64,000 nt of DNA, taken from Prevotella sp. (GTDB lineage: Bacteria; Bacteroidota; Bacteroidia; Bacteroidales; Bacteroidaceae). The stretch is from the NCBI GenBank assembly GCA_017470055.1, contig JAFUFD010000088.1, forward strand, positions 62,001-126,000, written 5' to 3'. This document shows, piece by piece, positions 1-64,000 of this stretch (position 1 is the first letter of the stretch; each line of letters opens with the position of its first letter). A program made the position numbers and the translations under genes. Under the pieces are notes generated by a model. The model had not been told where the DNA came from, ran no database searches, and saw only the letters and a list, made by a program, of their open reading frames with translations.

Positions 1-1
1 T

Positions 2-868
2 GTAGTGGCAATCCCAGCCGAGGCAAAGCATTGGCATGGTGCGGCAAAGGACTCGTGGTTTCAGCATCTGACCTACATGACAAAGGTTGAGGAAGGTTCT
101 TCCACCACATGGTTGGAACCTGTCGTTGACGAGGAATACGACAAACTGCCAGCCAGTCAGCAAATGCTAAATACTACAGACCCGGAGTTTACGGAACGTT
201 TCGAGGCATTTGCCTACGATGAAGTTGTCAATCAGGTAAAAGCAAAACTTGATGACCATACCCGTCATATATGTTATCTGGCAACACTGCTTGGTTGTCA
301 GGGTATCGATGAATATCGTGAGATACTGCCTAAAGCCCTTGATAATGGGGTAACACCCGTCGAGGTAAAGGAAATTGTCTATCAGGCTACTGCCTATCTT
401 GGGTTAGGTCGTGTACGTCCGTTCCTGACTGCCACCAATGAGGTCCTCGGTCTGCGTGGCATCGCTCTGCCGCTGCCCTTGCAGGCACAGACTACGCAGG
501 AGAACCGTCGTGAGGCTGGTACTCAGGCGCAGGTCGACTGTTTTGGTGAGGGGATGCGTGACTTCTGGAAGTCGGGTCCTGAGGACAGCCGTCATATCAA
601 CTACTGGCTTGCCGACAATTGCTTTGGCGACTACTACACCCGTAAGGGACTGGACTTGAAGTACCGTGAACTCATCACCTTCTGCTTCCTTGCAGCCCAG
701 GGCGGTTGCGAGCCCCAGTTGAAGGGTCACATCGCAGGTAATTACCATGTCGGCAATGACAAGGATTTCCTCATCGCCGTTATCTCGTCAAACCTTCCCT
801 TCATTGGCTATCCTCGTACGCTGAATGCTCTGAACTGCATCCGTGAGGTAGAGGCTGTAAAAAAATAA
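2..868 (+). CDS. Carboxymuconolactone decarboxylase family protein with cupin tail, 5' partial
   Basis: The frame is open to the left window edge. Its first residues (VVAIPAEAKHWHG) look like the last strand of a cupin domain, so the GTG at position 5 is probably not the real start and the gene begins outside the window. Two alpha-helical CMD/AhpD-like units follow: about residues 65-150 (with the segment HTRHICYLATLLGCQG) and about 175-285 (ELITFCFLAAQGGCEPQLKGHIAGN). Each has a Cys close to the conserved helix, as in AhpD-type proteins. Members of this family next to flavodoxins and YqhD-like dehydrogenases are usually annotated as redox or detoxification proteins, but the substrate is unknown. 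The gene lies 21 bp upstream of the alcohol dehydrogenase and is probably cotranscribed with it. Confidence 0.85.
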   Translation, partial: VVAIPAEAKHWHGAAKDSWFQHLTYMTKVEEGSSTTWLEPVVDEEYDKLPASQQMLNTTDPEFTERFEAFAYDEVVNQVKAKLDDHTRHICYLATLLGCQGIDEYREILPKALDNGVTPVEVKEIVYQATAYLGLGRVRPFLTATNEVLGLRGIALPLPLQAQTTQENRREAGTQAQVDCFGEGMRDFWKSGPEDSRHINYWLADNCFGDYYTRKGLDLKYRELITFCFLAAQGGCEPQLKGHIAGNYHVGNDKDFLIAVISSNLPFIGYPRTLNALNCIREVEAVKK

Positions 869-889
869 TGATTTATTAAATAGTTAACT

Positions 890-2053
890 ATGCAGAATTT
901 TGATTACATGACCCCGACTCGACTCATCTTTGGTAAGGAGTCGATTCAGAAACTGCCAGAGGTAATGCGTCCTCTTGGCAAACGTGTTTTGCTGACCTAC
1001 GGTGGTGGCAGCATTAAGAAGTTAGGTCTTTACGACCGAGTGAAGGAACTGCTTGCCGACTTCGAGATTCTCGAACTCTCAGGCATTCAGCCTAACCCGA
1101 AGTATGACCCCAGTGTTCTTGACGGTGTCCGCATCTGCAAGGAGCAACAGGTGGATGTCATTCTTGCTGTAGGTGGTGGTAGCGTGCTCGACTGCTCGAA
1201 GGCTATTGCCGCTGGTGCCAAATACGATGGTGATGTCTGGGATTTGATTACCTACAAGGTAAAGGCACAGGCAGCGTTGCCTATCGTAGATATCCTGACA
1301 CTTGCCGCTACTGGCTCGGAATATGATTGTGGAGGCGTAATCTCACGTACAGAGACCAATGATAAGATTGGTTACATGGATCCATTGCTCTTCCCTGTAT
1401 GCTCCATTCTCGATCCTGTCTATACGTTCAGTGTGTCGAAGAAACAGACTGCCGCTGGTTGTGCGGATGCGATGAACCACACCATGGAGCAGTATTTCGC
1501 AGCAGACACCACATTACTAAATGATGGCTTCTGTGAGTCGATGTTGAAGAGTCTGATGGTGAATGCCCGTAAGTGCTTAGACAATCCAGAGGATTATACC
1601 GCCCGTGCAGAGATGATGCTTTGTTGCACCTATGGCTGCAATGGCATCCTGTCGTTGGGTAACAGTCACAGTGGTTGGCCCTGCCATGGTATCGAGCATG
1701 CCCTGAGTGCCTATTATGACATCACACATGGTGAGGGACTCGCCATCATCACCCCACGTTGGATGCGCCATATCCTAAGTGACAAGACCATTGACCGTTT
1801 CGTGAAATATGGTATCAACGTATTTGGCATTGATGCCTCACTGCCTAAACAGGAGATCGCCGAGAAAGCCATTGATGCTACCTATGCGTTCTTCGAGAGC
1901 ATCCATATCCCGATGCATCTGCGTGAGGTCGGAATCGACGATAGCCGTATCGATGAGATGGCGCATCATATTGCTGTCAACGAAGGTCTGGAGAATGCCT
2001 ATGCTCCTCTGACAGAGCAAGACATTAAGGAAATATTAATAGCAAGCCTTTAA
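890..2053 (+). CDS. Iron-containing alcohol dehydrogenase, YqhD/butanol dehydrogenase-like
   Basis: 387 aa, full length for group III iron-containing alcohol dehydrogenases. The nucleotide-binding stretch GGGSVLDCSKAIAAG lies near residue 94. Candidate metal ligands are in ADAMNHTMEQ (about 192-201), HGIEHALS (about 265) and THGEGLAI (about 279). The family reduces aldehydes to alcohols with NAD(P)H in the cytosol; E. coli YqhD detoxifies short aldehydes and is switched on by the AraC-type regulator YqhC. Here too an AraC-type gene lies nearby (6855-7790), although a restriction-modification pair now separates them. The gene is followed after 14 bp by the lipoprotein flavodoxin, suggesting one transcript from the CMD gene through the flavodoxin. 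Confidence 0.9.
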   Translation: MQNFDYMTPTRLIFGKESIQKLPEVMRPLGKRVLLTYGGGSIKKLGLYDRVKELLADFEILELSGIQPNPKYDPSVLDGVRICKEQQVDVILAVGGGSVLDCSKAIAAGAKYDGDVWDLITYKVKAQAALPIVDILTLAATGSEYDCGGVISRTETNDKIGYMDPLLFPVCSILDPVYTFSVSKKQTAAGCADAMNHTMEQYFAADTTLLNDGFCESMLKSLMVNARKCLDNPEDYTARAEMMLCCTYGCNGILSLGNSHSGWPCHGIEHALSAYYDITHGEGLAIITPRWMRHILSDKTIDRFVKYGINVFGIDASLPKQEIAEKAIDATYAFFESIHIPMHLREVGIDDSRIDEMAHHIAVNEGLENAYAPLTEQDIKEILIASL

Positions 2054-2067
2054 AATAGAAGGAAAGA

Positions 2068-2715
2068 ATGAAAGCAATGAGATATATTCTGGCATCCGCT
2101 TTGTGTATGCTGGTGTCAACCGCATGTAGCGGCAATAAAAAAGGTGAGGTGAATGTGAACGATCCTGAAACTGAGGAGATACTGGCTGGGGCTGCCCAAA
2201 AAGACGGCAAGATCCTTGTAGTATTCTTCTCCCATGCTGGTGATAACTATGCCGTAGGCAACATCAAGGTGGGCAATACGAAGATCGTTGCTGACTACAT
2301 CTCCGAGATAATAGGTGCTGACCAGTTTGAGATTAAGACGAAGAAGTATGACGGCATTGCCTACAAACCACTTTGTGACCTTGCCAAGAAAGAGCAGCAG
2401 AATGGTGAGTTGCCTCCCTATGAGGGCAGTGTCGACGTGTCGAAATACAGCACTATATTTATTGGTGGACCCGTATGGTGGGGCACCTATCCACAAGTGA
2501 TGTTTACCTTCTTCAAGAAATACGACCTGAATGGCAAGACGATTATCCCTTTCACTACTCACGAGGGCTCAGGTCTCGGTAGTTGTGTGAGGGATTTGAA
2601 GAAAACCTATCCAAAGGCAAACTTCCTCGATGCCTTCTCCATCTACGGTCATGATGTCCGTGAGGGAAAAGGTCGTGTAGAGAAGTGGTTGAAGAAAATC
2701 GGGTATAACAAATAA
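2068..2715 (+). CDS. Flavodoxin family lipoprotein
   Basis: 215 aa. The N-terminus is a lipoprotein signal (MKAMRYILASALCMLVSTAC) with lipobox STAC, followed by a long-chain flavodoxin fold. The FMN-phosphate loop corresponds to FFSHAGDNYAVGNIKVGNTK at about residues 54-73, and FIGGPVWWGTYP (about 132-143) and FTTHEGSGLGS (about 163-173) are the isoalloxazine-binding loops. It is closely similar in layout to the cytosolic flavodoxin at 2775-3296, suggesting duplication with a secreted and a cytosolic version. It should sit on the periplasmic side of a membrane; its electron partner is not evident. It ends before a bidirectional terminator. Confidence 0.88.
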   Translation: MKAMRYILASALCMLVSTACSGNKKGEVNVNDPETEEILAGAAQKDGKILVVFFSHAGDNYAVGNIKVGNTKIVADYISEIIGADQFEIKTKKYDGIAYKPLCDLAKKEQQNGELPPYEGSVDVSKYSTIFIGGPVWWGTYPQVMFTFFKKYDLNGKTIIPFTTHEGSGLGSCVRDLKKTYPKANFLDAFSIYGHDVREGKGRVEKWLKKIGYNK

Positions 2716-2737
2716 ATAAACACGATGGAATAATATA

Positions 2738-2771
2738 AAGAGGTCAAGTCTTCTATGGGACTTGACCTCTT
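2738..2771. terminator. Bidirectional hairpin terminator between the two flavodoxin genes
   Basis: A perfect 13-bp stem (AAGAGGTCAAGTC at 2738-2750, its complement at 2759-2771) with an 8-nt loop lies between two convergent genes. A/T-rich tails are present on both sides, so it can terminate both transcripts. Confidence 0.8.
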
Positions 2772-2774
2772 GTG

Positions 2775-3296
2775 TTATTTTGCTAAATCAGCAATATGCT
2801 TTGCCTCACGGTCGGCGTTAACGGCCTCAGCACCGTGAATCGGTGTGCCGTTCAACAGATTGGCTGTCGGACAGAGTTTCTTAATGAAGCGCTCGCTGCT
2901 TCCCATACCACTTCCCTCGTTGGTACAGAAGGGAATGATGGTCTTGCCTGTGAAGTCGTAACTCTCAAGGAACGTATAGACAACCATCGGCATTGTACCC
3001 CACCAGTTAGGGTAACCAAGGATGATGGTGTCGTACTCGTCAATACTTGCCAGTGGATCCTTGACCTCAGGACGCATCTGGTCGTGCAGTTCCTGCTTAG
3101 CCTCCTCGATGCAGGTCATATACGACTTCGAATACTCATAGGTCGTATCAATCTGGAACATGTCAGCATCAGGCAGTAACTCCTTGATCTTTGCTGCCAC
3201 CACCTCCGTATTACCCAATTTCAGGTTCTTTATACTTCCGTTTACATAATTCTCTCCGCGACGAGAGTAATACGCAATCAAAACTTTCTTAGCCAT
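2775..3296 (-). CDS. Flavodoxin (cytosolic)
   Basis: 173 aa with no signal peptide. MAKKVLIAYYSRRGENYVNG gives the first strand and FMN-phosphate loop. ILGYPNWWGTMP (about residues 93-104) and FCTNEGSGMGS (about 123-133) match the flavin-contact loops seen in the lipoprotein paralogue at 2068-2715. It acts as an FMN electron carrier or quinone/aldehyde-reductase-like protein; the exact partner is unknown. It is transcribed away from the NTF2-like gene from a shared intergenic region that carries a back-to-back pair of the tandem operator-like element. Confidence 0.9.
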   Translation of the reverse strand: MAKKVLIAYYSRRGENYVNGSIKNLKLGNTEVVAAKIKELLPDADMFQIDTTYEYSKSYMTCIEEAKQELHDQMRPEVKDPLASIDEYDTIILGYPNWWGTMPMVVYTFLESYDFTGKTIIPFCTNEGSGMGSSERFIKKLCPTANLLNGTPIHGAEAVNADREAKHIADLAK

Positions 3297-3364
3297 AGTT
3301 CTTTCTCCTTAATTTATTTATATTGCAAATTTACGCCTTTTATCCCAATAGTGTGATACCAATA

Positions 3365-3392
3365 TTACGGATTCGCTTATCATTTTTACTGA
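3365..3392 (-). promoter_or_regulatory. Tandem operator-like element, copy 1 (faces the flavodoxin gene)
   Basis: Read on the minus strand: TCAGTAA at 3392-3386 and TCCGTAA at 3371-3365, starts 21 bp apart, with GATAA between them. It has the same layout as the copies at 3405-3432 and 6785-6812. A 21-bp direct repeat (two helical turns) is typical of AraC-family half-sites, so binding by the regulator at 6855-7790 is a reasonable inference. Confidence 0.6.
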
Positions 3393-3404
3393 TTTTAGCA
3401 AAAA

Positions 3405-3432
3405 TCCGTAATTTTGGTAACTCAATCCGTAA
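3405..3432 (+). promoter_or_regulatory. Tandem operator-like element, copy 2 (faces the NTF2-like gene)
   Basis: TCCGTAA at 3405-3411 and TCCGTAA at 3426-3432, exactly 21 bp apart, with GGTAA between. It sits about 30 bp upstream of the -7 box at 3464 and is oriented toward the plus-strand gene. Confidence 0.65.
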
Positions 3433-3463
3433 GATTTATACAAAAGGTTTGTGGCATTCAACG

Positions 3464-3471
3464 TACCTTTG
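3464..3471 (+). promoter_or_regulatory. Bacteroidota -7 box of the NTF2-like gene
   Basis: TACCTTTG fits the Bacteroidota consensus TAnnTTTG and lies 28 bp before the start codon, downstream of operator copy 2. Confidence 0.6.
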
Positions 3472-3499
3472 CCCTTGTAAAACTTAAAGCAATAAAGAT

Positions 3500-3934
3500 A
3501 TGGATTTCAGAATGCAAGACCGCGCAGAGTTGAAGGCATTAGTAGACTACTACGCAACAGAGAGTGACAAGAACAACCAGGACTGCTATGTGGAGATTTT
3601 CCGTCCTGATATTAAGTTGAACGTATACTTTGGTGGAAAGTTAGGGATGCAGGCAACAGAAGTACATGACATGATTCGCCAGTATAAGGCATTCGGTGCC
3701 GCTAAGGTGTCTTTCCACATGAACGGACAGCAGAATGTTGAGTTCCAAGATGATACTCATGCCACAGGTACATGCTATGCTCTTGCCACATTAGTGACAG
3801 AGGAGGATGGGAAGGACAAACTGACGGTTCATGCTGTTCGCTACTTTGATAAGTATGTGAAGATTGATGGTCGTTGGTGGATTGCCGAGCGTGAGCAATA
3901 CTTCGAGTGGAGTGCATTTCCCCCGCTGGTGTAA
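3500..3934 (+). CDS. NTF2-like / SnoaL-like domain protein
   Basis: 144 aa, a single NTF2-like alpha+beta barrel. DRAELKALVDYYATESDKNN at the N-terminus is the usual first helix, and VRYFDKYVKIDGRWWIAEREQYFEW at the C-terminus is the typical last strand pair with its aromatic cluster. Proteins of this fold bind small hydrophobic ligands and may isomerise or hydrate them; no catalytic assignment is possible here. It is the first gene to the right of the divergent operator pair and abuts the cyclophilin-like gene, so the two are probably one transcript. Confidence 0.85.
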   Translation: MDFRMQDRAELKALVDYYATESDKNNQDCYVEIFRPDIKLNVYFGGKLGMQATEVHDMIRQYKAFGAAKVSFHMNGQQNVEFQDDTHATGTCYALATLVTEEDGKDKLTVHAVRYFDKYVKIDGRWWIAEREQYFEWSAFPPLV

Positions 3935-3937
3935 GTG

Positions 3938-4375
3938 ATGGTAAAGAGATTGTTTTGCGTTATGCTGGTGCTGCTGTGTCTGACAGCGGCATCGGCACAA
4001 ACTCATAAAGTTAAGCGTATGAGACTGAAAGTAACAATCAGCGGACAGGTGTTCCACGTACAGACCGTCGATGACCCTCTGGTCAGTCAGGTGGCTGCAA
4101 TGTGTCCGATGGAACTGGAGGCCAGCCGTAGCGGGAATCATGAGTATTACAGCCGACTGCCTAAGAAAGTTGATGACAGCAAGAGCCGGAAGACTTCTGA
4201 TGCCCACAAGAATGAACTGATGTACTTCGGTGGCTGGAATTGTCTTTCGCTCTTGTTCGACGATGTGAACGTGGCTCCCTACAAGTTGGTGAAACTGGGT
4301 GACTTCGAGGAGGACGTGGCCTCGGTTTTAAGGGAATCGGCAGGGAAGATCAAGGTGAAAGTGGAGGTGGAATAA
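3938..4375 (+). CDS. Exported cyclophilin-like fold protein
   Basis: About 145 aa from the ATG at 3938 (a GTG directly before it is also possible). A signal peptide (VKRLFCVMLVLLCLTAASAQ) is followed by a small beta-barrel domain: RMRLKVTISGQVFHVQTVDDP, then a HEYYSRLP segment, then ELMYFGGWNCLSLLFDD. This matches the pattern of the cyclophilin-like family that often accompanies flavodoxins and aldo/keto reductases in gut Bacteroidota. Prolyl isomerase activity is not established for this family. It starts 3 bp after the NTF2-like stop and is the last gene of that operon. Confidence 0.75.
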   Translation: MVKRLFCVMLVLLCLTAASAQTHKVKRMRLKVTISGQVFHVQTVDDPLVSQVAAMCPMELEASRSGNHEYYSRLPKKVDDSKSRKTSDAHKNELMYFGGWNCLSLLFDDVNVAPYKLVKLGDFEEDVASVLRESAGKIKVKVEVE

Positions 4376-4471
4376 GACCCAACAGTTTCTCTGCGACATC
4401 CTCGGAAAGCAGAATACTTGAAAGGCTTTTGCCCAATCAAACCATCACTTATAGAAATACATAAAGGCATC

Positions 4472-5458
4472 TCAAATCTCCGGCAGTTCGTCAATATAAT
4501 CGCACAATGCTTCCATCAATTTCTGAAACTCTTCTGACTGAGGTATCTTTGTGATTGAACTGATTTTCTTTTGGATGTCTTGGAGAGAATTGGAATCTGT
4601 GTGAGCCTTCAAGAACAAACGCCAGTTGTTGGCAGGAATGCCAAGAATATCTGCAAGAAGAGTTTCCTCGACGAAATCAGACATGATGCCAGTTCTGGCC
4701 AATCGACCGAAGTTATTTCCTCCATCGTCTACTGGTTTATAGTTTGTCTTGTCGCGAGCATTCTCCATATAAGGACGTACACCTGCTGGAACATCCAGAC
4801 CACGTTGTTTCACCGTCTTCGGGTAATCTGTCTGCCGCTCATATATCCAATATCGCTTTGTAGCCTCAGCGGCGGCTTTAGCAGAATAGACCCATGGAGT
4901 GGCTAGTACGGGATGACCGCAGACGGCATCACTGAGATACCAGGGAATGATGCAAAGCAGGTCTGCTGGGTCGCAAGCCTCGGATGCTGTGCGATAGCGG
5001 AATGAAGGTTCACCTTCTTTTGACAAGATAAACCAACTTTTCAACTCTATGCCAAGAATGATGTCATGGTTGTCGCCCTTTCTGACAAGACGAACATCTG
5101 GGAATGATTCGTTTGAACGGATGAAATGATACTCACTCCAACTGCCATCGTCCCAGAGGTGCCGATGAGCATTGAGGAACATCACAACTTTATTCTCAAT
5201 CATCGAACCAAGCAGTGTGTTCAGACTGAATAAATCTGTTGCCAGAATTCCTGAGTAACTGTTTTCGATAGAGCATTCTGCAGGGAGTGACGGAAATACA
5301 ATATTGCGAAGTGCCTCTATCAGATTTGCTCTATTGTCATTACCTCTTAGCGAGTAATCCGATTCTACGAAAGGTGGAAGTGAGTCGATGCTTGTAAATG
5401 CAACCCCTTTTTGGGCTTCCGCCAGCGTTGCGATATAAGATTGTTTATTTGTTTTCAT
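4472..5458 (-). CDS. Type II restriction endonuclease, PD-(D/E)XK type (predicted)
   Basis: 328 aa. A PD-(D/E)XK nuclease core is visible: PDVRLV with D121, then IELKSW with E138 and K140, about 17 residues later. The start codon overlaps the stop of the methyltransferase gene (ATGA), the usual arrangement of a restriction-modification pair; methyltransferase-first order would let protection be made first. I do not recognise the recognition sequence. The gene pair sits between the AraC regulator and the genes it probably controls, which suggests insertion as a cassette. A nuclease assignment rests on the motif and the partner, not on a recognised family. Confidence 0.75.
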   Translation of the reverse strand: MKTNKQSYIATLAEAQKGVAFTSIDSLPPFVESDYSLRGNDNRANLIEALRNIVFPSLPAECSIENSYSGILATDLFSLNTLLGSMIENKVVMFLNAHRHLWDDGSWSEYHFIRSNESFPDVRLVRKGDNHDIILGIELKSWFILSKEGEPSFRYRTASEACDPADLLCIIPWYLSDAVCGHPVLATPWVYSAKAAAEATKRYWIYERQTDYPKTVKQRGLDVPAGVRPYMENARDKTNYKPVDDGGNNFGRLARTGIMSDFVEETLLADILGIPANNWRLFLKAHTDSNSLQDIQKKISSITKIPQSEEFQKLMEALCDYIDELPEI

Positions 5459-6459
5459 ACGGCAATAAGTTCTGTTTCTGATAATCTGCTTACAGCATTT
5501 CTAAACGTACTCTCTGTAATCTCCGCAGAGTAGCACGAACGGCCAAGCCTGCGGCAACACCAAGCCGTTGTCGCCAGTCCAGCAAATGGATCCCAGACGA
5601 CATCTCCTTCATCAGATGATGTGCGGATGATATAATCGATGATGGAAACGGGCTTCTGATTGTAGTGTAATGCTTTATGACTTAGACTATCTTTTAGGCG
5701 CTCCTTGCTGTGCAACGCTGGCTGACTCCATACGTTAGTGTAACCGTGAATATGATTCCATTTGGCACGCATTCCGTCCCATAGGGCTTCTGACATCTGC
5801 TTACCACCGACCGTGAAATATGGGCGTCCAAAGGAATTGCCATATTTGTTGGCATAGTCGGCAATCATTTTCATTGCGTTGGAAGGTGGGAAATACCACA
5901 AGTCGTCAGGAGTAAAATACTTTCTTGTGGCGGCATTCTTAACGCCACAGGCCTCATTAGTTTTACTAAAAGGCAACCCTGTCCGTTTCCACTCGCTCCG
6001 CAGCCACTCCTGCAATCCCAACATCTTTCCGTCCTGACATTCTATCATTACACGCTTAGTGTATCTCACGCACACTTCTGTCACGATAGGAGCCTGTCGG
6101 ATAGTTTTTGAGTTCACATTTCCAGCCACATGGCCTATACCTTTGTCCCAAACAAAAGTCTGCTCATAGTCCCAGCCATTGACCTCAAGATAGTGGTGCA
6201 TCCTTGCCCAACCAAGTTCGGTTCCCCAGAACCAAAGCGTTGTATCGGGCTTTGCGTATTTCGACCACTCGGCGATGTGAGGCGCATAAACTTCAGGAAG
6301 CAACTTCGTGTCTTTAGGGTCACCAGGAAAGCCATTGATACCATAAGGACCATCCACAAAAATCACAGTCGGGGCAGCCCATCGACTATAACAATCCAGC
6401 GAGTTCTTATTTTCAAGAACTATTCTGCTGTTTCTGGTATATTGGACGAATGTATCCAT
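5455..6459 (-). CDS. DNA methyltransferase, beta class (N6-adenine or N4-cytosine)
   Basis: 334 aa. Motif IV is DGPYG (residues 36-40), a variant of (D/N/S)PPY with Gly in place of the first Pro. NQKP lies near the C-terminus, followed by the AdoMet-binding motif I, WDPFAGLATTAW, from about residue 289. Motif IV before motif I is the order of beta-class amino-methyltransferases. The middle segment (about 100-240) would carry target recognition. The product methylates the sequence cut by the coupled endonuclease downstream. The DGPY variant is unusual and leaves the N4/N6 question open. Confidence 0.85.
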   Translation of the reverse strand: MDTFVQYTRNSRIVLENKNSLDCYSRWAAPTVIFVDGPYGINGFPGDPKDTKLLPEVYAPHIAEWSKYAKPDTTLWFWGTELGWARMHHYLEVNGWDYEQTFVWDKGIGHVAGNVNSKTIRQAPIVTEVCVRYTKRVMIECQDGKMLGLQEWLRSEWKRTGLPFSKTNEACGVKNAATRKYFTPDDLWYFPPSNAMKMIADYANKYGNSFGRPYFTVGGKQMSEALWDGMRAKWNHIHGYTNVWSQPALHSKERLKDSLSHKALHYNQKPVSIIDYIIRTSSDEGDVVWDPFAGLATTAWCCRRLGRSCYSAEITESTFRNAVSRLSETELIAV

Positions 6460-6784
6460 GTCATAAAGTGCTATATTGTTATATGCTCTCTTACGTCTCT
6501 CTGGTACAAAAGTACAAAAATTATTCCTTATTTATATATAACAAGGTAGAATTTAAATCTATTTTAACCCTTTCGGACTTAAAACAATTGTGGCGAAGAA
6601 CGAACAGGAACATGGTGGCTCTACAGAAAGAACGGTTGAAACTGGGAGATAGGTGCCTGCAAACAGGGAGAAAGGTACGTTTAAACTCAGCATCATCGAC
6701 TTCTTATCTTGGAGCATCCTCCCTTTTATATAGGAGCGGTCGGTCGAAACCAAGTTGTATTCCTTTGAGACTTCTTGCTGCAAT
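6460..6784. other. Intergenic region between the methyltransferase and araC, possible gene remnant
   Basis: No complete gene is seen. The first 100 bases are A/T-rich and should hold the methyltransferase promoter. On the plus strand, 6575-6733 reads as a protein-like stretch (ending IIDFLSWSILPFI) interrupted by one TAG at 6650-6652, so it could be a decayed small gene. I do not recognise its family. Confidence 0.3.
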
Positions 6785-6812
6785 TCCGTAAAAATGGTAA
6801 GCAAATCTGTAA
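6785..6812 (+). promoter_or_regulatory. Tandem operator-like element, copy 3 (araC promoter)
   Basis: TCCGTAA at 6785-6791 and TCTGTAA at 6806-6812, again 21 bp apart, with GGTAA in between, followed by ATTTATACA as at copy 2. This points to autoregulation of the AraC-type gene. Confidence 0.6.
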
Positions 6813-6842
6813 TATTTATACACGCTTCTCGAAAAATCTTCG

Positions 6843-6850
6843 TACCTTTG
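6843..6850 (+). promoter_or_regulatory. -7 box of the AraC-type gene
   Basis: TACCTTTG lies only 4 bp before the ATG at 6855, so the transcript is expected to be leaderless or nearly so if this box is used. Confidence 0.5.
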
Positions 6851-6854
6851 CATC

Positions 6855-7790
6855 ATGACACATTTCGAGACGATACAGGAGTTTAATGAGATGCTGGGTG
6901 TAGAGACCCTGCATCCGATGGTGAGTGTGGTGAACTTGGGACTTGCAAAGCCTATGAGGCACATGCGGCATACGAATGGCTTTTACTCGGTGATGCTGAA
7001 AGACGAGAAGTTCTGCGATATTGTCTATGGTCGTTCACGTTATGACTACGACAAGGGGTCTGTGGTATCTACGGCACCAGGACAGGTAGTAGGCATAGAG
7101 CCGACAAATGAGGCATTAGGCAAGGATGCCAAGGAATTGTTCCAACCAGTCGGATGGGGACTGTTCTTCGCCCCGGAGTTAATCCACGGCACGTCACTTG
7201 CCCGCAATCTGAAGGAGTATACCTTTTTCGAATATCAGGCTAACGAGGCACTGCATCTGTCGGAGCGTGAGCGTGAGGTGTTTCTGCATTGTCTGGATGA
7301 GATACAGACAGAGTTAGAGCATGGCATTGACCGCCTGACACGTCGCCTTATCGTGTCGAACATTGAGATATTACTTGACCACTTATTGCGTTTCTACGAG
7401 CGTCAGTTCATTACTCGCGAGTTCACCAACAGTGACCTGCTCTCTCGCTTTGAACAACTGCTGAGACACTACTTTGAGGGTAATAACGCAATGAGGAACG
7501 GTTTGCCTACTGTCCGTTACTGTGCCTCGGAACTATGTCTGTCACCTAATTACTTTGGTGACCTTATTCGTAAAGAGACAGGAAAGACCGCACAGGAGCA
7601 TATCAAACTGCATACCCTCGATGCTATCAAGCGTGAACTTGTTGACCCGCAGAAGACGATTACCGATGTTGCCTATGATCTTGGCTTCCAGTATCCTCAG
7701 CACCTGAGCCGTTTCTTCAAGAAGGAGATGGGGATGTCGCCAGCAGAGTATCGCCAGCGGCAATTGCTGGGAGAGATGGCTCAAGCATAG
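6855..7790 (+). CDS. AraC family transcriptional regulator (YqhC-like)
   Basis: 311 aa. An N-terminal cupin-like effector domain (about residues 20-170; FYSVMLKD, GSVVSTAPGQVVGI) is followed by two helix-turn-helix motifs (about 205-305): VRYCASELCLSPNYFGDLIRK and ITDVAYDLGFQYPQHLSRFF, with the family signature KKEMGMSPAEYRQ. In E. coli the related YqhC activates an aldehyde reductase gene. The same 28-bp tandem element stands in its own promoter and between the flavodoxin and NTF2-like genes, so it probably controls the left-end redox module and itself. The effector is unknown. Confidence 0.9.
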   Translation: MTHFETIQEFNEMLGVETLHPMVSVVNLGLAKPMRHMRHTNGFYSVMLKDEKFCDIVYGRSRYDYDKGSVVSTAPGQVVGIEPTNEALGKDAKELFQPVGWGLFFAPELIHGTSLARNLKEYTFFEYQANEALHLSEREREVFLHCLDEIQTELEHGIDRLTRRLIVSNIEILLDHLLRFYERQFITREFTNSDLLSRFEQLLRHYFEGNNAMRNGLPTVRYCASELCLSPNYFGDLIRKETGKTAQEHIKLHTLDAIKRELVDPQKTITDVAYDLGFQYPQHLSRFFKKEMGMSPAEYRQRQLLGEMAQA

Positions 7791-7802
7791 CCGAGTGGCA
7801 TT

Positions 7803-9542
7803 CTAAGTTTTCTGATAGACTGTTCCCTCGTCATTCATCAAAAGGATGGTGAGGTTGCCGTCGGGGAGGAGAGGCTTGCAGTGTTGGTAGCAATGGGAGA
7901 TAATCGTACCTGCAAAGGCTTGCAGGAAATCGGCAGGAATCTGCTGCCACAGTTCTCTGGCGAGGGTGAGGTTGGTGAGGTCGATTGGGCAGCCTGCTTC
8001 ATCGAGCATCGTGGCGATAAATGTTTTGTCCATCACAGTCTTCTTGCTATGTGTATCCAGGTTTCCTGCCGCTAACTTCACTGCCTTGCCAAGCATCACC
8101 CCCAAGGTGACGTTAGGGAACTGGAGTTCATGTGCTATCTTCAACGTCTCACCGATATAGTTGCCATACTCCACGAAAGCCTGTGTGGGCAGGGTGGGAT
8201 AGTGTGCCTTGACGAAACGCTCACTCTTCGCTCCGCTATTGATGACAACACGGTTGCTGCCGCTTGCCTTTGCCACCTCCATACACTTTCGGATGCTCTG
8301 AATGAACGCTTCCTCGGAGAAAGGCTTGACGATACCAGATACCCCGATGATAGAGATGCCGCCCTCAATACCCAAGCGGGGATTGAACGTACGACGGGCA
8401 ATCTCCTCACCTTGTGGCACAGAAATAGTAATGTTCAATGGCGAATGGTCAATGTTCAATGCCTCTATGTTCTGACGAATCATCTCACGAGGGGCTTTAT
8501 TGATAGCAGGCTCGCCAGGGGGATAGTCGAAGCCGGGGAGTGTGAAACGACCTACGCCCTCACCACCTTCGATGGTGAACGTGTCAGAGAGGATTACATT
8601 TGCCCGTATCTCCAGTCCATTCGTCACATCAGGGTCGTCACCAGCCTCTTTGAAGACGGAGACATACCCATCCCCATAGGTTACAGGAACAGGAATCGTC
8701 TCACCATCAGGCAGGATGACGGGTACCTCTGCGGGTGTCTCGTTTTTCAGCAGTCTGAGTGTAGCACCAACCGCTGAGGCAGTGGCGCAAGTACCTGTCG
8801 TCAGTCCACTATGCAGGGGATAGAATTCAGGTAATAGTCGCTCTACCATCCGTCGCAGTCCATGCGGACCGTTGACTGTCTGAAAGGCGGCAGGGGTGGC
8901 AGGACGTTTTAATACGAGGATGCGCATTCCCTTTGCTTTTGCAGCATCCACCTTTTCTTGAAATCCTCCCGTTAAACCACTTTCTTTCAATAGGATAGTG
9001 TCAGCATTGATGTCTATCACCTTGCTATCCTCATAGAATAATAGTTGGTCGTCAGTAGCACCCTGTGCCTTGGCAAGACGGATAGATGACTCCCGAGGCA
9101 GGATGCGGTAATAGACCTTGATGCCCTTTGCCTCTAACGGTTTCAGTTTCGCAATCGACTGTACTCCTGTCGTGGCAAGAAGGGTATGGGTGTCTGTAGG
9201 AATTTGTGTGTAGTCATCTATCCACGTCAGACTTACGTCCCTTTTAGGAAAGATGCGCTCAAAGCGGATGGCAGGAATCTGCAACTTCATCGCCACTTCC
9301 GCCACGGTATCGTGTAATACTTGGGCGAAAGGATGGGCGGCATCAATCAATAATTGAATGTGATGCTCTTGGCAGAACGTAAGCATTGCCTTCTGGTCTA
9401 AGGCACCATGTAGTCGTATGCCATGATGCAGTGCCACCTCCTGCTCCTCCGTCTTGGTAGAGTAGTAGTAGGTGTTTCCTGCCTCCTCCAGCACCTCCAC
9501 AGCCTTACGTCCTTCCGTTGTTCCTCCAAATACCAGTATCAT
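7803..9542 (-). CDS. cbiJD: Fused cobalt-precorrin-6A reductase and cobalt-precorrin-5B C1-methyltransferase (CbiJ-CbiD)
   Basis: 579 aa. Residues 1 to about 235 are CbiJ/CobK (MILVFGGTTEGRKAVEVL, a Rossmann start; IDAAHPFAQ; GFQEKVDAAKAKG), which reduces precorrin-6A with NAD(P)H. From about 240 on is CbiD (LHSGLTTGTCATASAVGA; VINSGAKSERF; LGVMLGKAVKLA), which methylates C1 with AdoMet after ring contraction. It is the last gene of the minus-strand cobalamin operon, separated from cbiG-cobM by 223 bp that carry a dispersed repeat. A 7-bp-period array sits in frame near residue 365 (NIEALNIDHSPLN). An exact fusion of two full domains supports function. Confidence 0.93.
   Translation of the reverse strand: MILVFGGTTEGRKAVEVLEEAGNTYYYSTKTEEQEVALHHGIRLHGALDQKAMLTFCQEHHIQLLIDAAHPFAQVLHDTVAEVAMKLQIPAIRFERIFPKRDVSLTWIDDYTQIPTDTHTLLATTGVQSIAKLKPLEAKGIKVYYRILPRESSIRLAKAQGATDDQLLFYEDSKVIDINADTILLKESGLTGGFQEKVDAAKAKGMRILVLKRPATPAAFQTVNGPHGLRRMVERLLPEFYPLHSGLTTGTCATASAVGATLRLLKNETPAEVPVILPDGETIPVPVTYGDGYVSVFKEAGDDPDVTNGLEIRANVILSDTFTIEGGEGVGRFTLPGFDYPPGEPAINKAPREMIRQNIEALNIDHSPLNITISVPQGEEIARRTFNPRLGIEGGISIIGVSGIVKPFSEEAFIQSIRKCMEVAKASGSNRVVINSGAKSERFVKAHYPTLPTQAFVEYGNYIGETLKIAHELQFPNVTLGVMLGKAVKLAAGNLDTHSKKTVMDKTFIATMLDEAGCPIDLTNLTLARELWQQIPADFLQAFAGTIISHCYQHCKPLLPDGNLTILLMNDEGTVYQKT
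8428..8462. repeat. Degenerate 7-bp-period array inside cbiD
   Basis: Five units: GTAATGT, TCAATGG, CGAATGG, TCAATGT, TCAATGC. The consensus TCAATGG is the complement of the CCATTGA unit seen in cobL at 12535. The array stays open in the coding frame. Confidence 0.6.
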
Positions 9543-9593
9543 TTCGAGTGCGAAGTTACGAAAAAAACTTTAAAATACTTGTTTTTCTTAATA

Positions 9594-9760
9594 ATCCTTT
9601 GCGTTTATTAGTCCCTATGTATTCGATGTGAAGTGCCTTTGTAATCAATCGTTGGAAGCATCCTTTTCGTTGGTTGACTCCAGTCAACCGATCGTTCGAC
9701 TCCAGTCAACCGATTGTTTGACTCCAGTCAACCGATCGTTTGACTCTAAGTCGGCAAGTG
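9594..9760 (+). repeat. Dispersed palindromic repeat element, copy 1
   Basis: The head region CCTTTGCGTTTATTAGTCCC leads to GTTGGAAGCATCC, then three 22-bp units with core GACTCCAGTCAACC and a terminal GACTCTAAGTC. The core of the first unit is a palindrome, GTTGACT-CC-AGTCAAC. It fills most of the gap between the cbiG-cobM stop and the cbiJ-cbiD start. Copies 2 and 3 are at 37844 and 59560. Confidence 0.85.
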
Positions 9761-9765
9761 TCTTC

Positions 9766-11541
9766 CTACGCCTCACCCTGTCGGAAGAGGTGGGTGAAGT
9801 GCTTGTTATAGAGTTCGGAGAGCCCTTGGCGATTGTCGATAGCCTCACCGACGACCAGCATGGTGGTGAGGGTGAGATTGTTGTCATGCACGATTTTCGC
9901 AAGGTCTTTCAGTACCCCTCGGTAAATCCGCTGGTCTTTCCATGTCAGATGATAGCAGGCGGCAACAGGGGTGTCCTCAGGATATTCCATCAGCAGTTCC
10001 TGCTGTACGTCGTCCACGATGGCGGCACTGAGGAAGATGCACATGGTCGACTGGCTCTTGGCAAGCAGGTGCAGTTGCTCTTTCTCCGGCATGGGTGTAC
10101 GTCCCTCCCCACGAGTGAGGATGATGGTCTGCGTGCGCTCTGGGATGGTAAACTGACTGCGCAGTTCTGCAGCGGCGGCAAGGAAAGACGAGATACCAGG
10201 GGTGATATGATAGTCCATGCCCTCACGGTCGAAGAACGCCATTTGCTCTTGGATGGCACCAAAGATACAAGGGTCGCCAGTATGCAGGCGGACGATATAC
10301 TTCCCTTGGTCATAGAACTGTTTCATCAACGCACATTGTTCCTCCAATGCCATGTCAGCAGAGGAACGCACCACCGCACCAGGCTTATGGCACTCGGTCA
10401 GTTCACGAGGGACGAGGGACCCCGCATACAGTATCAAATCGGCACGTTCCAGCATCTTACGACCACGTACACTGACCAAGTCAGGGTCGCCAGGTCCTGC
10501 GCCAACAATCTCGACATGTCCTTTCTGTTCTCTCAGGTATTGATAGTCAATGGCGAGGGCTGCCGTCCAGTTCTTGCCTTTTATCTTAGGAACGATTAGT
10601 TTTCCATGGTTGGAGCCGAGGATGGCGGCAGCCTCACAGACACTTGACGTACCCACATGTTTTGCCACCACATTACTGGGGTTCGGTACATCGACGGCAT
10701 CCAGTTCCTCCGCAGAGTAGAACACCACCTCCTCACCATATTCCTCTTTGAGGCACTCTACGAACTCCTCATCCTGCTTCACGTCGATGGTGCAGTAACG
10801 GTGCGAACAGGGCAGGAATCCCCGATCGGCAAACGCCTGGTCTATCTCATCATAGATACACTCGTAATCATCGGGGTGGTGCGCCAGTCCGAAACCTATC
10901 GTGCCGACCATGGGGGTGAAGTGTAGTCTCAAAATTTCCTTTGGGGCATGACGGATAAAAGGTGATACGATGATGACGAGTTTGTATTTCTTAGGGTCTG
11001 CCTCCCTAATATCATGAATCAAGGTGACATGACTGGGTAAGGTCTGTTCCAGATAGTCTGTACCCTCATCACGTACCTCTAAGAGCAAGGCGGTCGGCTG
11101 GCGGTTGACGAAAGCGAAGATACAGTCGTTCATGTCATCATCACTGGCAACAGACCAGTCGAAACGCTGCTCGAACGTGTCGAGAGCCCACAGTCCCGCA
11201 TTGTCACTCTGGGTAGTGATGACAGGATTTGCTCCCAAAGCCCCTGATACTTGTAAAGTGAGGTCGTTAGCCCCCCCAATATGCCCTGATAGGACGGAGA
11301 TGACATGCTGTCCGAAGGTATCGACGCAGACAACGGCAGGGTCCTCATGCTTATCCTTGACATAAGGGGCAATGGTGCGCACACAGATACCCATAGCACC
11401 GATGAAGATAAAGGCATCAAAGTGAGACCATTCCTTGTCTATCTCCGTACGTTCTATGACTTGGGCACGTAATACCCTTCTGAGCAGGGAGGCTACTTCC
11501 TTTCCTGCCTCACTAATCTGTATAATCGCTATCTTCTGCAT
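9766..11541 (-). CDS. cbiG-cobM: Fused cobalt-precorrin-5A hydrolase and precorrin-4 C11-methyltransferase (CbiG-CobM/CbiF)
   Basis: 591 aa. Residues 1 to about 338 are CbiG (FIFIGAMGICVRTIAPYVKDK; VLSGHIGGANDLT; GTIGFGLAHHP), which opens the delta-lactone and releases acetaldehyde. From about 342 on is CbiF/CobM (VEIVGAGPGDPDLVSVRG; VRLHTGDPCIFGAIQEQ; TPGISSFLAAAAELRSQFT), the AdoMet-dependent C11-methyltransferase. The two catalyse neighbouring steps of the anaerobic corrin pathway. The start overlaps the end of cobL by 13 bp, indicating translational coupling. A dispersed repeat begins right after the stop. Confidence 0.95.
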   Translation of the reverse strand: MQKIAIIQISEAGKEVASLLRRVLRAQVIERTEIDKEWSHFDAFIFIGAMGICVRTIAPYVKDKHEDPAVVCVDTFGQHVISVLSGHIGGANDLTLQVSGALGANPVITTQSDNAGLWALDTFEQRFDWSVASDDDMNDCIFAFVNRQPTALLLEVRDEGTDYLEQTLPSHVTLIHDIREADPKKYKLVIIVSPFIRHAPKEILRLHFTPMVGTIGFGLAHHPDDYECIYDEIDQAFADRGFLPCSHRYCTIDVKQDEEFVECLKEEYGEEVVFYSAEELDAVDVPNPSNVVAKHVGTSSVCEAAAILGSNHGKLIVPKIKGKNWTAALAIDYQYLREQKGHVEIVGAGPGDPDLVSVRGRKMLERADLILYAGSLVPRELTECHKPGAVVRSSADMALEEQCALMKQFYDQGKYIVRLHTGDPCIFGAIQEQMAFFDREGMDYHITPGISSFLAAAAELRSQFTIPERTQTIILTRGEGRTPMPEKEQLHLLAKSQSTMCIFLSAAIVDDVQQELLMEYPEDTPVAACYHLTWKDQRIYRGVLKDLAKIVHDNNLTLTTMLVVGEAIDNRQGLSELYNKHFTHLFRQGEA

Positions 11542-12746
11542 TTCAGAATTGTTATAGGGTTATAGTCATTCAGGGTGATATGTAGGGACGGCTCTTGGGT
11601 AAGCCCAAGGTCATGGCATGCCTCCTCCCACATCTGTCTGCTCTGTGGGGTGACACTATTCATCACAATGCATCCATCGGGAGCAAGGACAGTCATCACC
11701 TTAGTCATGATCTCTTTCAGTTTTCCCCCATGTCCGCCGATGAAGACGGCATCAGGGGGTGTTTTGCTTGTTGTCATGGCATGGCAACATACTGAGCGGA
11801 AATCGCCGATATGGATGTTGATGCCAGGGACTCCGAGGCGTCGCATGTTCTCTTGGATGATTGCCTCGCACTCAGGACGTATCTCAAAAGCCTCGATATG
11901 GAGGTGGGGAAACTGTAGGCGTGCCTCGATGGATATGCTGCCCGTACAGAAGCCGATGTCCCATAACGTCTTCCTCTTGGACAAGTCGAGTGCCTGCAGT
12001 GTCAACAGGCGAATCGGCATCTTGGTAATCATCTTCTCCCTACCATCGAGGAGGGCAAAAGAACTGTCAGGAACACCGAAGGGCTTGGTTGAGAGTTTAG
12101 CGTTTAAAGTTGAGAGTATCACGCAGTTGGGTTGGGTGAACTCGCTATGAGCGGTTTCTTCGAGGGAGAGGGTTTTCACCTTTTCCTTGGCGGGATTACC
12201 TAAATGCTCCCCAACGTTCACCTGATATTGCGTAAAGCCATAGTCGAGCATCCGTTGGGCAATGGTAGTGGGAGTATGCTCCTTGTCTGTCAATACCCCA
12301 ATCTTCTGAGTCCGTTCAATCAAGGCACGGTCAAACTCCTGCCAAGGGCGTCCCGTCAGTGAGACGATACGCATGTCATGGTAGGGTAATAGAAGCCGAT
12401 GGGCAAGTGTCTGCAGGGAGTTGAAAGTAGGATAGACCACCATCTCCGCCTCAGGCATCTTGCGTTGGATGGTATTGGCAAAACCGAAAAACAAGGGATC
12501 GCCACTGGCGAAGACGAGGATTGTTGACCATTGACCATTGATAGTTGACAGTTGATATTGCTCGAAGACGGCATCAAGGGGAACGGTGATGTCAATCCAT
12601 TGGGCATCGGCTGGCAGGAAAGGAGCGACAATCTCATGATGTCGCTTACCACCCGAGAACACCTTACCGTTCTTGATAATCTCCATGATCTCAGGAGTGA
12701 AGAAAGGCTCAGGATTATCCGTTATGCCGATGACAATGAACTTCAT
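11529..12746 (-). CDS. cobL: Precorrin-6Y C5,15-methyltransferase, decarboxylating (CobL = CbiE-CbiT)
   Basis: 405 aa. Residues 1 to about 200 form the CbiE methyltransferase domain (FIVIGITDNPEPFF; VFASGDPLFFGFANTI; VVYPTFNSLQTLAHRL). From about 220 on is CbiT (KTLWDIGFCTGSISIEAR, a variant AdoMet loop near 258; PPDAVFIGGHGGKLKEI). Together they methylate C5 and C15 and decarboxylate the C12 side chain. Two low-complexity inserts are encoded by 7-bp-period arrays: QLSTINGQWSTI near residue 65, and LSTLNAKLSTK near the CbiE-CbiT linker. Both sit in likely surface loops. The gene overlaps cobJ-cbiC upstream by 4 bp. Confidence 0.93.
   Translation of the reverse strand: MKFIVIGITDNPEPFFTPEIMEIIKNGKVFSGGKRHHEIVAPFLPADAQWIDITVPLDAVFEQYQLSTINGQWSTILVFASGDPLFFGFANTIQRKMPEAEMVVYPTFNSLQTLAHRLLLPYHDMRIVSLTGRPWQEFDRALIERTQKIGVLTDKEHTPTTIAQRMLDYGFTQYQVNVGEHLGNPAKEKVKTLSLEETAHSEFTQPNCVILSTLNAKLSTKPFGVPDSSFALLDGREKMITKMPIRLLTLQALDLSKRKTLWDIGFCTGSISIEARLQFPHLHIEAFEIRPECEAIIQENMRRLGVPGINIHIGDFRSVCCHAMTTSKTPPDAVFIGGHGGKLKEIMTKVMTVLAPDGCIVMNSVTPQSRQMWEEACHDLGLTQEPSLHITLNDYNPITILKCRR
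12089..12116. repeat. Degenerate 7-bp-period array inside cobL (linker)
   Basis: Four units: TTGAGAG, TTTAGCG, TTTAAAG, TTGAGAG. They encode the NAKLSTK-like insert between the CbiE and CbiT domains. Confidence 0.5.
12535..12569. repeat. Degenerate 7-bp-period array inside cobL (CbiE domain)
   Basis: Five units: TGACCAT, TGACCAT, TGATAGT, TGACAGT, TGATATT, encoding the peptide QYQLSTINGQWS. The unit is the same heptamer family as the array in cbiD, in the opposite orientation. Confidence 0.65.
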
Positions 12747-14146
12747 AGGTCACGACCGGGTCTTAGTTGTGCCGCATCATCAAAGGTGAGGATGGCATTA
12801 CAGAGGGTAGCGGCGAGATTACTGCCTCCCTTACGTCCTTCCACGATCATCTTCGGAATCTCACGGAACGGTTTCACCATGTGCTTCGACTCGCAGACAT
12901 GTACAAAACCGACTGGTGCGGCGATGATGCCAGCAGGATGCGCTTTGCCTTTGCGAGTCAGGTCGCAGAGTTCCATCAGTGCTGTCGGGGCATTACCAAA
13001 AGCAAAGAGCGCATTAGGATGCTCTGCTACGGCAAGTCGGATACCTGCCTGTGTACGGGTAATGCCTTCCTTGGCAGCCATCTCTGCCACACGAGGGTCG
13101 TGCAGATAGCATTTAGTCTCTACACCTAATCGTTCCAAAGCCCCCTTGCGAATACCGCTTGTCACCATCGTCACATCAGTTACAATGGTCTTTAGCGTAC
13201 CGTCTTTCACCTTATTATATAATATGCTCACAGCATCCTTGTCGCTATAGAGGAGATTCTCCATCTCAAAATCGGCAGTGGTATGGATGGCATGCAGCAA
13301 TGCCCATTTATGGTCGAGAGGGATATCCTTGTCTTGCAGTTCTGATTCAATCCGTCTGAAACTCTGTATCATAATCTGCTGACCAGGTCTCAAATCGTCA
13401 GAGGCATCCTCCCGATAATATCCACGCGGGGTAATCATCTTCCCGTCGTCGATATAGGATTGGGAGTTGCCAATGAGGATAACGGTGAACATATCAATGT
13501 CCTCTGGATTGAAGTCCAGAAGGGTAGTGACCCTGATCTCTTGCTCCTCTCTGCCAGCCTGGCGGACATAGCCCACGGGAGTCTTACCGTTTCGCTCTTG
13601 TAGGAAGAGTTCTTGTAAGCGGTAGAGTTGCCAGTAGCGTCCATGACTCTTGGGGTTGTAGATTGCTGTGACGAAATCGCCGACGGCAGCGGCACGGATG
13701 CGCCGCTCGATGGTCTCCCACGGTGTCATCAGGTCGGAGAGGGAGATGATGCACAAGTCATGACCGATAGGCGCTCCCAACAAAGAGGCGGCTTTCTGGA
13801 AGGCGGAGATACCTGGCAGTGAGCAAATCTCAATGTCAGCATCACGCTCTTTCCGCATCTCGTAGACGAGCGGGGTCATCCCATAGATGCCAGCGTCACC
13901 TGAGGAAATCACGACGACTGTCTTTCCCTGTTCTGCGAGTTCGAATGCTTGTTTGGCTCGTAGCCGTTCCTTTTTCATACCCGTATCGACGCACTCACAG
14001 CCATCCTGGACGTATGGCTTGATGAACTGGAAGTAATACTGGTATCCAACAATGACATCCGCCTGCCGTATTGCATCGAGTACGGCAGGAGTGATGTCTT
14101 CTTTGCTGCCAGGACCTATGCCTGCAATGATAATTTTTCCCTTCAT
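12743..14146 (-). CDS. cobJ-cbiC: Fused precorrin-3B C17-methyltransferase and precorrin-8X methylmutase (CobJ/CbiH-CbiC)
   Basis: 467 aa. Residues 1 to about 245 are CobJ/CbiH (IIIAGIGPGSKEDITPAV; VVISSGDAGIYGM; LPGISAFQKAASLLGAPIGHD), the ring-contracting C17-methyltransferase. From about 250 on is CbiC/CobH (RRIESELQDKDIPLDHKWALLHAIHTTADFE; GIRKGALERLG; PAGIIAAPVGFVHVCESKH), which moves the C11 methyl group to C12 to form cobyrinate. It is the first cytosolic enzyme after the transport genes in the minus-strand operon and overlaps cobL by 4 bp. Confidence 0.95.
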   Translation of the reverse strand: MKGKIIIAGIGPGSKEDITPAVLDAIRQADVIVGYQYYFQFIKPYVQDGCECVDTGMKKERLRAKQAFELAEQGKTVVVISSGDAGIYGMTPLVYEMRKERDADIEICSLPGISAFQKAASLLGAPIGHDLCIISLSDLMTPWETIERRIRAAAVGDFVTAIYNPKSHGRYWQLYRLQELFLQERNGKTPVGYVRQAGREEQEIRVTTLLDFNPEDIDMFTVILIGNSQSYIDDGKMITPRGYYREDASDDLRPGQQIMIQSFRRIESELQDKDIPLDHKWALLHAIHTTADFEMENLLYSDKDAVSILYNKVKDGTLKTIVTDVTMVTSGIRKGALERLGVETKCYLHDPRVAEMAAKEGITRTQAGIRLAVAEHPNALFAFGNAPTALMELCDLTRKGKAHPAGIIAAPVGFVHVCESKHMVKPFREIPKMIVEGRKGGSNLAATLCNAILTFDDAAQLRPGRDL

Positions 14147-14186
14147 GCCGACAAAGTTAGGAAATTATTTCGAGAAAAGAAAGCAA

Positions 14187-16256
14187 TTATTGTTTTAACT
14201 TCACTTTCAGTCCTACCACCAGCATTCTGCCGGGGGTGTAAAGGGCATATTTCCGCAAAGAGGAGTCGATGCGGCGGTCCACCTTGTCGAAGATATTGTC
14301 GATGCCGATACTGGGTTCAAGAAGAGCCCACTTTGCACAGTCGAAGGTATGGGTGGTATGTAGGTTCCATACACCAAAGCCAGGGGCATCCTCATAATCG
14401 GGGTAGTATGTCTTCGACTGGAGTCTGCCATTGAGGTTGATATTTAGTCCGTATTTCCCCCAAGTGTGATGATAGTTTGCCGCTATCGTAGCCGCATGTC
14501 TCATGCTACGCTCCAGCGTCATCCAGTCATCCTCGCTCTTACTGCGTGCATAGGTGTAGACATAGTTTGCCGAAAGATTGAGACCTTGGAATAAATTTGC
14601 AGACACATTCACCTGCAATCCTTTTACATCACCCTTGTCGCTATTTTGATAGAGCGAGTAGCGTTCCAGTTTGCCAGCCTCGTCGGCTGTCATTTCAGGA
14701 AATTCAGTTTGCAACATCTGCAAGATTGAACCGTCTACCTCGATATTCTGTCGTACTACCATATCATTGACACGATTGATATAACCAGTCACACTGATGG
14801 CGACCAAGTCAGTACGGTATTCGGCATTCAGGGAGAAATAGTGGCTCTTCTCAGGGGATAAGTCCTGATTGCCGAAGATAATCTGGGGCTTGCCACGGTT
14901 GACGGAGAAGTAATGGTAGTAGAGTTCGTCCAGTCCTGGTGCGCGGAAACCAGACGAGTAGGTCGCACGGAAGCGGAAATGGCCTGGTGCATACATCAAT
15001 GTTGCTTTCGGTGTCAGGTGGTTATGGAAGGTCTCATGATGCGTGAGGCGTAAGCCAAGTGTCGCAGTGAAGTCATCCCAGAATCTCATCTCATGTTGCG
15101 CATAGGTCGCAAGAGAATAGACATGTTGGCTGATATTGCCGGAGGTCGCTGTGAGATAGTCTTTATGCCAGTCGGCACCGAAGATGGTGGTAGAGTGGGA
15201 GGTAAAGCCGAGGATAGCCTTCAACTCTCCATCCATGGCGCGTTGTTTCTTCGACTGCACATAGTCTCCGATTTTATTCGATTTAGTGGCAACGTCATAC
15301 TCCTTACCATAGCGGAAACGGTCGACGGTGAAGTCTGCTTGCAGGCTATTGCGGCTATTGAACTTATAGATACCACCGATGTTCCAACGGAAACCCTTGT
15401 AGCGCATCTCGTAGTCAGTGCCTCCCGTAATGTCCTTCTGGGTCTCTGGGCGGTCGGTGATCTTATGTGAGTAGTCTAATCCCGCATTCAAGGCCAGATG
15501 CTTGTTGGGGGAGTATGTGAATTTCTGGCTGAAGATATTGGAGCGATAACCCGTGAAGAATGGGGCTATCGTCTCTTGTGTCTCTGTGTCAGAGCCTTTC
15601 ACGTATTCCAGATTATTGTTTTGGTAACTGTTGGCACGGTCGTAGGTAAAAGTGGTATAGGAACCGAAACCATTTTTGAAGATGTCAAGACTGGTACTCT
15701 CGGTCAGGATACCATGACCACTGACTTTCGTGTCATTTGTGATACCTAATTCCGCATTGGTTGGTTGGTCGGTAATGATGTTGATGACCCCAGCAATAGC
15801 GTCACTGCCGTAGAGCGATGAGGCTGCTCCATCAAGGACCTCGATACGCTTGACCCTCGACATATTGATACGGTTCAGGTCCACGTTGTTCGAGATGTCT
15901 CCTGTGAGTTTATGACCGTTAATCAGAATCAGGATATATTTGTTGCCCAGTCCGTTCAGACGTAGGAAAGTCCCCATGGAGTTGGGTGCCATAGAGGTTT
16001 GTGGCATCATCCGTGTCAATGCCTCATCGAAAGTCGTGATACCTTGTTCTTGAATCTCTTGGCTACTCAGCACATGAACAGGAGTAGCAGTGGATTTCAG
16101 ACGCTGGTGATGCCCAGAGCCTGTCACGACGATAGGGTTCAGGTTATAAGTACGACTTGTCCTGATAGAGTCGGTGTGTTCTTTTTGATGTATTTGTGCC
16201 TGACAAATAGTAGACCATGCTGTCATACAGGCGAAAAGTATATATCTTCTTCTCAT
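14187..16256 (-). CDS. TonB-dependent outer membrane receptor (cobalamin operon)
   Basis: 689 aa. A signal peptide (MRRRYILFACMTAWSTICQAQ) precedes the plug domain (about 40-160: NPIVVTGSGHHQRLKSTATPVHVLSSQEIQEQG; RIEVLDGAASSLYGSDAIAGVINIITD), and a 22-strand-type beta-barrel runs to the end, with a C-terminal strand ending in LVVGLKVKLKQ. It resembles BtuB/heme-type receptors without a CarboxypepD-like N-terminal domain. The operon is riboswitch-led, so cobalamin or a precursor or porphyrin-like ligand is likely. It lies 76 bp downstream of the cbiK-like gene. Confidence 0.92.
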   Translation of the reverse strand: MRRRYILFACMTAWSTICQAQIHQKEHTDSIRTSRTYNLNPIVVTGSGHHQRLKSTATPVHVLSSQEIQEQGITTFDEALTRMMPQTSMAPNSMGTFLRLNGLGNKYILILINGHKLTGDISNNVDLNRINMSRVKRIEVLDGAASSLYGSDAIAGVINIITDQPTNAELGITNDTKVSGHGILTESTSLDIFKNGFGSYTTFTYDRANSYQNNNLEYVKGSDTETQETIAPFFTGYRSNIFSQKFTYSPNKHLALNAGLDYSHKITDRPETQKDITGGTDYEMRYKGFRWNIGGIYKFNSRNSLQADFTVDRFRYGKEYDVATKSNKIGDYVQSKKQRAMDGELKAILGFTSHSTTIFGADWHKDYLTATSGNISQHVYSLATYAQHEMRFWDDFTATLGLRLTHHETFHNHLTPKATLMYAPGHFRFRATYSSGFRAPGLDELYYHYFSVNRGKPQIIFGNQDLSPEKSHYFSLNAEYRTDLVAISVTGYINRVNDMVVRQNIEVDGSILQMLQTEFPEMTADEAGKLERYSLYQNSDKGDVKGLQVNVSANLFQGLNLSANYVYTYARSKSEDDWMTLERSMRHAATIAANYHHTWGKYGLNINLNGRLQSKTYYPDYEDAPGFGVWNLHTTHTFDCAKWALLEPSIGIDNIFDKVDRRIDSSLRKYALYTPGRMLVVGLKVKLKQ

Positions 16257-16332
16257 GTTGTTTTGGTTAAAAGAGGAGATGCCGTCTCACGACCGCACCT
16301 CCTGAATAAACTTATATAATAATACTACAAAA

Positions 16333-17442
16333 TTACTCCTCTGGATACATAGAGTGATAGAAGTCTACCACCTCTGCGCTCTTGGTGTGGTTGATATAGA
16401 TTTCACGGATGTTCTTGTACTCCAGCAGACCTTTCACCAATGCGTCAGTACCGTTGTCGGTATAATATGGATCTTCTATGATCTCGTAATTAAGGTGACC
16501 AAAGTATTTCTTCCAACTTACATCCTCTGCCTCATCCTCAGTCTGAGTCGCCATCGACTCCTCCCACTCGTCATCGTCGCCAGCCATGTCATTGTGGGCA
16601 TGGTCACCAGCGATAGACATCAGCGGAGCGCAGAAAACTTTTCCTGAGGTAATACCTGCATCTACCATGCGGTTGTGAACCTGCACCTTGAAGTTGTCTG
16701 CCATATCTACAGTACCCACGAAGTAGTTCGTGTTAATGGCCTGCAGAGCATCCTCTAACTGCGTGTAACGTACGTTAGCCTTATAGGTGTCATAGTCGTC
16801 GGGATTACCGTGACCCATAAAGAGTGTGGCACCCTGATCAGCATACTTTTTGAAGTTTGCATCCAAAGCACTGGCGAGAGTGGTCGCATCGTCCTCAGTA
16901 TACATTAGCGGCATGCCCATCTTCAGGGTTACCTTTGCCATGTAGTTGTCATCGAGGTCACCATTAGAGTTGTTGCCAAAGTCTTTCATGGCATTCACCA
17001 CACGGCTGAACTCCTCACCAGGTATTACCTGCATAGACTGTACGATAATCTCGTTGTACTGTACACGACCGAATGCCTCAAGCCAGTATTTTGGCTCATA
17101 GAAATTACGCTTGGCGGTGTTTTCGCCAGCAGCGGCGCGGTTGATGCAGATAGCACTGGAGAAAGAGAGGAATACATCGTAGTTGGGGAATGCTGCCTTG
17201 TACTCTTTCACTGTATTGTCGAAAGCGTCGTATGCCTGCTGCCAGGTAGAGCCAAAGGCAACAAGCAGAATCACCTTGTCGTGACTCTTACCGCTCTTTA
17301 CGGTAGCGTCAACTTCCTGCTGATAACGTTCCATGTTGGAAATTCCTCCGTTGTTGTCGTCGTCATTGCTGTTACATGCCACAAAGGCAGTAGTTACCAT
17401 CATGGTCATAAGAACCATCAAAAGAAACTTAATCTTCTTCAT
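16333..17442 (-). CDS. cbiK: CbiK-like sirohydrochlorin cobaltochelatase, lipoprotein form
   Basis: 369 aa. Unlike the cytosolic enzyme it has a lipoprotein signal (FLLMVLMTMMVTTAFVAC, lipobox AFVAC) and a short acidic linker. The chelatase domain begins at KVILLVAFGSTWQQAYDAFDNTV. Candidate metal/substrate histidines are in FMGHGNPDDYD and PLMSIAGDHAHNDMAGDD. A Glu/Asp-rich insert (about 285-305) follows the second motif. CbiK inserts cobalt into sirohydrochlorin, but an exported copy between two TonB receptors could instead bind or dechelate metal tetrapyrroles. Its start overlaps the end of the upstream receptor gene by 14 bp. Confidence 0.88.
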   Translation of the reverse strand: MKKIKFLLMVLMTMMVTTAFVACNSNDDDNNGGISNMERYQQEVDATVKSGKSHDKVILLVAFGSTWQQAYDAFDNTVKEYKAAFPNYDVFLSFSSAICINRAAAGENTAKRNFYEPKYWLEAFGRVQYNEIIVQSMQVIPGEEFSRVVNAMKDFGNNSNGDLDDNYMAKVTLKMGMPLMYTEDDATTLASALDANFKKYADQGATLFMGHGNPDDYDTYKANVRYTQLEDALQAINTNYFVGTVDMADNFKVQVHNRMVDAGITSGKVFCAPLMSIAGDHAHNDMAGDDDEWEESMATQTEDEAEDVSWKKYFGHLNYEIIEDPYYTDNGTDALVKGLLEYKNIREIYINHTKSAEVVDFYHSMYPEE

Positions 17443-19585
17443 TTTGTTGTTTTTTTAAATTTAACTTGGTATTATTTGTGAATTTTGTTCGTTTTCCCTG
17501 TTTAAATCTTATTGTCAGCGAGGCATAGACCGTGCGCCCTGGAGTTGTAGTACCCAGATGCAATCCGTGTGGAGTCGTGTCGCAATAGTCGAAGATATTG
17601 TCAATGCCTGCTTCTATACGCCAATCCCAGTGCTTGAAATGTCCCAGATCATGTGTCGTTGACAAACGCCATATTTGATACCCCTTGCCATCGCCATCCA
17701 CTTGATAATAGCGTTTGGTCGACATACGTCCATAAAAACCGATGCCCATTTTATAAAAGGATGTCCAGGCGTGATTCCATGTAACGAAACAACTTGCCTT
17801 ATGGTGTGCCATGCCATCAATCGTCACCTCCTCCAGACGATCGTGGTCTGTATCGTAGACGTGGGCTTTGGTGTCGAGATAACTATACGAGAGACCTGCC
17901 ATGAAATCCTTGGTTGTATAGCGTAGACTGACGTCCATACCATAAGTCCGTGCGTCTTCCATATTCTCATAGCGACGTACCTTATTCAGCATTTCGCCAT
18001 ATTGTTGGCGATACGCTGACGGTGCCTCGGAACGAGGAATGGTGACAAGAGCAATCATATTATCAACCTTATTATAATAGCCTGTCACTGTCAGGTTTAG
18101 TCCTCCCCAGGTGTATTCTGCATTCAAGGCATAGTAATTGGAGATCTGTGGTTTCAGGTCGTGATTACCCAGATAGAGTACGATGCTGCTCATCTCACGG
18201 ATGTAGCGATAGTGAGTTTCTTTCAGTGTCGGTGTCTTGAAGCCTTGGCTCCATGAGGCACGCAGGCGGAAGTCGCCCATCGCCAACATGGCTGACAATT
18301 TGGGGGTCAGACGGAAACCGAAGCCCTCATTGCGGTTCAGTCGCAGACCTGGTGTAAGATGCAGTACAGTCGTTTCGCCTAAAGTGTGGCACCATTCGTC
18401 TTGCACATAGAGTGCCTCCGTATTATCATTGGCAGTCCTTCCCTCAATACTTGTGGGTGCTTCCAGATAATCGTAACGCACTTCAAAGCCTGTGCTCAGT
18501 CGATGATGATGTGGCAAAGTAAAAACTCCTTTCAGATGAATCATCGTACGTTCTTGATTGCTCTGAAGAGTCTTTTGACCGGCAAAATAGGGATAGTCAA
18601 GAACCAACAGCCCTTGATCGTCAAATCCTTCAGCCAAAGTCGTGGCAGTGAAGGCATGGTAATAGGCATGCTTGTTCCAGTCAATATCCAATGTTATGAT
18701 ATCTTTGGCTGCTGTTGTCCATTTCCCACCCACTGCCAGTGAGGCGTTGCGGTATTTCAAATCGAAGTTCTTGACATCATATTTGGCATATTTGCCTTGT
18801 GGACGATAGATTCCTTTCTGATAATATGAGCCAGAGGCATACAATTCCAATTGTGGCGATAGTGCCCATGTCAGTTGTTCTGCTATCTGCCAGTTCGTAT
18901 GCTCATTAACTGTCTTGTTTCGTGAGTCTGTAATGGGAGTAGCAGATGATGGGGTGTATTCAGTTGCTGTATTTTGCCATCCATCAGAGTGTTGAAGTTG
19001 GAAGTTTGTATAACTCTTCAACTGTCCGACGGCTATCCCAATGCCATTATGTTGCCTGATATCATAATAACTACTATAGCGTGTAGTGTTCTCTACCATG
19101 AACGCCTCATGGTGCTTTTTAGTGATGATATTGATGACTCCAGCAATCGCATCACTGCCATAAAGTGCACTCGATGCGCCCTTGACAATTTCTATTTTCT
19201 CGATGTTGTGCGGATCGATGAGCGAGAGGTCGTTCTCTCCACCAACGTCACCATGTAGGCGCTTGCCGTCTATCAGCACAAGGATATAGTTATTGCCCAA
19301 TCCGTTCATTTGCATCTGCGCCCCCATGTCATTCTCATTGAAGGCAAAACTTGCCGTCAATCCCGATAAGATGTCTTCTATATTACGCCCGGCATACTGC
19401 TGTAACTGTCTCCCACTGATTACCTCTGTCTGCACAGGAGCGTCTTTGAGCAGGTGCTGTGTGCCAGTACCTGTCACAACAACTTCTTGTAGGCTATCAG
19501 TGCGCCATACGTCTTGCTGTGCCCAAATGCCTATAACAGCATAAGAAGCCAGTAATACTACTGTCAGAATTCGTTTCATATCCAT
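17429..19585 (-). CDS. TonB-dependent receptor, BtuB-like, first gene under the cobalamin riboswitch
   Basis: 718 aa. A signal peptide ending at about ASYAVIGIWAQQ is followed by the plug (about 28-150: SLQEVVVTGTGTQHLLKDAPVQTEVISG; KIEIVKGASSALYGSDAIAGVINIITK) and the barrel, with a terminal strand PGRTVYASLTIRFKQ. The first 160 residues match the layout of the receptor at 14187-16256, consistent with an old duplication. It is directly behind a cobalamin riboswitch, so its expression should fall when B12 is plentiful. Ligand specificity (B12 versus an intermediate) is not readable from the sequence. Confidence 0.92.
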   Translation of the reverse strand: MDMKRILTVVLLASYAVIGIWAQQDVWRTDSLQEVVVTGTGTQHLLKDAPVQTEVISGRQLQQYAGRNIEDILSGLTASFAFNENDMGAQMQMNGLGNNYILVLIDGKRLHGDVGGENDLSLIDPHNIEKIEIVKGASSALYGSDAIAGVINIITKKHHEAFMVENTTRYSSYYDIRQHNGIGIAVGQLKSYTNFQLQHSDGWQNTATEYTPSSATPITDSRNKTVNEHTNWQIAEQLTWALSPQLELYASGSYYQKGIYRPQGKYAKYDVKNFDLKYRNASLAVGGKWTTAAKDIITLDIDWNKHAYYHAFTATTLAEGFDDQGLLVLDYPYFAGQKTLQSNQERTMIHLKGVFTLPHHHRLSTGFEVRYDYLEAPTSIEGRTANDNTEALYVQDEWCHTLGETTVLHLTPGLRLNRNEGFGFRLTPKLSAMLAMGDFRLRASWSQGFKTPTLKETHYRYIREMSSIVLYLGNHDLKPQISNYYALNAEYTWGGLNLTVTGYYNKVDNMIALVTIPRSEAPSAYRQQYGEMLNKVRRYENMEDARTYGMDVSLRYTTKDFMAGLSYSYLDTKAHVYDTDHDRLEEVTIDGMAHHKASCFVTWNHAWTSFYKMGIGFYGRMSTKRYYQVDGDGKGYQIWRLSTTHDLGHFKHWDWRIEAGIDNIFDYCDTTPHGLHLGTTTPGRTVYASLTIRFKQGKRTKFTNNTKLNLKKQQNEED

Positions 19586-19635
19586 TTCGATTTTCCGCTA
19601 ACGCATTTTCCTGTGCGTGCGAACCTATATATAAA

Positions 19636-19797
19636 TAGGCAGGTATTCTGACTTTCCTCAGTCTGTTCTACCTTCCCGACATAGTGTCAGTGGCGTTATA
19701 CGAACAGACCTTTCTAAGGAGGATTACAGCTGCAGGTACAGTTCTGGACTCTCACCAGATTCCCTTACATCAGGCGGCATCTGCCACCAGATTGCCA
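19636..19797 (-). ncRNA. Cobalamin riboswitch
   Basis: On the minus strand the 5' part reads GGGAATCTGGTGAGAGTCC, then CTGTACCTGCAGCTGTAAT, the B12-box-type GCCACTGACAC, GGGAAGGTAGAAC, and finally GAGGAAAGTCAGAATACCTG. These are the conserved core blocks of the cobalamin riboswitch in the right order. It sits between the promoter at about 19810 and the receptor gene starting at 19585. The plus-strand cbiA side has no such element, so only the minus-strand operon is covered directly. The exact ends are estimated. Confidence 0.93.
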
Positions 19798-19806
19798 TAT
19801 TCGAGT

Positions 19807-19815
19807 GCAAAGGTA
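19807..19815 (-). promoter_or_regulatory. -7 box of the riboswitch-led operon
   Basis: On the minus strand TACCTTTGC occurs about 10 bp before the riboswitch begins, preceded by TTCACTTAATTTCG. Confidence 0.6.
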
Positions 19816-19889
19816 CGAAATTAAGTGAAAAAAGGAAAGCGAATAAAGAAAAAAATGCGGTTGTAATAGAAAAAAATCAAAAAAGTGTG

Positions 19890-19897
19890 TAATTTTG
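19890..19897 (+). promoter_or_regulatory. -7 box in front of cbiA
   Basis: TAATTTTG lies 5 bp before the GTG at 19903. This argues for that GTG as the start rather than the in-frame GTG at 19885, and for a nearly leaderless message. Confidence 0.5.
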
Positions 19898-19902
19898 TAC
19901 CC

Positions 19903-20556
19903 GTGAAAGCAAGATTTCTTATAGCAGCACCCACAAGTGGATCGGGCAAGACGACTGTTGCCCGAGGGTTGATGGCGTTGTTGACACAGGAGGGATATCG
20001 GGTACAACCATTCAAGTGTGGTCCCGACTATATCGACACGAAGTTTCATACGGTAGTATGTGGTCGTCCTTCTGTCAATTTAGACGCTTTTATGGCGACA
20101 CCGCAGCATGTCAAGGATATTTTCTTACGCTATGGAGCCGATGCTGATGTGTGTATTGTGGAAGGGATGATGGGACTCTTTGACGGTTACGACCGTGACA
20201 AGGGGTCGTCAGCGGAGATAGCCCGTGTTTTGGATATCCCTGTGGTATTGGTCGTCGATGCCAAGTCGGCTGCCTATTCCATGGCAGCGCTTCTGTCTGG
20301 TTTCCTCCATTTCCGTGAGGACATCCGAATTCAAGGTGTTATATTTAATAAGGTAGGGTCGGAAAAGCATTTCCAGATGCTCCAACAGGTGTGTGAGGAT
20401 TTACAGGTGGAGTGCATGGGGCACTTGCCAAAGAGTTCCGCATTAGAACAAGGCTCCCGTTATCTGGGATTAGATTTCAGTGAGGTTGCTGAGTCAAACG
20501 ACTTGATTTGTTTATTGAAAGAACATGTAGCATGGAAAAGACTCTTAACGTTGTGA
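19903..20556 (+). CDS. cbiA: Cobyrinate a,c-diamide synthase CbiA, N-terminal (synthetase) part, frameshifted
   Basis: The ATP-binding dethiobiotin-synthetase-like half of CbiA: PTSGSGKTTVARGL (P-loop), FKCGPDYIDTKFH, VEGMMGLFDGYD, then AEIARVLDIPVVLVVDAKS. CbiA amidates the a and c side chains of cobyrinate using glutamine and ATP. The frame stops at 20556, in the linker before the glutaminase half. Adding one A to the AAAA run at about 20536-20539 would join the halves smoothly (EHVAWKK|TLNVVIARNE). This is therefore a single-base deletion, a sequencing error, or a site of slippage. The two parts together have normal CbiA length. Confidence 0.85.
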   Translation: MKARFLIAAPTSGSGKTTVARGLMALLTQEGYRVQPFKCGPDYIDTKFHTVVCGRPSVNLDAFMATPQHVKDIFLRYGADADVCIVEGMMGLFDGYDRDKGSSAEIARVLDIPVVLVVDAKSAAYSMAALLSGFLHFREDIRIQGVIFNKVGSEKHFQMLQQVCEDLQVECMGHLPKSSALEQGSRYLGLDFSEVAESNDLICLLKEHVAWKRLLTL

Positions 20557-21095
20557 TTGCCCGTAATGAGGAGTCGTTTTCCTTCCTCTATCAGGAAGCG
20601 ATTGACGCCTTCGGAAAGGTGACCTTCTTCGATCCAGAGAAGGAGGTACCCGACTTGGACGATGCCGACTTGCTGTATCTTCCTGGAGGTTATCCCGAGA
20701 AGCATCTGGACGCATTGGTTAAGGCTGAGGCCACACGTCGTTCCATTAAGGATTTTGCGGAGCGGGGAGGTCGTATCATCGCAGAGTGTGGTGGTATGAT
20801 GTATCTCTGTGAGTCTATTGTGACGGATGAGGGAGAGTATCCAATGTGTGGTGTGCTACCCTATAAGATTACGGCACGCCAGGCGGACCGCAAACTCTCA
20901 TTAGGCTATCGCCGCTTTATGCTTGATGGAAAGGAGTACCGAGGGCATGAGTTCCACTACACCCAGTTCCTTGGCGAGACACCTCCTTCCGTTACTCAAG
21001 TCTATAATGCGAAGGGGGAGTCTGTGGCTACTCCTGTATTTCAATATAAGAACGTGTTGGCGAGTTATACTCATCTATATCTGACTGCGGAATGA
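20532..21095 (+). CDS. cbiA: CbiA, C-terminal glutamine amidotransferase part, frameshifted
   Basis: The class I glutaminase half in the -1 frame relative to the N-terminal part: VVIARNEESFSFLYQ, LLYLPGGYPEKHLDAL, the nucleophile Cys in AECGGMMYL, and the late motif RGHEFHYTQF. An ATG at 20532 could allow separate translation of this half (MEKTLNVV), overlapping the first half by 25 bp, so a two-polypeptide enzyme cannot be excluded. The stop overlaps the cobQ start by 4 bp (ATGA), consistent with continued translation of this frame. Confidence 0.85.
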   Translation: MEKTLNVVIARNEESFSFLYQEAIDAFGKVTFFDPEKEVPDLDDADLLYLPGGYPEKHLDALVKAEATRRSIKDFAERGGRIIAECGGMMYLCESIVTDEGEYPMCGVLPYKITARQADRKLSLGYRRFMLDGKEYRGHEFHYTQFLGETPPSVTQVYNAKGESVATPVFQYKNVLASYTHLYLTAE

Positions 21096-24000
21096 ATCAT
21101 AAGCACTTACATCCCTTGATGTTCGTAGGTACGGGCAGTGATGTCGGCAAGAGTGTGATTGCCACAGGTTTTTGTCGTATCTTCCTGCAAGATGGTTATC
21201 ATCCCGCCCCGTTCAAGGCACAGAATATGTCTCTCAACTCCTATGCTACGCCAGAAGGACTGGAGATAGGACGTGCACAGGCAGTACAGGCGGAAGCCGC
21301 AGGTATTCCTTGTCATACGGACATGAATCCTATCTTACTAAAGCCCCAGTCCGACCACACCTCTCAGGTGGTACTGAATGGCAAACCTGTAGGCAATCAG
21401 TCAGCAGGCAGTTATTTCCGCAATGAGGGTAGGGAAGGATTGCGCAAAGAGGTGCATGCGGCTTTCGACCGTCTTGCTGCCCGTTATAACCCTATCGTGA
21501 TGGAGGGGGCAGGGAGTGTTTCAGAAATAAACCTCCGTAAGATTGATTTGGTGAATATGCCGATGGCGCTCTATGCTGATGCTGACGTTATCTTAGTGGC
21601 AGATATTGACAGAGGGGGAGTGTTTGCCAGTGTCTATGGCAGTGTGATGTTGATGACAGAGGAAGAACGAAACCATCTTAAAGGCATTATTATCAACAAG
21701 TTCCGTGGGAATATTCAACTCTTCCGTGATGGCGTGAGAATCATAGAGGACTTATGTCACATTCCAGTCTTGGGTGTTGTCCCATACTATACAGATATCC
21801 ATATCGAGGAGGAAGACAGTGTGTCGCTTGCCACGAAGTCGATGGAGGCGCAAAAAGGGAAAGTGAATGTTGCCGTAGTGCTGCTCCGTCACATGAGTAA
21901 CTTCACCGACTTTGATGTATTGGAGCAATATCCATGTGTGCATCTTTACTATGCCAGTAATGCCGCAGATATACAGGAAGCGGATATTGTTATTTTGCCA
22001 GGCTCCAAGTCAACGGTTGACGACCTCTGCCATCTGCGTCGCAGTGGTATTGCAGAGGCAATCATCAAGGCTCATCGACGTGGTGCCACTGTGTTAGGAA
22101 TCTGTGGTGGCTACCAGATGATGGGGCGTGAGGTATGTGACCCCAATCATACGGAAGGAGATGTTGAGCGTATCCCTGGTTTGGGATTACTTCCTGTTAC
22201 GACAACCATCGATGGTGAGAAGAAAACCCGACAGGTGACATGTGAATACGGACAAGGTTATGAGATACACCAAGGGGTAACGACTCCTTTGGGTGAGCCA
22301 TCACCCTTGCTGCATTTGAATGATGGCACGGAAGATGGCTATAAGGTTGATGACCATTGTATGGGCACTTATGTGCATGGCATTCTTGATAACGTGTCGT
22401 TCATTGACTATTTGCTTCGTCCCTATGGGGATAAGTTGAAGCCTGCTGAGTCCTTCGACTATCACCAATATAAGGAGAGGCAGTATGACTTGTTAGCCGA
22501 CCATATCCGTAAGCATGTTGATATTCCTGCTGTCTATCGTATTCTCGGTAAGGTGATGGTGTTCTTGATGTTACTGATGAATCCCCATTATGGAATAGCA
22601 CAAACAGATACCATCACGGACCGTGTGCATCAGTTGGAGGAAGTGACCATCACAGAGACCCAACGCCAGCATACCATCACGAGCACGGCTCCTTTTCATC
22701 TGCTCGACCGTCAGGACATGTTGACAATAGGGGTGACAGATATTGCCGATGCCCTCCATCGTATGCCAGGTATCACCCTTCGTGACTATGGTGGCGCTGG
22801 GGGTATGAAGACTGTCTCTGTGAGAGGTTTTGGTGCCAAGCATACAGGAGTGAGTTACGATGGTGTGATGCTCTCCGACTGTCAGAGCGGTGAGATAGAC
22901 CTGTCTCGTTACTCATTGGATAATGTGGCGAGCCTGTCGTTGGTCATTGGCGATAATGATGACATCTTCCTGTCGGCCCGTCAGGCAAGTACACCCGCCG
23001 CACTGTCTATCCAGACGATAGCCTTGCCGACAGAGGATACTAAGCCGCATCTTACCACCCAATTGAAATTCGGCTCCTTCGGCTATGTCAGTCCTTTTGT
23101 GCGTTACGAGCAGAATCTCTCCGATTGTTTCGCCTTCAATGCTATTGCGGAATACACCTATGCGGAGAATGACTATCCCTTTGAGTTACGTAATGTAACC
23201 CTCGTGACGAAAGAGCGAAGGACGAACAGTCGTATGAACTCAGGACATGGGGAATTGAATTTCATGTGGAGGATAAATCCTGTGAGTCGCCTGGGCGGTA
23301 AAGTGTATTATTACGACAACGACCGTCAACTGCCTGGACTGGTACATTATTACACAAACCTGAGCGGAGAGACATTGCATGACCAGAATTTCTTTGCACA
23401 GATGATGCTCCAGACTCACTGGGGAGAGAAACTATCCTTGAAGTGGAATGCGAAATACAATTGGACGGCATCGGTCTACAAAGATGCGATGTATGCTGGT
23501 GGTGTCAACGATGCCAGTTACTGGCAACGTGAGGCGTATACCTCTGCCGCCTTGTTGTACACCCCTGACGCACACTGGGCTTTTGACTATTCCGTAGACT
23601 ATGCCTTCAACAACCTCAATGGCAGTTCTTGGCGCACGGTGGTGGGGAAGCCCTATCGACATACCGTCCTTCAGACGATGACGGCAAAATACAGGAGTCG
23701 TCGACTGACGGTATTAGGTCGCTTGCTCTATTCTTTATATCTGAACGGACAGAGAGGAGTGTATCAGACAGAGCGATTGGATACCCAACAAAACTCCGCA
23801 AACGATATGCGCCGTCTCTCTCCCTCAGTATCCCTGTCATATCAGTTACTCGCCGACCATGAACTATATCTCCGTGCGTCTTATAAAAATATCTTCCGTT
23901 CTCCAACGTTTAACGAGAGTTATTACTATCACTATGGCTCCACGAATCTGAAGTCAGAGAATACAGACCAGTATAATGTAGGACTCACCTACGCTTTGAA

Positions 24001-24562
24001 TACAAAGGGACGTTTCCTGTTGGATATGACTCTTGATGGCTATTACAATCATGTGAAGGATATGATAGTGGCAATACCTTATAATATGTTTGTATGGACC
24101 TGTGTGAATGTGGGTAAGGTCTATACCTACGGGGTGGATGCCACCTTGAAGACCGCCGTTTATTTCTCTCCTCGTCATGTGCTTTCCTTGTCAGGAAACT
24201 ATAGTTATCAGCGAGTGGAGAACCGCTTTAATCCCGCATCCACGAATTACAAGAAACAGATTGCGTACATGCCCAAGCATACAGGTAGTATTGCCTTGAG
24301 TTTTGAGAATCCGTGGGTCAACCTGTCTGTGCATGGAGTGGGGATGAGCAGTCGTTGGCCCAATAATGACCATTATGAGGGAACGATGATAGACGGCTAC
24401 ATGGATGTCGGACTGACGGCATACAGGGATTTCTCCATTGGAGTCCATCAGTTGGAGGCGCGATTTGACTTGAAGAACGTTTTCAATGAGCAGTATGAGA
24501 TTGTCTATCACTATCCCATGCCAGGAAGAAGTTATCAAATAACCATCAATTATAAACTCTAA
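21092..24562 (+). CDS. cobQ: Cobyric acid synthase CobQ fused in frame to a TonB-dependent receptor
   Basis: 1156 aa in one uninterrupted frame. Residues 1 to about 488 are a complete CobQ/CbiP: GTGSDVGKSVIATGFCRIF, PFKAQNMSLNSY, DIDRGGVFASVYG, amidotransferase Cys338 in GICGGYQMMG, and the His in GTYVHGILDN. CobQ amidates the b, d, e and g side chains of adenosylcobyrinate diamide. Without a stop codon the frame goes on through LGKVMVFLMLLMNPHYGIAQ, a signal-peptide-like stretch, into a full TonB receptor (plug and barrel, about 668 aa). A cytosolic enzyme joined to an outer membrane receptor is not a sensible single product. Either the CobQ stop was lost or the receptor is made from an internal start at 22556. 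Confidence 0.9.
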   Translation: MNHKHLHPLMFVGTGSDVGKSVIATGFCRIFLQDGYHPAPFKAQNMSLNSYATPEGLEIGRAQAVQAEAAGIPCHTDMNPILLKPQSDHTSQVVLNGKPVGNQSAGSYFRNEGREGLRKEVHAAFDRLAARYNPIVMEGAGSVSEINLRKIDLVNMPMALYADADVILVADIDRGGVFASVYGSVMLMTEEERNHLKGIIINKFRGNIQLFRDGVRIIEDLCHIPVLGVVPYYTDIHIEEEDSVSLATKSMEAQKGKVNVAVVLLRHMSNFTDFDVLEQYPCVHLYYASNAADIQEADIVILPGSKSTVDDLCHLRRSGIAEAIIKAHRRGATVLGICGGYQMMGREVCDPNHTEGDVERIPGLGLLPVTTTIDGEKKTRQVTCEYGQGYEIHQGVTTPLGEPSPLLHLNDGTEDGYKVDDHCMGTYVHGILDNVSFIDYLLRPYGDKLKPAESFDYHQYKERQYDLLADHIRKHVDIPAVYRILGKVMVFLMLLMNPHYGIAQTDTITDRVHQLEEVTITETQRQHTITSTAPFHLLDRQDMLTIGVTDIADALHRMPGITLRDYGGAGGMKTVSVRGFGAKHTGVSYDGVMLSDCQSGEIDLSRYSLDNVASLSLVIGDNDDIFLSARQASTPAALSIQTIALPTEDTKPHLTTQLKFGSFGYVSPFVRYEQNLSDCFAFNAIAEYTYAENDYPFELRNVTLVTKERRTNSRMNSGHGELNFMWRINPVSRLGGKVYYYDNDRQLPGLVHYYTNLSGETLHDQNFFAQMMLQTHWGEKLSLKWNAKYNWTASVYKDAMYAGGVNDASYWQREAYTSAALLYTPDAHWAFDYSVDYAFNNLNGSSWRTVVGKPYRHTVLQTMTAKYRSRRLTVLGRLLYSLYLNGQRGVYQTERLDTQQNSANDMRRLSPSVSLSYQLLADHELYLRASYKNIFRSPTFNESYYYHYGSTNLKSENTDQYNVGLTYALNTKGRFLLDMTLDGYYNHVKDMIVAIPYNMFVWTCVNVGKVYTYGVDATLKTAVYFSPRHVLSLSGNYSYQRVENRFNPASTNYKKQIAYMPKHTGSIALSFENPWVNLSVHGVGMSSRWPNNDHYEGTMIDGYMDVGLTAYRDFSIGVHQLEARFDLKNVFNEQYEIVYHYPMPGRSYQITINYKL
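22556..24562 (+). CDS. TonB-dependent receptor from a probable internal start
   Basis: Starting at the ATG at 22556 (residue 489 of the fused frame), the product has a signal peptide (MVFLMLLMNPHYGIAQ), a plug (HQLEEVTITETQRQHT; ADALHRMPGITLRDYGGAGGMKTVSVRGFGAKHTGVSYDG; LDNVASLSLVIGD) and a barrel with the C-terminal strand PGRSYQITINYKL. The lack of a stop in between suggests stop loss or translational coupling. It is followed after 6 bp by the propeller lipoprotein gene, matching the BtuB-BtuG gene order known from Bacteroides, so cobalamin uptake is likely. Confidence 0.6.
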   Translation: MVFLMLLMNPHYGIAQTDTITDRVHQLEEVTITETQRQHTITSTAPFHLLDRQDMLTIGVTDIADALHRMPGITLRDYGGAGGMKTVSVRGFGAKHTGVSYDGVMLSDCQSGEIDLSRYSLDNVASLSLVIGDNDDIFLSARQASTPAALSIQTIALPTEDTKPHLTTQLKFGSFGYVSPFVRYEQNLSDCFAFNAIAEYTYAENDYPFELRNVTLVTKERRTNSRMNSGHGELNFMWRINPVSRLGGKVYYYDNDRQLPGLVHYYTNLSGETLHDQNFFAQMMLQTHWGEKLSLKWNAKYNWTASVYKDAMYAGGVNDASYWQREAYTSAALLYTPDAHWAFDYSVDYAFNNLNGSSWRTVVGKPYRHTVLQTMTAKYRSRRLTVLGRLLYSLYLNGQRGVYQTERLDTQQNSANDMRRLSPSVSLSYQLLADHELYLRASYKNIFRSPTFNESYYYHYGSTNLKSENTDQYNVGLTYALNTKGRFLLDMTLDGYYNHVKDMIVAIPYNMFVWTCVNVGKVYTYGVDATLKTAVYFSPRHVLSLSGNYSYQRVENRFNPASTNYKKQIAYMPKHTGSIALSFENPWVNLSVHGVGMSSRWPNNDHYEGTMIDGYMDVGLTAYRDFSIGVHQLEARFDLKNVFNEQYEIVYHYPMPGRSYQITINYKL

Positions 24563-24568
24563 GTAAAA

Positions 24569-25720
24569 ATGAAAAAGTATCTTTTAAGTTTGGCAGTGAT
24601 GCTGAGTTTTGTACTCTTAACTGCCTGTGATGACAATGACAATGGTAAGTACATCTATTCCGTACCCGTTACCAAAGGCGCATATGTCATTTGTAGTGGA
24701 AATGTCTGGAGCGGAATCCAAGGTAGTCTGACTTATATTGACTATGCTACTGGTACCGCCTCGCAGAATCAGTTTGCCGCCAAGAACGGACGTAGTCTGG
24801 GTTCTACTCCCAACAATGCTATTGTCTATGGTGACAAGATGTATATTGCCGTGACGGACGATAATACCATCGAGGTGGTGAATGCCAAGACGCTTGCTTC
24901 TATCAAGCAGATCAAGTTGACACAATTGATTGATAATGTCATCGGTGTCTCTCCACGTTGTATTACGGCAGCCGACGGCATTATCTATGTGTCTACCTAT
25001 GGCGCGTCTAATTACGACTGGGGAACTTATACTACCTCAGGTAATGGTTATGTGGCAGCGATCGACACCTTGACATTCTCGCTGAAGGACACTTATACGG
25101 TGGGTAGTTATCCAGAGGGACTTGCCGTGTCAGGTAATTACCTTGTTGTCGCTAACTCAGATTATAGTGCTGTAACCAAAGCGTCCCTCTCTGTGATTAA
25201 CCTGAGTACCAAGGCGGTGGAGTCTGTCACCAACGAAAAAATCACGAATCCTACGGCGGTCGCTATCGCAGGCTCAGACATCTACGTGTTGGATATGGGC
25301 AACTACTATGACGTGTCAGGTGGTATTCGTAAAGTAACCAGTGCTGATGATGTCACCACTTTGTTCGACTGCACGAACGCGACCTTCGTAGGAGCCAAGA
25401 TCTATGCCAGTAACTGTGTCTATGGACAGAACACGGATGGCTTTATAGTCTATGACATTTCTACAGGCAGCAAGAAAAACTATGACTCCGGCGTCAGCAA
25501 GTTCTTCTATCCTAATGTGGTGACGGCAGACCCTCTCTCTGGCAATATCTTTGTAGCCTCTTACGGTGAGGATCAGGATACTCCCAACAATCCGAGTTAT
25601 ACCACTAACGGCTATGTCGTGGAATATGACGCTAATGGTACGAAGTTGAGGGAGTACAACTGTGGCGTAGGTCCTAACGCCATCGTCTTTAATATGGGTT
25701 ATGAGGAGATAGCGTATTAA
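24569..25720 (+). CDS. btuG: Surface-lipoprotein beta-propeller, BtuG-like (DUF5074/YncE type)
   Basis: 383 aa. Lipoprotein signal MKKYLLSLAVMLSFVLLTAC (lipobox LLTAC) followed by an acidic DDNDNG stretch that resembles a surface-export tag. The rest is a series of propeller blades (YVICSGNVWSGIQGSLTYID; MYIAVTDDNTIEVVNAKT; IYVSTYGASNYDWG; LVVANSDYS; IYVLDMGNYYD; IFVASYGEDQD), compatible with a 7-bladed propeller. BtuG of Bacteroides thetaiotaomicron, a surface protein that binds B12 and passes it to BtuB, has this type of structure and gene neighbourhood. B12 binding by this protein is inferred. Its stop overlaps the btuF start (TAATG). Confidence 0.78.
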   Translation: MKKYLLSLAVMLSFVLLTACDDNDNGKYIYSVPVTKGAYVICSGNVWSGIQGSLTYIDYATGTASQNQFAAKNGRSLGSTPNNAIVYGDKMYIAVTDDNTIEVVNAKTLASIKQIKLTQLIDNVIGVSPRCITAADGIIYVSTYGASNYDWGTYTTSGNGYVAAIDTLTFSLKDTYTVGSYPEGLAVSGNYLVVANSDYSAVTKASLSVINLSTKAVESVTNEKITNPTAVAIAGSDIYVLDMGNYYDVSGGIRKVTSADDVTTLFDCTNATFVGAKIYASNCVYGQNTDGFIVYDISTGSKKNYDSGVSKFFYPNVVTADPLSGNIFVASYGEDQDTPNNPSYTTNGYVVEYDANGTKLREYNCGVGPNAIVFNMGYEEIAY

Positions 25721-26841
25721 TGCGTCGTCTCTGTCTATCTATATTCGTAACAGTGTTGCTGTCTTCCTGTGGATACCGTACAGGGTCCTCACAGGAAGAT
25801 GGTGACACCTTACGCCTAAGATATTCCACCCTGCTTTCCATCGTCCGACACAATGGCTATACAGAGGTCAATGTCCGTAACCCATGGAAGGAGGGAAAGA
25901 TTTTGCATACCTATCTCCTCGTGCCCAGAGAGGCTGAAATGCCCGACCATTTGTCGCATGGCACCATTATCCGCACTCCAGTGGAACGTGCCGCTATCTT
26001 CACTACTGTGCATTGCTCACTGATGACGACATTCGGACATGGGGAGAATATCGTGGGAGTTGCCGACTTGCAGTATATCAAGATTCCCTATATCCACGAG
26101 CAGGTTCAGAAGGGACGTATCGCTGATTGTGGAGGCGGATTGAGTCCTATCGTTGAGAAAATAATCGACGTAAAGCCCGACATCATCATGCTTTCTCCTT
26201 TTGAGAACAGTGGCGGATATGGTAAACTGGAGGAGATAGACATCCCCTTAGTAGAGTGTGCGGAATATATGGAGAACTCCCCATTGGCTCGTGCCGAGTG
26301 GATGAAATTCTATGGCATGCTTTTTGGGGAGGAGCGACAGGCAGACAGTCTCTTTGCGGTAGTTGATAGCAGTTATCAGGTGCTGAAGGCACAGGCAAAG
26401 CAGATCGGGGTAGGGCGTTCCGTCCTTATTGACAAGATGGTGGGCTCCGTATGGTATGTGCCAGGCGGAAAGAGCACCATCGGACAGATGGCACAGGATG
26501 CAGGTGCACGTTATCCCTGGGCTGACGATGAGCATAGCGGCAGCGTGTCCTTACCTTTCGAGGTGGTACTGGAGAAAGGTGGCGATGCTGAGGTGTGGGT
26601 CTACCGCTATAGCAGTGACCATACACAAAGTTATCAGGAACTGTTGAGCGAGTATCGTGGGTATAACCAGTTACAGGCTTTTGCCGACAGACAGGTCTAT
26701 GGCTGTAATGTAGAGCAGTCGCTATTCTATGAGGAATCACCTTTCCGTCCAGACTGGTTGCTCTCTGATTTCATACAAATCGCACATCCGGACATACCAA
26801 ACAATGCGCCTTTGCGTTATTATCATAAACTGAATGAGTAA
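25720..26841 (+). CDS. btuF: Cobalamin-type ABC transporter substrate-binding lipoprotein (BtuF-like)
   Basis: 373 aa. Lipoprotein signal MRRLCLSIFVTVLLSSC (lipobox LLSSC). Then a class III (PeriplasBP_2) fold: TPVERAAIFTTVHCSLMTTFG, ENIVGVADLQYIKIP, VEKIIDVKPDIIMLSPFENSGGYGKLEEIDIPLVECAEY. The connecting helix and second lobe follow to YGCNVEQSLFYEESPFRPDWLLSDF. The protein delivers cobalamin or a related corrinoid/chelate to the BtuC permease encoded next (8-bp overlap). A siderophore substrate is possible in principle; the neighbours favour cobalamin. Confidence 0.85.
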   Translation: MRRLCLSIFVTVLLSSCGYRTGSSQEDGDTLRLRYSTLLSIVRHNGYTEVNVRNPWKEGKILHTYLLVPREAEMPDHLSHGTIIRTPVERAAIFTTVHCSLMTTFGHGENIVGVADLQYIKIPYIHEQVQKGRIADCGGGLSPIVEKIIDVKPDIIMLSPFENSGGYGKLEEIDIPLVECAEYMENSPLARAEWMKFYGMLFGEERQADSLFAVVDSSYQVLKAQAKQIGVGRSVLIDKMVGSVWYVPGGKSTIGQMAQDAGARYPWADDEHSGSVSLPFEVVLEKGGDAEVWVYRYSSDHTQSYQELLSEYRGYNQLQAFADRQVYGCNVEQSLFYEESPFRPDWLLSDFIQIAHPDIPNNAPLRYYHKLNE

Positions 26842-27841
26842 GGGAACAACATACTGCCTTGGCATGACACTGGTCATCCTCCTATTGTTTGTCCTTAATC
26901 TGGTGATGGGGTCTGTCGCCATCCCAGTGGAGGACACTTTCCGTATTCTGAAGGGAGAGGAGGGTGTCAAACCCTCGTGGCAGTATATCATCCTCCAGTC
27001 ACGCCTGCCACAGGCTATTACGGCAATCCTCTGTGGCAGCGCCTTGGCAGCCAGTGGGTTGATGTTACAGACGGCATTTCGCAACCCTTTGGCAGGACCC
27101 AGCATCTTTGGTATCAACAGTGGAGCAGGCTTGGGCGTTGCCTTGGTGATGCTGTTCTTGGGAGGTAGTATCTCGGCAGGCTCTGTCAGTCTGTCGGGGT
27201 TTGTCGCTGTCTTGATAACCGCCTTTATTGGAGCGATGGCAGTGATGGTGTTGATATTTTTCTTCTCCACCATCGTCCGCAACCATGTGATGCTGCTGAT
27301 TATCGGCATCATGATAGGCTATATCGCTAATTCGGCAATCTCCCTGCTTAACTTCTTTGCGACCGATGAGGGGGTGCGCTCCTATATGGTATGGGGTATG
27401 GGCTCTTTTGGCGGTGTTTCGCTACGCATGATGCCTTATTTCGCCAGTATTACGATATTGGGGCTGATAGGCAGCCTCTTGCTGATCAAACCACTGAACG
27501 CCTTGATGCTGGGTGAACGTTATGCGGAGAACTTAGGCATCAACATCATCCGAGTGCGCAACTGGCTCCTGATAGTGACAGGTGTCCTGACGGCTATCAC
27601 CACGGCATTCTGTGGTCCTGTCGCTTTCATTGGTCTTGCCGTTCCGCATATCGCCCGACTGATACTGACTACCGACAACCATCGTTCGCTGTTGCCTGCC
27701 ACGATGCTAATGGGAGCAGTGATAGCCCTGTTGTGCAATCTCATCACCATCCTACCAGGTGAGAATGGCGTCATTCCTTTGAATGCCGTCACTCCCATGA
27801 TAGGTGCTCCCACTATCATCTATGTCATTATGAAACGATAA
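26834..27841 (+). CDS. btuC: FecCD-family ABC transporter permease (BtuC-like)
   Basis: 335 aa with about ten hydrophobic segments. Family motifs: LRGEEGVKP-type N-terminal loop, QSRLPQAITAILCGSALAASGLMLQTAFRNPLAGPSIFGINSGAGLG, and GPVAFIGLAVPHIARLILTTDNHRSLLPATMLMGAVI, where the coupling helix contacts the ATPase. It overlaps btuF by 8 bp. The ATPase gene (btuD) that normally follows is not here: a 26-codon open frame and then a convergent malic-enzyme gene occupy the space. Confidence 0.9.
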   Translation: MSKGTTYCLGMTLVILLLFVLNLVMGSVAIPVEDTFRILKGEEGVKPSWQYIILQSRLPQAITAILCGSALAASGLMLQTAFRNPLAGPSIFGINSGAGLGVALVMLFLGGSISAGSVSLSGFVAVLITAFIGAMAVMVLIFFFSTIVRNHVMLLIIGIMIGYIANSAISLLNFFATDEGVRSYMVWGMGSFGGVSLRMMPYFASITILGLIGSLLLIKPLNALMLGERYAENLGINIIRVRNWLLIVTGVLTAITTAFCGPVAFIGLAVPHIARLILTTDNHRSLLPATMLMGAVIALLCNLITILPGENGVIPLNAVTPMIGAPTIIYVIMKR

Positions 27842-27859
27842 CCTCAAAACAATATAATT

Positions 27860-27940
27860 ATGGATTTAATACATGTAATTGCTGTCATCGTACTGATCAT
27901 TCTCGGTGTCATCATCTTCAAGAATAAGAGCGAGAAGTAA
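27860..27940 (+). CDS. Putative 26-residue single-pass membrane peptide
   Basis: ATG at 27860 and TAA at 27938. The peptide has an N-terminal MDLIH, a hydrophobic stretch VIAVIVLIILGVIIF and a basic tail KNKSEK: one clear membrane span with positive residues on one side. It lies 18 bp behind btuC and ends just before the convergent malic-enzyme stop, so it could be the last cistron of the uptake operon. I do not recognise a family. It could be a transporter-associated small protein, or a chance frame. Confidence 0.45.
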   Translation: MDLIHVIAVIVLIILGVIIFKNKSEK

Positions 27941-27941
27941 A

Positions 27942-30245
27942 TTATTGCTGATTAGCGGAAATACGACTCTTGATCTTGTCGACATAGGCGTCGATAGCGG
28001 CGACTGCTACGATATTGACGACATCACGGACAGAGGCGCCAAAGTCGATGAAGTGAATCGGTTTGTTCAGTCCCATCTGGATAGGACCAATGATCTCGAC
28101 GTCAGCATCGAGCATCTGCAACATCTTATAGGAGGACCGTGCCGAAGTGAGGTTAGGGAATACGAGTGTGTTCACCTCCTTACCATTCAGTCGGGTGAAT
28201 GGATACTGCTCATCACGCAACTCACGGTCAAGGGCAAAGCCTAATTGCATCTCACCATCAATAGCGAGGTCGGGATTCTGTGCCTGCATGATCTCATTGG
28301 CACGACGAACCTTCAGTGCTCCATCAGATGTAGAACTGCCGAAATTGGAGTGAGAAATCATCGAGATAACAGGTTTCTCGTTGAAGAAACGTACGCTGGT
28401 GGCTGCCAGTTTGGCGATGTCCACCAAGGTATCAGTGTCGGGATTTTCGTTGACCAGAGTGTCAGCGATATAGAGGGTTCCTTTCTGAGAATTGATGATA
28501 TGCATGGCTCCAAAGTGATTGTACTCTGGACGGATGCCAATGACTTCCTTGACAACCTTGACGGTATTAGAGTATTTCGTGTAGAGACCTGTGATGAAGG
28601 CGTCAGCCTCACCAGTCTCCACCATCATCATACCGAAATAGTTGCGCTCGAACATCTTGTCGTTAGCCTCTTGGAAGGTATAGCCCTCACGCTGACGCTT
28701 CTCCGTCAGGATGCGGGCATAACGCTCACGACGCTCTTGCTCAGAGGGATGACGCAGATTGACAATCTCGATACCCTCGATATTCAAGTCAAGTTGCTTA
28801 GCGAGTTTCTCGATAACCTCGTCATTGCCCAACAGGATAGGATGGCAGATACCTTCCGCCTTCGCTTGTACAGCAGCCTTCAGCATAGTGGGGTGGACAG
28901 CCTCGGCAAAGACTACACGTTGCGGATGGGCTGCTGCTGTGGCATAGAGTTTCTGGGTGAGTTTGGTCTCCTGACCCAGCAAGATGCTGAGAGAGTTCTT
29001 GTACTCTTCCCAGTCCTCTATCTTCTTACGGGCCACGCCACTCTCAATGGCAGCCTTTGCCACAGCGGCGCTAACCTCGGTGATCAGACGAGGATCAACA
29101 GGTTTGGGAATGAAATAGTCACGTCCAAAACTGAGGTTGTTGACCTTATAGACATCGTTCACTACGTCAGGAACGGGTTGCTTGGCAAGGTCAGCGATAG
29201 CATAGACAGCGGCAAGTTTCATCTCCTCGTTGATTGCTGTGGCATGCACGTCCAAGGCACCACGGAAGATATAGGGAAACCCAATCACATTATTGATCTG
29301 GTTGGGATAGTCGGTACGACCCGTAGACATCAACGTGTCGGGGCGAGCCTCCATCGCATCCTCATAGGAAATCTCTGGAACAGGGTTGGCGAGGGCAAAA
29401 ATAATGGGATCCTTGGCCATGGTCTTCACCATCTCTTTCGAGAGAACATTTCCTTTTGAGAGTCCTACGAAAACATCGGCGCCATTGACCGCCTCCTCAA
29501 GGGTGTGGATGTCTGTACGTTGGGTGGCAAAGAACTTCTTCTGCTCGTTTAAGTCCTGACGAGCCACACTAATGACCCCCTTGGAGTCGAGCATGACGAT
29601 ATTCTCCTTTTGGGCACCAATAGCCATATAGAGTTTGGTGCAGGAGATTGCGGCGGCACCAGCACCATTGACGACAATCTTCACTTTCTTGATGTCCTTG
29701 CCGATTACCTCCAGCGCATTCTTCAATCCTGCTGCAGAGATAATCGCCGTACCGTGTTGGTCGTCGTGCATCACAGGGATGTCGAGTGTCTTCTTCAGCC
29801 GGTCCTCGATATAGAAGCACTCAGGAGCCTTGATATCCTCCAAGTTGATACCTCCAAAGGTAGGGGCAATACGCTCCACTGCCTCGCAAAACTTCTCAGG
29901 GTCTTTCTCGTTGACTTCGATGTCAAAAACATCAATGCCCCCGTAGATTTTAAACAACAAGCCCTTACCTTCCATGACTGGTTTGCCGCTCATAGCGCCA
30001 ATGTCGCCCAAACCAAGGACGGCAGTACCATTCGAGATAACGGCTACGAGGTTGCCTTTATCCGTATATTTATAGGCATCGTCAGGGTTCTGCTGGATTT
30101 CCAGACAAGGGTAGGCGACACCAGGAGAGTATGCCAAAGAGAGGTCTGTTTGTGTACGATAAGCCTTGGTGGGCTTTACTTCGATTTTACCAGGACGACC
30201 CGCCTCATGATATTCGAGGGCGGCTTCTTTTGAGATTTTTACCAT
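27942..30245 (-). CDS. maeB: NADP-dependent malic enzyme with C-terminal phosphotransacetylase-like domain
   Basis: 767 aa, the usual length for MaeB. The malic enzyme part (1 to about 425) has YSPGVAYPCLEI, GDIGAMSGKPVMEGK, NLEDIKAPECFYIE, DDQHGTAIISAAGLKNAL and the Rossmann loop VNGAGAAAISCTKLY. The C-terminal part (about 440-767) resembles phosphate acetyltransferase (RVVFAEAVHPTMLKAA; DGALKVRRANEIM); in MaeB this domain is regulatory rather than catalytic. It converts malate to pyruvate, producing NADPH, in the cytosol. A -7 box (CAAAATTA on the plus strand at 30291-30298) lies upstream, divergent from the TetR gene. Confidence 0.95.
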   Translation of the reverse strand: MVKISKEAALEYHEAGRPGKIEVKPTKAYRTQTDLSLAYSPGVAYPCLEIQQNPDDAYKYTDKGNLVAVISNGTAVLGLGDIGAMSGKPVMEGKGLLFKIYGGIDVFDIEVNEKDPEKFCEAVERIAPTFGGINLEDIKAPECFYIEDRLKKTLDIPVMHDDQHGTAIISAAGLKNALEVIGKDIKKVKIVVNGAGAAAISCTKLYMAIGAQKENIVMLDSKGVISVARQDLNEQKKFFATQRTDIHTLEEAVNGADVFVGLSKGNVLSKEMVKTMAKDPIIFALANPVPEISYEDAMEARPDTLMSTGRTDYPNQINNVIGFPYIFRGALDVHATAINEEMKLAAVYAIADLAKQPVPDVVNDVYKVNNLSFGRDYFIPKPVDPRLITEVSAAVAKAAIESGVARKKIEDWEEYKNSLSILLGQETKLTQKLYATAAAHPQRVVFAEAVHPTMLKAAVQAKAEGICHPILLGNDEVIEKLAKQLDLNIEGIEIVNLRHPSEQERRERYARILTEKRQREGYTFQEANDKMFERNYFGMMMVETGEADAFITGLYTKYSNTVKVVKEVIGIRPEYNHFGAMHIINSQKGTLYIADTLVNENPDTDTLVDIAKLAATSVRFFNEKPVISMISHSNFGSSTSDGALKVRRANEIMQAQNPDLAIDGEMQLGFALDRELRDEQYPFTRLNGKEVNTLVFPNLTSARSSYKMLQMLDADVEIIGPIQMGLNKPIHFIDFGASVRDVVNIVAVAAIDAYVDKIKSRISANQQ

Positions 30246-30290
30246 ATAAGTATGCAGTATTATTAATAATTACTTTTCCACTTTGCCTCG

Positions 30291-30298
30291 CAAAATTA
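30291..30298 (-). promoter_or_regulatory. -7 box of maeB
   Basis: TAATTTTG on the minus strand, about 45 bp before the start codon. Confidence 0.45.
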
Positions 30299-30340
30299 CA
30301 AAAAACTCAGCGAAAACAAATGTTTTTTTAATCTTTTTAG

Positions 30341-30348
30341 TAACTTTG
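30341..30348 (+). promoter_or_regulatory. -7 box of the TetR-type gene
   Basis: TAACTTTG fits TAnnTTTG and lies 19 bp before the ATG at 30368. Confidence 0.5.
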
Positions 30349-30367
30349 TACCGCAAATTGATTACTT

Positions 30368-30988
30368 ATGCAAGAAATAAAAGACTTGACGGCTTATCGC
30401 CTCTCTTTGAAGAACAGAATACTGGAGACCGCAACGAGTGCCTTCTACCATAAAGGTATCAAGGCTGTGAAGATGGATGATATCGCCTCCTCACTATCGA
30501 TTTCCAAACGCACACTATATGAGATTTATGGTGATAAGGAGTCTTTGCTTTTCGCCTGTGTCAAGCAGACGCATCAGGAAAGGCAGGAGTTTTTGCGTAT
30601 CTATGCAGAGCAGCATAATGTGATGGAGGTGTTATTGGAAGTTTATCGCCATAAGGTGGAGGAGTTGGAGACAGTCAATTATACAGTCTATCAGGACATA
30701 CAACTATATCCGAAAATATTGGCGTATATGGAGCAGGTGCGCATCAGTTCTCATGACTTATTTATATCCTTCATGCAACGTGGTGTGGAAGAGGGCTATT
30801 TCCGTAAGGATATCAATTACGAACTGATCGGCAGACTGTTTGATGCCATAGGGGAGTATGTGGGTAAGGAAGAGTTGTACTCCCAGTATCCCCATGAGGA
30901 ACTGCTCTCCACGCTGATGCTGGTGCCTTTCCGTGGATTCTGTACTCTCAAGGGTGTGAAGATGCTGGATTCTGTTGTCAAGAAATAA
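30368..30988 (+). CDS. TetR/AcrR family transcriptional regulator
   Basis: 206 aa. The N-terminal helix-turn-helix is clear: ILETATSAFYHKGIKAVKMDDIASSLSISKRTLYEIYGDKESLLFACV. The C-terminal helical ligand domain has no recognisable family. Proteins of this type usually repress a nearby envelope or efflux gene. Here the neighbours are maeB (divergent) and a tRNA (convergent), so the target is unclear. A bidirectional terminator follows the stop. Confidence 0.88.
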   Translation: MQEIKDLTAYRLSLKNRILETATSAFYHKGIKAVKMDDIASSLSISKRTLYEIYGDKESLLFACVKQTHQERQEFLRIYAEQHNVMEVLLEVYRHKVEELETVNYTVYQDIQLYPKILAYMEQVRISSHDLFISFMQRGVEEGYFRKDINYELIGRLFDAIGEYVGKEELYSQYPHEELLSTLMLVPFRGFCTLKGVKMLDSVVKK

Positions 30989-30989
30989 A

Positions 30990-31025
30990 AATCGGAAGAT
31001 TCCCATATATAGGAGTCTTCCGATT
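30990..31025. terminator. Hairpin terminator between the TetR gene and tRNA-Cys
   Basis: AATCGGAAGA at 30990-30999 pairs with TCTTCCGATT at 31016-31025, with further pairing inward and a T-rich tail on the plus side (CTTATTT). It may serve both converging transcripts. Confidence 0.75.
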
Positions 31026-31038
31026 CTTATTTGCTTCG

Positions 31039-31110
31039 AGGTGCCTGGCGGATTCGAACCGCCGTAGACGGTTTTGCAGACCGTTGACTAAGCCACTCAT
31101 CCAAGGCACC
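31039..31110 (-). tRNA. tRNA-Cys (GCA)
   Basis: The minus strand folds as a tRNA: acceptor GGTGCCT at 31110-31104 pairs with the AGGCACC end, anticodon stem-loop ACGGTCTGCAAAACCGT with GCA, and T-arm GGCGGTTCGAATCCGCC. No CCA is encoded. Confidence 0.95.
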
Positions 31111-31164
31111 GTTCTCAAGAAGTTATGTTACATTCGTATCTTAGCGGATGCAAAGTTAATACAT

Positions 31165-31323
31165 TTATTTGGACTGACAAAATTTTCCACCACTTTTTTT
31201 CTTCAGCGCACATCCGTCGCATCCTTTACAAGGGTCGGAGGGAGCGGTGAGACTTTTGTAAATCCTCCATGCCGCATAGCCAACGGCAAGCGTTAGGATA
31301 AGAATGACGAGAAAGATTTGCAT
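31165..31323 (-). CDS. FeoB-associated Cys-rich membrane protein
   Basis: 52 aa. One N-terminal membrane helix (MQIFLVILILTLAVGYAAW) followed by a cytosolic tail with the cysteine pattern DPCKGCDGCALKK and a last Cys in KFCQSK, the signature of the small FeoB-associated Cys-rich family. In other genomes it is linked to ferrous iron uptake. No feoAB genes are next to it here; it stands between tRNA-Cys and the lipid kinase, which starts its stop 5 bp upstream, so it may be read from the kinase transcript. Confidence 0.8.
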   Translation of the reverse strand: MQIFLVILILTLAVGYAAWRIYKSLTAPSDPCKGCDGCALKKKSGGKFCQSK

Positions 31324-31328
31324 GGAGA

Positions 31329-32366
31329 TTATAACTTGGAGAGTTTGCGAAGCATGAGTTTGTTAATCGCATGGATTTTCCTACCGCCTTTCTCTATATC
31401 CTCGCGAACATTATTTATATTATTAAATAGATCACTGAAAACATTTAGGAGAGGATTGGGCTGGCTGGTGTCCTCCACGGCATCAGGATTGGTCACAATC
31501 TTGATGCTTAAGGGCTCAATATGTACCTCTACATCCTGATCTGTCACGATGGGGTCACCGTCGTAATGGATGGCTCCTGGCTCTGAGCGGTGGATGCGGA
31601 TGCTCCGTGCCTGGAAGGTCTTGATTTTGGAGTTGTTATTCAGCGTCTTATTGAAAAGGTCGATGCTGATCTGAGGGGCTTCCATGGCAGTGAAGGGCTC
31701 CATGATGGTGATGTCCATCAGTCCGTCCTTCATGGATGCCTTGGGGGCGATGTAGGCGTTGTTCCCATATTGTGACGCATTGGCACAGGCAATCAGGAAT
31801 GCCTTATATCGACGAGCCCCCGTCTCGTCCTCCACCTCATAGGTCTCCGGCTGGTATTTCAGTCCTTCCTTCAAGACATTCTCCACATAGGTGACAGGAC
31901 CTCGTTTCCCCGCTTCCGCAAACTTCAGGGAGATAAAAGCATCGAACCCCATACCACATGTGCAGAAGAAGGGGATGCCATTGACGACACCATAGTCGAA
32001 AGCCTCTATTTGGCATTTGTTGATGATTCCGATAGCCTTACGGATATTCATGGGAATGCAGAGGTGGCGGGCAAGCCCATTGCCTGAACCGCAAGGGATA
32101 ATACCTAAGGCCGTGTTGGAGTGGGTGAGGGAACGGGCGACCTCATTGACGGTACCGTCACCACCAACAGCAACGATGACATCCACGTTCCTGTTGACAC
32201 ACTCACGAGTAATCTCTGCGGCATGACCACGATATTCCGTAGAGCGGATGTCTACCTCGAAGCGCTCAGGATCAATACCCTCTGCTATCATCTGTGGGAT
32301 GTCGTCCTTGCTATGATTGCCCGATATGGGGTTGACGATAAATGTAATATGTCTCTTGTTGCTCAT
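31329..32366 (-). CDS. Diacylglycerol kinase family lipid kinase
   Basis: About 345 aa from the ATG at 32366. I chose this start because the -7 box (CAAAAGTA on the plus strand, 32376-32383) lies just upstream, and NKRHITFIVNPISGNHSKDDIP is the normal N-terminus. Catalytic-domain motifs: VAVGGDGTVNEVARSL (ATP site), GIIPCGSGNGLARHL, and MKDGLMDITIME in the second domain. The family phosphorylates diacylglycerol, sphingosine or related lipids. Being divergent from serine palmitoyltransferase, it may act on a sphingoid base or ceramide; this is inferred from position only. Confidence 0.88.
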   Translation of the reverse strand: MSNKRHITFIVNPISGNHSKDDIPQMIAEGIDPERFEVDIRSTEYRGHAAEITRECVNRNVDVIVAVGGDGTVNEVARSLTHSNTALGIIPCGSGNGLARHLCIPMNIRKAIGIINKCQIEAFDYGVVNGIPFFCTCGMGFDAFISLKFAEAGKRGPVTYVENVLKEGLKYQPETYEVEDETGARRYKAFLIACANASQYGNNAYIAPKASMKDGLMDITIMEPFTAMEAPQISIDLFNKTLNNNSKIKTFQARSIRIHRSEPGAIHYDGDPIVTDQDVEVHIEPLSIKIVTNPDAVEDTSQPNPLLNVFSDLFNNINNVREDIEKGGRKIHAINKLMLRKLSKL

Positions 32367-32375
32367 ATTCAACTG

Positions 32376-32383
32376 CAAAAGTA
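32376..32383 (-). promoter_or_regulatory. -7 box of the lipid kinase gene
   Basis: TACTTTTG on the minus strand, about 10 bp before the chosen ATG at 32366. Confidence 0.5.
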
Positions 32384-32477
32384 CAAAATTCGGAGTAAAA
32401 TAGCAGTAAGAAAGCAATAAAATTCTATAAATTTACAATTTATCTCATAAAATGTGCACGAATTGATAAAATTTGTG

Positions 32478-32485
32478 TACCTTTG
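32478..32485 (+). promoter_or_regulatory. -7 box of the serine palmitoyltransferase gene
   Basis: TACCTTTG, 42 bp before the ATG at 32527. Confidence 0.55.
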
Positions 32486-32526
32486 CATGCTGAAAATACA
32501 AAAATAAGAAACTATACCTTATCGGA

Positions 32527-33714
32527 ATGGGACAGTTACAAGAGAAATACAAGCACTATCGTGAGCCGCAGAAATTTATGGAGGCTGACGTTTATCCTTA
32601 TTTCCGCGCTATTGAGGGAAAGCAGGGTACGGAAGTGGAAATGGGCGGACACAAGGTGCTCATGTTTGGATCTAATGCTTATACAGGACTTACTGGTGAT
32701 CAGCGTATCATTGATGCGGCAAAGGCTGCTTTAGATAAATATGGCTCTGGCTGCGCTGGAAGCCGTTTTCTCAATGGAACACTTGATCTCCACGTACAAC
32801 TGGAGAAGGAAATAGCAGAGTTTATAGGTAAAGACGATTGTCTTTGTTTCTCCACGGGATTCTCTGTCAATCAGGGCGTTCTTGCTATGGTAGTAGGTAA
32901 AGACGACTATATCATCTGCGACGATCGTGACCACGCCAGTATTGTGGACGGTCGCCGGCTTTCTTTTGCCAAGCAGTTGCATTATAAGCACAATGATATG
33001 GAAGATCTGGAGCGTGTGCTTCAGAAACTTCCCCCAGAGGCTATCAAACTGATTGTCGTAGATGGCGTGTTCTCGATGGAGGGCGACTTGGCTAAGTTGC
33101 CTGAGATTGTGGAACTGAAGCATAAGTACAACTGCTCTATCATGGTGGATGAGGCACACGGACTGGGTGTCTTCGGCAAGCAGGGACGTGGTGTTTGCGA
33201 CCATTTCGGTTTGACTCATGAGGTAGACTTGATTATGGGTACTTTCTCGAAGTCGCTTGCCTCTATTGGTGGCTTTATCGCTGCCGACTGGGACACCATC
33301 AACTTCCTGCGTCATACCTGTCGTACCTATATCTTCTCTGCGTCGAACACGCCAGCGGCTACAGCCGCAGCGATGGAGGCGTTGCATATCATCCAAAGTG
33401 AACCAGAACGGATAGAGGCTTTGTGGAACGTGACTCGCTATGCGCTGAAGCGTTTCCGTGAGGAAGGTTTTGAGATTGGCGACACAGAGAGTCCAATCAT
33501 TCCGTTGTATGTTCGTGACGTAGACAAGACATTCCTTGTTACTTCCTTGGCTTTCAAGGCAGGTGTGTTCATCAATCCAGTAATCCCACCGGCATGTGCT
33601 CCTCAGGATACGCTGGTGCGTTATGCTTTGATGGCTACGCATACCAAAGAGCAGGTCGACCGTTCGGTTGTCGCCTTGAAGAAAATCTTTGTTGAGCAAG
33701 GAATTATCAAATAA
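32527..33714 (+). CDS. spt: Serine palmitoyltransferase (alpha-oxoamine synthase)
   Basis: 395 aa, full length. It is a PLP-dependent fold-type I enzyme with LFGSNAYTGLTGDQRI and YGSGCAGSRFLNGTLDLH (family hallmark), DDRDHASIVDGRRLS, VDEAHGLGVFGKQGRG, and the PLP lysine K242 in TFSKSLASIGG. It condenses serine with an acyl-CoA to give 3-ketosphinganine, the first step of sphingolipid synthesis, which in bacteria is largely found in Bacteroidota. 2-amino-3-ketobutyrate ligase and 8-amino-7-oxononanoate synthase share the fold; the N-terminal QLQEKYKHYREPQKFMEADVYPYFRAIEG is of the Bacteroidota SPT type. Confidence 0.9.
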   Translation: MGQLQEKYKHYREPQKFMEADVYPYFRAIEGKQGTEVEMGGHKVLMFGSNAYTGLTGDQRIIDAAKAALDKYGSGCAGSRFLNGTLDLHVQLEKEIAEFIGKDDCLCFSTGFSVNQGVLAMVVGKDDYIICDDRDHASIVDGRRLSFAKQLHYKHNDMEDLERVLQKLPPEAIKLIVVDGVFSMEGDLAKLPEIVELKHKYNCSIMVDEAHGLGVFGKQGRGVCDHFGLTHEVDLIMGTFSKSLASIGGFIAADWDTINFLRHTCRTYIFSASNTPAATAAAMEALHIIQSEPERIEALWNVTRYALKRFREEGFEIGDTESPIIPLYVRDVDKTFLVTSLAFKAGVFINPVIPPACAPQDTLVRYALMATHTKEQVDRSVVALKKIFVEQGIIK

Positions 33715-33749
33715 TTGCCGGAAAATTTGCACAGGTCGTAAAAAGTTCG

Positions 33750-33757
33750 TACCTTTG
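33750..33757 (+). promoter_or_regulatory. -7 box of tRNA-Pro
   Basis: TACCTTTG, 17 bp before the tRNA 5' end. Confidence 0.55.
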
Positions 33758-33774
33758 CATCCGCTTTCGGGCAA

Positions 33775-33847
33775 CGAGGTGTAGCGCAGTTGGTAGCGTT
33801 CCTGGTTTGGGACCAGGCTGTCGCAGGTTCGAGTCCTGTCACCTCGA
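33775..33847 (+). tRNA. tRNA-Pro (TGG)
   Basis: Acceptor CGAGGTG pairs with CACCTCG at the 3' end. D-arm GCGCAGTTGGTAGCG, anticodon arm CCTGGTTTGGGACCAGG with TGG, and T-arm CGCAGGTTCGAGTCCTGTC. No CCA is encoded. Confidence 0.96.
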
Positions 33848-33852
33848 CTTCT

Positions 33853-33890
33853 AAGAGTCCTCTTATTTCGGTAAGAGGACTCTTTTTTCT
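33853..33890 (+). terminator. Rho-independent terminator of tRNA-Pro
   Basis: 13-bp stem AAGAGTCCTCTTA (33853-33865) with TAAGAGGACTCTT (33872-33884), 6-nt loop, followed by a T run. Confidence 0.9.
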
Positions 33891-33922
33891 TTCAAAATGT
33901 TTGGAAATCAAAAGTTTTTGAG

Positions 33923-33930
33923 TATCTTTG
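33923..33930 (+). promoter_or_regulatory. -7 box of the propeller regulator gene
   Basis: TATCTTTG, 27 bp before the ATG at 33958. This supports that start over the in-frame ATG at 33928, which overlaps the box. Confidence 0.5.
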
Positions 33931-33957
33931 CAAACATATAGGCTAAAAACCTTATAT

Positions 33958-36411
33958 ATGATGACAAAAAGGCGATTGTTGTGTGGTTGGATGTTGTCTC
34001 TTCTGATGACAACTGTCTCTGTCGTATGTATGGCAGGGAACGACCGTATGTTCAGACCATATAATGCTTCAGATGGTTTGGCAGACAATGGCGCACAGGT
34101 TGTTATATGTACCAAGACGGGACGAATGGTGATTAGTTCTATAGGGCATATTAATTTCTATAACGGCTCGTCATTTGATCATATTGATCCTCATACCGAG
34201 AACATCTACGAGTTGCCCAAGTATCTGGGGCATTATCATCTCTATTTCGACAAGGCGCACCATCTCTGGGTGAAGGACAAGTATCAGGTTACTTGTGTCA
34301 ACTTGTTGACAGAGCAGTTCCATCGTGACGTACCGGGTGTCTTGGCAGAGATGGGATTCAAGGGGAAGGCGGAGGATTTGTTTGTTGATGAGGACGGTTG
34401 CTTGTTGATCTTGGAGGGCAATAAGTTGTATAATTGCACGACCAAAAAGTCCTATCCGGTCAAGAAAGGCAGGAGTCTTATTGATATTGGGTCCTATGAG
34501 CAAACGCTGACATTGCTTTTCTATGATGATGGTAGTGTGGAGTCTTTTGACCATTCAACGGGAAAGTTGAGATATGCCCGGAACATGTTAAGCCCGTCAC
34601 AAATCTCCAAATATAATAACACGTCAGTATTATTATATGACAACCAGGGCTTTTATCAGATCCGTAACGGAGAAAAAGAGGCTATCCTTCTGTATATAGA
34701 CGCAAAGACCGGTGAGAGTCGGACAGTTATGGAAATGCCTTATCATCTGAACAATATGGAGATTCACGAGGGATATCTTTATATCGCTTCTGAGCATGGC
34801 TATTGGACTTATGACTTGAAGACAGGAGAGAAAGAACATACGGAGTCACTGAGAATCAGCAGTACCCAGACCATAGAGACGGACATCAATGATATTGCCT
34901 TCGACTTGCAGGGTGGAATGTGGGTAAGTACTGAGAAGCGGGGATTACTTTACTCGAAACCTTATGCGTCGCCATTCAAGTCATACCCCTGGAGCGACGC
35001 AAAGGCAATGAAGTATGGTGCCATGCTGTATCAGGAGTCTCTGAAACCACAGGAGAAATTGCCTCGGCGGACCAACTGCAGTTATCATGACAGTCGGGGA
35101 TGGAGATGGGAAGGCTCCTATACAGGTTTGAAACTATATAAGTCAGACAAACAGGAGAAACCAATCGTCTATACCACCAAGGATGGATTAAACAATGACG
35201 TGATTCATTCTATCATCGAGGACAATGACCATCATTTGTGGGTCAGTACCAGTGATGGTATTTCCGTTTTACTGATAGAGAACGGGGAACTGCAGAATAT
35301 CGTCAGTTACGGAGGAGAGGATAATGTGCCAAGGGGCTCATTTAGTAATGGGCTCGCCATGAAACTGGAAGACGGTACGATTATCATGCAGAACTTGGAT
35401 TATATTGTGGAGTTTAATCCTGCTGATTTCCATACCACCAAGGGGATGGATATCAAACTCTATCCGAAACTCATCAGGCTGACGGTCAACGGACAGACGA
35501 TTCAACCAGGAATGGAGTTGGACGGGAATGTGATTATCGACCGTGCTCCAACCCGAATCAAGGAGATGGATGTCAATTACGATCAGAACACCATCATACT
35601 GTTGTTCTCTGGCTTGAACTATTTCCGTCCTACTCAGACCTATTATCGGGTAAGGATTAAAGGATACATGGACGATTGGCAGGTTTATTCTGTCAGTGAC
35701 GAGAATGGGCGAGTAGATGGCAAGGGCTTGCTCCATTTCCCGATTATAGGCATCCAGCCAGGAAACTATGAGATAGAGGTACAGGCTTCCATGTATGCTG
35801 ACTCATGGCCTGTGGATCCTTATGTGTGGCGGTTGTCAGTCAACGAGCCATGGTGGCGTATGACGATTGTCTATCTGACCTTGGGAATCTTGCTCTTAGG
35901 ACTGATGGTCGCTAATTTCGTGTTCTATAACAAGAATACTCGTATGACGTTAAGTCGTAATAATGTAGAAGGTGGAATCCTCAAGCGTGTCAAGACCTTT
36001 GCCACCATGTGTGAGAAGATGGAGGACGATGTGTTGTCACCTTATATGACGGATGGCGAGGGGCATCAGGAGGATGAGGGGGAGATGACCTTCATCGAGG
36101 CAATGACGAAGATAGTGCCTTACGTGCTTGAGCATCAAGGGCGACTATCGATGGCACAGTTGACAAAGGTCGCCCAGATAGATATTGATAAGTTCTATGA
36201 CGTGATGTCGTCCAACCTCTATAAGACCCCACGTGTGGTGGTCTTGAAACTCAGACTGCAACAGGTGGTGGAGATGTTGCTGCATAGTGAGAAGAGTGTT
36301 GATGAGATTGCCGAGGAACTGAAGTTCGCCTCTCCCAATTATATGATAGCCAGTTTCTATCACCAGTACCGTCAGACACCAGAGGACTATCGTGCGTCTA
36401 ACCCTCGATAG
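33958..36411 (+). CDS. SusR-like one-component membrane regulator: propeller sensor, Y_Y_Y domain, TM helix, AraC-type HTH
   Basis: 817 aa. A signal/membrane anchor (LLCGWMLSLLMTTVSVVCMAG) is followed by periplasmic two-component-propeller blades (YNASDGLADNGAQVV; MWVSTEKRGLLYSKPY; HLWVSTSDGISVL), a Y_Y_Y-type beta-sandwich (about 530-635; PTQTYYRVRIKGYMDDW), a membrane helix (MTIVYLTLGILLLGLMVANFVFY, about 640-662) and a cytosolic AraC-type HTH (about 715-817; MAQLTKVAQIDIDKFYDVMSSN; SVDEIAEELKFASPNYMIASFY). There is no histidine kinase or receiver, unlike hybrid two-component systems. The ligand is probably extracytoplasmic (a glycan in related proteins), but no polysaccharide locus is adjacent. 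Confidence 0.88.
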   Translation: MMTKRRLLCGWMLSLLMTTVSVVCMAGNDRMFRPYNASDGLADNGAQVVICTKTGRMVISSIGHINFYNGSSFDHIDPHTENIYELPKYLGHYHLYFDKAHHLWVKDKYQVTCVNLLTEQFHRDVPGVLAEMGFKGKAEDLFVDEDGCLLILEGNKLYNCTTKKSYPVKKGRSLIDIGSYEQTLTLLFYDDGSVESFDHSTGKLRYARNMLSPSQISKYNNTSVLLYDNQGFYQIRNGEKEAILLYIDAKTGESRTVMEMPYHLNNMEIHEGYLYIASEHGYWTYDLKTGEKEHTESLRISSTQTIETDINDIAFDLQGGMWVSTEKRGLLYSKPYASPFKSYPWSDAKAMKYGAMLYQESLKPQEKLPRRTNCSYHDSRGWRWEGSYTGLKLYKSDKQEKPIVYTTKDGLNNDVIHSIIEDNDHHLWVSTSDGISVLLIENGELQNIVSYGGEDNVPRGSFSNGLAMKLEDGTIIMQNLDYIVEFNPADFHTTKGMDIKLYPKLIRLTVNGQTIQPGMELDGNVIIDRAPTRIKEMDVNYDQNTIILLFSGLNYFRPTQTYYRVRIKGYMDDWQVYSVSDENGRVDGKGLLHFPIIGIQPGNYEIEVQASMYADSWPVDPYVWRLSVNEPWWRMTIVYLTLGILLLGLMVANFVFYNKNTRMTLSRNNVEGGILKRVKTFATMCEKMEDDVLSPYMTDGEGHQEDEGEMTFIEAMTKIVPYVLEHQGRLSMAQLTKVAQIDIDKFYDVMSSNLYKTPRVVVLKLRLQQVVEMLLHSEKSVDEIAEELKFASPNYMIASFYHQYRQTPEDYRASNPR

Positions 36412-37601
36412 CCGACCAAACGCCAAGTGCGCTCTCCCAGACTTTTGTAGTATACCAATGCCTGATATTTATTGCGGGTCTGGTAGAAGTTGCCTTCTGT
36501 CGACGCCGTCTTACCGTCTTTGTCCACGTAGTGGTAGGAGTAATAGCCTTGTTTTTGCATCACCTGTGTACGATAGCATTGCGCCGTCGCATCATATCGC
36601 ATCTGATAGGCGGTCCGATCGGCATTGCTCGTCCATTGTCCTTGAAGATAGATCTCTCCACAATACGGTGCCTCTAAAGTGTAGTTGACCCATACATAAT
36701 CACAGGTGTAGTCAATCTCTGTGCGGTCGCTGTTCCGAACAAGGAAGGCGCCATTTGCCGACTCGTCAGTCAGATAGTTCCGTCTGACAGTCGTCGTGAA
36801 AGGATATGCCTGATAGTGCTCTCCGTCCCATGTGATGCGGTCGATCCCCATGGTAGGGTGACTCACGTCAAGAACCTCGAATTTATGATACTCATTGCCA
36901 GCCTCGAAGATGAGGTCTCGCTGGTGCTCCCATCGCATTCCTTGCTGATAGGTGTATTGTGGACGGGGATTAATACGTGCCGTCTGCTCATTCCAGTTTT
37001 GCGTCACCACGGTATATATCTCCTCCTCCGGGCGTACCACTTTCACATTCTTGTATTCCAGTGTCATCGCTATTTGCTGATGTCCCCTATTGAGGTCAAT
37101 ATCCGTATTGGTTGTCATGCTGAGTCCGATATTCATCAGCGGCTCCACGACATAGAACTCCGCATCAAGGACTTTCTCGTTACCGTTGTCCTCGTCGTAG
37201 ATGCTTAGCCGATAGTTGCCACTCATGCGGATGCTGCATTGCTCGTTAGGAATCTGAAACGCATAGTGGGTGTAGTTGATGGTGGTATTCAGGGAGTTGC
37301 GATAGTCATCCAGCGGGTAGTCGTTGAACCCCTGAAGCCAATCGCTCTCAAAGACATCCGTTGACTCCGTCCAGTCTGCCTCACAACGGGTCAGATGGCA
37401 GATATACCGATGGGCATCGTGTGACAGTTCGTCAAAGCCGATGGTCATCACATCTCTTGTCCCTAATTCCATGACAGGACGATCTTGCCAGTCGTCATTG
37501 ACGATGGTCGTCAGTGTCTTGACCATCGGTGAGTATATCTTGTTGCCAGCCTGCATCGTGGTGGCGAAGAGCAACAATCCAAACAATATCTTTCTCTTCA
37601 T
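36387..37601 (-). CDS. DUF5103 / type IX secretion system plug protein
   Basis: About 404 aa from the ATG at 37601. A start further upstream (37613) would overlap the -7 box (CAAAGGTA on the plus strand, 37611-37618). Signal peptide MKRKILFGLLLFATTMQAG. The rest is beta-rich with Ig-like domains: VMELGTRDVMTIGFDELSHDAHRYICHLTRCEADW, SDWLQGFNDYPLDDYRNS, YGEIYLQGQWTS-like strand CGEIYLQGQW. This matches the DUF5103 family, whose members include the Plug protein that closes the SprA translocon of the type IX secretion system. Its 3' end overlaps the convergent regulator gene by 25 bp. Confidence 0.82.
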   Translation of the reverse strand: MKRKILFGLLLFATTMQAGNKIYSPMVKTLTTIVNDDWQDRPVMELGTRDVMTIGFDELSHDAHRYICHLTRCEADWTESTDVFESDWLQGFNDYPLDDYRNSLNTTINYTHYAFQIPNEQCSIRMSGNYRLSIYDEDNGNEKVLDAEFYVVEPLMNIGLSMTTNTDIDLNRGHQQIAMTLEYKNVKVVRPEEEIYTVVTQNWNEQTARINPRPQYTYQQGMRWEHQRDLIFEAGNEYHKFEVLDVSHPTMGIDRITWDGEHYQAYPFTTTVRRNYLTDESANGAFLVRNSDRTEIDYTCDYVWVNYTLEAPYCGEIYLQGQWTSNADRTAYQMRYDATAQCYRTQVMQKQGYYSYHYVDKDGKTASTEGNFYQTRNKYQALVYYKSLGERTWRLVGYRGLDAR

Positions 37602-37619
37602 ATTTCGGGTCAAAGGTAG

Positions 37620-37843
37620 TGCAAATTGAGCGAAAAACCAAAAGAATTTTAGGTTTTCATCTCTTTTTCTTTTTAGTTTCAGAAATAATTCTTATCCTTT
37701 GCAGCGGAGTGGGAAGGACCTCGTGCCTGTCAGCGAACTGACTATCCAATACAAGCACCGGCACTCTACAGCCAGGCGGAACGCCCAACACCAATGCGAC
37801 CATTACCACCACGATTGTCGAGACAGGGAATTGTAGATGCCAT
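37620..37843. other. Noncoding stretch upstream of dispersed repeat copy 2
   Basis: An A/T-rich part (to about 37700) is followed by a GC-richer part (37705-37835) that carries no start-to-stop gene. One plus-strand frame there reads GGTPNTNATITTTIVETGN, protein-like and Thr-rich, so a small gene remnant is possible but not demonstrable. Confidence 0.3.
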
Positions 37844-38008
37844 CCTTTGCGTTTATTAGTCCCTCTGTATTCAATGTTAAGTGCCGTTGTGATCAGTCGT
37901 TGGAAGCATCCAATTTGGTTGTCGACTCCAGTCGACAGGGTTGCTGACTCCAGTCGACAGGGTTGCTGACTCCAGTCGACAGGTCTGTTGACTCTAAGTC
38001 AGCAGGTG
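37844..38008 (+). repeat. Dispersed palindromic repeat element, copy 2
   Basis: The head CCTTTGCGTTTATTAGTCCC and block GTTGGAAGCATCC are as in copy 1. Three 22-bp units with core GACTCCAGTCGAC follow, then a terminal GACTCTAAGTC. The palindrome here is TGTCGACT-CC-AGTCGACA. Relative to copy 1 both arms changed together (T/A to C/G). Confidence 0.85.
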
Positions 38009-38020
38009 TTTTATTTGGTT

Positions 38021-38205
38021 TTTCGCTCGCTTAATCGTACCTTTGGTACTTCGTACCGAACTTACTTGACACTCGGAAGAAAAAAGAAACAAGTTTTCTT
38101 TTGTTCTTCACTCGTTTTTCGTAACTTTGATCTGACGGTCGAAAGTACTCACGTTCGAAAATGCTCAAATAAATTTGGCATTTTGCTCACTTAATCGTAC
38201 CTTTG
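38021..38205 (+). promoter_or_regulatory. Array of three promoter-like elements upstream of the 38214 gene
   Basis: Three elements of the form TTyrCTC-N8-9-TAmCTTTG: -7 boxes at 38038-38045, 38122-38129 and 38198-38205. The first and third share 23 of 25 bases (38021-38045 and 38181-38205). Only the last is placed to drive the gene directly; its box is 8 bp before the start codon. Confidence 0.5.
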
Positions 38206-38213
38206 CAGTCGAT

Positions 38214-38840
38214 ATGAAGAAGATAACGTATTTAGTAGTGGTATTAGTCACTTTGTTGCTTATATCCTCTTGTGGCAACAAGAAGACTGCCGCAGACTAC
38301 GAGCGGATGTTAGACAGTATCCGTAAGGCTGAGGTGGAGAATGAGTTGCTGAAGCCTACGGCAGGTGACCCCGTCATCCAATTCCTCGACTCGTTGGCAA
38401 TGAAATCCGTACCTATGAAATATAGTGAGGCGTTTGTCGCCTATCTGCCTCAGTTGGAGAAGGTCCCGCCTGTCATGAATAGTCGTTTCGACTATGAGAG
38501 CAATGTCGACCTGTACGCTGTTAAACTTCCTTCCTATCAGCATTTCCATGTGATGCTGCTCGCTGAGAAACTGGACTCGGTGTCGACCTCGCTCTATCTC
38601 TGTACGATGAATCAGGAGTATGTGATGGTGGACCGCCTGTGTATCTATGAGCAGAAAGTGGAGAGCAAGGGCGGTACGTTAGGCACCTCCCGTCTGGAGT
38701 ACTTTATCACAAGCGACTATGAGGTGACGCTGGTGAGATATTCCCGCAAAGAGGATGACGAGCACGAGAAGGAGGACTCGATTCGTCGCTATGTCATCAA
38801 CAAGGAAGGTAATTTTGAGGAAGTCATTATCGAACTATGA
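38214..38840 (+). CDS. Lipoprotein of unknown function
   Basis: 208 aa from the ATG at 38214. Lipoprotein signal MKKITYLVVVLVTLLLISSC (lipobox LISSC), then a helical, charged segment (KKTAADYERMLDSIRKAEVENELLK) and a mixed alpha/beta domain. I do not recognise a family. An acidic stretch EDDEHEKEDSIRR lies near the C-terminus. Its stop overlaps the start of the DMP19-like gene (ATGA), so the gene belongs to the operon with the DMP19-like gene and smpB. Confidence 0.75.
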   Translation: MKKITYLVVVLVTLLLISSCGNKKTAADYERMLDSIRKAEVENELLKPTAGDPVIQFLDSLAMKSVPMKYSEAFVAYLPQLEKVPPVMNSRFDYESNVDLYAVKLPSYQHFHVMLLAEKLDSVSTSLYLCTMNQEYVMVDRLCIYEQKVESKGGTLGTSRLEYFITSDYEVTLVRYSRKEDDEHEKEDSIRRYVINKEGNFEEVIIEL

Positions 38841-39349
38841 TAGAAGTAAGAGTCAAAGACGCATTGCTGCGCCAGTCAGCAGAGGAGGGGATGGATGCTT
38901 TTGTCCGTGCCTTCATTGATGCTATCCGCCAGTCTGTTGACGGCGAGTTGACAGCAGAGACCATGTCTCAGTTGAATGCCGACCAGATGACCCTCTTGGT
39001 GTGGGACACCCTGCATGAGGAGGTGATGGATGGGGGCTTCATCCAATTGATCCATAACGGTTATGGTCCTTTTGTCTTCAAGAACCCGTTTGCCAAGGCT
39101 GTCAAGTTATGGGGCATGCGTGACCTCTCCAAACTGGTCTATGAGGCGCATACGCTTTATCTGAAGTATCGCGAGGAGATCGAGAAAGACTGCACGGAAG
39201 AGGAGTTCATGGCCTTGTTCGAGCAGTTTCCCGCTTTTGACGATCTGGACGATGCCTTTGTGGAGAACGAGGAGGCATGGACGGAGCAGATTGCGACATA
39301 TATTGACCAGCATCTGGAGCAGTTTGCCCATATAGAGAAAGAATCATGA
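38837..39349 (+). CDS. DMP19/DUF4375-like protein
   Basis: 170 aa, mostly helical and acidic. The core [25 protein letters not shown] is typical of the DMP19 family (named after a DNA-mimic protein of Neisseria), and [33 protein letters not shown] forms an acidic C-terminal region. DNA mimicry is established only for the named member. It overlaps the lipoprotein gene upstream and smpB downstream by 4 bp each (ATGA), so the three are translationally coupled. Confidence 0.75.
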
Positions 39350-39828
39350 ATAAAGACGAAGAGAAGATCAGGAAGAAAAGTCCTGTACAGATACGCAACA
39401 AAAAGGCATCGTTTGAGTATTTCTTCATCGAGACCTATACCGCAGGCATTGTCCTGACGGGTACGGAGATCAAGTCCATCCGTCTCGGCAAGGCGAGTCT
39501 GGTGGACACCTATTGCTTTATCACCAATGGTGAGATATGGGTGAAGGGCATGAATATCTCACCCTATTTCTATGGCTCTTACAATAACCATGAGATGAAG
39601 CGTGACCGAAAACTGTTGCTCAACAAGAAAGAGATACAGAAACTACATGCCGCCACCAAGCAGACAGGATACACCATTGTCCCCCTGTTGGTGTTCATTG
39701 ACGAGCATGGTCGTGCCAAGATGGACATTGCGCTCTGTAAAGGTAAGAAGGAGTTTGACAAGCGCCAGACCCTGAAGGAAAAGGAAGACAAGCGTGAGAT
39801 GGATCGCGCCATGAAAGTGTATAAGTAA
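39346..39828 (+). CDS. smpB: SsrA-binding protein SmpB
   Basis: 160 aa, normal length. [40 protein letters not shown] and [23 protein letters not shown] are the OB-fold tmRNA-binding signatures; the C-terminal basic tail ends [17 protein letters not shown]. SmpB brings tmRNA to stalled ribosomes. The ssrA gene itself is not in the window. It precedes metH by 12 bp. Confidence 0.97.
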
Positions 39829-39840
39829 GAGATAAGAGAT

Positions 39841-42585
39841 ATGCGGCAAATAATCAAGGACAGGATCTTGATTCTCGATGGTGCAATGGGGACCGTGATT
39901 CAGAGGTATAACCTTACTGAGTCGGATTTCCGTGGACAGCGCTTCTGTGATGTCAAGGGACAGATGAAGGGCAATAACGACATGCTCTGTCTAACCCGTC
40001 CCGATGTCATCGAGGACATTCACAGACGCTATTTGCAGGCGGGTGCTGATATCATCTCGACGAACACGTTCAGTTCGCAACGGATCTCGCAGGCAGACTA
40101 CCATTTAGAGGAGGTGGCTCGTGAGATGGCGTACGAGGGGGCTCGGATTGCCCGTCGGGTGGCGGATGCGTTCACCACTTCAGAGAAACCTCGTTTCGTG
40201 GCAGGCAGTATTGGTCCTACCAATAAGACATGCTCGATGTCACCCGATGTCAGCAATCCTGCGGCTCGTGATATGACGTATGACGAACTGTATGCGGCAT
40301 ATTGTGAGCAGGTCGACGGATTGATAATGGGTGGGGTAGACGCCTTCCTGATAGAGACCATCTTCGACACCTTGAATGCCAAGGTCGCCATCGATGCCGC
40401 CATGACCGTGATGCGACAGCAGGGCGTGGACCTGCCCATCATGCTCAGTGTGACCGTCAGCGACTTGGCTGGTCGTACGCTGAGCGGACAGACCTTGGAG
40501 GCATTCCTTGCCAGCGTCAGCAGTTACCCGATTTTCTCCGTCGGACTCAACTGCTCGTTTGGCGCCACTCAGATGTTGCCGTTCCTCCGCCAACTGGCGA
40601 AGAAGGCACCTTATTATATTAGTGCCTATCCCAATGCGGGACTGCCTAACTCCATGGGGCTCTATGACGAGACGGCGGAGTCGATGGCTCCGCAGATGGG
40701 CAGAATGGTGGAGGAGGGACTGGTGAATATCATCGGCGGCTGTTGCGGCACCGATGAGCATTTCATCGAGCGATATGTGCCATTGGTGGAGGGACAAAAG
40801 CCTCATCAGCCCGTTGCCGCATCCCAGACGATGTGGTTGAGCGGCTTGGAGATCTTGGATGTCACTCCTGAGGTGCGTTTCGTCAATGTGGGTGAACGCT
40901 GTAATGTGGCAGGTTCCCGTAAGTTCCTCCGTCTCATCAAGGAGAAGAAATACGACGAGGCGATAGCCATTGCCCGTAAACAGGTCAGTGACGGTGCCCT
41001 CGTGATAGATGTCAATATGGACGATGGTCTGTTAGAGGCACGTGCCGAGATGACCACCTTCCTGAATATGATAGCGGCGGAGCCGGATATCGCCTCCGTT
41101 CCTGTGATGATCGACTCGTCAGACTGGCAGGTGATCCTTGCGGGGTTGAAGTGCGTACAAGGTAAGTGTATCGTCAACTCCATCTCCTTGAAAGAGGGGG
41201 AGGAGTTGTTTGTCCAACATGCTAAGGACGTGATGCGCTATGGCGCTGCCGTGGTGGTGATGTGTTTCGACGAGCAGGGGCAGGCAACCAGTTATGAGCG
41301 TCGCATAGCCATTGCGGATCGTTCGTATCGTATTCTGACCCAGCAAGTTGGGATGAATCCATTGGATATTATCTTCGACCCTAATGTCCTCGCCGTTGCC
41401 ACAGGTATGGAGGAGCATGACAGTTATGCCGCCGACTTCATCAAGGCGACAGGATGGATTAGAAAGAACCTGCCTGGGGCGCATGTCAGTGGTGGTGTCA
41501 GCAACCTCTCTTTCTCCTTCCGGGGAAATAACTATATCCGTGAGGCGATGCATGCCGTGTTCCTCTACCATGCCATCCAACAGGGCATGGACTTTGGTAT
41601 CGTGAATCCTGCCACGAAGGTGCTGTATAGTGATATCCCTGAGGACCAGTTGACGATTATCGAGGATGTGATCCTGAACCGTCTGACGGGTGCCGCAGAT
41701 GCCTTGACAGACCTTGCCAACCGTCTGTTGGAGGAGCAGCAGGCACCATCATCGTCTGCGGAGATGAAAGCCCCCATACAGCATGAGGCATGGCGAGACG
41801 AGGATGTCAACCATCGTCTGCAACATGCGCTGATAAAAGGTATCGGTGATTACCTCTCCGAGGATATCACGGAGGCGTTACGACAATATCCGAAGGCAGT
41901 CGACATCATCGAGGGTCCTTTGATGGCTGGAATGAATGAGGTCGGTCGCCTGTTTGGAAGTGGTAAGATGTTCCTGCCACAGGTCGTCAAGACGGCTCGC
42001 ACGATGAAGCAGGCGGTGGAGATCCTGCAGCCCGTGATAGAGCAGCAACAGGAGGGCGACGGCAAGAAAGTGGGTAAGGTATTGCTTGCCACCGTGAAAG
42101 GTGACGTGCATGACATTGGTAAGAATATCGTTGCCGTGGTCCTTGCCTGCAACGGATACGAGGTGGTGGACATGGGCGTGATGGTGCCGGCGGAGCAGAT
42201 CGTCCGTAAGGCGATAGAGGTCAAGGCGGATATCATCGGGCTCTCAGGTCTTATCACACCCAGTCTGGAGGAGATGGTGAATGTCGCCAACGAGATGCAG
42301 CGTGCGGGTTTGGAGATTCCCATCATGATTGGTGGGGCGACGACCAGTGAACTTCATGTCGCCTTGAAGATCGCCCCCGTCTATGGCGGTCCTGTGGTGT
42401 GGATGAAGGATGCCTCGCAGAATGCGCTAATAGCCGCTCGTCTGCTCAATAAGAGCGAGGAGCGGAGAATGGAGCATGAACTCGATGAGAAATACCAGCA
42501 CCTGCGTGAGGAGTACCAGCAGGAGCAACAGGAGTTGCTTTCGCTTGACGAGGCGCGACGACAGAGAAAAGACTTTTTTAAATAA
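39841..42585 (+). CDS. metH: Cobalamin-dependent methionine synthase, without activation domain
   Basis: 914 aa. Domain order: homocysteine/zinc domain (about 5-320; zinc ligands C238 in GLNCSFG and C301-C302 in GGCCG), pterin domain (about 335-620; VGERCNVAGSRKF; DVNMDDGLLEARAEM), B12 cap and Rossmann B12 domain (about 645-880) with H757 in DVHDIGKN as the lower cobalt ligand. The C-terminal AdoMet-binding reactivation domain of E. coli MetH (about 1,200 aa) is absent, as is common in Bacteroidota. This enzyme is a likely consumer of the cofactor handled by the 7.8-28 kb region. Confidence 0.96.
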   Translation: MRQIIKDRILILDGAMGTVIQRYNLTESDFRGQRFCDVKGQMKGNNDMLCLTRPDVIEDIHRRYLQAGADIISTNTFSSQRISQADYHLEEVAREMAYEGARIARRVADAFTTSEKPRFVAGSIGPTNKTCSMSPDVSNPAARDMTYDELYAAYCEQVDGLIMGGVDAFLIETIFDTLNAKVAIDAAMTVMRQQGVDLPIMLSVTVSDLAGRTLSGQTLEAFLASVSSYPIFSVGLNCSFGATQMLPFLRQLAKKAPYYISAYPNAGLPNSMGLYDETAESMAPQMGRMVEEGLVNIIGGCCGTDEHFIERYVPLVEGQKPHQPVAASQTMWLSGLEILDVTPEVRFVNVGERCNVAGSRKFLRLIKEKKYDEAIAIARKQVSDGALVIDVNMDDGLLEARAEMTTFLNMIAAEPDIASVPVMIDSSDWQVILAGLKCVQGKCIVNSISLKEGEELFVQHAKDVMRYGAAVVVMCFDEQGQATSYERRIAIADRSYRILTQQVGMNPLDIIFDPNVLAVATGMEEHDSYAADFIKATGWIRKNLPGAHVSGGVSNLSFSFRGNNYIREAMHAVFLYHAIQQGMDFGIVNPATKVLYSDIPEDQLTIIEDVILNRLTGAADALTDLANRLLEEQQAPSSSAEMKAPIQHEAWRDEDVNHRLQHALIKGIGDYLSEDITEALRQYPKAVDIIEGPLMAGMNEVGRLFGSGKMFLPQVVKTARTMKQAVEILQPVIEQQQEGDGKKVGKVLLATVKGDVHDIGKNIVAVVLACNGYEVVDMGVMVPAEQIVRKAIEVKADIIGLSGLITPSLEEMVNVANEMQRAGLEIPIMIGGATTSELHVALKIAPVYGGPVVWMKDASQNALIAARLLNKSEERRMEHELDEKYQHLREEYQQEQQELLSLDEARRQRKDFFK

Positions 42586-42591
42586 CATAAT

Positions 42592-43215
42592 ATGATCAAG
42601 ACAATAGCATTCGATTTAGGAGGTGTCATCATCACCATTGACCAGCCGCAGGCTATCAGCCGTTTCAAGGAGATTGGGGCTGCCAATGTGGAGGAGTGGC
42701 TTGATCCTTATACACAGACTGGTATTTTTGGTGATTTGGAGCATGGGCTTATCTCTGCGGAGGACTTCCGCAAGGAACTTAGTCGACTGATCGGCAAGGA
42801 ACTGACGGCGGAGCAGTGTGCCTACGCCTGGCAAGGTTATGCCAAGGATGTCCCTTTGCGTAACCTTGACATAGTAAAGAAACTGCGCCAGCAGGGCTAT
42901 CGTGTCGTCTTGCTCTCCAATACCAATCCCTATATGATGGAGTGGGCGATGAGTCCTGAGTTTGACGGTCAGGGACATACTCTTGCCGACTATTTCGACC
43001 ATTGTTATCTGAGTTATGAGTTGAAGATGATGAAACCTCATGAGGAAATCTTCCGCCATGTGTTGATGCAGGAGAAACGTCTCCCGAATGAGATCCTCTT
43101 CGTTGACGATGGACCTCGTAACGTGGCTGCTGCCAGTCAATTGGGAATCCGCACTTTCTGTCCTAAGAATGGAGCCGATTGGACGGAGGAGATTTATGAA
43201 TACTTAAAGGACTGA
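42592..43215 (+). CDS. HAD family hydrolase (YihX-like)
   Basis: 207 aa. Motif I is FDLGGVIITID (nucleophile D8, with Gly at the DxD+2 position as in the YihX-type subgroup), motif II VVLLSNTNPYMM, motif III lysine in YELKMMKPHEEIF, motif IV FVDDGPRNVAAASQLG. A helical cap lies between motifs I and II. Probably a phosphatase of sugar phosphates or nucleotides in the cytosol; the substrate is unknown. It lies 6 bp after metH. Confidence 0.9.
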   Translation: MIKTIAFDLGGVIITIDQPQAISRFKEIGAANVEEWLDPYTQTGIFGDLEHGLISAEDFRKELSRLIGKELTAEQCAYAWQGYAKDVPLRNLDIVKKLRQQGYRVVLLSNTNPYMMEWAMSPEFDGQGHTLADYFDHCYLSYELKMMKPHEEIFRHVLMQEKRLPNEILFVDDGPRNVAAASQLGIRTFCPKNGADWTEEIYEYLKD

Positions 43216-43218
43216 CCT

Positions 43219-44718
43219 ATGATGAAGAAGACGATGACGATTCTGTTGTGCTGTGTGGGCATGATGCTTCATGCGCAGACCTATCAGGTTCCCAAACGAG
43301 AGTTCCGTGCCGCTTGGATACAGTGTGTAAACGGTCAGTTCCAGCATATTGGGACAGAGAAGATGCAGCAGACACTCACCTACCAACTCGATGAGTTGCG
43401 GAAAGACGGTGCCAATGCCATCATCTTCCAGGTGCGTCCTGCCTGTGATGCGCTCTATTCCAGTAGTATGGAGCCTTGGAGCCATTTCCTGACGGGAGTG
43501 CAGGGGAAGGCTCCGTCACCCTATTGGGATCCATTGCAATGGATGATTGACGAATGCCATAAGCGGGGGATGGAGTTGCATGCTTGGATCAATCCCTATC
43601 GTGCCAAGATGAAGAGCGCCTATCCGCTGGCGGCTAACCATATCTGCAAGCAGCATCCTGAGCGTGCCTTTGAGTACGACGGACTGATGGTGCTCAATCC
43701 TGCCTTGCAGGAGAATCGTGATTATATATGTACCATCGTGGAGGATATCCTCAATCGCTACGATGTCGACGGACTGCATATTGATGACTATTTCTATCCT
43801 TACCCTGTGCCTGGTGTCTCGATTCCTGACGATGCACAGTATCAGGCAGACGCGCAGGGCTATCATAACAAGGGCGATTGGCGTCGCCATCAGGTAGACC
43901 TGCTCATCGAGCAACTGAATAGTACCATCCATCGGGTGAAGCCGTGGGTGAAATTCGGAGTGAGTCCCTTTGGTATCTATCGTAACCAGAAAAACGATCC
44001 ACGGGGGAGCAAGACCAACGGCTTGCAGAACTATGACGATTTGTATGCGGATATCCTGTTGTGGATAGAGAAAGGATGGGTTGACTATACCGTTCCGCAA
44101 CTCTATTGGGAGATGGGACACAAGGCTGCCGACTATACGGAACTGATACGCTGGTGGAGCGACCATGCCTCCGCTCGTCCGCTGTTTATCGGAGAGGACG
44201 TGGAGCGCACCGTCAAGAAAGCAGACCCCAGTAATCCGCAGAGTCACCAGTTGCCAGCCAAGATGCGGTTACATCAGGAGAATGAGGGTGTACAGGGTAC
44301 TGTCCTCTGGTATGCCAAAGTCGCCGTCGATAATATCGGTAACTATGGTACCAGTCTGAGGAATGTCTATTGGCGTTATCCTGCTCTCCAGCCTCTGATG
44401 CCTCATCTGGACAATAAGGCTCCCGATAAGGTACGTAAGTTGAAAGCCATTGATATGGGTACCCATCAAGTACTGATGTGGACTGCGCCTAAGGCAAAGC
44501 AATGGAGTGATGAGGCTGTAAGATATGTGGTCTATTGCTTTAAGCAAGGGAATGATCTTCAGACTGATGATCCTTCACATATTGTAGCCATCACCACGGA
44601 ACCTTTCTATGAGATTCCCACTACCTTGGGAAAAGGGAAATATGTATATGTTGTCACAGCCCTCGACCGATTACAGAATGAGAGCAAAGTGGTAAAGCGG
44701 AAAGTCAAACTTCGCTAA
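43219..44718 (+). CDS. Glycosyl hydrolase-like family 10 protein (GHL10)
   Basis: 499 aa. Signal peptide MMKKTMTILLCCVGMMLHAQ. The TIM-barrel domain carries EFRAAWIQCVNGQFQ, GANAIIFQVRPACDALYSSSMEPWSHFLTG, GMELHAWINPYRA and VDGLHIDDYFYPYPVPG, where acidic catalytic residues are expected, and VKFGVSPFGIYRN. A C-terminal Fn3-like sandwich (about 405-495) ends the protein. Members of this family act on cell wall or secreted glycans; the substrate here is not known. Likely periplasmic or surface-located. Confidence 0.88.
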   Translation: MMKKTMTILLCCVGMMLHAQTYQVPKREFRAAWIQCVNGQFQHIGTEKMQQTLTYQLDELRKDGANAIIFQVRPACDALYSSSMEPWSHFLTGVQGKAPSPYWDPLQWMIDECHKRGMELHAWINPYRAKMKSAYPLAANHICKQHPERAFEYDGLMVLNPALQENRDYICTIVEDILNRYDVDGLHIDDYFYPYPVPGVSIPDDAQYQADAQGYHNKGDWRRHQVDLLIEQLNSTIHRVKPWVKFGVSPFGIYRNQKNDPRGSKTNGLQNYDDLYADILLWIEKGWVDYTVPQLYWEMGHKAADYTELIRWWSDHASARPLFIGEDVERTVKKADPSNPQSHQLPAKMRLHQENEGVQGTVLWYAKVAVDNIGNYGTSLRNVYWRYPALQPLMPHLDNKAPDKVRKLKAIDMGTHQVLMWTAPKAKQWSDEAVRYVVYCFKQGNDLQTDDPSHIVAITTEPFYEIPTTLGKGKYVYVVTALDRLQNESKVVKRKVKLR

Positions 44719-44720
44719 CC

Positions 44721-47552
44721 TTATTTGGAGTGGTGAAGTTCTTCTTTCAGGAATCTTGGAGTAAAGCCTTTCTTGCTCTTCGCTACCTGTTCTGGAGTTC
44801 CTGTTGACAGGATCGTGCCACCATTACGTCCTCCCTCTGGTCCCATGTCGATGATATAGTCGGCAAGTTTGATGACATCAAGGTTATGCTCGATGACGAT
44901 GACGGTATTGCCACGGTCTACCAACTTCTGGAGTACGCCCATGAGGATGCGGATGTCCTCGAAATGTAGTCCTGTGGTAGGCTCGTCGAGGATATAAAGT
45001 GTTTTCCCCGTGTCTTTCTTCGACAGTTCGGTGGCGAGTTTCACACGCTGGCTCTCACCGCCGCTGAGGGTCGTGGAGGGTTGTCCGAGTTTGATGTATC
45101 CTAATCCCACCTCCTGTATCGTCTTAATCTTACGCAGGATATCAGGCACATTCTCGAAGAACTCCACCGCCTGGTTGATGGTCATATCCAACACATCGGC
45201 AATCGACTTGCCCTTGAAGCGCACCTCCAGAGTCTCACGGTTATAGCGCTTGCCATGACACTCCTCACAGGGTACCTGTATGTCGGGCAGGAAATTCATC
45301 TCGATAGTCTTATAGCCATTACCGCCACAGGTCTCGCAGCGTCCGCCCTTCACGTTGAAGGAGAAACGACCGGGCTTATAGCCTCTGATCTGTGCCTCTG
45401 GGAGATTCACGAACAGCGAACGGATATCCGAGAAGACACCGGTGTATGTCGCAGGGTTAGAGCGTGGGGTGCGACCGATAGGACTTTGGTCGACATTCAC
45501 CACCTTATCTATATATTCCAGTCCCTCGATGCTGTCGTAGGGCATGGGGTGCTGCAAGGAGCGGTAGAAATGCTTGGAGAGGATGGGGTAGAGCGTCTCG
45601 TTGATGAGGGTCGACTTGCCCGAGCCGCTGACTCCCGTGACGAGAATCAGTTTGCCCAACGGAAACTCCACGTCGATATTTTTCAGGTTATTGCCACGGC
45701 AGCCACGCAGCCAAAGGCTGTTGCCGTTGCCGTCACGACGCTCTTTCGGTATCTCGATATTCCGCTCTCCACTCAGATATTGTGCTGTGATGGTATCAGT
45801 CTTCATCATCTCATCGATGGTGCCTTGGAAGACCACCTCACCACCTTTGCGTCCTGCTTTCGGACCAATGTCCACAATATAATCGGCATTGAGCATCATG
45901 TCACGGTCGTGCTCCACGACGATGACAGTATTACCAAGGTCACGTAGTTCCTTGAGTGACTTGATGAGGCGATCGTTATCCCGCTGGTGCAGTCCGATGC
46001 TTGGCTCATCAAGGATATACAGGACGTTGACGAGTTGCGAGCCAATCTGTGTGGCAAGGCGGATGCGCTGACTCTCACCGCCAGAGAGAGAGGCCGACTG
46101 GCGGTTGAGGGCAAGGTAATCGAGTCCTACCTCCAACAGGAAATCAAGGCGAGTACGTATCTCTTTCAGTATCTCAGCGGCAATCTGCTGTTGCTGATGG
46201 TCCATGTGCTGCTCCACCTCGTCCAGCCATTCCCGCAATTCCGTCAGGTCCATACTGGCAAGTTCCGAGATGTTCTTGTCGGCAATCTTGTAGGAGAGTG
46301 CCTCACGATGAAGCCGTTGCCCGTGACATTCAGGACACTCGCACTCCGCCAGAAACTGGTCAGCCCATTTCTGTCCGCTCGTGCTCTCATCGTTCTCCAT
46401 CACGTTACGCAGGTATTTCACGATACCGTCGAAACTTACAAAATAGTCACTCGACGTGTGTACCAGTTCCTTGTCTATACGGATGGTCTCCAAAGAGCCA
46501 TACAGAATCTCGTTCAATGCCTCCTCGGGGATGTCCTCCACACGGGTCTTGATATCACACTCATATTTCTTGAGGATAGCGTCTATCTGCCAGAAAATCA
46601 TCTGGTTCTTGTACTTCCCTAAAGGAACGATGGCACCATCGTGGATGCTCACTTTACGGTTGGGGATGACTTTTGCCAAGTCAATCTCGTTGATATAGCC
46701 CAATCCCTTACAGCGAGGACAGGCTCCCTGTGGAGAGTTAAACGAGAAAGTGTTGGGGGCTGGGTCGCTGTACGAGATACCCGTGGTTGGACACATCAGT
46801 CGTTTGGAGAAATGCTTCACGGCTCCCGTCTCATGATCCATGATCATCAGCAGCCCCTCACCTTGTTTCATGGCGATCTGGATGCTCTTCTTCAGACGGT
46901 CGTCAATCGTGTCCTTCACGGCAAGGCGGTCGATGACCACCTCGATGTCGTGGTTCTTATAGCGGTCGACTTTCATGCCACGGGTGATCTCCTGTACCTC
47001 TCCGTCTACACGGACATGGAGATAGCCCTTGCGGCGCATGCTCTCGAAGAGTTCACGGTAATGACCCTTACGACTTCTCACTACAGGGGCGAGGATGAGA
47101 ATCTTCTTGCCAGCATAGTCGTGCATGACCATGTCAATGACTTTCTCCTCCGTATATTTCACCATCGGCTCTCCAGTCATGTAACTATAAGCCTTTCCGG
47201 CACGGGCAAAGAGCAGACGCATATAGTCGTAGACCTCTGTCGTGGTGCCGACCGTAGAGCGCGGATTCTTGTTCGTCGTCTTCTGCTCGATACTGATAAC
47301 GGGGGAGAGACCTGTGATCTTATCCACGTCAGGGCGCTCCATGCCTCCTAAGAAATTACGGGCATAGGCGGAGAAGGTCTCGATATAACGGCGTTGCCCC
47401 TCCGCAAAAATGGTGTCGAAAGCAAGAGACGACTTGCCTGAGCCACTGAGACCAGTAATAACGGTCAGTGACTGACGGGGAATCTCCACATCTATGTTTT
47501 TCAGATTATGGACTCTTGCCCCCCAGACATTGATTTTCTGCTTACTGCTCAT
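44721..47552 (-). CDS. uvrA: Excinuclease ABC subunit UvrA
   Basis: 943 aa, full length. It has two ABC ATPase modules: Walker A GLSGSGKSSLAFD near residue 34 and GVSGSGKSTLINETL near 640; signature motifs LSGGESQRIRLATQIGSQL and LSGGESQRVKLATELSKK; and Walker B ILDEPSIGLH and ILDEPTTGLH. Zinc fingers: CPRCKGLGYINE-type, ECPECHGQRL and CETCGGNG...CEECHGKR. It recognises damaged DNA in nucleotide excision repair. It overlaps the CHU_C-type gene upstream by 11 bp. Confidence 0.98.
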   Translation of the reverse strand: MSSKQKINVWGARVHNLKNIDVEIPRQSLTVITGLSGSGKSSLAFDTIFAEGQRRYIETFSAYARNFLGGMERPDVDKITGLSPVISIEQKTTNKNPRSTVGTTTEVYDYMRLLFARAGKAYSYMTGEPMVKYTEEKVIDMVMHDYAGKKILILAPVVRSRKGHYRELFESMRRKGYLHVRVDGEVQEITRGMKVDRYKNHDIEVVIDRLAVKDTIDDRLKKSIQIAMKQGEGLLMIMDHETGAVKHFSKRLMCPTTGISYSDPAPNTFSFNSPQGACPRCKGLGYINEIDLAKVIPNRKVSIHDGAIVPLGKYKNQMIFWQIDAILKKYECDIKTRVEDIPEEALNEILYGSLETIRIDKELVHTSSDYFVSFDGIVKYLRNVMENDESTSGQKWADQFLAECECPECHGQRLHREALSYKIADKNISELASMDLTELREWLDEVEQHMDHQQQQIAAEILKEIRTRLDFLLEVGLDYLALNRQSASLSGGESQRIRLATQIGSQLVNVLYILDEPSIGLHQRDNDRLIKSLKELRDLGNTVIVVEHDRDMMLNADYIVDIGPKAGRKGGEVVFQGTIDEMMKTDTITAQYLSGERNIEIPKERRDGNGNSLWLRGCRGNNLKNIDVEFPLGKLILVTGVSGSGKSTLINETLYPILSKHFYRSLQHPMPYDSIEGLEYIDKVVNVDQSPIGRTPRSNPATYTGVFSDIRSLFVNLPEAQIRGYKPGRFSFNVKGGRCETCGGNGYKTIEMNFLPDIQVPCEECHGKRYNRETLEVRFKGKSIADVLDMTINQAVEFFENVPDILRKIKTIQEVGLGYIKLGQPSTTLSGGESQRVKLATELSKKDTGKTLYILDEPTTGLHFEDIRILMGVLQKLVDRGNTVIVIEHNLDVIKLADYIIDMGPEGGRNGGTILSTGTPEQVAKSKKGFTPRFLKEELHHSK

Positions 47553-47973
47553 TGGCTCCTGTCACTTCATTAAACCTGCGGAGCAAGTTGACATCTTTCT
47601 TGATGTCAAACTCATGACCGTCACCGCCTTTTGCCTTGACTCTGACGAAATAGACACCGTCTTTGACAGGCTTACCCTTATAGGTGCCGTCCCAACTCCC
47701 TTCGATGTCCGTCCAGGAATACAGACACTGCCCCCAGCGGTTGAAAATCATAGCCTTGAACTCCACGATATTCTGATACTGTTTAGGTCTGTAGATATCA
47801 TTCACCCCATCGCCATTGGGGGAAAAAGCATTAGGCATCAGCAAGATGCTCTTCTGAGTTGTCGTGCTGTCAACTGCCTCTTCCACCTCGTCGTCATCAT
47901 CGTCGGGCTGGGCGACGGTAGGCATTGCCACGATGGCAAAAAGAAACAGGAATATATAAAAAAATGTCTTCAT
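47542..47973 (-). CDS. Small secreted protein with CHU_C/gliding-motility type C-terminal domain
   Basis: 143 aa. Signal peptide MKTFFYIFLFLFAIVAMPTVAQ, an acidic linker (PDDDDDEVEEAVDS), then one CHU_C-type domain: LLMPNAFSPNGDGVNDIYRP, FKAMIFNRWGQCLYSW, GSWDGTYKGKPVKDGVYFVRVKAKG. Such domains are usually the sorting tail of large type B cargo of the type IX secretion system; here almost nothing precedes the domain, so it is an unusually short, tail-only protein. Transcription starts in the inverted-repeat region shared with the LysM gene. Confidence 0.85.
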   Translation of the reverse strand: MKTFFYIFLFLFAIVAMPTVAQPDDDDDEVEEAVDSTTTQKSILLMPNAFSPNGDGVNDIYRPKQYQNIVEFKAMIFNRWGQCLYSWTDIEGSWDGTYKGKPVKDGVYFVRVKAKGGDGHEFDIKKDVNLLRRFNEVTGANEQ

Positions 47974-47987
47974 AAACAGAATATTTC

Positions 47988-48040
47988 TGCAAAATTACGA
48001 AAATTCGAGTGCAGAACAAAAGAATTTTCGTAATTTTGCA
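47988..48040. promoter_or_regulatory. 19-bp perfect inverted repeat forming a mirror-symmetric divergent promoter
   Basis: TGCAAAATTACGAAAATTC at 47988-48006 and its exact complement at 48022-48040, with a 15-bp spacer. Each arm ends in TAATTTTGCA, a -7 box for the gene on its side (CHU_C-type gene leftward, LysM gene rightward). Two promoters or a symmetric operator would explain it. Confidence 0.7.
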
Positions 48041-48066
48041 CCAGAAATGACTAAAAAACAGGAATT

Positions 48067-49452
48067 ATGAAGTTTATCATGAGATATTTTCTGATGCTGA
48101 CCTGCTTGGCTTTCACAGTGGAGACAGCCTTTGCGCAACAGCCTCAGTTTCGTGAGAAGCACCAAGTGAAGCGCAAAGAGACCATTTTTGGTATCTCCCG
48201 GATGTATGGAATTACGATTCAGGAACTCATCGCCGCTAACCCGGAGATGAACAATCCGGGGTATGAGTTGAAGAAGGGCGACATTATCAATATTCCTTGG
48301 TCTGCCAATCAGCCCCAGGCACCTGAAGTTGATCAGCCGACGGCAAGCAGCCAACAGCCGACAGCCCCAGTCAAGAGGGAGAAGACGGATGTCCGTCAGC
48401 GTGAGATTCGTGTGGGTGTCATGTTGCCGCTTCATAAAGTGAATGGTGACGGTAAGCGCATGCTGGAGTATTATCGGGGTTTCCTGATGGCATGCGACAG
48501 TCTCCGTGCCAATGGCATCTCTACTGACATCCGTGCATGGAATGTGGCAGAGGATACCGATATCCAGACGTTCTTAAACGATCCGAAAGCCGCAGAGTGT
48601 GATGTGATTATTGGTCCTCTTTACTCCAAAATGGTGAAACCGCTTGCCGATTTCGCCACGGCACATGGCATCAAGGTGTTCATCCCCTTCTCCATCAATA
48701 GCCACGAGATACTTGTCAACCGTAACCTCATGCAGGTCTATCAGCCGCAGACAGAGCAGAATGAGTCCGTTATCGACCATTTCATGGAACGTTTCAGTGA
48801 TACCCATCCTGTCTTTATCGACTGTAACGACACGACCAGTCAGAAGGGTATCTTTACCTTTGGCTTACGCCGTAGATTAGAGGGAAAAGGTATCGAGTAT
48901 AAGATCACTAATCTGAACTCCAGTGAAGCGGCATTCTTTAAGTCTTTCAGTCCCACCAAGCGTAATATGGTGATACTGAATACAGGACGCTCTAAGGAAC
49001 TGAATGCCGCCATGGCAAAACTGAATGGTTTGCGTCTGTCGCATCCAGAGTTGCAGATCAGTGTCTTCGGCTATACGGACTGGATGCTCTATACTCGTCA
49101 TCAACTGGAGAACTTCTATAAGTTCGACACCTATATCCCTGCTCCGTTCTATACAAACCTGCAGTCTCCACAGACGGAGCGTATCATGCTCAAGTATCGA
49201 TGGAACTTCCATTGTGACATGATGACGGCACTGCCACGTTTTGCCATCACAGGTTACGATCATGCCTTCTTCCTGTTAAAAGGACTCCATATGTATGGAA
49301 AGGACTTTACAGGCGGGGCAGGAATGGTAGGATATACCCCCATCCAGACTCCTCTTCATTTCGAGCGAATCGGCAATGGTGGTCTGAAGAATAAGAGTAT
49401 GCTCTTTGTCCATTACCTGCCAGCACGTCATACAGAAACGATTTACTTCTGA
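48067..49452 (+). CDS. LysM domain protein with periplasmic-binding-protein-like domain
   Basis: 461 aa. Signal peptide ending TVETAFAQQ, a LysM peptidoglycan-binding domain (about 32-80: HQVKRKETIFGISRMYGITIQELIAANPEM), a polar Pro/Gln linker, then a type 1 periplasmic-binding fold (about 110-450: IRVGVMLPLHKVNGDGKRMLEYYRGFLMACDSL; CDVIIGPLYSKMVKPLADFATAHGIKVFIPFS). It is typical of a cell-wall-anchored Bacteroidota protein; a ligand is not known. It is followed after 2 bp by an outer membrane barrel gene, so the pair may act at the envelope. Confidence 0.88.
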   Translation: MKFIMRYFLMLTCLAFTVETAFAQQPQFREKHQVKRKETIFGISRMYGITIQELIAANPEMNNPGYELKKGDIINIPWSANQPQAPEVDQPTASSQQPTAPVKREKTDVRQREIRVGVMLPLHKVNGDGKRMLEYYRGFLMACDSLRANGISTDIRAWNVAEDTDIQTFLNDPKAAECDVIIGPLYSKMVKPLADFATAHGIKVFIPFSINSHEILVNRNLMQVYQPQTEQNESVIDHFMERFSDTHPVFIDCNDTTSQKGIFTFGLRRRLEGKGIEYKITNLNSSEAAFFKSFSPTKRNMVILNTGRSKELNAAMAKLNGLRLSHPELQISVFGYTDWMLYTRHQLENFYKFDTYIPAPFYTNLQSPQTERIMLKYRWNFHCDMMTALPRFAITGYDHAFFLLKGLHMYGKDFTGGAGMVGYTPIQTPLHFERIGNGGLKNKSMLFVHYLPARHTETIYF

Positions 49453-49454
49453 AG

Positions 49455-50207
49455 ATGAGAAAACTGTTACTGTTTTGCCTCTTTGCCTTGTTACCTTCTA
49501 TTACGAAGGCACAGGTAGGTGAGTATCGTACCGACTTTGCCGTAGGTGTGAACGGAGGTTATGTTTTAAGTAATGTGGGCTTTACCCCCGATGTGCCACA
49601 GAGAATGTTAGGTGGTATGACGGCAGGTGTCACTTTTCGCTATACCTGTGAGAAGTATTTCAAGAGCATCTGTGCCATCGTGGCGGAGGTGAACATCGCA
49701 CAGGTGGGATGGAAGGAGGATATCATGGGTCTTGAGGATCAGCCTTTGTACTATGAGGGTGATGCCAATGCTTTGCATTATGAGCGTAAGATGACTTACC
49801 TGCAGATTCCTTTGTTTGCCCGACTGGGCTGGGGCAGGGAGCGTAAGGGCTTGCAAGGCTTCTTCCAGATTGGTCCTCAGTTCGGTATCTTTATGAATGA
49901 GTCCACCAATACGAATTTGGTGGAAGGTAAATCCCCTACCGAGACACGGAGTTCCACTATCGTGGCGCAGGAGTCGATGCCTGTCGAGAAGAAGTTCGAG
50001 TATGGTATCGTCGGTGGTGCGGGTATCGAGTTCTCCATGCCTAAGGTGGGGCATTTCCTGTTGGAGGGACGTTATTACTATGGGTTAGGGAATCTCTATG
50101 GAAACACGAAGAGTGACTATTTCGCCAAGTCGAACTTCGGACAGATTGTCATCAAGGCGACCTATCTCTTTGATATTGTGAAAACTAAAAACGATAAAAT
50201 AAAATAA
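49455..50207 (+). CDS. Outer membrane beta-barrel protein, PorT-like
   Basis: 250 aa. Signal peptide MRKLLLFCLFALLPSITKAQ, then amphipathic beta strands (DFAVGVNGGYVLSNVGFTP; MTAGVTFRYTCEKYFKSICAIVAEVNIAQVGW; LQIPLFARLGWG; GFFQIGPQFGIFM; FEYGIVGGAGIEF; LLEGRYYYGLGNLYGN) ending at VIKATYLFDIV. This is the PorT/OmpW-like barrel type common in Bacteroidota; assigning it to type IX secretion would need an orthology check. Likely cotranscribed with the LysM gene. Confidence 0.8.
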   Translation: MRKLLLFCLFALLPSITKAQVGEYRTDFAVGVNGGYVLSNVGFTPDVPQRMLGGMTAGVTFRYTCEKYFKSICAIVAEVNIAQVGWKEDIMGLEDQPLYYEGDANALHYERKMTYLQIPLFARLGWGRERKGLQGFFQIGPQFGIFMNESTNTNLVEGKSPTETRSSTIVAQESMPVEKKFEYGIVGGAGIEFSMPKVGHFLLEGRYYYGLGNLYGNTKSDYFAKSNFGQIVIKATYLFDIVKTKNDKIK

Positions 50208-50211
50208 TACT

Positions 50212-51744
50212 ATGTTTGAAGGACAACCAAAAGGATTATTTGCGTTGGCTCTCGCCAATACGGGAGAGCGCTTCGGCTATTACACGATGCTTGCTGTGTT
50301 CGCATTGTTTCTGAGGGCAAACTACGGATTGTCACCCGCCTTGGCTGGTACCATCTACAGTGCTTTCCTCATGTTTGTGTATTTCTTCCCGCTGTTTGGT
50401 GGCATGCTTGCCGACAAGTTTGGCTTTGGACGTATGGTCACCACGGGTATCATCATCATGTTCGCAGGTTATGTGCTGCTGAGTGTTCCCTTGGGAGGTG
50501 ACACCTTCGCCCTGATTGTGATGCTTGCCGCCCTGTTGCTGATCGGATTTGGCACAGGACTCTTCAAAGGCAACCTGCAGGTGATGGTGGGCGACCTCTA
50601 TAACGATCCGCAGTATAAGGACAAGCGTGATGCAGGCTTCTCCATTTTCTATATGGCGATTAACATCGGTGCCTTGTTTGCGCCTACTGCCGCCATTAAG
50701 ATCAAAGAGTATGCGGAGACCTCACTGGGCTACTCCAGCAATGACGCCTACCACTTCTCGTTTGCGGTTGCCTGTGCGTCATTGATTCTGTCTATCGCTA
50801 TCTATTATATTTTCCGTAGTACCTTCCGTCATACGGAGGGAGGCACGAAGAAAACGGCTCAGGCTGCTGAGACTGCTGTAGAGGAACTGGGCAAGGAAGA
50901 GACCAAACAGCGTATCGTTGCCCTGTGTCTCGTCTTCGCCGTTGTCATCTTCTTCTGGATGGCGTTCCATCAGAATGGACTCTCATTGACGTATTTCGCA
51001 GATGAGTTTACCGCCAACTCAGCCTCTGGTCTGCAGGCGATGTGCTTTGACGTATGGAATCTGGTTGCCGTCATCTTCATTGTGTATGCCCTGTTCTCCG
51101 TCTTCCAGTCGAAGACAGCGAAAAGTCGTGGCATTGCCTGTGGGGTAGTTGTCCTTGCCGTGGCGTTCCTCTGCTGGCGATACAGCCAGTTGACAGGCAG
51201 CATTGATGTCTCTGCTCCCATCTTCCAGCAGTTCAATCCTTTCTATGTGGTGGCGTTGACTCCTGTCTCTATGGCTATCTTTGGGGCTTTGGCAGCAAAG
51301 GGGAAGGAGCCTTCTGCTCCTCGTAAGATTGCCTATGGCATGATAGTCGCCGCTATCGCTTACGCCCTGATGGCATTTAGTTCCTTAGGACTTCCGATGC
51401 CTCAGACGGAGATAGGAGCCGATGGCAATCCTATCGCTGTCCATGTGGCTGACGTGACACCTAACCTGTTGATTTCCGTTTACCTCATTCTGACCTTTGG
51501 TGAGTTGCTGCTGTCGCCTATGGGTATCTCCTTCGTGTCGAAGGTGGCTCCTCCCAAATACAAAGGAATGATGATGGGTGGCTGGTTTGTCGCTACGGCA
51601 ATCGGTAACCAACTCGTGGTGGTAGGTGGTCTGTTATGGGGTGCTGTTCCTCTCTGGCTCTGCTGGAGTGTATTCCTCGCCGTCTGCCTCATTGCCGCCA
51701 TCTTCATGTTTATCATGATGAAGCGCTTGGAGAAGGTATGCTGA
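50212..51744 (+). CDS. Proton-dependent oligopeptide transporter (POT family)
   Basis: 510 aa with 12-14 predicted membrane spans. Family motifs: NTGERFGYYTMLAVFALFL (ExxER-like proton/peptide site), GGMLADKFGFGR, GFGTGLFKGNLQVMVGDLYND and RDAGFSIFYMAINIGALFAP (PTR2 signature). It imports di- and tripeptides with protons at the inner membrane. It is the upstream partner of the endonuclease/phosphatase-like gene, whose start overlaps its stop by 7 bp. Confidence 0.93.
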   Translation: MFEGQPKGLFALALANTGERFGYYTMLAVFALFLRANYGLSPALAGTIYSAFLMFVYFFPLFGGMLADKFGFGRMVTTGIIIMFAGYVLLSVPLGGDTFALIVMLAALLLIGFGTGLFKGNLQVMVGDLYNDPQYKDKRDAGFSIFYMAINIGALFAPTAAIKIKEYAETSLGYSSNDAYHFSFAVACASLILSIAIYYIFRSTFRHTEGGTKKTAQAAETAVEELGKEETKQRIVALCLVFAVVIFFWMAFHQNGLSLTYFADEFTANSASGLQAMCFDVWNLVAVIFIVYALFSVFQSKTAKSRGIACGVVVLAVAFLCWRYSQLTGSIDVSAPIFQQFNPFYVVALTPVSMAIFGALAAKGKEPSAPRKIAYGMIVAAIAYALMAFSSLGLPMPQTEIGADGNPIAVHVADVTPNLLISVYLILTFGELLLSPMGISFVSKVAPPKYKGMMMGGWFVATAIGNQLVVVGGLLWGAVPLWLCWSVFLAVCLIAAIFMFIMMKRLEKVC

Positions 51745-52655
51745 ATCTCCTATTAGCGCCATTACTCACCTTAGTAGAACTGAATTGCGAGAATCTTTTT
51801 GATTGTCGCCACGATACACTGAAGCAGGACACCGAATGGTTGCCTGCTTCAGTGCGTCATTGGACTCCCTCACGCTATTGGCGTAAGGTGAACAATATCG
51901 GACAGGAGATTCTGTCTTGTCAGGAAGAGGGCGTACCCGACCTCGTCGCCTTAGTGGAGGTGGAGAATGACTCGGTGCTTATAGACCTGACGAGAAAATC
52001 TCTGTTACGCCATGCTGGCTATCAGTATCTGATGACGGAGTCGCCTGATGAGCGTGGCATTGATGTCGCCTTGCTCTATCAGCCGTTCACCTTCCGTCCC
52101 ATCTGTTACGAGGCATTAGGTATCACTCCTTTGGAGGGAATGCGTCCCACCCGTGATATCCTCTATGTGAAAGGGGAGTATATCACAGGTGATACCTTGC
52201 ATGTCTTTGTGGTTCATGCCCCCAGTCGTTATGGAGGAGAGAAGGTGACTCGCCCCAACCGTCAGTTGGTTGCCGACCGTCTGGTGCAATCCATCCGTCA
52301 ACTGCCTTCCGATGCGAAGGTTATCGTGGTGGGTGATTTCAACGATGACGCAGAGGCTCCCGCCTTGCAATATCTGTCTGCTCATGGCTTGCGGAATATC
52401 ACCTGTCATGCGAAAGGCACTCATGGTGCCAAGGCTACCTACCGCTATCAAGGCGAGTGGGGGAGTATCGACCATGTTCTTGTCTGCCCCTTGTTGCTTG
52501 ACCGTGTTCAGCAAGTGTACATCAACGACTGTCCTTTCCTCTTAGAGGAGGATAAAAAATACGGAGGGTTCAAGCCCCTCCGCACGTATAACGGTATGCG
52601 TTACCAACAAGGTTTTAGTGACCATCTGCCCCTTGTGGTCCGCTTCCAGTTCTGA
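51738..52655 (+). CDS. Endonuclease/exonuclease/phosphatase family protein
   Basis: 305 aa from the ATG at 51738. The EEP fold is recognised by ELNCENLFD near the start, VALVEVEND (metal-binding Glu), VVHAPSRYGGE (catalytic His), VVGDFNDDAE (Asp-Asn) and FSDHLPLVV (terminal His). The N-terminus is hydrophobic (LNLLLAPLLTLVE) and could be a weak signal peptide. Substrate could be a phospho-lipid, nucleotide or nucleic acid. It overlaps the peptide transporter gene by 7 bp and converges on the MFS gene (2 bp apart). Confidence 0.87.
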   Translation: MLNLLLAPLLTLVELNCENLFDCRHDTLKQDTEWLPASVRHWTPSRYWRKVNNIGQEILSCQEEGVPDLVALVEVENDSVLIDLTRKSLLRHAGYQYLMTESPDERGIDVALLYQPFTFRPICYEALGITPLEGMRPTRDILYVKGEYITGDTLHVFVVHAPSRYGGEKVTRPNRQLVADRLVQSIRQLPSDAKVIVVGDFNDDAEAPALQYLSAHGLRNITCHAKGTHGAKATYRYQGEWGSIDHVLVCPLLLDRVQQVYINDCPFLLEEDKKYGGFKPLRTYNGMRYQQGFSDHLPLVVRFQF

Positions 52656-52657
52656 TC

Positions 52658-54277
52658 TTATTTGATATTCGGCTCCTCAAGTCCGATACCTTTCTTCTTG
52701 TCAACAGCCTTCAGGACGAAGCCGAGGATGAGGGCTGCGACACCTAAGCAAGCGAGCATCACGAGCGGAGCGGTATAGTCTAACTCCGTAGCACTGGCTC
52801 CCTCCGGGTTGGTAGCGTCAAGCACCTTACCGATCAGCAAGGGGAACAGCCATAAGCCGATGTTCTGAATCCAGAAGATCAGGGCATAGGCAGAGCCAAT
52901 CACCTTGGCATCCACGAGTTTGGGCACGCTGGGCCATAACGAGGCGGGTACCAACGAGAAAGAGGCACCCAATACCAAGATAGTGGCATAGGCTATGATG
53001 ACTCCACCTACGGCACTGCCCTTGAACAATGGCAGGATGAAGGCGAAGGTCAGGTGGCAACCGATGAGTAGCAAGGAACCCAATATCAACATAGATACCG
53101 CCTTACCATGGTTGTCGAGATAGTTTCCCAAGATCGGGGTGATAAGTACGGCAAGCAGGGGGAACACAGCGAAGATGCTCTCTGCTGTCTGCCGCATAAA
53201 ACCCATATAGCAATAGGTGATAAGGGCAAGGATGGAGATGCCCAGCAGGGCGTATTTCATGTTCGCCTTCTTCTGGAAGTTGGAGGCGAATCCTGCGGCG
53301 GCAACAACGAGCATGATGACATACTGTACGATAGTGACGGAAGGACTTGCCCAGAAAGAGTCTGCACCAGGCTCTGTCAGGGTGAGGTTGCACTGCAGCA
53401 TGTTCACGGCATACTTCTGGAAGGGGAAGATAGCGCTATAGTACAGCACGCAGAGTAAGGCAACGAGCCAGAAACCGCTGTCGCTGAGAATCTTCCCGAT
53501 ATCACTGATCTTAAAGGGATCGTCCTTTTCCTCTGCCTCACCAGTCTGGCTGTCGAGTTTCTTATCCATGAAGAAATAGACAATCGTCATGATCAGGGCA
53601 ATACACATCAGGACGACACCGAAGGCAACACTACGGCTGACACTGACCTCACCGCCTAACTTGGCGAAGAAAGGTGAGAAGATCATACAGGTAGCGACAC
53701 CTAAACGGGCAAGTGCCATCTCAGAGCCCATGGCAAGTGCCATCTCACGTCCCTTAAACCATTTCACGATACCACGGCTCACCGTGATACCTGCCATCTC
53801 ACAGCCGCAGCCGAAAATCATAAAGCCACAGGCGGCGAATTTGGCGGAGGCAGGCATGCCCTGATAGAAAGGTGATACTCCTAACTCATCGAAGACGGGG
53901 ATATAGTTCAGGTTGTTGTTAAACCAGGTTTCCAGTCCACTGCCGATAAAACCCTCACTGACGGCATACCACTTCACACAAGCACCCACCAGCATCACAG
54001 CAGCGGAGAGTACAGCGGTAAAGCGGACACCCATCTTGTCGAGGATGATACCAGCGAAGATAAGGAAGAATACGAATACGTTCAGGAATACCTCAGAGCC
54101 TTGCATGGTACCGAAGGCGGTGGAGTCCCATCCACGGGTCTCCTGCATCAGGTCCTTGATAGGCGAGAGGATGTCCATGAAGATGTATGAACAGAACATG
54201 GCGAGGGCGAGCAATAGTAATGCTGTCCATCGCATTGCCGCACTGTCGCGCAGCGTCTTTTGAATCACTTGTGTCAT
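52658..54277 (-). CDS. MFS transporter
   Basis: About 539 aa from the ATG at 54277. I chose this start because a -7 box (CAAAGGTA at 54312-54319 on the plus strand) lies upstream and the extra in-frame N-terminal codons to 54415 run through it. Twelve membrane spans; the first is MRWTALLLLALAMFCSYIFMDILSPI. Loops with FKGREMALAMGSEMALARLG recall MFSD1-type proteins, which transport dipeptides in eukaryotes. The substrate is not known. It is divergent from azlC. Confidence 0.88.
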   Translation of the reverse strand: MTQVIQKTLRDSAAMRWTALLLLALAMFCSYIFMDILSPIKDLMQETRGWDSTAFGTMQGSEVFLNVFVFFLIFAGIILDKMGVRFTAVLSAAVMLVGACVKWYAVSEGFIGSGLETWFNNNLNYIPVFDELGVSPFYQGMPASAKFAACGFMIFGCGCEMAGITVSRGIVKWFKGREMALAMGSEMALARLGVATCMIFSPFFAKLGGEVSVSRSVAFGVVLMCIALIMTIVYFFMDKKLDSQTGEAEEKDDPFKISDIGKILSDSGFWLVALLCVLYYSAIFPFQKYAVNMLQCNLTLTEPGADSFWASPSVTIVQYVIMLVVAAAGFASNFQKKANMKYALLGISILALITYCYMGFMRQTAESIFAVFPLLAVLITPILGNYLDNHGKAVSMLILGSLLLIGCHLTFAFILPLFKGSAVGGVIIAYATILVLGASFSLVPASLWPSVPKLVDAKVIGSAYALIFWIQNIGLWLFPLLIGKVLDATNPEGASATELDYTAPLVMLACLGVAALILGFVLKAVDKKKGIGLEEPNIK

Positions 54278-54311
54278 ATTGTTATTGCCTTTGTTTTGTA
54301 TTTTCGAGGTG

Positions 54312-54391
54312 CAAAGGTAGTGCAAATCGAGTGAAAATGCAAATTTATTTGCAATTTTCCGAGATGCTTTTATAAATAATGTGTACCTTTG
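54312..54391. promoter_or_regulatory. Divergent promoters of the MFS gene and azlC
   Basis: Minus-strand -7 box TACCTTTG at 54319-54312, preceded by TTCACTCG; plus-strand -7 box TACCTTTG at 54384-54391. A palindrome GCAAAT-TT-ATTTGC sits between at 54339-54352 and could be an operator. Confidence 0.5.
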
Positions 54392-54407
54392 CAGCCAGAA
54401 GTCAAGT

Positions 54408-55091
54408 ATGAACACAAAAACATCCTCTTTCCGACAAGCCCTGCCGATGACACTGCCCGTGATGGCGGGCTACTGGTTCCTTGGCATCACCTATGGCATG
54501 TTGGCGCACTCCATGGGTTTCAGCGTCTGGTATCCGTTGTCGATGGCATTGCTTATCTATAGCGGATCGGCGGAGTTCCTTGCCTTGGGCATGCTGTTGG
54601 GAGCATTCAATCCCATGGCGGCTATGACGGTGGCACTCGTTGTCGGGGCGCGCCATTTGTTCTATGGGCTCTCTATGCTTGACCGCTACAAGGGAACGGG
54701 CTGGCGCAAGCCATTTCTTATTTTCTGGCTTACTGACGAGACATTCGCTGTCAACTACAATGCCCGTAACGCCTCGCCTGCCGTCATGTTGTGGGTAAGC
54801 CTGCTTGACTATCTCTATTGGTCGTCAGGTGCTGTCATCGGTTATCTGTTCGGTTCACTCATCACCATTGACTTGCGTGGACTGGAGTTTGTCGTCACTG
54901 CCATGTTTGCCACCATCTTCATCGACCAGTATCTGAAGGAGCGTGAGCATCGTCCTGCGTGGGTGGGACTTGGTTGTACTGCCCTGTGCCTATGGCTTGT
55001 GGGCAGCGAGTATTTTATTCTGCCGTCAATGCTTAGCATCTTGGTGGTGCTGACAGTGATGTGGGGAAAATTAGAGGTGGAGCGCCCATGA
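54408..55091 (+). CDS. azlC: AzlC family branched-chain amino acid exporter subunit
   Basis: About 227 aa from the ATG at 54408. Motifs: [71 protein letters not shown] and [10 protein letters not shown]. With AzlD it forms an exporter of branched-chain amino acids and analogues at the inner membrane. The TGA stop overlaps the azlD start (ATGA). Confidence 0.94.
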
Positions 55092-55417
55092 TGACCACGC
55101 AGCAGCAAATGATCACCATCCTCTTGATGGTCTTCGTCACGGTATTGACCCGTGCCCTACCTTTTATCGTCTTCCCGCCAGGGCATCCTACCCCTCGTTA
55201 TATCCGCTACCTTGGTCAAGTTCTTCCCTTGGCGGTCTTCGCCATGCTGGTGGTCTATTGTCTGAAAGATGTCCAATGGCTCAGTGGCACCCACGGCTTG
55301 CCGGAACTTATCGGCATTGCCGTCACTATCCTTGTGCATATCTGGCGTCGCCAGATGCTCTGGAGCATTGCCGCTGGTACCCTTACCTATATGCTACTGA
55401 TTCGGCTCGTGTTCTGA
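55088..55417 (+). CDS. azlD: AzlD family branched-chain amino acid exporter subunit
   Basis: 109 aa from the ATG at 55088, four membrane spans. Motifs: [42 protein letters not shown] and a final [10 protein letters not shown]. It is the small partner of AzlC, to which it is translationally coupled. It ends 6 bp before the convergent gene at 55424. Confidence 0.93.
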
Positions 55418-55423
55418 ATCGAC

Positions 55424-56455
55424 TTAGCGTAATTCTGGTTTGTTGTCGTATCCATAGAACACGATGTAGATGAGAATATCCGCACTGGCTCCGGGGTCGC
55501 CGTGATTGCCTTCCCGCCACTCAATAGGAGCCTTGAAGATGGAGAAAGCCTTTTGCAACCGCCGCCTCTCCTCGTCAGACATGGGAGTGCTCGAATACCC
55601 GTAGGTACGGATAATACCTTTTGCGTGAGCGAAGGAGTTGGGAATGTCTATCATCTCCTGCGACATATATTTTCGGATGCTCTCCTCGATATAGTCTATC
55701 CGAGTCGCTGCGTCCCATGTCCGTGAACACATACGGAATACCCAGAAAGGCTGCCCTGTCAGAAAGCAGTCTTTTGCATCGGGCATTGGCTCACCGCCCA
55801 CGTGTATGAGACGGAGTGCGCCATATATATCTTCTATATGCCGCAGATACTCAAGTCGTTGTTCCAACCGATGAAGTTGCATCCGCTTCGGACGGTTGAA
55901 CTTGTGCTTCGTTGTCTTGATGCGCTTTGGCAAAAACTTCGGGCGACTGATTCGAGAGACCCACTGATGGGATGTCTCGACATAGTGGCGTCCTGGAATG
56001 ATATGGCGTTGCCGATGGTAACTTCGCCATTGATTATTGGTGCGCATATCGATAATCTTTCTGGCAATCCTGTCTGCCAACTTCCCGTACGCTCCTTGTT
56101 CCCAGTAGAACCGAAGGGGATGCCCCAGCATATATTCGTCCGCCATGACAAGACAGTCGGTTGCCAATCGTGCATAACCTTCTAAAGTTCCATCCGTCAC
56201 AAGGGCGCAATTAAGGAAGTCGCCCCAATAACCAAAGCCAAGCCAACAGTCCACATCGATACCATCATGGATCTCATGAGGCTTCTTCTCATCCTCAAGG
56301 CATATGGTGGTATCCTTATGGAACATGAGCGAGTCGTATTTCTCCCTGAAGTACCAAAGCGTATTATCTCCGTCGAAATCTTCTTTGATGATTTCGTTCA
56401 GGTAAGGCACCAGACTGTCAAAGCCGTATTGCTCGTAGTATTCTCCTAATGTCAT
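55424..56455 (-). CDS. Protein of unknown function (second gene of a coupled pair)
   Basis: 343 aa, no signal peptide. Soluble and Tyr/Trp-rich: TLGEYYEQYGFDSLVPYLNEIIKEDF at the N-terminus, DCWLGFGYWGDFLNCALV, a basic middle region (RPKFLPKRIKTTKHKFNRPKRM), and DIPNSFAHAKGIIRTYGYSS with an acidic C-terminal part. The N-terminus recalls a Bacteroidota DUF (possibly DUF6557), but I am not certain. The start overlaps the stop of the gene at 56452 by 4 bp (ATGA), so the two are one translational unit. Confidence 0.6.
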   Translation of the reverse strand: MTLGEYYEQYGFDSLVPYLNEIIKEDFDGDNTLWYFREKYDSLMFHKDTTICLEDEKKPHEIHDGIDVDCWLGFGYWGDFLNCALVTDGTLEGYARLATDCLVMADEYMLGHPLRFYWEQGAYGKLADRIARKIIDMRTNNQWRSYHRQRHIIPGRHYVETSHQWVSRISRPKFLPKRIKTTKHKFNRPKRMQLHRLEQRLEYLRHIEDIYGALRLIHVGGEPMPDAKDCFLTGQPFWVFRMCSRTWDAATRIDYIEESIRKYMSQEMIDIPNSFAHAKGIIRTYGYSSTPMSDEERRRLQKAFSIFKAPIEWREGNHGDPGASADILIYIVFYGYDNKPELR

Positions 56456-57108
56456 GACTTTATTTTCTCGTCAATACTTATTTTATATTCATTGTTAAAC
56501 TCACGCACATAGAGCAGGTCGTAGAGGCTGAACGCCTTGCTGTGATCCCATACGTCATGGAAGGCAAATAGGAGTCCCATGTCCTTGCTCCATTCTGGTG
56601 GCAGTCCCAAATTCCAGTTATCCTCTTGCTCATCCAAGAATAGCAGGTGGAGCAATGACTCCCGTTGAGTGTCTTTGTCAATCGTCAGATTGAACCCTAT
56701 ACCATTTTCGTAAAGCACATCGCATCCTGATCCGATGAACTGCCCCCAGACATCCTTTGCCCGTTGGGTCTGAACGGGATGAATGGAGGAATATTCGTAG
56801 CCGAGGAAGCAACGTGCCTCCACCGCCACCTCGCCTGTAGTTGTCTGGCTAATGGTGTCGTAGAGTTCGTAGGCTCGATGGTACATCTCGGTCAATGCCT
56901 TTCGTGCAGCCTGGTTGAACTCCATTAACAGTCGGGCGTTCTCCTCGTTGTAGTCAAATAAACTATCCAGCAGTTGCTTTCGACTCTCCATCAGAAATAT
57001 CATGACGGTTTCCCATTTCTCTCGTGAAAGCAGTGCCGTTTCCTCACTGACGATGCTTTCTTCGAGCATTACGACCCTTGGATCTTCTAAAATGTCTTTG
57101 ATATTCAT
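56452..57108 (-). CDS. Protein of unknown function (first gene of a coupled pair)
   Basis: 218 aa from the ATG at 57108. A -7 box TATCTTTG occurs on the minus strand at about 57139-57132; the in-frame ATG at 57135 would lie inside it. Helical N-terminal part (MIFLMESRKQLLDSLFDYNEENARLLMEFNQAARKALTEMYHRAYELYD), then a beta-rich part with FLGYEYSSIHPVQTQRAKDVWGQF and FLDEQEDNWNLGLPPEWSKDMGLLFAFHDV. I do not recognise a family. No signal or membrane segment. Paired with the downstream gene by a 4-bp overlap. Confidence 0.6.
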   Translation of the reverse strand: MNIKDILEDPRVVMLEESIVSEETALLSREKWETVMIFLMESRKQLLDSLFDYNEENARLLMEFNQAARKALTEMYHRAYELYDTISQTTTGEVAVEARCFLGYEYSSIHPVQTQRAKDVWGQFIGSGCDVLYENGIGFNLTIDKDTQRESLLHLLFLDEQEDNWNLGLPPEWSKDMGLLFAFHDVWDHSKAFSLYDLLYVREFNNEYKISIDEKIKS

Positions 57109-57142
57109 ATCTTTACCATATTGATTCGAAGGCAAAGATAAA

Positions 57143-57175
57143 GCCCGACACGGAAAAAGTGTTTCCTTGTCGGGC
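57143..57175 (-). terminator. Hairpin between the glycosylase-like gene and the unknown pair
   Basis: GCCCGACA (57143-57150) pairs with TGTCGGGC (57168-57175), with an inner GGAAA/TTTCC stem. It lies between the end of the 57265 gene and the promoter of the 57108 gene, so it probably ends the upstream transcript; the T-run is weak. Confidence 0.55.
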
Positions 57176-57264
57176 AGAATGTGTTTATCGGTTCAGTATT
57201 TTAACTATTTCCCGGTAGTTTGTCTTCCAATCATCAATATCAAGAAATAAGTTTTGGTCATAGG

Positions 57265-58038
57265 CTAAAATAACTCTGGCATGTTTTTCATAATATCATC
57301 GATAATGGCATCTTCATAATGTTTCCTACGCTCTTCTCCAGTAATGGATGCTTGCGGATGGTAAGTCTTATAGGCAAGTTTTACTTCCTTGAGATTAAGT
57401 TTTGCAACATCATCCGTTGGCAGACCTGCCAATTGTTCCGGTTCTCCCATGACGGTAAAGTTCTCACAAATGTAGTTATAATACTTATTTCTCTTAGGTC
57501 CCGTAAAAAATATTATTACATCGGGGGTGAGAATTTGTATCTCTTGGGGTATTACATGGAAATACTCGCGCTCTATGGCATGGACCTCGGGCGAGACCCC
57601 TTTGCCATTTGTGGTCGAGAACTTGGAAATATTATTCCACATGAAAGCCGCTCTTTTGTCAGAATGAAGTCTCTCTGTGATTACGGACATAATCCAATTG
57701 CACCCCATTTTGAAGAAAGGTGACGTGGTGTTGTCTTCAGAAAAGTATGCCCCATTCTTATGTTCTTTATATTTGGAGGCATAGAAATTCTCATAAAGAG
57801 CCATAATGCCCTCTGGTCCTTCATCTTTGTCTTCAACCTGCCAAAAAGATGGCTCTTTCCCCATGAACATCACTTTCAGGTCAGCATCTACATACCATTT
57901 CTCATCTTGTGTGGCATCTTTTCTGGTCGAAAGCAGAAACGGTGACTGAACATCTGCATTCTTTAATTGTTCTTGTAGTTCATCCCATTTCTCATTGTAC
58001 ATTTTTGCCAATTGATCATTTAACGTTCCCATATTCAT
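57265..58038 (-). CDS. Uracil-DNA-glycosylase-superfamily-like protein
   Basis: 257 aa, no signal. Likely UDG-fold landmarks: KVMFMGKEPSF (first strand and active loop), AFMWNNISKFST, ILTPDVIIFFTGPKRN, and a C-terminal KTYHPQ in place of the usual HPS-type loop. It is coupled to the WYL-type gene by a 4-bp overlap (ATGA). The frame ends in MKNMPELF, but adding one A to the AAAAA run at about 57287-57291 would extend it to 57185 through a protein-like tail (HARVILAYDQNLFLDIDDW). So the C-terminus may be frameshifted. The real substrate is unknown. Confidence 0.65.
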   Translation of the reverse strand: MNMGTLNDQLAKMYNEKWDELQEQLKNADVQSPFLLSTRKDATQDEKWYVDADLKVMFMGKEPSFWQVEDKDEGPEGIMALYENFYASKYKEHKNGAYFSEDNTTSPFFKMGCNWIMSVITERLHSDKRAAFMWNNISKFSTTNGKGVSPEVHAIEREYFHVIPQEIQILTPDVIIFFTGPKRNKYYNYICENFTVMGEPEQLAGLPTDDVAKLNLKEVKLAYKTYHPQASITGEERRKHYEDAIIDDIMKNMPELF

Positions 58039-58943
58039 TTCAATTTATAAATTCTATTCATCTTCTCTATATACTCCTTTATCTTTTCCCTGACATGCTC
58101 TGGCAACAGCACTTCCACATTGACATTATGCGACAGCAATGCTTGGTAGAAGTCGTAAGTGGGGCGCAGATGGTACTCGAACACAGAGTAGTCTGACTTT
58201 ATGATAACTTCCCGTTGTGAGGGATGCAGGGGCAAGGAACGGAAGAAGACCGCCTGATTGTTCGTGACCTTGATGCGGATGACTTCTGGAGCCACATCGT
58301 CAAGGCGGATGATGCCAAAACTGTCAGAAAAGTACTCATCAACATCGAAGTCCTTTGGCATTTTGAAGGTCTCGCCAGTTGGATTTATACTGATAATACG
58401 GTCAAGTGCATAGGTGCGCAGTTCGTCGCAGTCCTGCCGACGAGCCACGAGATACCAACGCCGTTGGCTGAACTTTAGGGCATACGGCTCTATGACCCAT
58501 GTTGAACTGTCTTTCATCCAATAACTCTGATAAGTCAGTTCTATCACCTTGTTCTCCCGAATCACTTTGATGAGTGTTTCAAGGTGTTGCTCGCCCGACG
58601 GAATATCCTCAAACGATATTCTGCCTTTCTGTCCTCCTGCCTCACTCAATGTCACCCCAAGAGAGAATTGATTAATCAGCGTCCGAGTCTGGTGTGACTG
58701 AAATGTACTATCGTCTAACTCTATATAATAGGTGTTTGTCCGTTTGTCGCACTCTATATAAATGCCCAGCAGCAGTCCTATCTGCCTGCGGTGGTTGAGG
58801 AATGTACGGGCAGACAGTTCCGAGCCATCGTCATTCAGACTACTGTCATACCAGCGGCGTTGAATCTCCGCCAATGTGCTGTGAGGGTGTGAGTGAATCG
58901 TGTCCACCAGCCACACATATCGTTTTAATAAGTCCTTTGCCAT
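58035..58943 (-). CDS. WYL domain-containing transcriptional regulator
   Basis: 302 aa. N-terminal winged helix-type region (LKRYVWLVDTIHSHPHSTLAEIQRRW; GSELSARTFLNHRRQIG), then a WYL domain (about 120-200): NKVIELTYQSYW, WVIEPYALKFSQRRWYLVARRQDCDELRTYALDRIISI, followed by the WCX-like C-terminal extension (VIRIKVTNNQAVFFRSLPLHPSQREVI). WYL regulators of this architecture often control phage-defence or DNA-damage genes and are thought to bind nucleic acid ligands. Here the controlled partner would be the coupled glycosylase-like protein and perhaps the pair beyond it. Confidence 0.85.
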   Translation of the reverse strand: MAKDLLKRYVWLVDTIHSHPHSTLAEIQRRWYDSSLNDDGSELSARTFLNHRRQIGLLLGIYIECDKRTNTYYIELDDSTFQSHQTRTLINQFSLGVTLSEAGGQKGRISFEDIPSGEQHLETLIKVIRENKVIELTYQSYWMKDSSTWVIEPYALKFSQRRWYLVARRQDCDELRTYALDRIISINPTGETFKMPKDFDVDEYFSDSFGIIRLDDVAPEVIRIKVTNNQAVFFRSLPLHPSQREVIIKSDYSVFEYHLRPTYDFYQALLSHNVNVEVLLPEHVREKIKEYIEKMNRIYKLK

Positions 58944-59078
58944 ACTATTTGCTGTTCTGTTTGCAAAGATAGTGAAAAACTACGAAAAAGCATTTCCGAG
59001 TCAAAAATATTATTGTGTTAGGAAGCGTTTTTTCTGAGTTTATCATTAACTTTGTGGCTTAATCAGAAAAGTTTTTAT

Positions 59079-59368
59079 ATGGAAGCGTTTAATTTGGGAG
59101 AATTTTTAATCGAAATTCCTAAGCCTGAGGAAGAAGTATCTGTCATTGCTTTAGGGGATGAAAGCCAATCATTACTGAAGAGGCTTGGAGAAGAAAGTGT
59201 ATTGTGGAAATGGGAGATCATACTACTGAGAATATAAACAGAGTCGCAGACTTGATGGAAAAGTTACCAGATGGTGCTGATATGAAATGGACGATAAACG
59301 TCATTCCAGAAAAGGAACACTCTACAGTGACTCTCCTCAGTAGTATAGTATTCGATAGTCATATATAG
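59079..59368 (+). pseudogene. Possible frameshifted small gene
   Basis: Frame one (ATG 59079, stop 59237) encodes MEAFNLGEFLIEIPKPEEEVSVIALGDESQSLLKRLGEES and then loses protein character. A second frame (59210 to TAG at 59368) continues as GDHTTENINRVADLMEKLPDGADMKWTINVIPEKEH. One extra base near 59205 would join them into a roughly 96-residue protein. A -7 box TAACTTTG lies at about 59047-59054. No family recognised. Confidence 0.4.
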
Positions 59369-59413
59369 GACATACAACTGCAAAGAATGCTTATTGTGTT
59401 TTGAGATGTCCTT

Positions 59414-59521
59414 AGCGTCTTGTCTTCACCCGCTCTATCCTCATTGCTTTCGCCTCAGACTGCAGGGAGAGTTTTCCTTTCAGGTATTGCTCCATGATAA
59501 GTCCTGCGATGGGGGCTGCCA
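59414..59521 (-). pseudogene. Duplicated 3' end of the penicillin-binding-protein gene
   Basis: 108 bp that match 60276-60383 with two differences. It corresponds to the last 36 or so codons of the transpeptidase gene at 60274-61410 (KGKLSQQSEAKAMRIERVKT region) and cannot encode a protein on its own. It marks the left border of the segment carrying the repeat and the small lipoprotein. Confidence 0.9.
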
Positions 59522-59559
59522 CTATTCCGTCTTTCAGTTACTTAAATTTGAAATGGTTG

Positions 59560-59676
59560 CACCTGTCGACTTAGAGTCAAACGGTCTGTCGACTGGAGTC
59601 AGCAGGTCTGTCGACTGGAGTCGACAACCGATTAGGATGCTTGTAACGATTGATAACAACGGTACTTCACATCGAA
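59560..59676 (-). repeat. Dispersed palindromic repeat element, copy 3 (shorter)
   Basis: Reverse orientation relative to copies 1 and 2. It has two 22-bp units with core GACTCCAGTCGAC (written as its complement), the terminal GACTCTAAGTC, and the leading block ending in AAGCATCC with CGATGTGAAGTACCGTTGTTATCAATCGTT. The first part of the head (TTTATTAGTCCC) is missing. Confidence 0.8.
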
Positions 59677-59748
59677 AATGATGGGCTTTTATGCCTGTTT
59701 CTTTTGCTGTTTGTGTTTTTTTCCCTATCTTTACAGCGTAAAAACTCA

Positions 59749-60258
59749 ATGCAGATGAAAACAAGAAGTCTTTGGGTGCTGTGCTGTCTTGCCTTTTGCC
59801 TGACAGCATGCCGTCAACAGGTGGCAAAGGCATATATGACGGAACTCGATAGTGACGATAGTCTCTCGATTATTATGGGTGAGTCGCAGATGGTCAGTTA
59901 TCACAGTGATCGTCTGGGCATAGATATCACCTATCCCTCCTTCCTTCGCCATCAGTATCTGGAGGAAGAGCAGATGGAAGTGTTTATGGATGAAGATGTG
60001 TCGTTATCCTTTATGGTAGAGCATGTCGACGATAATCTGAGCCGTTCGCCAGGACAGACGATGATGGGTATGGGGGCGGAATTGGTCGATGCAGGTAACG
60101 ATTATTCTATCCATACAGGGCAGGATGGCGACTTAGAGTATTACGGTAAAGTGATTGACGACAGTCTCCGTTTCATCACTGTCATCCTTCGCTACGACCC
60201 CCGCCATGCCTTGGCTGTGGAATCCCTCCGTCAATTAGTTCGTGAGTATTGTCCGTAA
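59749..60258 (+). CDS. Lipoprotein of unknown function
   Basis: 169 aa from the ATG at 59749 (a second ATG at 59755 gives the better signal peptide start, MKTRSLWVLCCLAFCLTAC, lipobox CLTAC). An in-frame upstream extension to 59650 passes through the TATCTTTAC promoter-like box and is not convincing. The mature part is acidic (LDSDDSLSIIMGESQMVSYHSDRLGIDITYPSFLRHQYLEEEQMEVFMDEDVSLSFMVEH) with an alternating strand pattern, like small stress or lipid-binding lipoproteins; no family recognised. It sits between the duplicated and the real 3' end of the transpeptidase gene. Confidence 0.75.
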   Translation: MQMKTRSLWVLCCLAFCLTACRQQVAKAYMTELDSDDSLSIIMGESQMVSYHSDRLGIDITYPSFLRHQYLEEEQMEVFMDEDVSLSFMVEHVDDNLSRSPGQTMMGMGAELVDAGNDYSIHTGQDGDLEYYGKVIDDSLRFITVILRYDPRHALAVESLRQLVREYCP

Positions 60259-60273
60259 CTGAACATAACGCCC

Positions 60274-61410
60274 TCAGCGTCTTGTCTTCACCCGCTCTAT
60301 CCTCATTGCTTTCGCCTCAGACTGCTGGGAGAGTTTTCCTTTCAGGTATTGCTCCATGATAAATCCTGCGATGGGGGCTGCCATATCCGCACCGAAACCG
60401 CCATGCTCGATATAGACGCTGATGGCAATCTTGGGGTCGTTTATGGGAGCGAAACCAATGAAGGCAGAGTGGTCGGCACCAGGATTCTCTACGGTTCCTG
60501 TCTTGCCGCAGATAGGGTAGGTGGTACGTAGACACGTTGCTGTTCCTTTCTCGACGGCAAGGCGCATCCCCTCGATGACGGGGGCATAGATGCTTGCGTC
60601 CACCTTGGTATGACGTTTGGTCAGATACCGTTTGTTTTTCGTGTCCTTATGGATATGGGGAATATAATACCACCCACGGTTGGCGATGGTGACGGCAAGG
60701 TTGCAGAGTTGCAGGGGAGTGAGGGTGACATCCCCCTGTCCCATGCCAGCCCACCAGATGGTCTTACCATCCCAGCCGTCCTTATAGCGACGGTTCAGAT
60801 AGTCGGCACCGGCAAGAAGTCCACCTTGTTCACCGGGAATGTCGATATGCATCGGACCACCCAGTCCCATGCTCTGCATATAACTGCGCCACGTGGTAAT
60901 CGCCTCGTTCTTGTCCTCATAGATGAAGTTGTCGTTAATCATCTGTGCGAAGGTAACAAGAAACCAAGAGTTGCAACTCTGGGCAATAGCGTCTTTCAAC
61001 TTAAGGGGGGAACGGTGCTGATGGCAGCCCACACGGATATTGCCATCGATGAATCCCTTGTTGCACTCCACTGCCGTCTCTGTCGTCACGATACCTTCCG
61101 ACAAGAGCGTCAGTGCCTGTGCCGTCTTAAAGGTAGAGCCAGGTGCCTGAGGCTTGCCAATCGCCTGTCGGACATCACTGCCCTTAGGGGTGTTGGTGGC
61201 GATACACAGTATCTCGCCATTGGCAGGATTGATGGCGACGATACTGCCAGTCTTTCCTTGCAGCAGCCGCTCCCCTAATTGTTGTAACATAGGACGGATG
61301 GTTAGGGGACCATCAGTAGGTAATCCTTGAGCCTTTGCTGACAGTGCTATTAGCCAACAGGCAACACCCATCAACCAATACCTGACACCCGTCAGCCTTA
61401 TTTCAGCCAT
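60274..61410 (-). CDS. Penicillin-binding protein transpeptidase, PBP2-like, catalytic domain only
   Basis: 378 aa. Signal/anchor GVACWLIALSAKAQG, then the transpeptidase domain: S92 and K95 in GSTFKTAQ, SCN-type motif in IAQSCNSWFLV, K303-T-G in CGKTGTVENPG. The segment MHIDIPGEQGGLLAGADYLNRRYKDGW recalls MrdA/PBP2. The N-terminal pedestal domain of PBP2 (full length about 600+ aa) is absent, so this is an unusually short form. It cross-links peptidoglycan in the periplasm if active. It overlaps the S9 peptidase gene by 13 bp. A 7-bp-period array encodes its signal peptide region. Confidence 0.85.
   Translation of the reverse strand: MAEIRLTGVRYWLMGVACWLIALSAKAQGLPTDGPLTIRPMLQQLGERLLQGKTGSIVAINPANGEILCIATNTPKGSDVRQAIGKPQAPGSTFKTAQALTLLSEGIVTTETAVECNKGFIDGNIRVGCHQHRSPLKLKDAIAQSCNSWFLVTFAQMINDNFIYEDKNEAITTWRSYMQSMGLGGPMHIDIPGEQGGLLAGADYLNRRYKDGWDGKTIWWAGMGQGDVTLTPLQLCNLAVTIANRGWYYIPHIHKDTKNKRYLTKRHTKVDASIYAPVIEGMRLAVEKGTATCLRTTYPICGKTGTVENPGADHSAFIGFAPINDPKIAISVYIEHGGFGADMAAPIAGFIMEQYLKGKLSQQSEAKAMRIERVKTRR
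61355..61396. repeat. Degenerate 7-bp-period array in the signal peptide of the transpeptidase gene
   Basis: Six units: CAACAGG, CAACACC, CATCAAC, CAATACC, TGACACC, CGTCAGC. On the coding strand they give LTGVRYWLMGVACW, so the hydrophobic core comes from the array. Confidence 0.5.
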
Positions 61411-63596
61411 CTGTCTAACCAGTTAAAGAAGGTGCGCTGCCACAGAATACCGTTCTGGGGTTTCAGTACCCAGTGGTTCTCGTCTGGGAAGATGAGCAAC
61501 TCCGCAGGAATTCCTTTCATACGTGCAGCGTTAAATGCCGCCATGCCTTGTGTATAGTTGATGCGGAAATCCTTCTCACCGTGGATACAGAGGATCGGTG
61601 TGTCCCATTTCTCCACCATCTTATGGGGAGAGTCATGGTAGGTCTTCTTGGCGTTCGGCATTTGTGGACGGTGCCAGTATGCCTCGTCATACTCCCAGTT
61701 AGAGAACCAGTTCTCCTCCGTCTCCAAATACATAGCGGCAAGATTGAAGGCTCCATCGTGGGCAATGAATGCCTTGAAACGCTTCTCGTGGATGCCAGCG
61801 AGATAATAGACACTGAATCCACCGAAGGAGGCACCCACGGCACCAAGGCGATCTTTGTCCACAAAAGGCAGGTTCTCGGCTGCGTCATCGATAGCGGCGA
61901 GATAGTCGTCCATACACAGTCCAGACCAGTCGCCACTGATCTCCTCTTTCCATTCCTGTCCGAAACCAGGCAGTCCGTGACGGTTCGGAGCGATGACCAC
62001 ATAGCCGTTTGCCGCCATCATCTGGAAGTTCCAGCGGTAACTCCAGAACTGGCTGACAGGACTCTGGGGACCACCCTCGCAGAAGAGCAGGGTGGGATAT
62101 TTCTTGCCTTCCTCATAATTAGCAGGCAACATGATCCATACCAGCATCTTCTTACCATCACTGGTATCCACCCAACGCTGCTGTACCTTACCGAAGGTCA
62201 GTTGGTCGAGGATATGCTTGTTCTCGAAAGAAATCTGCTCAATAGGACTCTCTATGATATGATGAACGCCTGGTGTGCCGTCCAAAGGTTGGTCCTGTAC
62301 TGCCATAGGTGTTACCCTATAGATATCTGTAGGTGCGGAGAGACTCTGACGGGTGGCGATGATATGCTTACCGTCATTGGCAAGTTGCAGACTGGTCCAG
62401 TCACCCCATGACTCCGTGAGTTGTATTGTCTTCAGGTCTTTGGTGACGGCGTACATATTGTTACAGCCGTGCCATACGCTGAGGAAGTAGAGAAGATGCT
62501 CCTTGCCATAGCCCCAGCAGAAAGCCTCGACATCACTCTTCCAGTCAACATAACGTTTCGTGCCCGTTGCCATCTCATAGATACACAGGCGGTTGAGGTC
62601 AGCCTCATAGCCGTCACGCTCCATCGACTGCCAAGCGATATACTTGCCATCGGGAGAGAACTGCGGGTTTTGGTCATAGCCCACGTTGTTCTTCAGATTC
62701 TCTGGCGCATTGACAGGTTGTATCTTCAATGTGCGGGTAGGATCGTTGGCAGGAGCCTTGTAGTCGGCAGGCTTACAGAGGTTTGTCGTTTTGCGCGTAC
62801 CTATATTATATAGATAGATGTCTGAGTCGGTGGAGATGGAATACTCCAATCCTGTCTTCTTACGACAAGTATAGGCGATGGTCTTGGAGTCAGGACTCCA
62901 GGCAAGTTGCTCAATACCGCCAAACGGCTCCATGGGGCACTCGTAGGGCTCCCCGTCGAGGATGTCCGTTTGTTCCGTGGCAATATTATAGCCACTTACG
63001 GAACAGAGGAACGGATGCTGGATGCTCTCCACATAATGGTCCCAGTGGCGGTACATCAAGTCGGTGACACGACGACCAGTAGCCTTGGGCAGGTCATTGG
63101 GGTTCTCCTTGATGATCTCATGGAAAGGAATGCTCTCAATCAGGATAACCTTCGTACGGTCAGGTGAGAACTTAAAGCCCTCCACCTTGCCGTCCGTCTT
63201 ACTGAGTTGGCGACGGTCAGTGCCGTCGCTCTTCATCGCCCATACCTCACCACCAGAGAGGTAAGCGATCGTGTTGGCATCCAACCAGGTAGGGTCTGTC
63301 TCGCTCTTGCTGCTAACCGACAACTGGCGGTTATTCTTGCCATCTGCATCCATGACGCAGATGACCTGACGGCTCTTGTTCGCCTTCACGCTATAGTAAC
63401 CTACCTGATAAACTACCTGTTTGCCGTCAGGTGAAACCTCCACCGTGCCGATGCGCCCCATCGCCCACAATGCCTCTGGGGTCATCATCCGGCTCTCCAG
63501 TTTGATGTTACTCTTTCCTATCTTCACGTCGTCTTGTGCATTTACGACGGTTGGCAGCATGCTGATGACTGCCAACGCCAGTATGATCCTTTTCAT
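61398..63596 (-). CDS. S9 family peptidase (prolyl oligopeptidase/dipeptidyl peptidase-like)
   Basis: 732 aa. Signal peptide MKRIILALAVISMLPTVVNAQ. A propeller domain (about 30-450; repeated SPDGK/SPDSK motifs such as VEVSPDGKQVVYQVG and FSPDGKYIAWQS) precedes the alpha/beta-hydrolase domain (about 470-732): nucleophile S590 in GASFGGF, Asp in HGEKDFRI and His in DENHWVLK complete the triad. It cleaves peptides in the periplasm or at the surface, probably after proline or alanine. Gene end overlaps the transpeptidase start by 13 bp. Confidence 0.93.
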   Translation of the reverse strand: MKRIILALAVISMLPTVVNAQDDVKIGKSNIKLESRMMTPEALWAMGRIGTVEVSPDGKQVVYQVGYYSVKANKSRQVICVMDADGKNNRQLSVSSKSETDPTWLDANTIAYLSGGEVWAMKSDGTDRRQLSKTDGKVEGFKFSPDRTKVILIESIPFHEIIKENPNDLPKATGRRVTDLMYRHWDHYVESIQHPFLCSVSGYNIATEQTDILDGEPYECPMEPFGGIEQLAWSPDSKTIAYTCRKKTGLEYSISTDSDIYLYNIGTRKTTNLCKPADYKAPANDPTRTLKIQPVNAPENLKNNVGYDQNPQFSPDGKYIAWQSMERDGYEADLNRLCIYEMATGTKRYVDWKSDVEAFCWGYGKEHLLYFLSVWHGCNNMYAVTKDLKTIQLTESWGDWTSLQLANDGKHIIATRQSLSAPTDIYRVTPMAVQDQPLDGTPGVHHIIESPIEQISFENKHILDQLTFGKVQQRWVDTSDGKKMLVWIMLPANYEEGKKYPTLLFCEGGPQSPVSQFWSYRWNFQMMAANGYVVIAPNRHGLPGFGQEWKEEISGDWSGLCMDDYLAAIDDAAENLPFVDKDRLGAVGASFGGFSVYYLAGIHEKRFKAFIAHDGAFNLAAMYLETEENWFSNWEYDEAYWHRPQMPNAKKTYHDSPHKMVEKWDTPILCIHGEKDFRINYTQGMAAFNAARMKGIPAELLIFPDENHWVLKPQNGILWQRTFFNWLDRWLK

Positions 63597-63610
63597 AATA
63601 TGATGGTTTC

Positions 63611-64000
63611 TTATTTCTTCCTCACGGGGTCACAGGTCAGTCCGCAACCGAGTTTCTTGAATATCTTGCGGTCTACCTCTGAGAGCATGACGGTGGAGTG
63701 TACCTGACAGTCACGCAGGTTAGGCAACTGCTCCAAGGCGTGACGGCATTGCTCGTCGTCCTTCGACAGCACACTGAGTGCCACCAGAACCTCATCGGTA
63801 TGCAGACGGGGGTTCTTACCGCCCAGGTATTCTATCTTCGTCTTCTGGATAGGCTCTATCATGCTCTGCGGGATGAGTTTCGCCTCATGTTCAATGCCTG
63901 CGAGATGCTTGGTAGCATTCAGCAGAAGTGCCGCACAGCAGCCGAGTAGGGGAGACGACTTGGCGGTAATCAGCGTACCGTCATGCAGTTCGATAGCGGC
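63611..64000 (-). CDS. DUF1846 family protein, 3' part (5' end outside the window)
   Basis: The minus-strand frame is open to the right edge and ends at 63611. The visible last 129 residues (AAIELHDGTLITAKSSPLLGCCAALLLNATKHLAG; IEYLGGKNPRLHTDEVLVALSVLS; DCQVHSTVMLSEVD) match the C-terminus of the DUF1846 family, proteins of roughly 500 aa with no well established role. It lies 14 bp upstream of the S9 peptidase gene and may share its transcript. Confidence 0.85.
   Translation of the reverse strand, partial: AAIELHDGTLITAKSSPLLGCCAALLLNATKHLAGIEHEAKLIPQSMIEPIQKTKIEYLGGKNPRLHTDEVLVALSVLSKDDEQCRHALEQLPNLRDCQVHSTVMLSEVDRKIFKKLGCGLTCDPVRKK

Follow-up and report, generated by a model that had tools for sequence, protein, structure and literature searches.

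The window, that is, the whole 64 kb stretch analysed (C8:62001-126000), belongs to a genome of 3.39 Mb with a completeness of 95.25% and a contamination of 6.84%. Its first genes continue a tight run that begins upstream with an SDR gene and proceeds on the forward strand through a cupin/carboxymuconolactone decarboxylase (CMD)-like gene, the second of the run (window part 5..868), an iron-containing alcohol dehydrogenase gene (Fe-ADH; 890..2053) and a flavodoxin gene of the Flavodoxin_4 family (2068..2715), whose product has a lipoprotein-like start by eye. Over 359 aligned positions, the Fe-ADH shares 40% identity with E. coli YqhD. Next come another Flavodoxin_4 gene on the reverse strand (2775..3296) and, on the forward strand, a SnoaL_4/NTF2-like gene (3500..3934) with a Cyclophil_like2 gene (3935..4375) behind it; farther on lies araC1 (6855..7790, forward), which encodes an AraC-family regulator. 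The 311-aa AraC1 matches the Pfam families HTH_18 (2.7e-21, residues 224-302) and HTH_AraC (9.8e-14, residues 267-301), and thus carries the C-terminal double helix-turn-helix (HTH) domain of the AraC/XylS family; a profile search against the PDB likewise matched chains of AraC, MarA, SoxS, and Rob, and no Pfam match was found for the N-terminal domain. A paralogue, araC2 (C8:57065), 44% identical in its protein, lies upstream of the window, with genes for a cyclophilin-like protein and an alpha/beta hydrolase behind it.

The control regions of this cluster share a repeated element. The sequence-only reading had placed TCNGTAA-N4-GRTAA-N5-TCNGTAA at three positions, and a search of the 64 kb recovers exactly these and no others, 3365-3392 on the reverse strand and 3405-3432 and 6785-6812 on the forward strand, with no match in 100 dinucleotide shuffles. 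The 28 bp proposed for the element hold as its core but not as its limit, as the second half-site has a second box of its own, which extends the element to about 36 bp. In a profile built from 89 site-bearing AraC genes, the consensus reads TCnGTAA, N4, GGTA, N6, TCCGTAA, N4, and a looser (T/G)nTA, with boxes at positions 0-6 and 11-14 that are repeated at 21-27 and, less strictly, at 32-35. Boxes within a half-site are therefore about one DNA turn apart, and the half-sites, in direct orientation, two turns (21 bp), the two-box layout of sites for AraC/XylS family activators; by this comparison, the earlier suggestion that a 21-bp direct repeat fits the AraC family gains support. The three window copies all fit the 36-bp form without a mismatch, and no other place does so even with up to two. 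The predicted operator O1 (3357..3392, reverse) consists of TCAGTAA-N4-GATA and TCCGTAA-N4-GGTA, 21 bp apart, and faces the flavodoxin gene, its predicted target; O2 (3405..3440, forward), with TCCGTAA-N4-GGTA and TCCGTAA-N4-TATA, faces the SnoaL_4 gene, its predicted target, and the cyclophilin-like gene in the same predicted operon; and O3 (6785..6820, forward), with TCCGTAA-N4-GGTA and TCTGTAA-N4-TATA, lies in the araC1 promoter.

Across the genome, the exact pair TCNGTAA-N14-TCNGTAA occurs at six places. Besides the window copies, two lie upstream of the window start, at C8:60760 (1.2 kb before it), facing the SDR gene and the run it heads into the window, and at C8:56994 (5.0 kb before it), facing araC2. 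Five exact copies thus fall within 12 kb, and the sole other exact pair, on contig C121, is part of a 21-bp tandem repeat inside a 354-aa open frame. When one mismatch is allowed, enrichment disappears (36 matches, compared with 37 in the backward control), so weight is given only to exact or well-placed copies. Judged by their spacing, the gene runs behind the copies are probably operons. Taken together with the evidence below, the elements are very probably operators for AraC-type dimers that act by class II activation, with araC1 autoregulated and araC2 served by an operator of its own.

Which regulator would bind which copy is suggested by the second box. AraC and MarA provide the basis for assigning the first HTH of each monomer to box 1 and the second to box 2. 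The first recognition helix is nearly the same in AraC1 and AraC2, whereas the second differs (YPQHLSRFF versus SVSHFTRLF). Among the 89 site-bearing genes, a GCAAA second box is found in three, exactly those of the araC2 type, and in none of the other 86; the three encoded proteins, 84-100% alike, share the different second helix. This joint change of helix and box fits the assignment. A rival view is that the copies are open to the whole AraC group, so that the two paralogues and others bind all five and the cluster has cross-talk instead of one dedicated regulator; in its favour, helix 1 and box 1 are nearly the same in the two paralogues and throughout the site-bearing family. Nevertheless, the difference in box 2 (GGTAA/GATAA versus GCAAA) that accompanies the second helix, seen in every araC2-type gene and in no other, makes such general binding rather unlikely, although the araC2 box goes back to just one evolutionary change. 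Thus, AraC1 is the most likely protein to bind O1-O3 and the copy at C8:60760, while AraC2 most likely uses its own operator with the GCAAA second box.

Each copy stands at a nearly constant distance from a core promoter. All five cluster copies are followed by TAnnTTTG, the Bacteroides -7 consensus as given in excerpts of PMC4747536, with a spacer of 31 in four and 30 in the araC1 copy: TAAATTTG (3326..3333, reverse), in the flavodoxin promoter, begins 31 nt after the 28-bp core of O1; TACCTTTG (3464..3471, forward) 31 nt after that of O2; and the same sequence, TACCTTTG (6843..6850, forward), 30 nt after that of O3, as the -7 box of araC1. When the pair, part of each second box and the -7 box are joined at fixed spacing into a 67-base pattern and up to three mismatches are tolerated, only four places in the genome match, every one of them in the AraC cluster, and the backward control gives none; the araC1 copy is missed because its spacer is one base shorter. 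The same geometry recurs in relatives, where a match was defined as an exact pair with TAnnTTTG behind it, at a spacer of 26-36 in the genus. Such matches are present in 66 of 299 genomes of the genus, the own one included (backward control, 1 of 299), and their 114 spacers, the own five among them, are N31 in 111 cases, N30 in two, and N32 in one. Within the order, 19 of 247 genomes, again with the own one, have a match (backward control in three), and spacers are looser: of 28 matches outside the own genome, 21 have N31, five N30, one N29, and one N32. Promoters were compared in 60 stretches representing part of the genus matches, the stretch G197:C2, seven more from the order, and the own region, which together hold 84 distinct sites with a -7 box in range, 82 of them with spacer 31. 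In none of these 82 promoters does the usual -33 TTTG occur (gap 18-21), as against 19 counts in 123 background promoters, while TTTG at gap 12 is found in 15 of the 82 and in seven of the 123. A site whose distance to the -7 box is nearly fixed thus takes the place of the -33 element, as expected of a class II activator. This arrangement weakens outside the Bacteroidales, where most exact sites have no TAnnTTTG (for example at L191, L195, L202, and L221); over 80 named AraC loci, the box lies at offset 31-33 in only 23 of 39 exact pairs.

This geometry bears on two further readings. An AraC protein could repress rather than activate from these sites, as autorepression is common in the AraC family and the araC promoter is among the targets. 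Yet a nearly fixed position upstream of the -7 box, combined with a lost -33 TTTG, is the geometry of an activator-dependent promoter, and the constant spacer speaks against a repressor, which would not need one; repression is accordingly judged improbable. The same near-fixed spacing might also be expected if the repeats were an extended promoter element of an alternative sigma factor. Against this, the -7 box has the usual Bacteroides form, many named Bacteroidota genomes have the element in the region controlling an AraC gene, and a 21-bp direct repeat of two-box half-sites has the form predicted for AraC regulators, so that a sigma factor element is very unlikely.

The link between element and regulator was followed in the best 80 of 584 confirmed AraC relatives from named genomes, which are 48-93% identical and come mostly from Bacteroidales, with some from Mucilaginibacter, Larkinella, Spirosoma, Segetibacter, and others. 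In these 80 loci (1.39 Mb), TCnGTAA pairs number 39 at a distance of 21 and 0-4 at any other distance in the range 8-60, and exact sites adjoin AraC proteins down to 48% identity. For 94 named AraC genes, picked by protein similarity and not by site, the region -350..+20 holds an exact 21-bp pair in 26 and a pair under a lax rule (one mismatch, or two if a -7 box is present) in 49, while the control distances 19, 20, 22, and 23 give no exact and 0-2 lax pairs. Genus genes found by protein (75) give 20 lax and two exact pairs (controls, 0-1 lax and 0-1 exact, the one exact control match being at distance 19); in site-anchored stretches, 17 of 24 AraC genes have a lax and 16 an exact pair, and in the own genome both AraC genes have the site. 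Split in this way by origin, the link between site and AraC gene therefore persists among genes that were not chosen by way of the site. Pooled counts, inflated by stretches that were fetched for their site, are 79 lax and 46 exact in a first pool of 162 (0-5 lax and none exact at ten other distances; none of either for the reversed pattern), and 88 lax and 46 exact in a second pool of 200 distinct AraC proteins, 195 of which have 200 nt or more of upstream sequence (at four control distances, 1-3 lax and 0-1 exact).

The association is far from universal. Even the lax site is absent from 45 of the 94 named, 55 of the 75 protein-found genus, and seven of the 24 site-anchored AraC genes; the conservation at orthologous promoters that the sequence-only reading called for is borne out, with about half or more of the relatives lacking the site. 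Starting from the sites of the genus, 32 of 67 have an AraC homologue in their stretch, 14 of them within 110 bp, with one homologue 12.4 kb away and two resting on a 23% match over 174 residues; for the other 35 no homologue is present in the stretch, some stretches being short. Over all 299 genomes, the 66 with a site and the 80 with a close homologue share 30 (odds ratio 3.05, p 2.3e-4), a moderate overlap, because paralogues of 35-40% identity also carry the site and many relatives of around 50% do not. A second genome of the genus (L120, G202) encodes a 97% identical AraC and has the araC, flavodoxin, and SDR copies around it. A functionless repeat that arose by chance or copying, for which nothing was found beyond the thought that the cluster copies could be duplicates of one control region, is negligibly probable in view of the empty shuffles and the exact sites beside such distant AraC proteins in named genomes.

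A mechanism can be proposed on these grounds for activation by AraC-type dimers. The two HTH motifs of each monomer would read TCnGTAA and then GnTA, one DNA turn on, and the two direct-repeat half-sites, 21 bp apart, would place the dimer directly upstream of the -7 box. There, it would occupy the DNA of the missing -33 box and activate RNA polymerase as a class II activator. AraC1 would in this manner switch on the flavodoxin gene, the SnoaL/cyclophilin-like operon, the SDR-CMD-FeADH-flavodoxin operon, and itself. The regulon first suggested, composed of the flavodoxin, NTF2-like, and cyclophilin-like genes with autoregulation, is supported by comparison but was drawn too small, since the SDR-led operon also has a copy.

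The genes behind the site point to its possible role. From 94 distinct sites with a -7 box, 93 first genes were called mechanically and 85 scanned against Pfam, eight short calls (282-492 bp) having been set aside by hand, although a few of similar length were retained. Among the 85, aldo/keto reductases lead (20), followed by cupin (10) and Flavodoxin_4 (9) proteins, then by short-chain dehydrogenases (8), CMD (8), AraC (6), and ABM (6) proteins and S15-type hydrolases (6), and more rarely by Amidohydro_2 (5), FMN reductases (4), and Fe-ADH (3). By their gene content, the regulons look like defence against reactive carbonyls or xenobiotics, and the signal may be an aldehyde or electrophile.

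Several known systems resemble this one in part. The layout of half-sites and their 21-bp spacing are those of AraC at araI1-araI2 of araBAD, a direct repeat of two-box half-sites beside the core promoter, although the sequences of the boxes differ. Direct repeats with 21-bp periodicity have been predicted for the AraC-type rhamnose regulators of Bacteroides, and the likeness lies in repeat form and period (PMC3870299, in excerpt). As described there, those regulons serve rhamnose use and their motifs are said to be unique, whereas here box 1, TCnGTAA, is common to many regulators beside reductases, flavodoxins, and hydrolases. Excerpts of PMC3878776 report that hybrid regulators of the HTCS type, which have an AraC-type domain, also use direct repeats (half-site plus spacer, 16+5, 12+9, and 14+6, amounting to 21 bp in two of the three cases), but these proteins sense glycans and contain a periplasmic sensor domain, a kinase domain, and a receiver domain. 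AraC1 as an HTCS regulator was rejected given its length and the presence of only HTH families in Pfam. In the E. coli system YqhC-YqhD-DkgA, YqhC-YqhD answers glyoxal and furfural, according to parts of PMC5297802; it resembles the present cluster in having an AraC-family regulator beside a YqhD-like alcohol dehydrogenase, and aldo/keto reductases are what the site most often has as its first gene. Orthology of AraC1 to YqhC was rejected, the BLASTP match being confined to the DNA-binding domain (22% over 90 positions), and no TCnGTAA repeat was seen by eye between yqhC and yqhD of E. coli. YqhC sites are reported to show a pattern (PMC8464067). A search of the open-licence literature returned no description of this motif or regulon. 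Since 21-bp direct repeats were already predicted for Bacteroides AraC regulators, the kind of element is already known, and since the same site recurs beside many Bacteroidota regulators, it represents real but ordinary gene control.

A broader proposal, possible but tentative, joins these observations into a Bacteroidota AraC subfamily whose sites combine an almost constant TCnGTAA with a switchable box, at a nearly fixed distance of 31 bases from the -7 box. The first HTH would read TCnGTAA and the second the switchable box; duplication followed by a change of helix 2 would create insulated operators within one cluster, as with araC1 and araC2; and the regulons would be the Bacteroidota counterpart of YqhC-type aldehyde/electrophile defence. 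For an AraC group that many Bacteroidota possess, a regulon, an operator, and a promoter geometry can now be predicted. The Bacteroidota regulons covered in the excerpted comparison papers serve sugar use, unlike the regulon predicted here. In addition, the paralogues and their operators offer a natural series for studying how each AraC helix-turn-helix chooses its box.

In the window, two minus-strand genes at 4472-6459, located between the cyclophilin-like gene and the gene for the AraC-family regulator araC1, probably constitute a type II restriction-modification pair, with a clear match to MTase_II (1.6e-19) and a weak one to REase_II (2.7e-4). araC1 also adjoins the minus-strand gene for a fused CbiJ-CbiD cobalamin synthesis protein (7803-9542). 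In G202, another genome of the genus, the flavodoxin gene and araC1 are directly divergent, and no restriction-modification genes were found separating them in the stretch L120. In L283, the stretch fetched from a further genome, G197, araC1 was found as no more than an N-terminal remnant (L283:2208-2561; 94 aa aligned, 88% identity) that adjoins the SnoaL gene; the operators and several targets are retained there.

Across the 82 aligned sites with a spacer of 31, a TTTG at offset 43-46, that is, 12 bases ahead of the -7 box (TAnnTTTG), occurs in 15 promoters, compared with 7 of the 123 background promoters. Only 4 nt lie between the TTTG of the -7 box and the ATG both in araC1 (window 6843-6857) and in its paralogue araC2 (L046:14554-14568), a gap that is 15 nt longer in the G202 orthologue of araC1 (97% identical). 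Given this spacing, araC1 and araC2 would have leaderless transcripts, provided that translation starts at this ATG.
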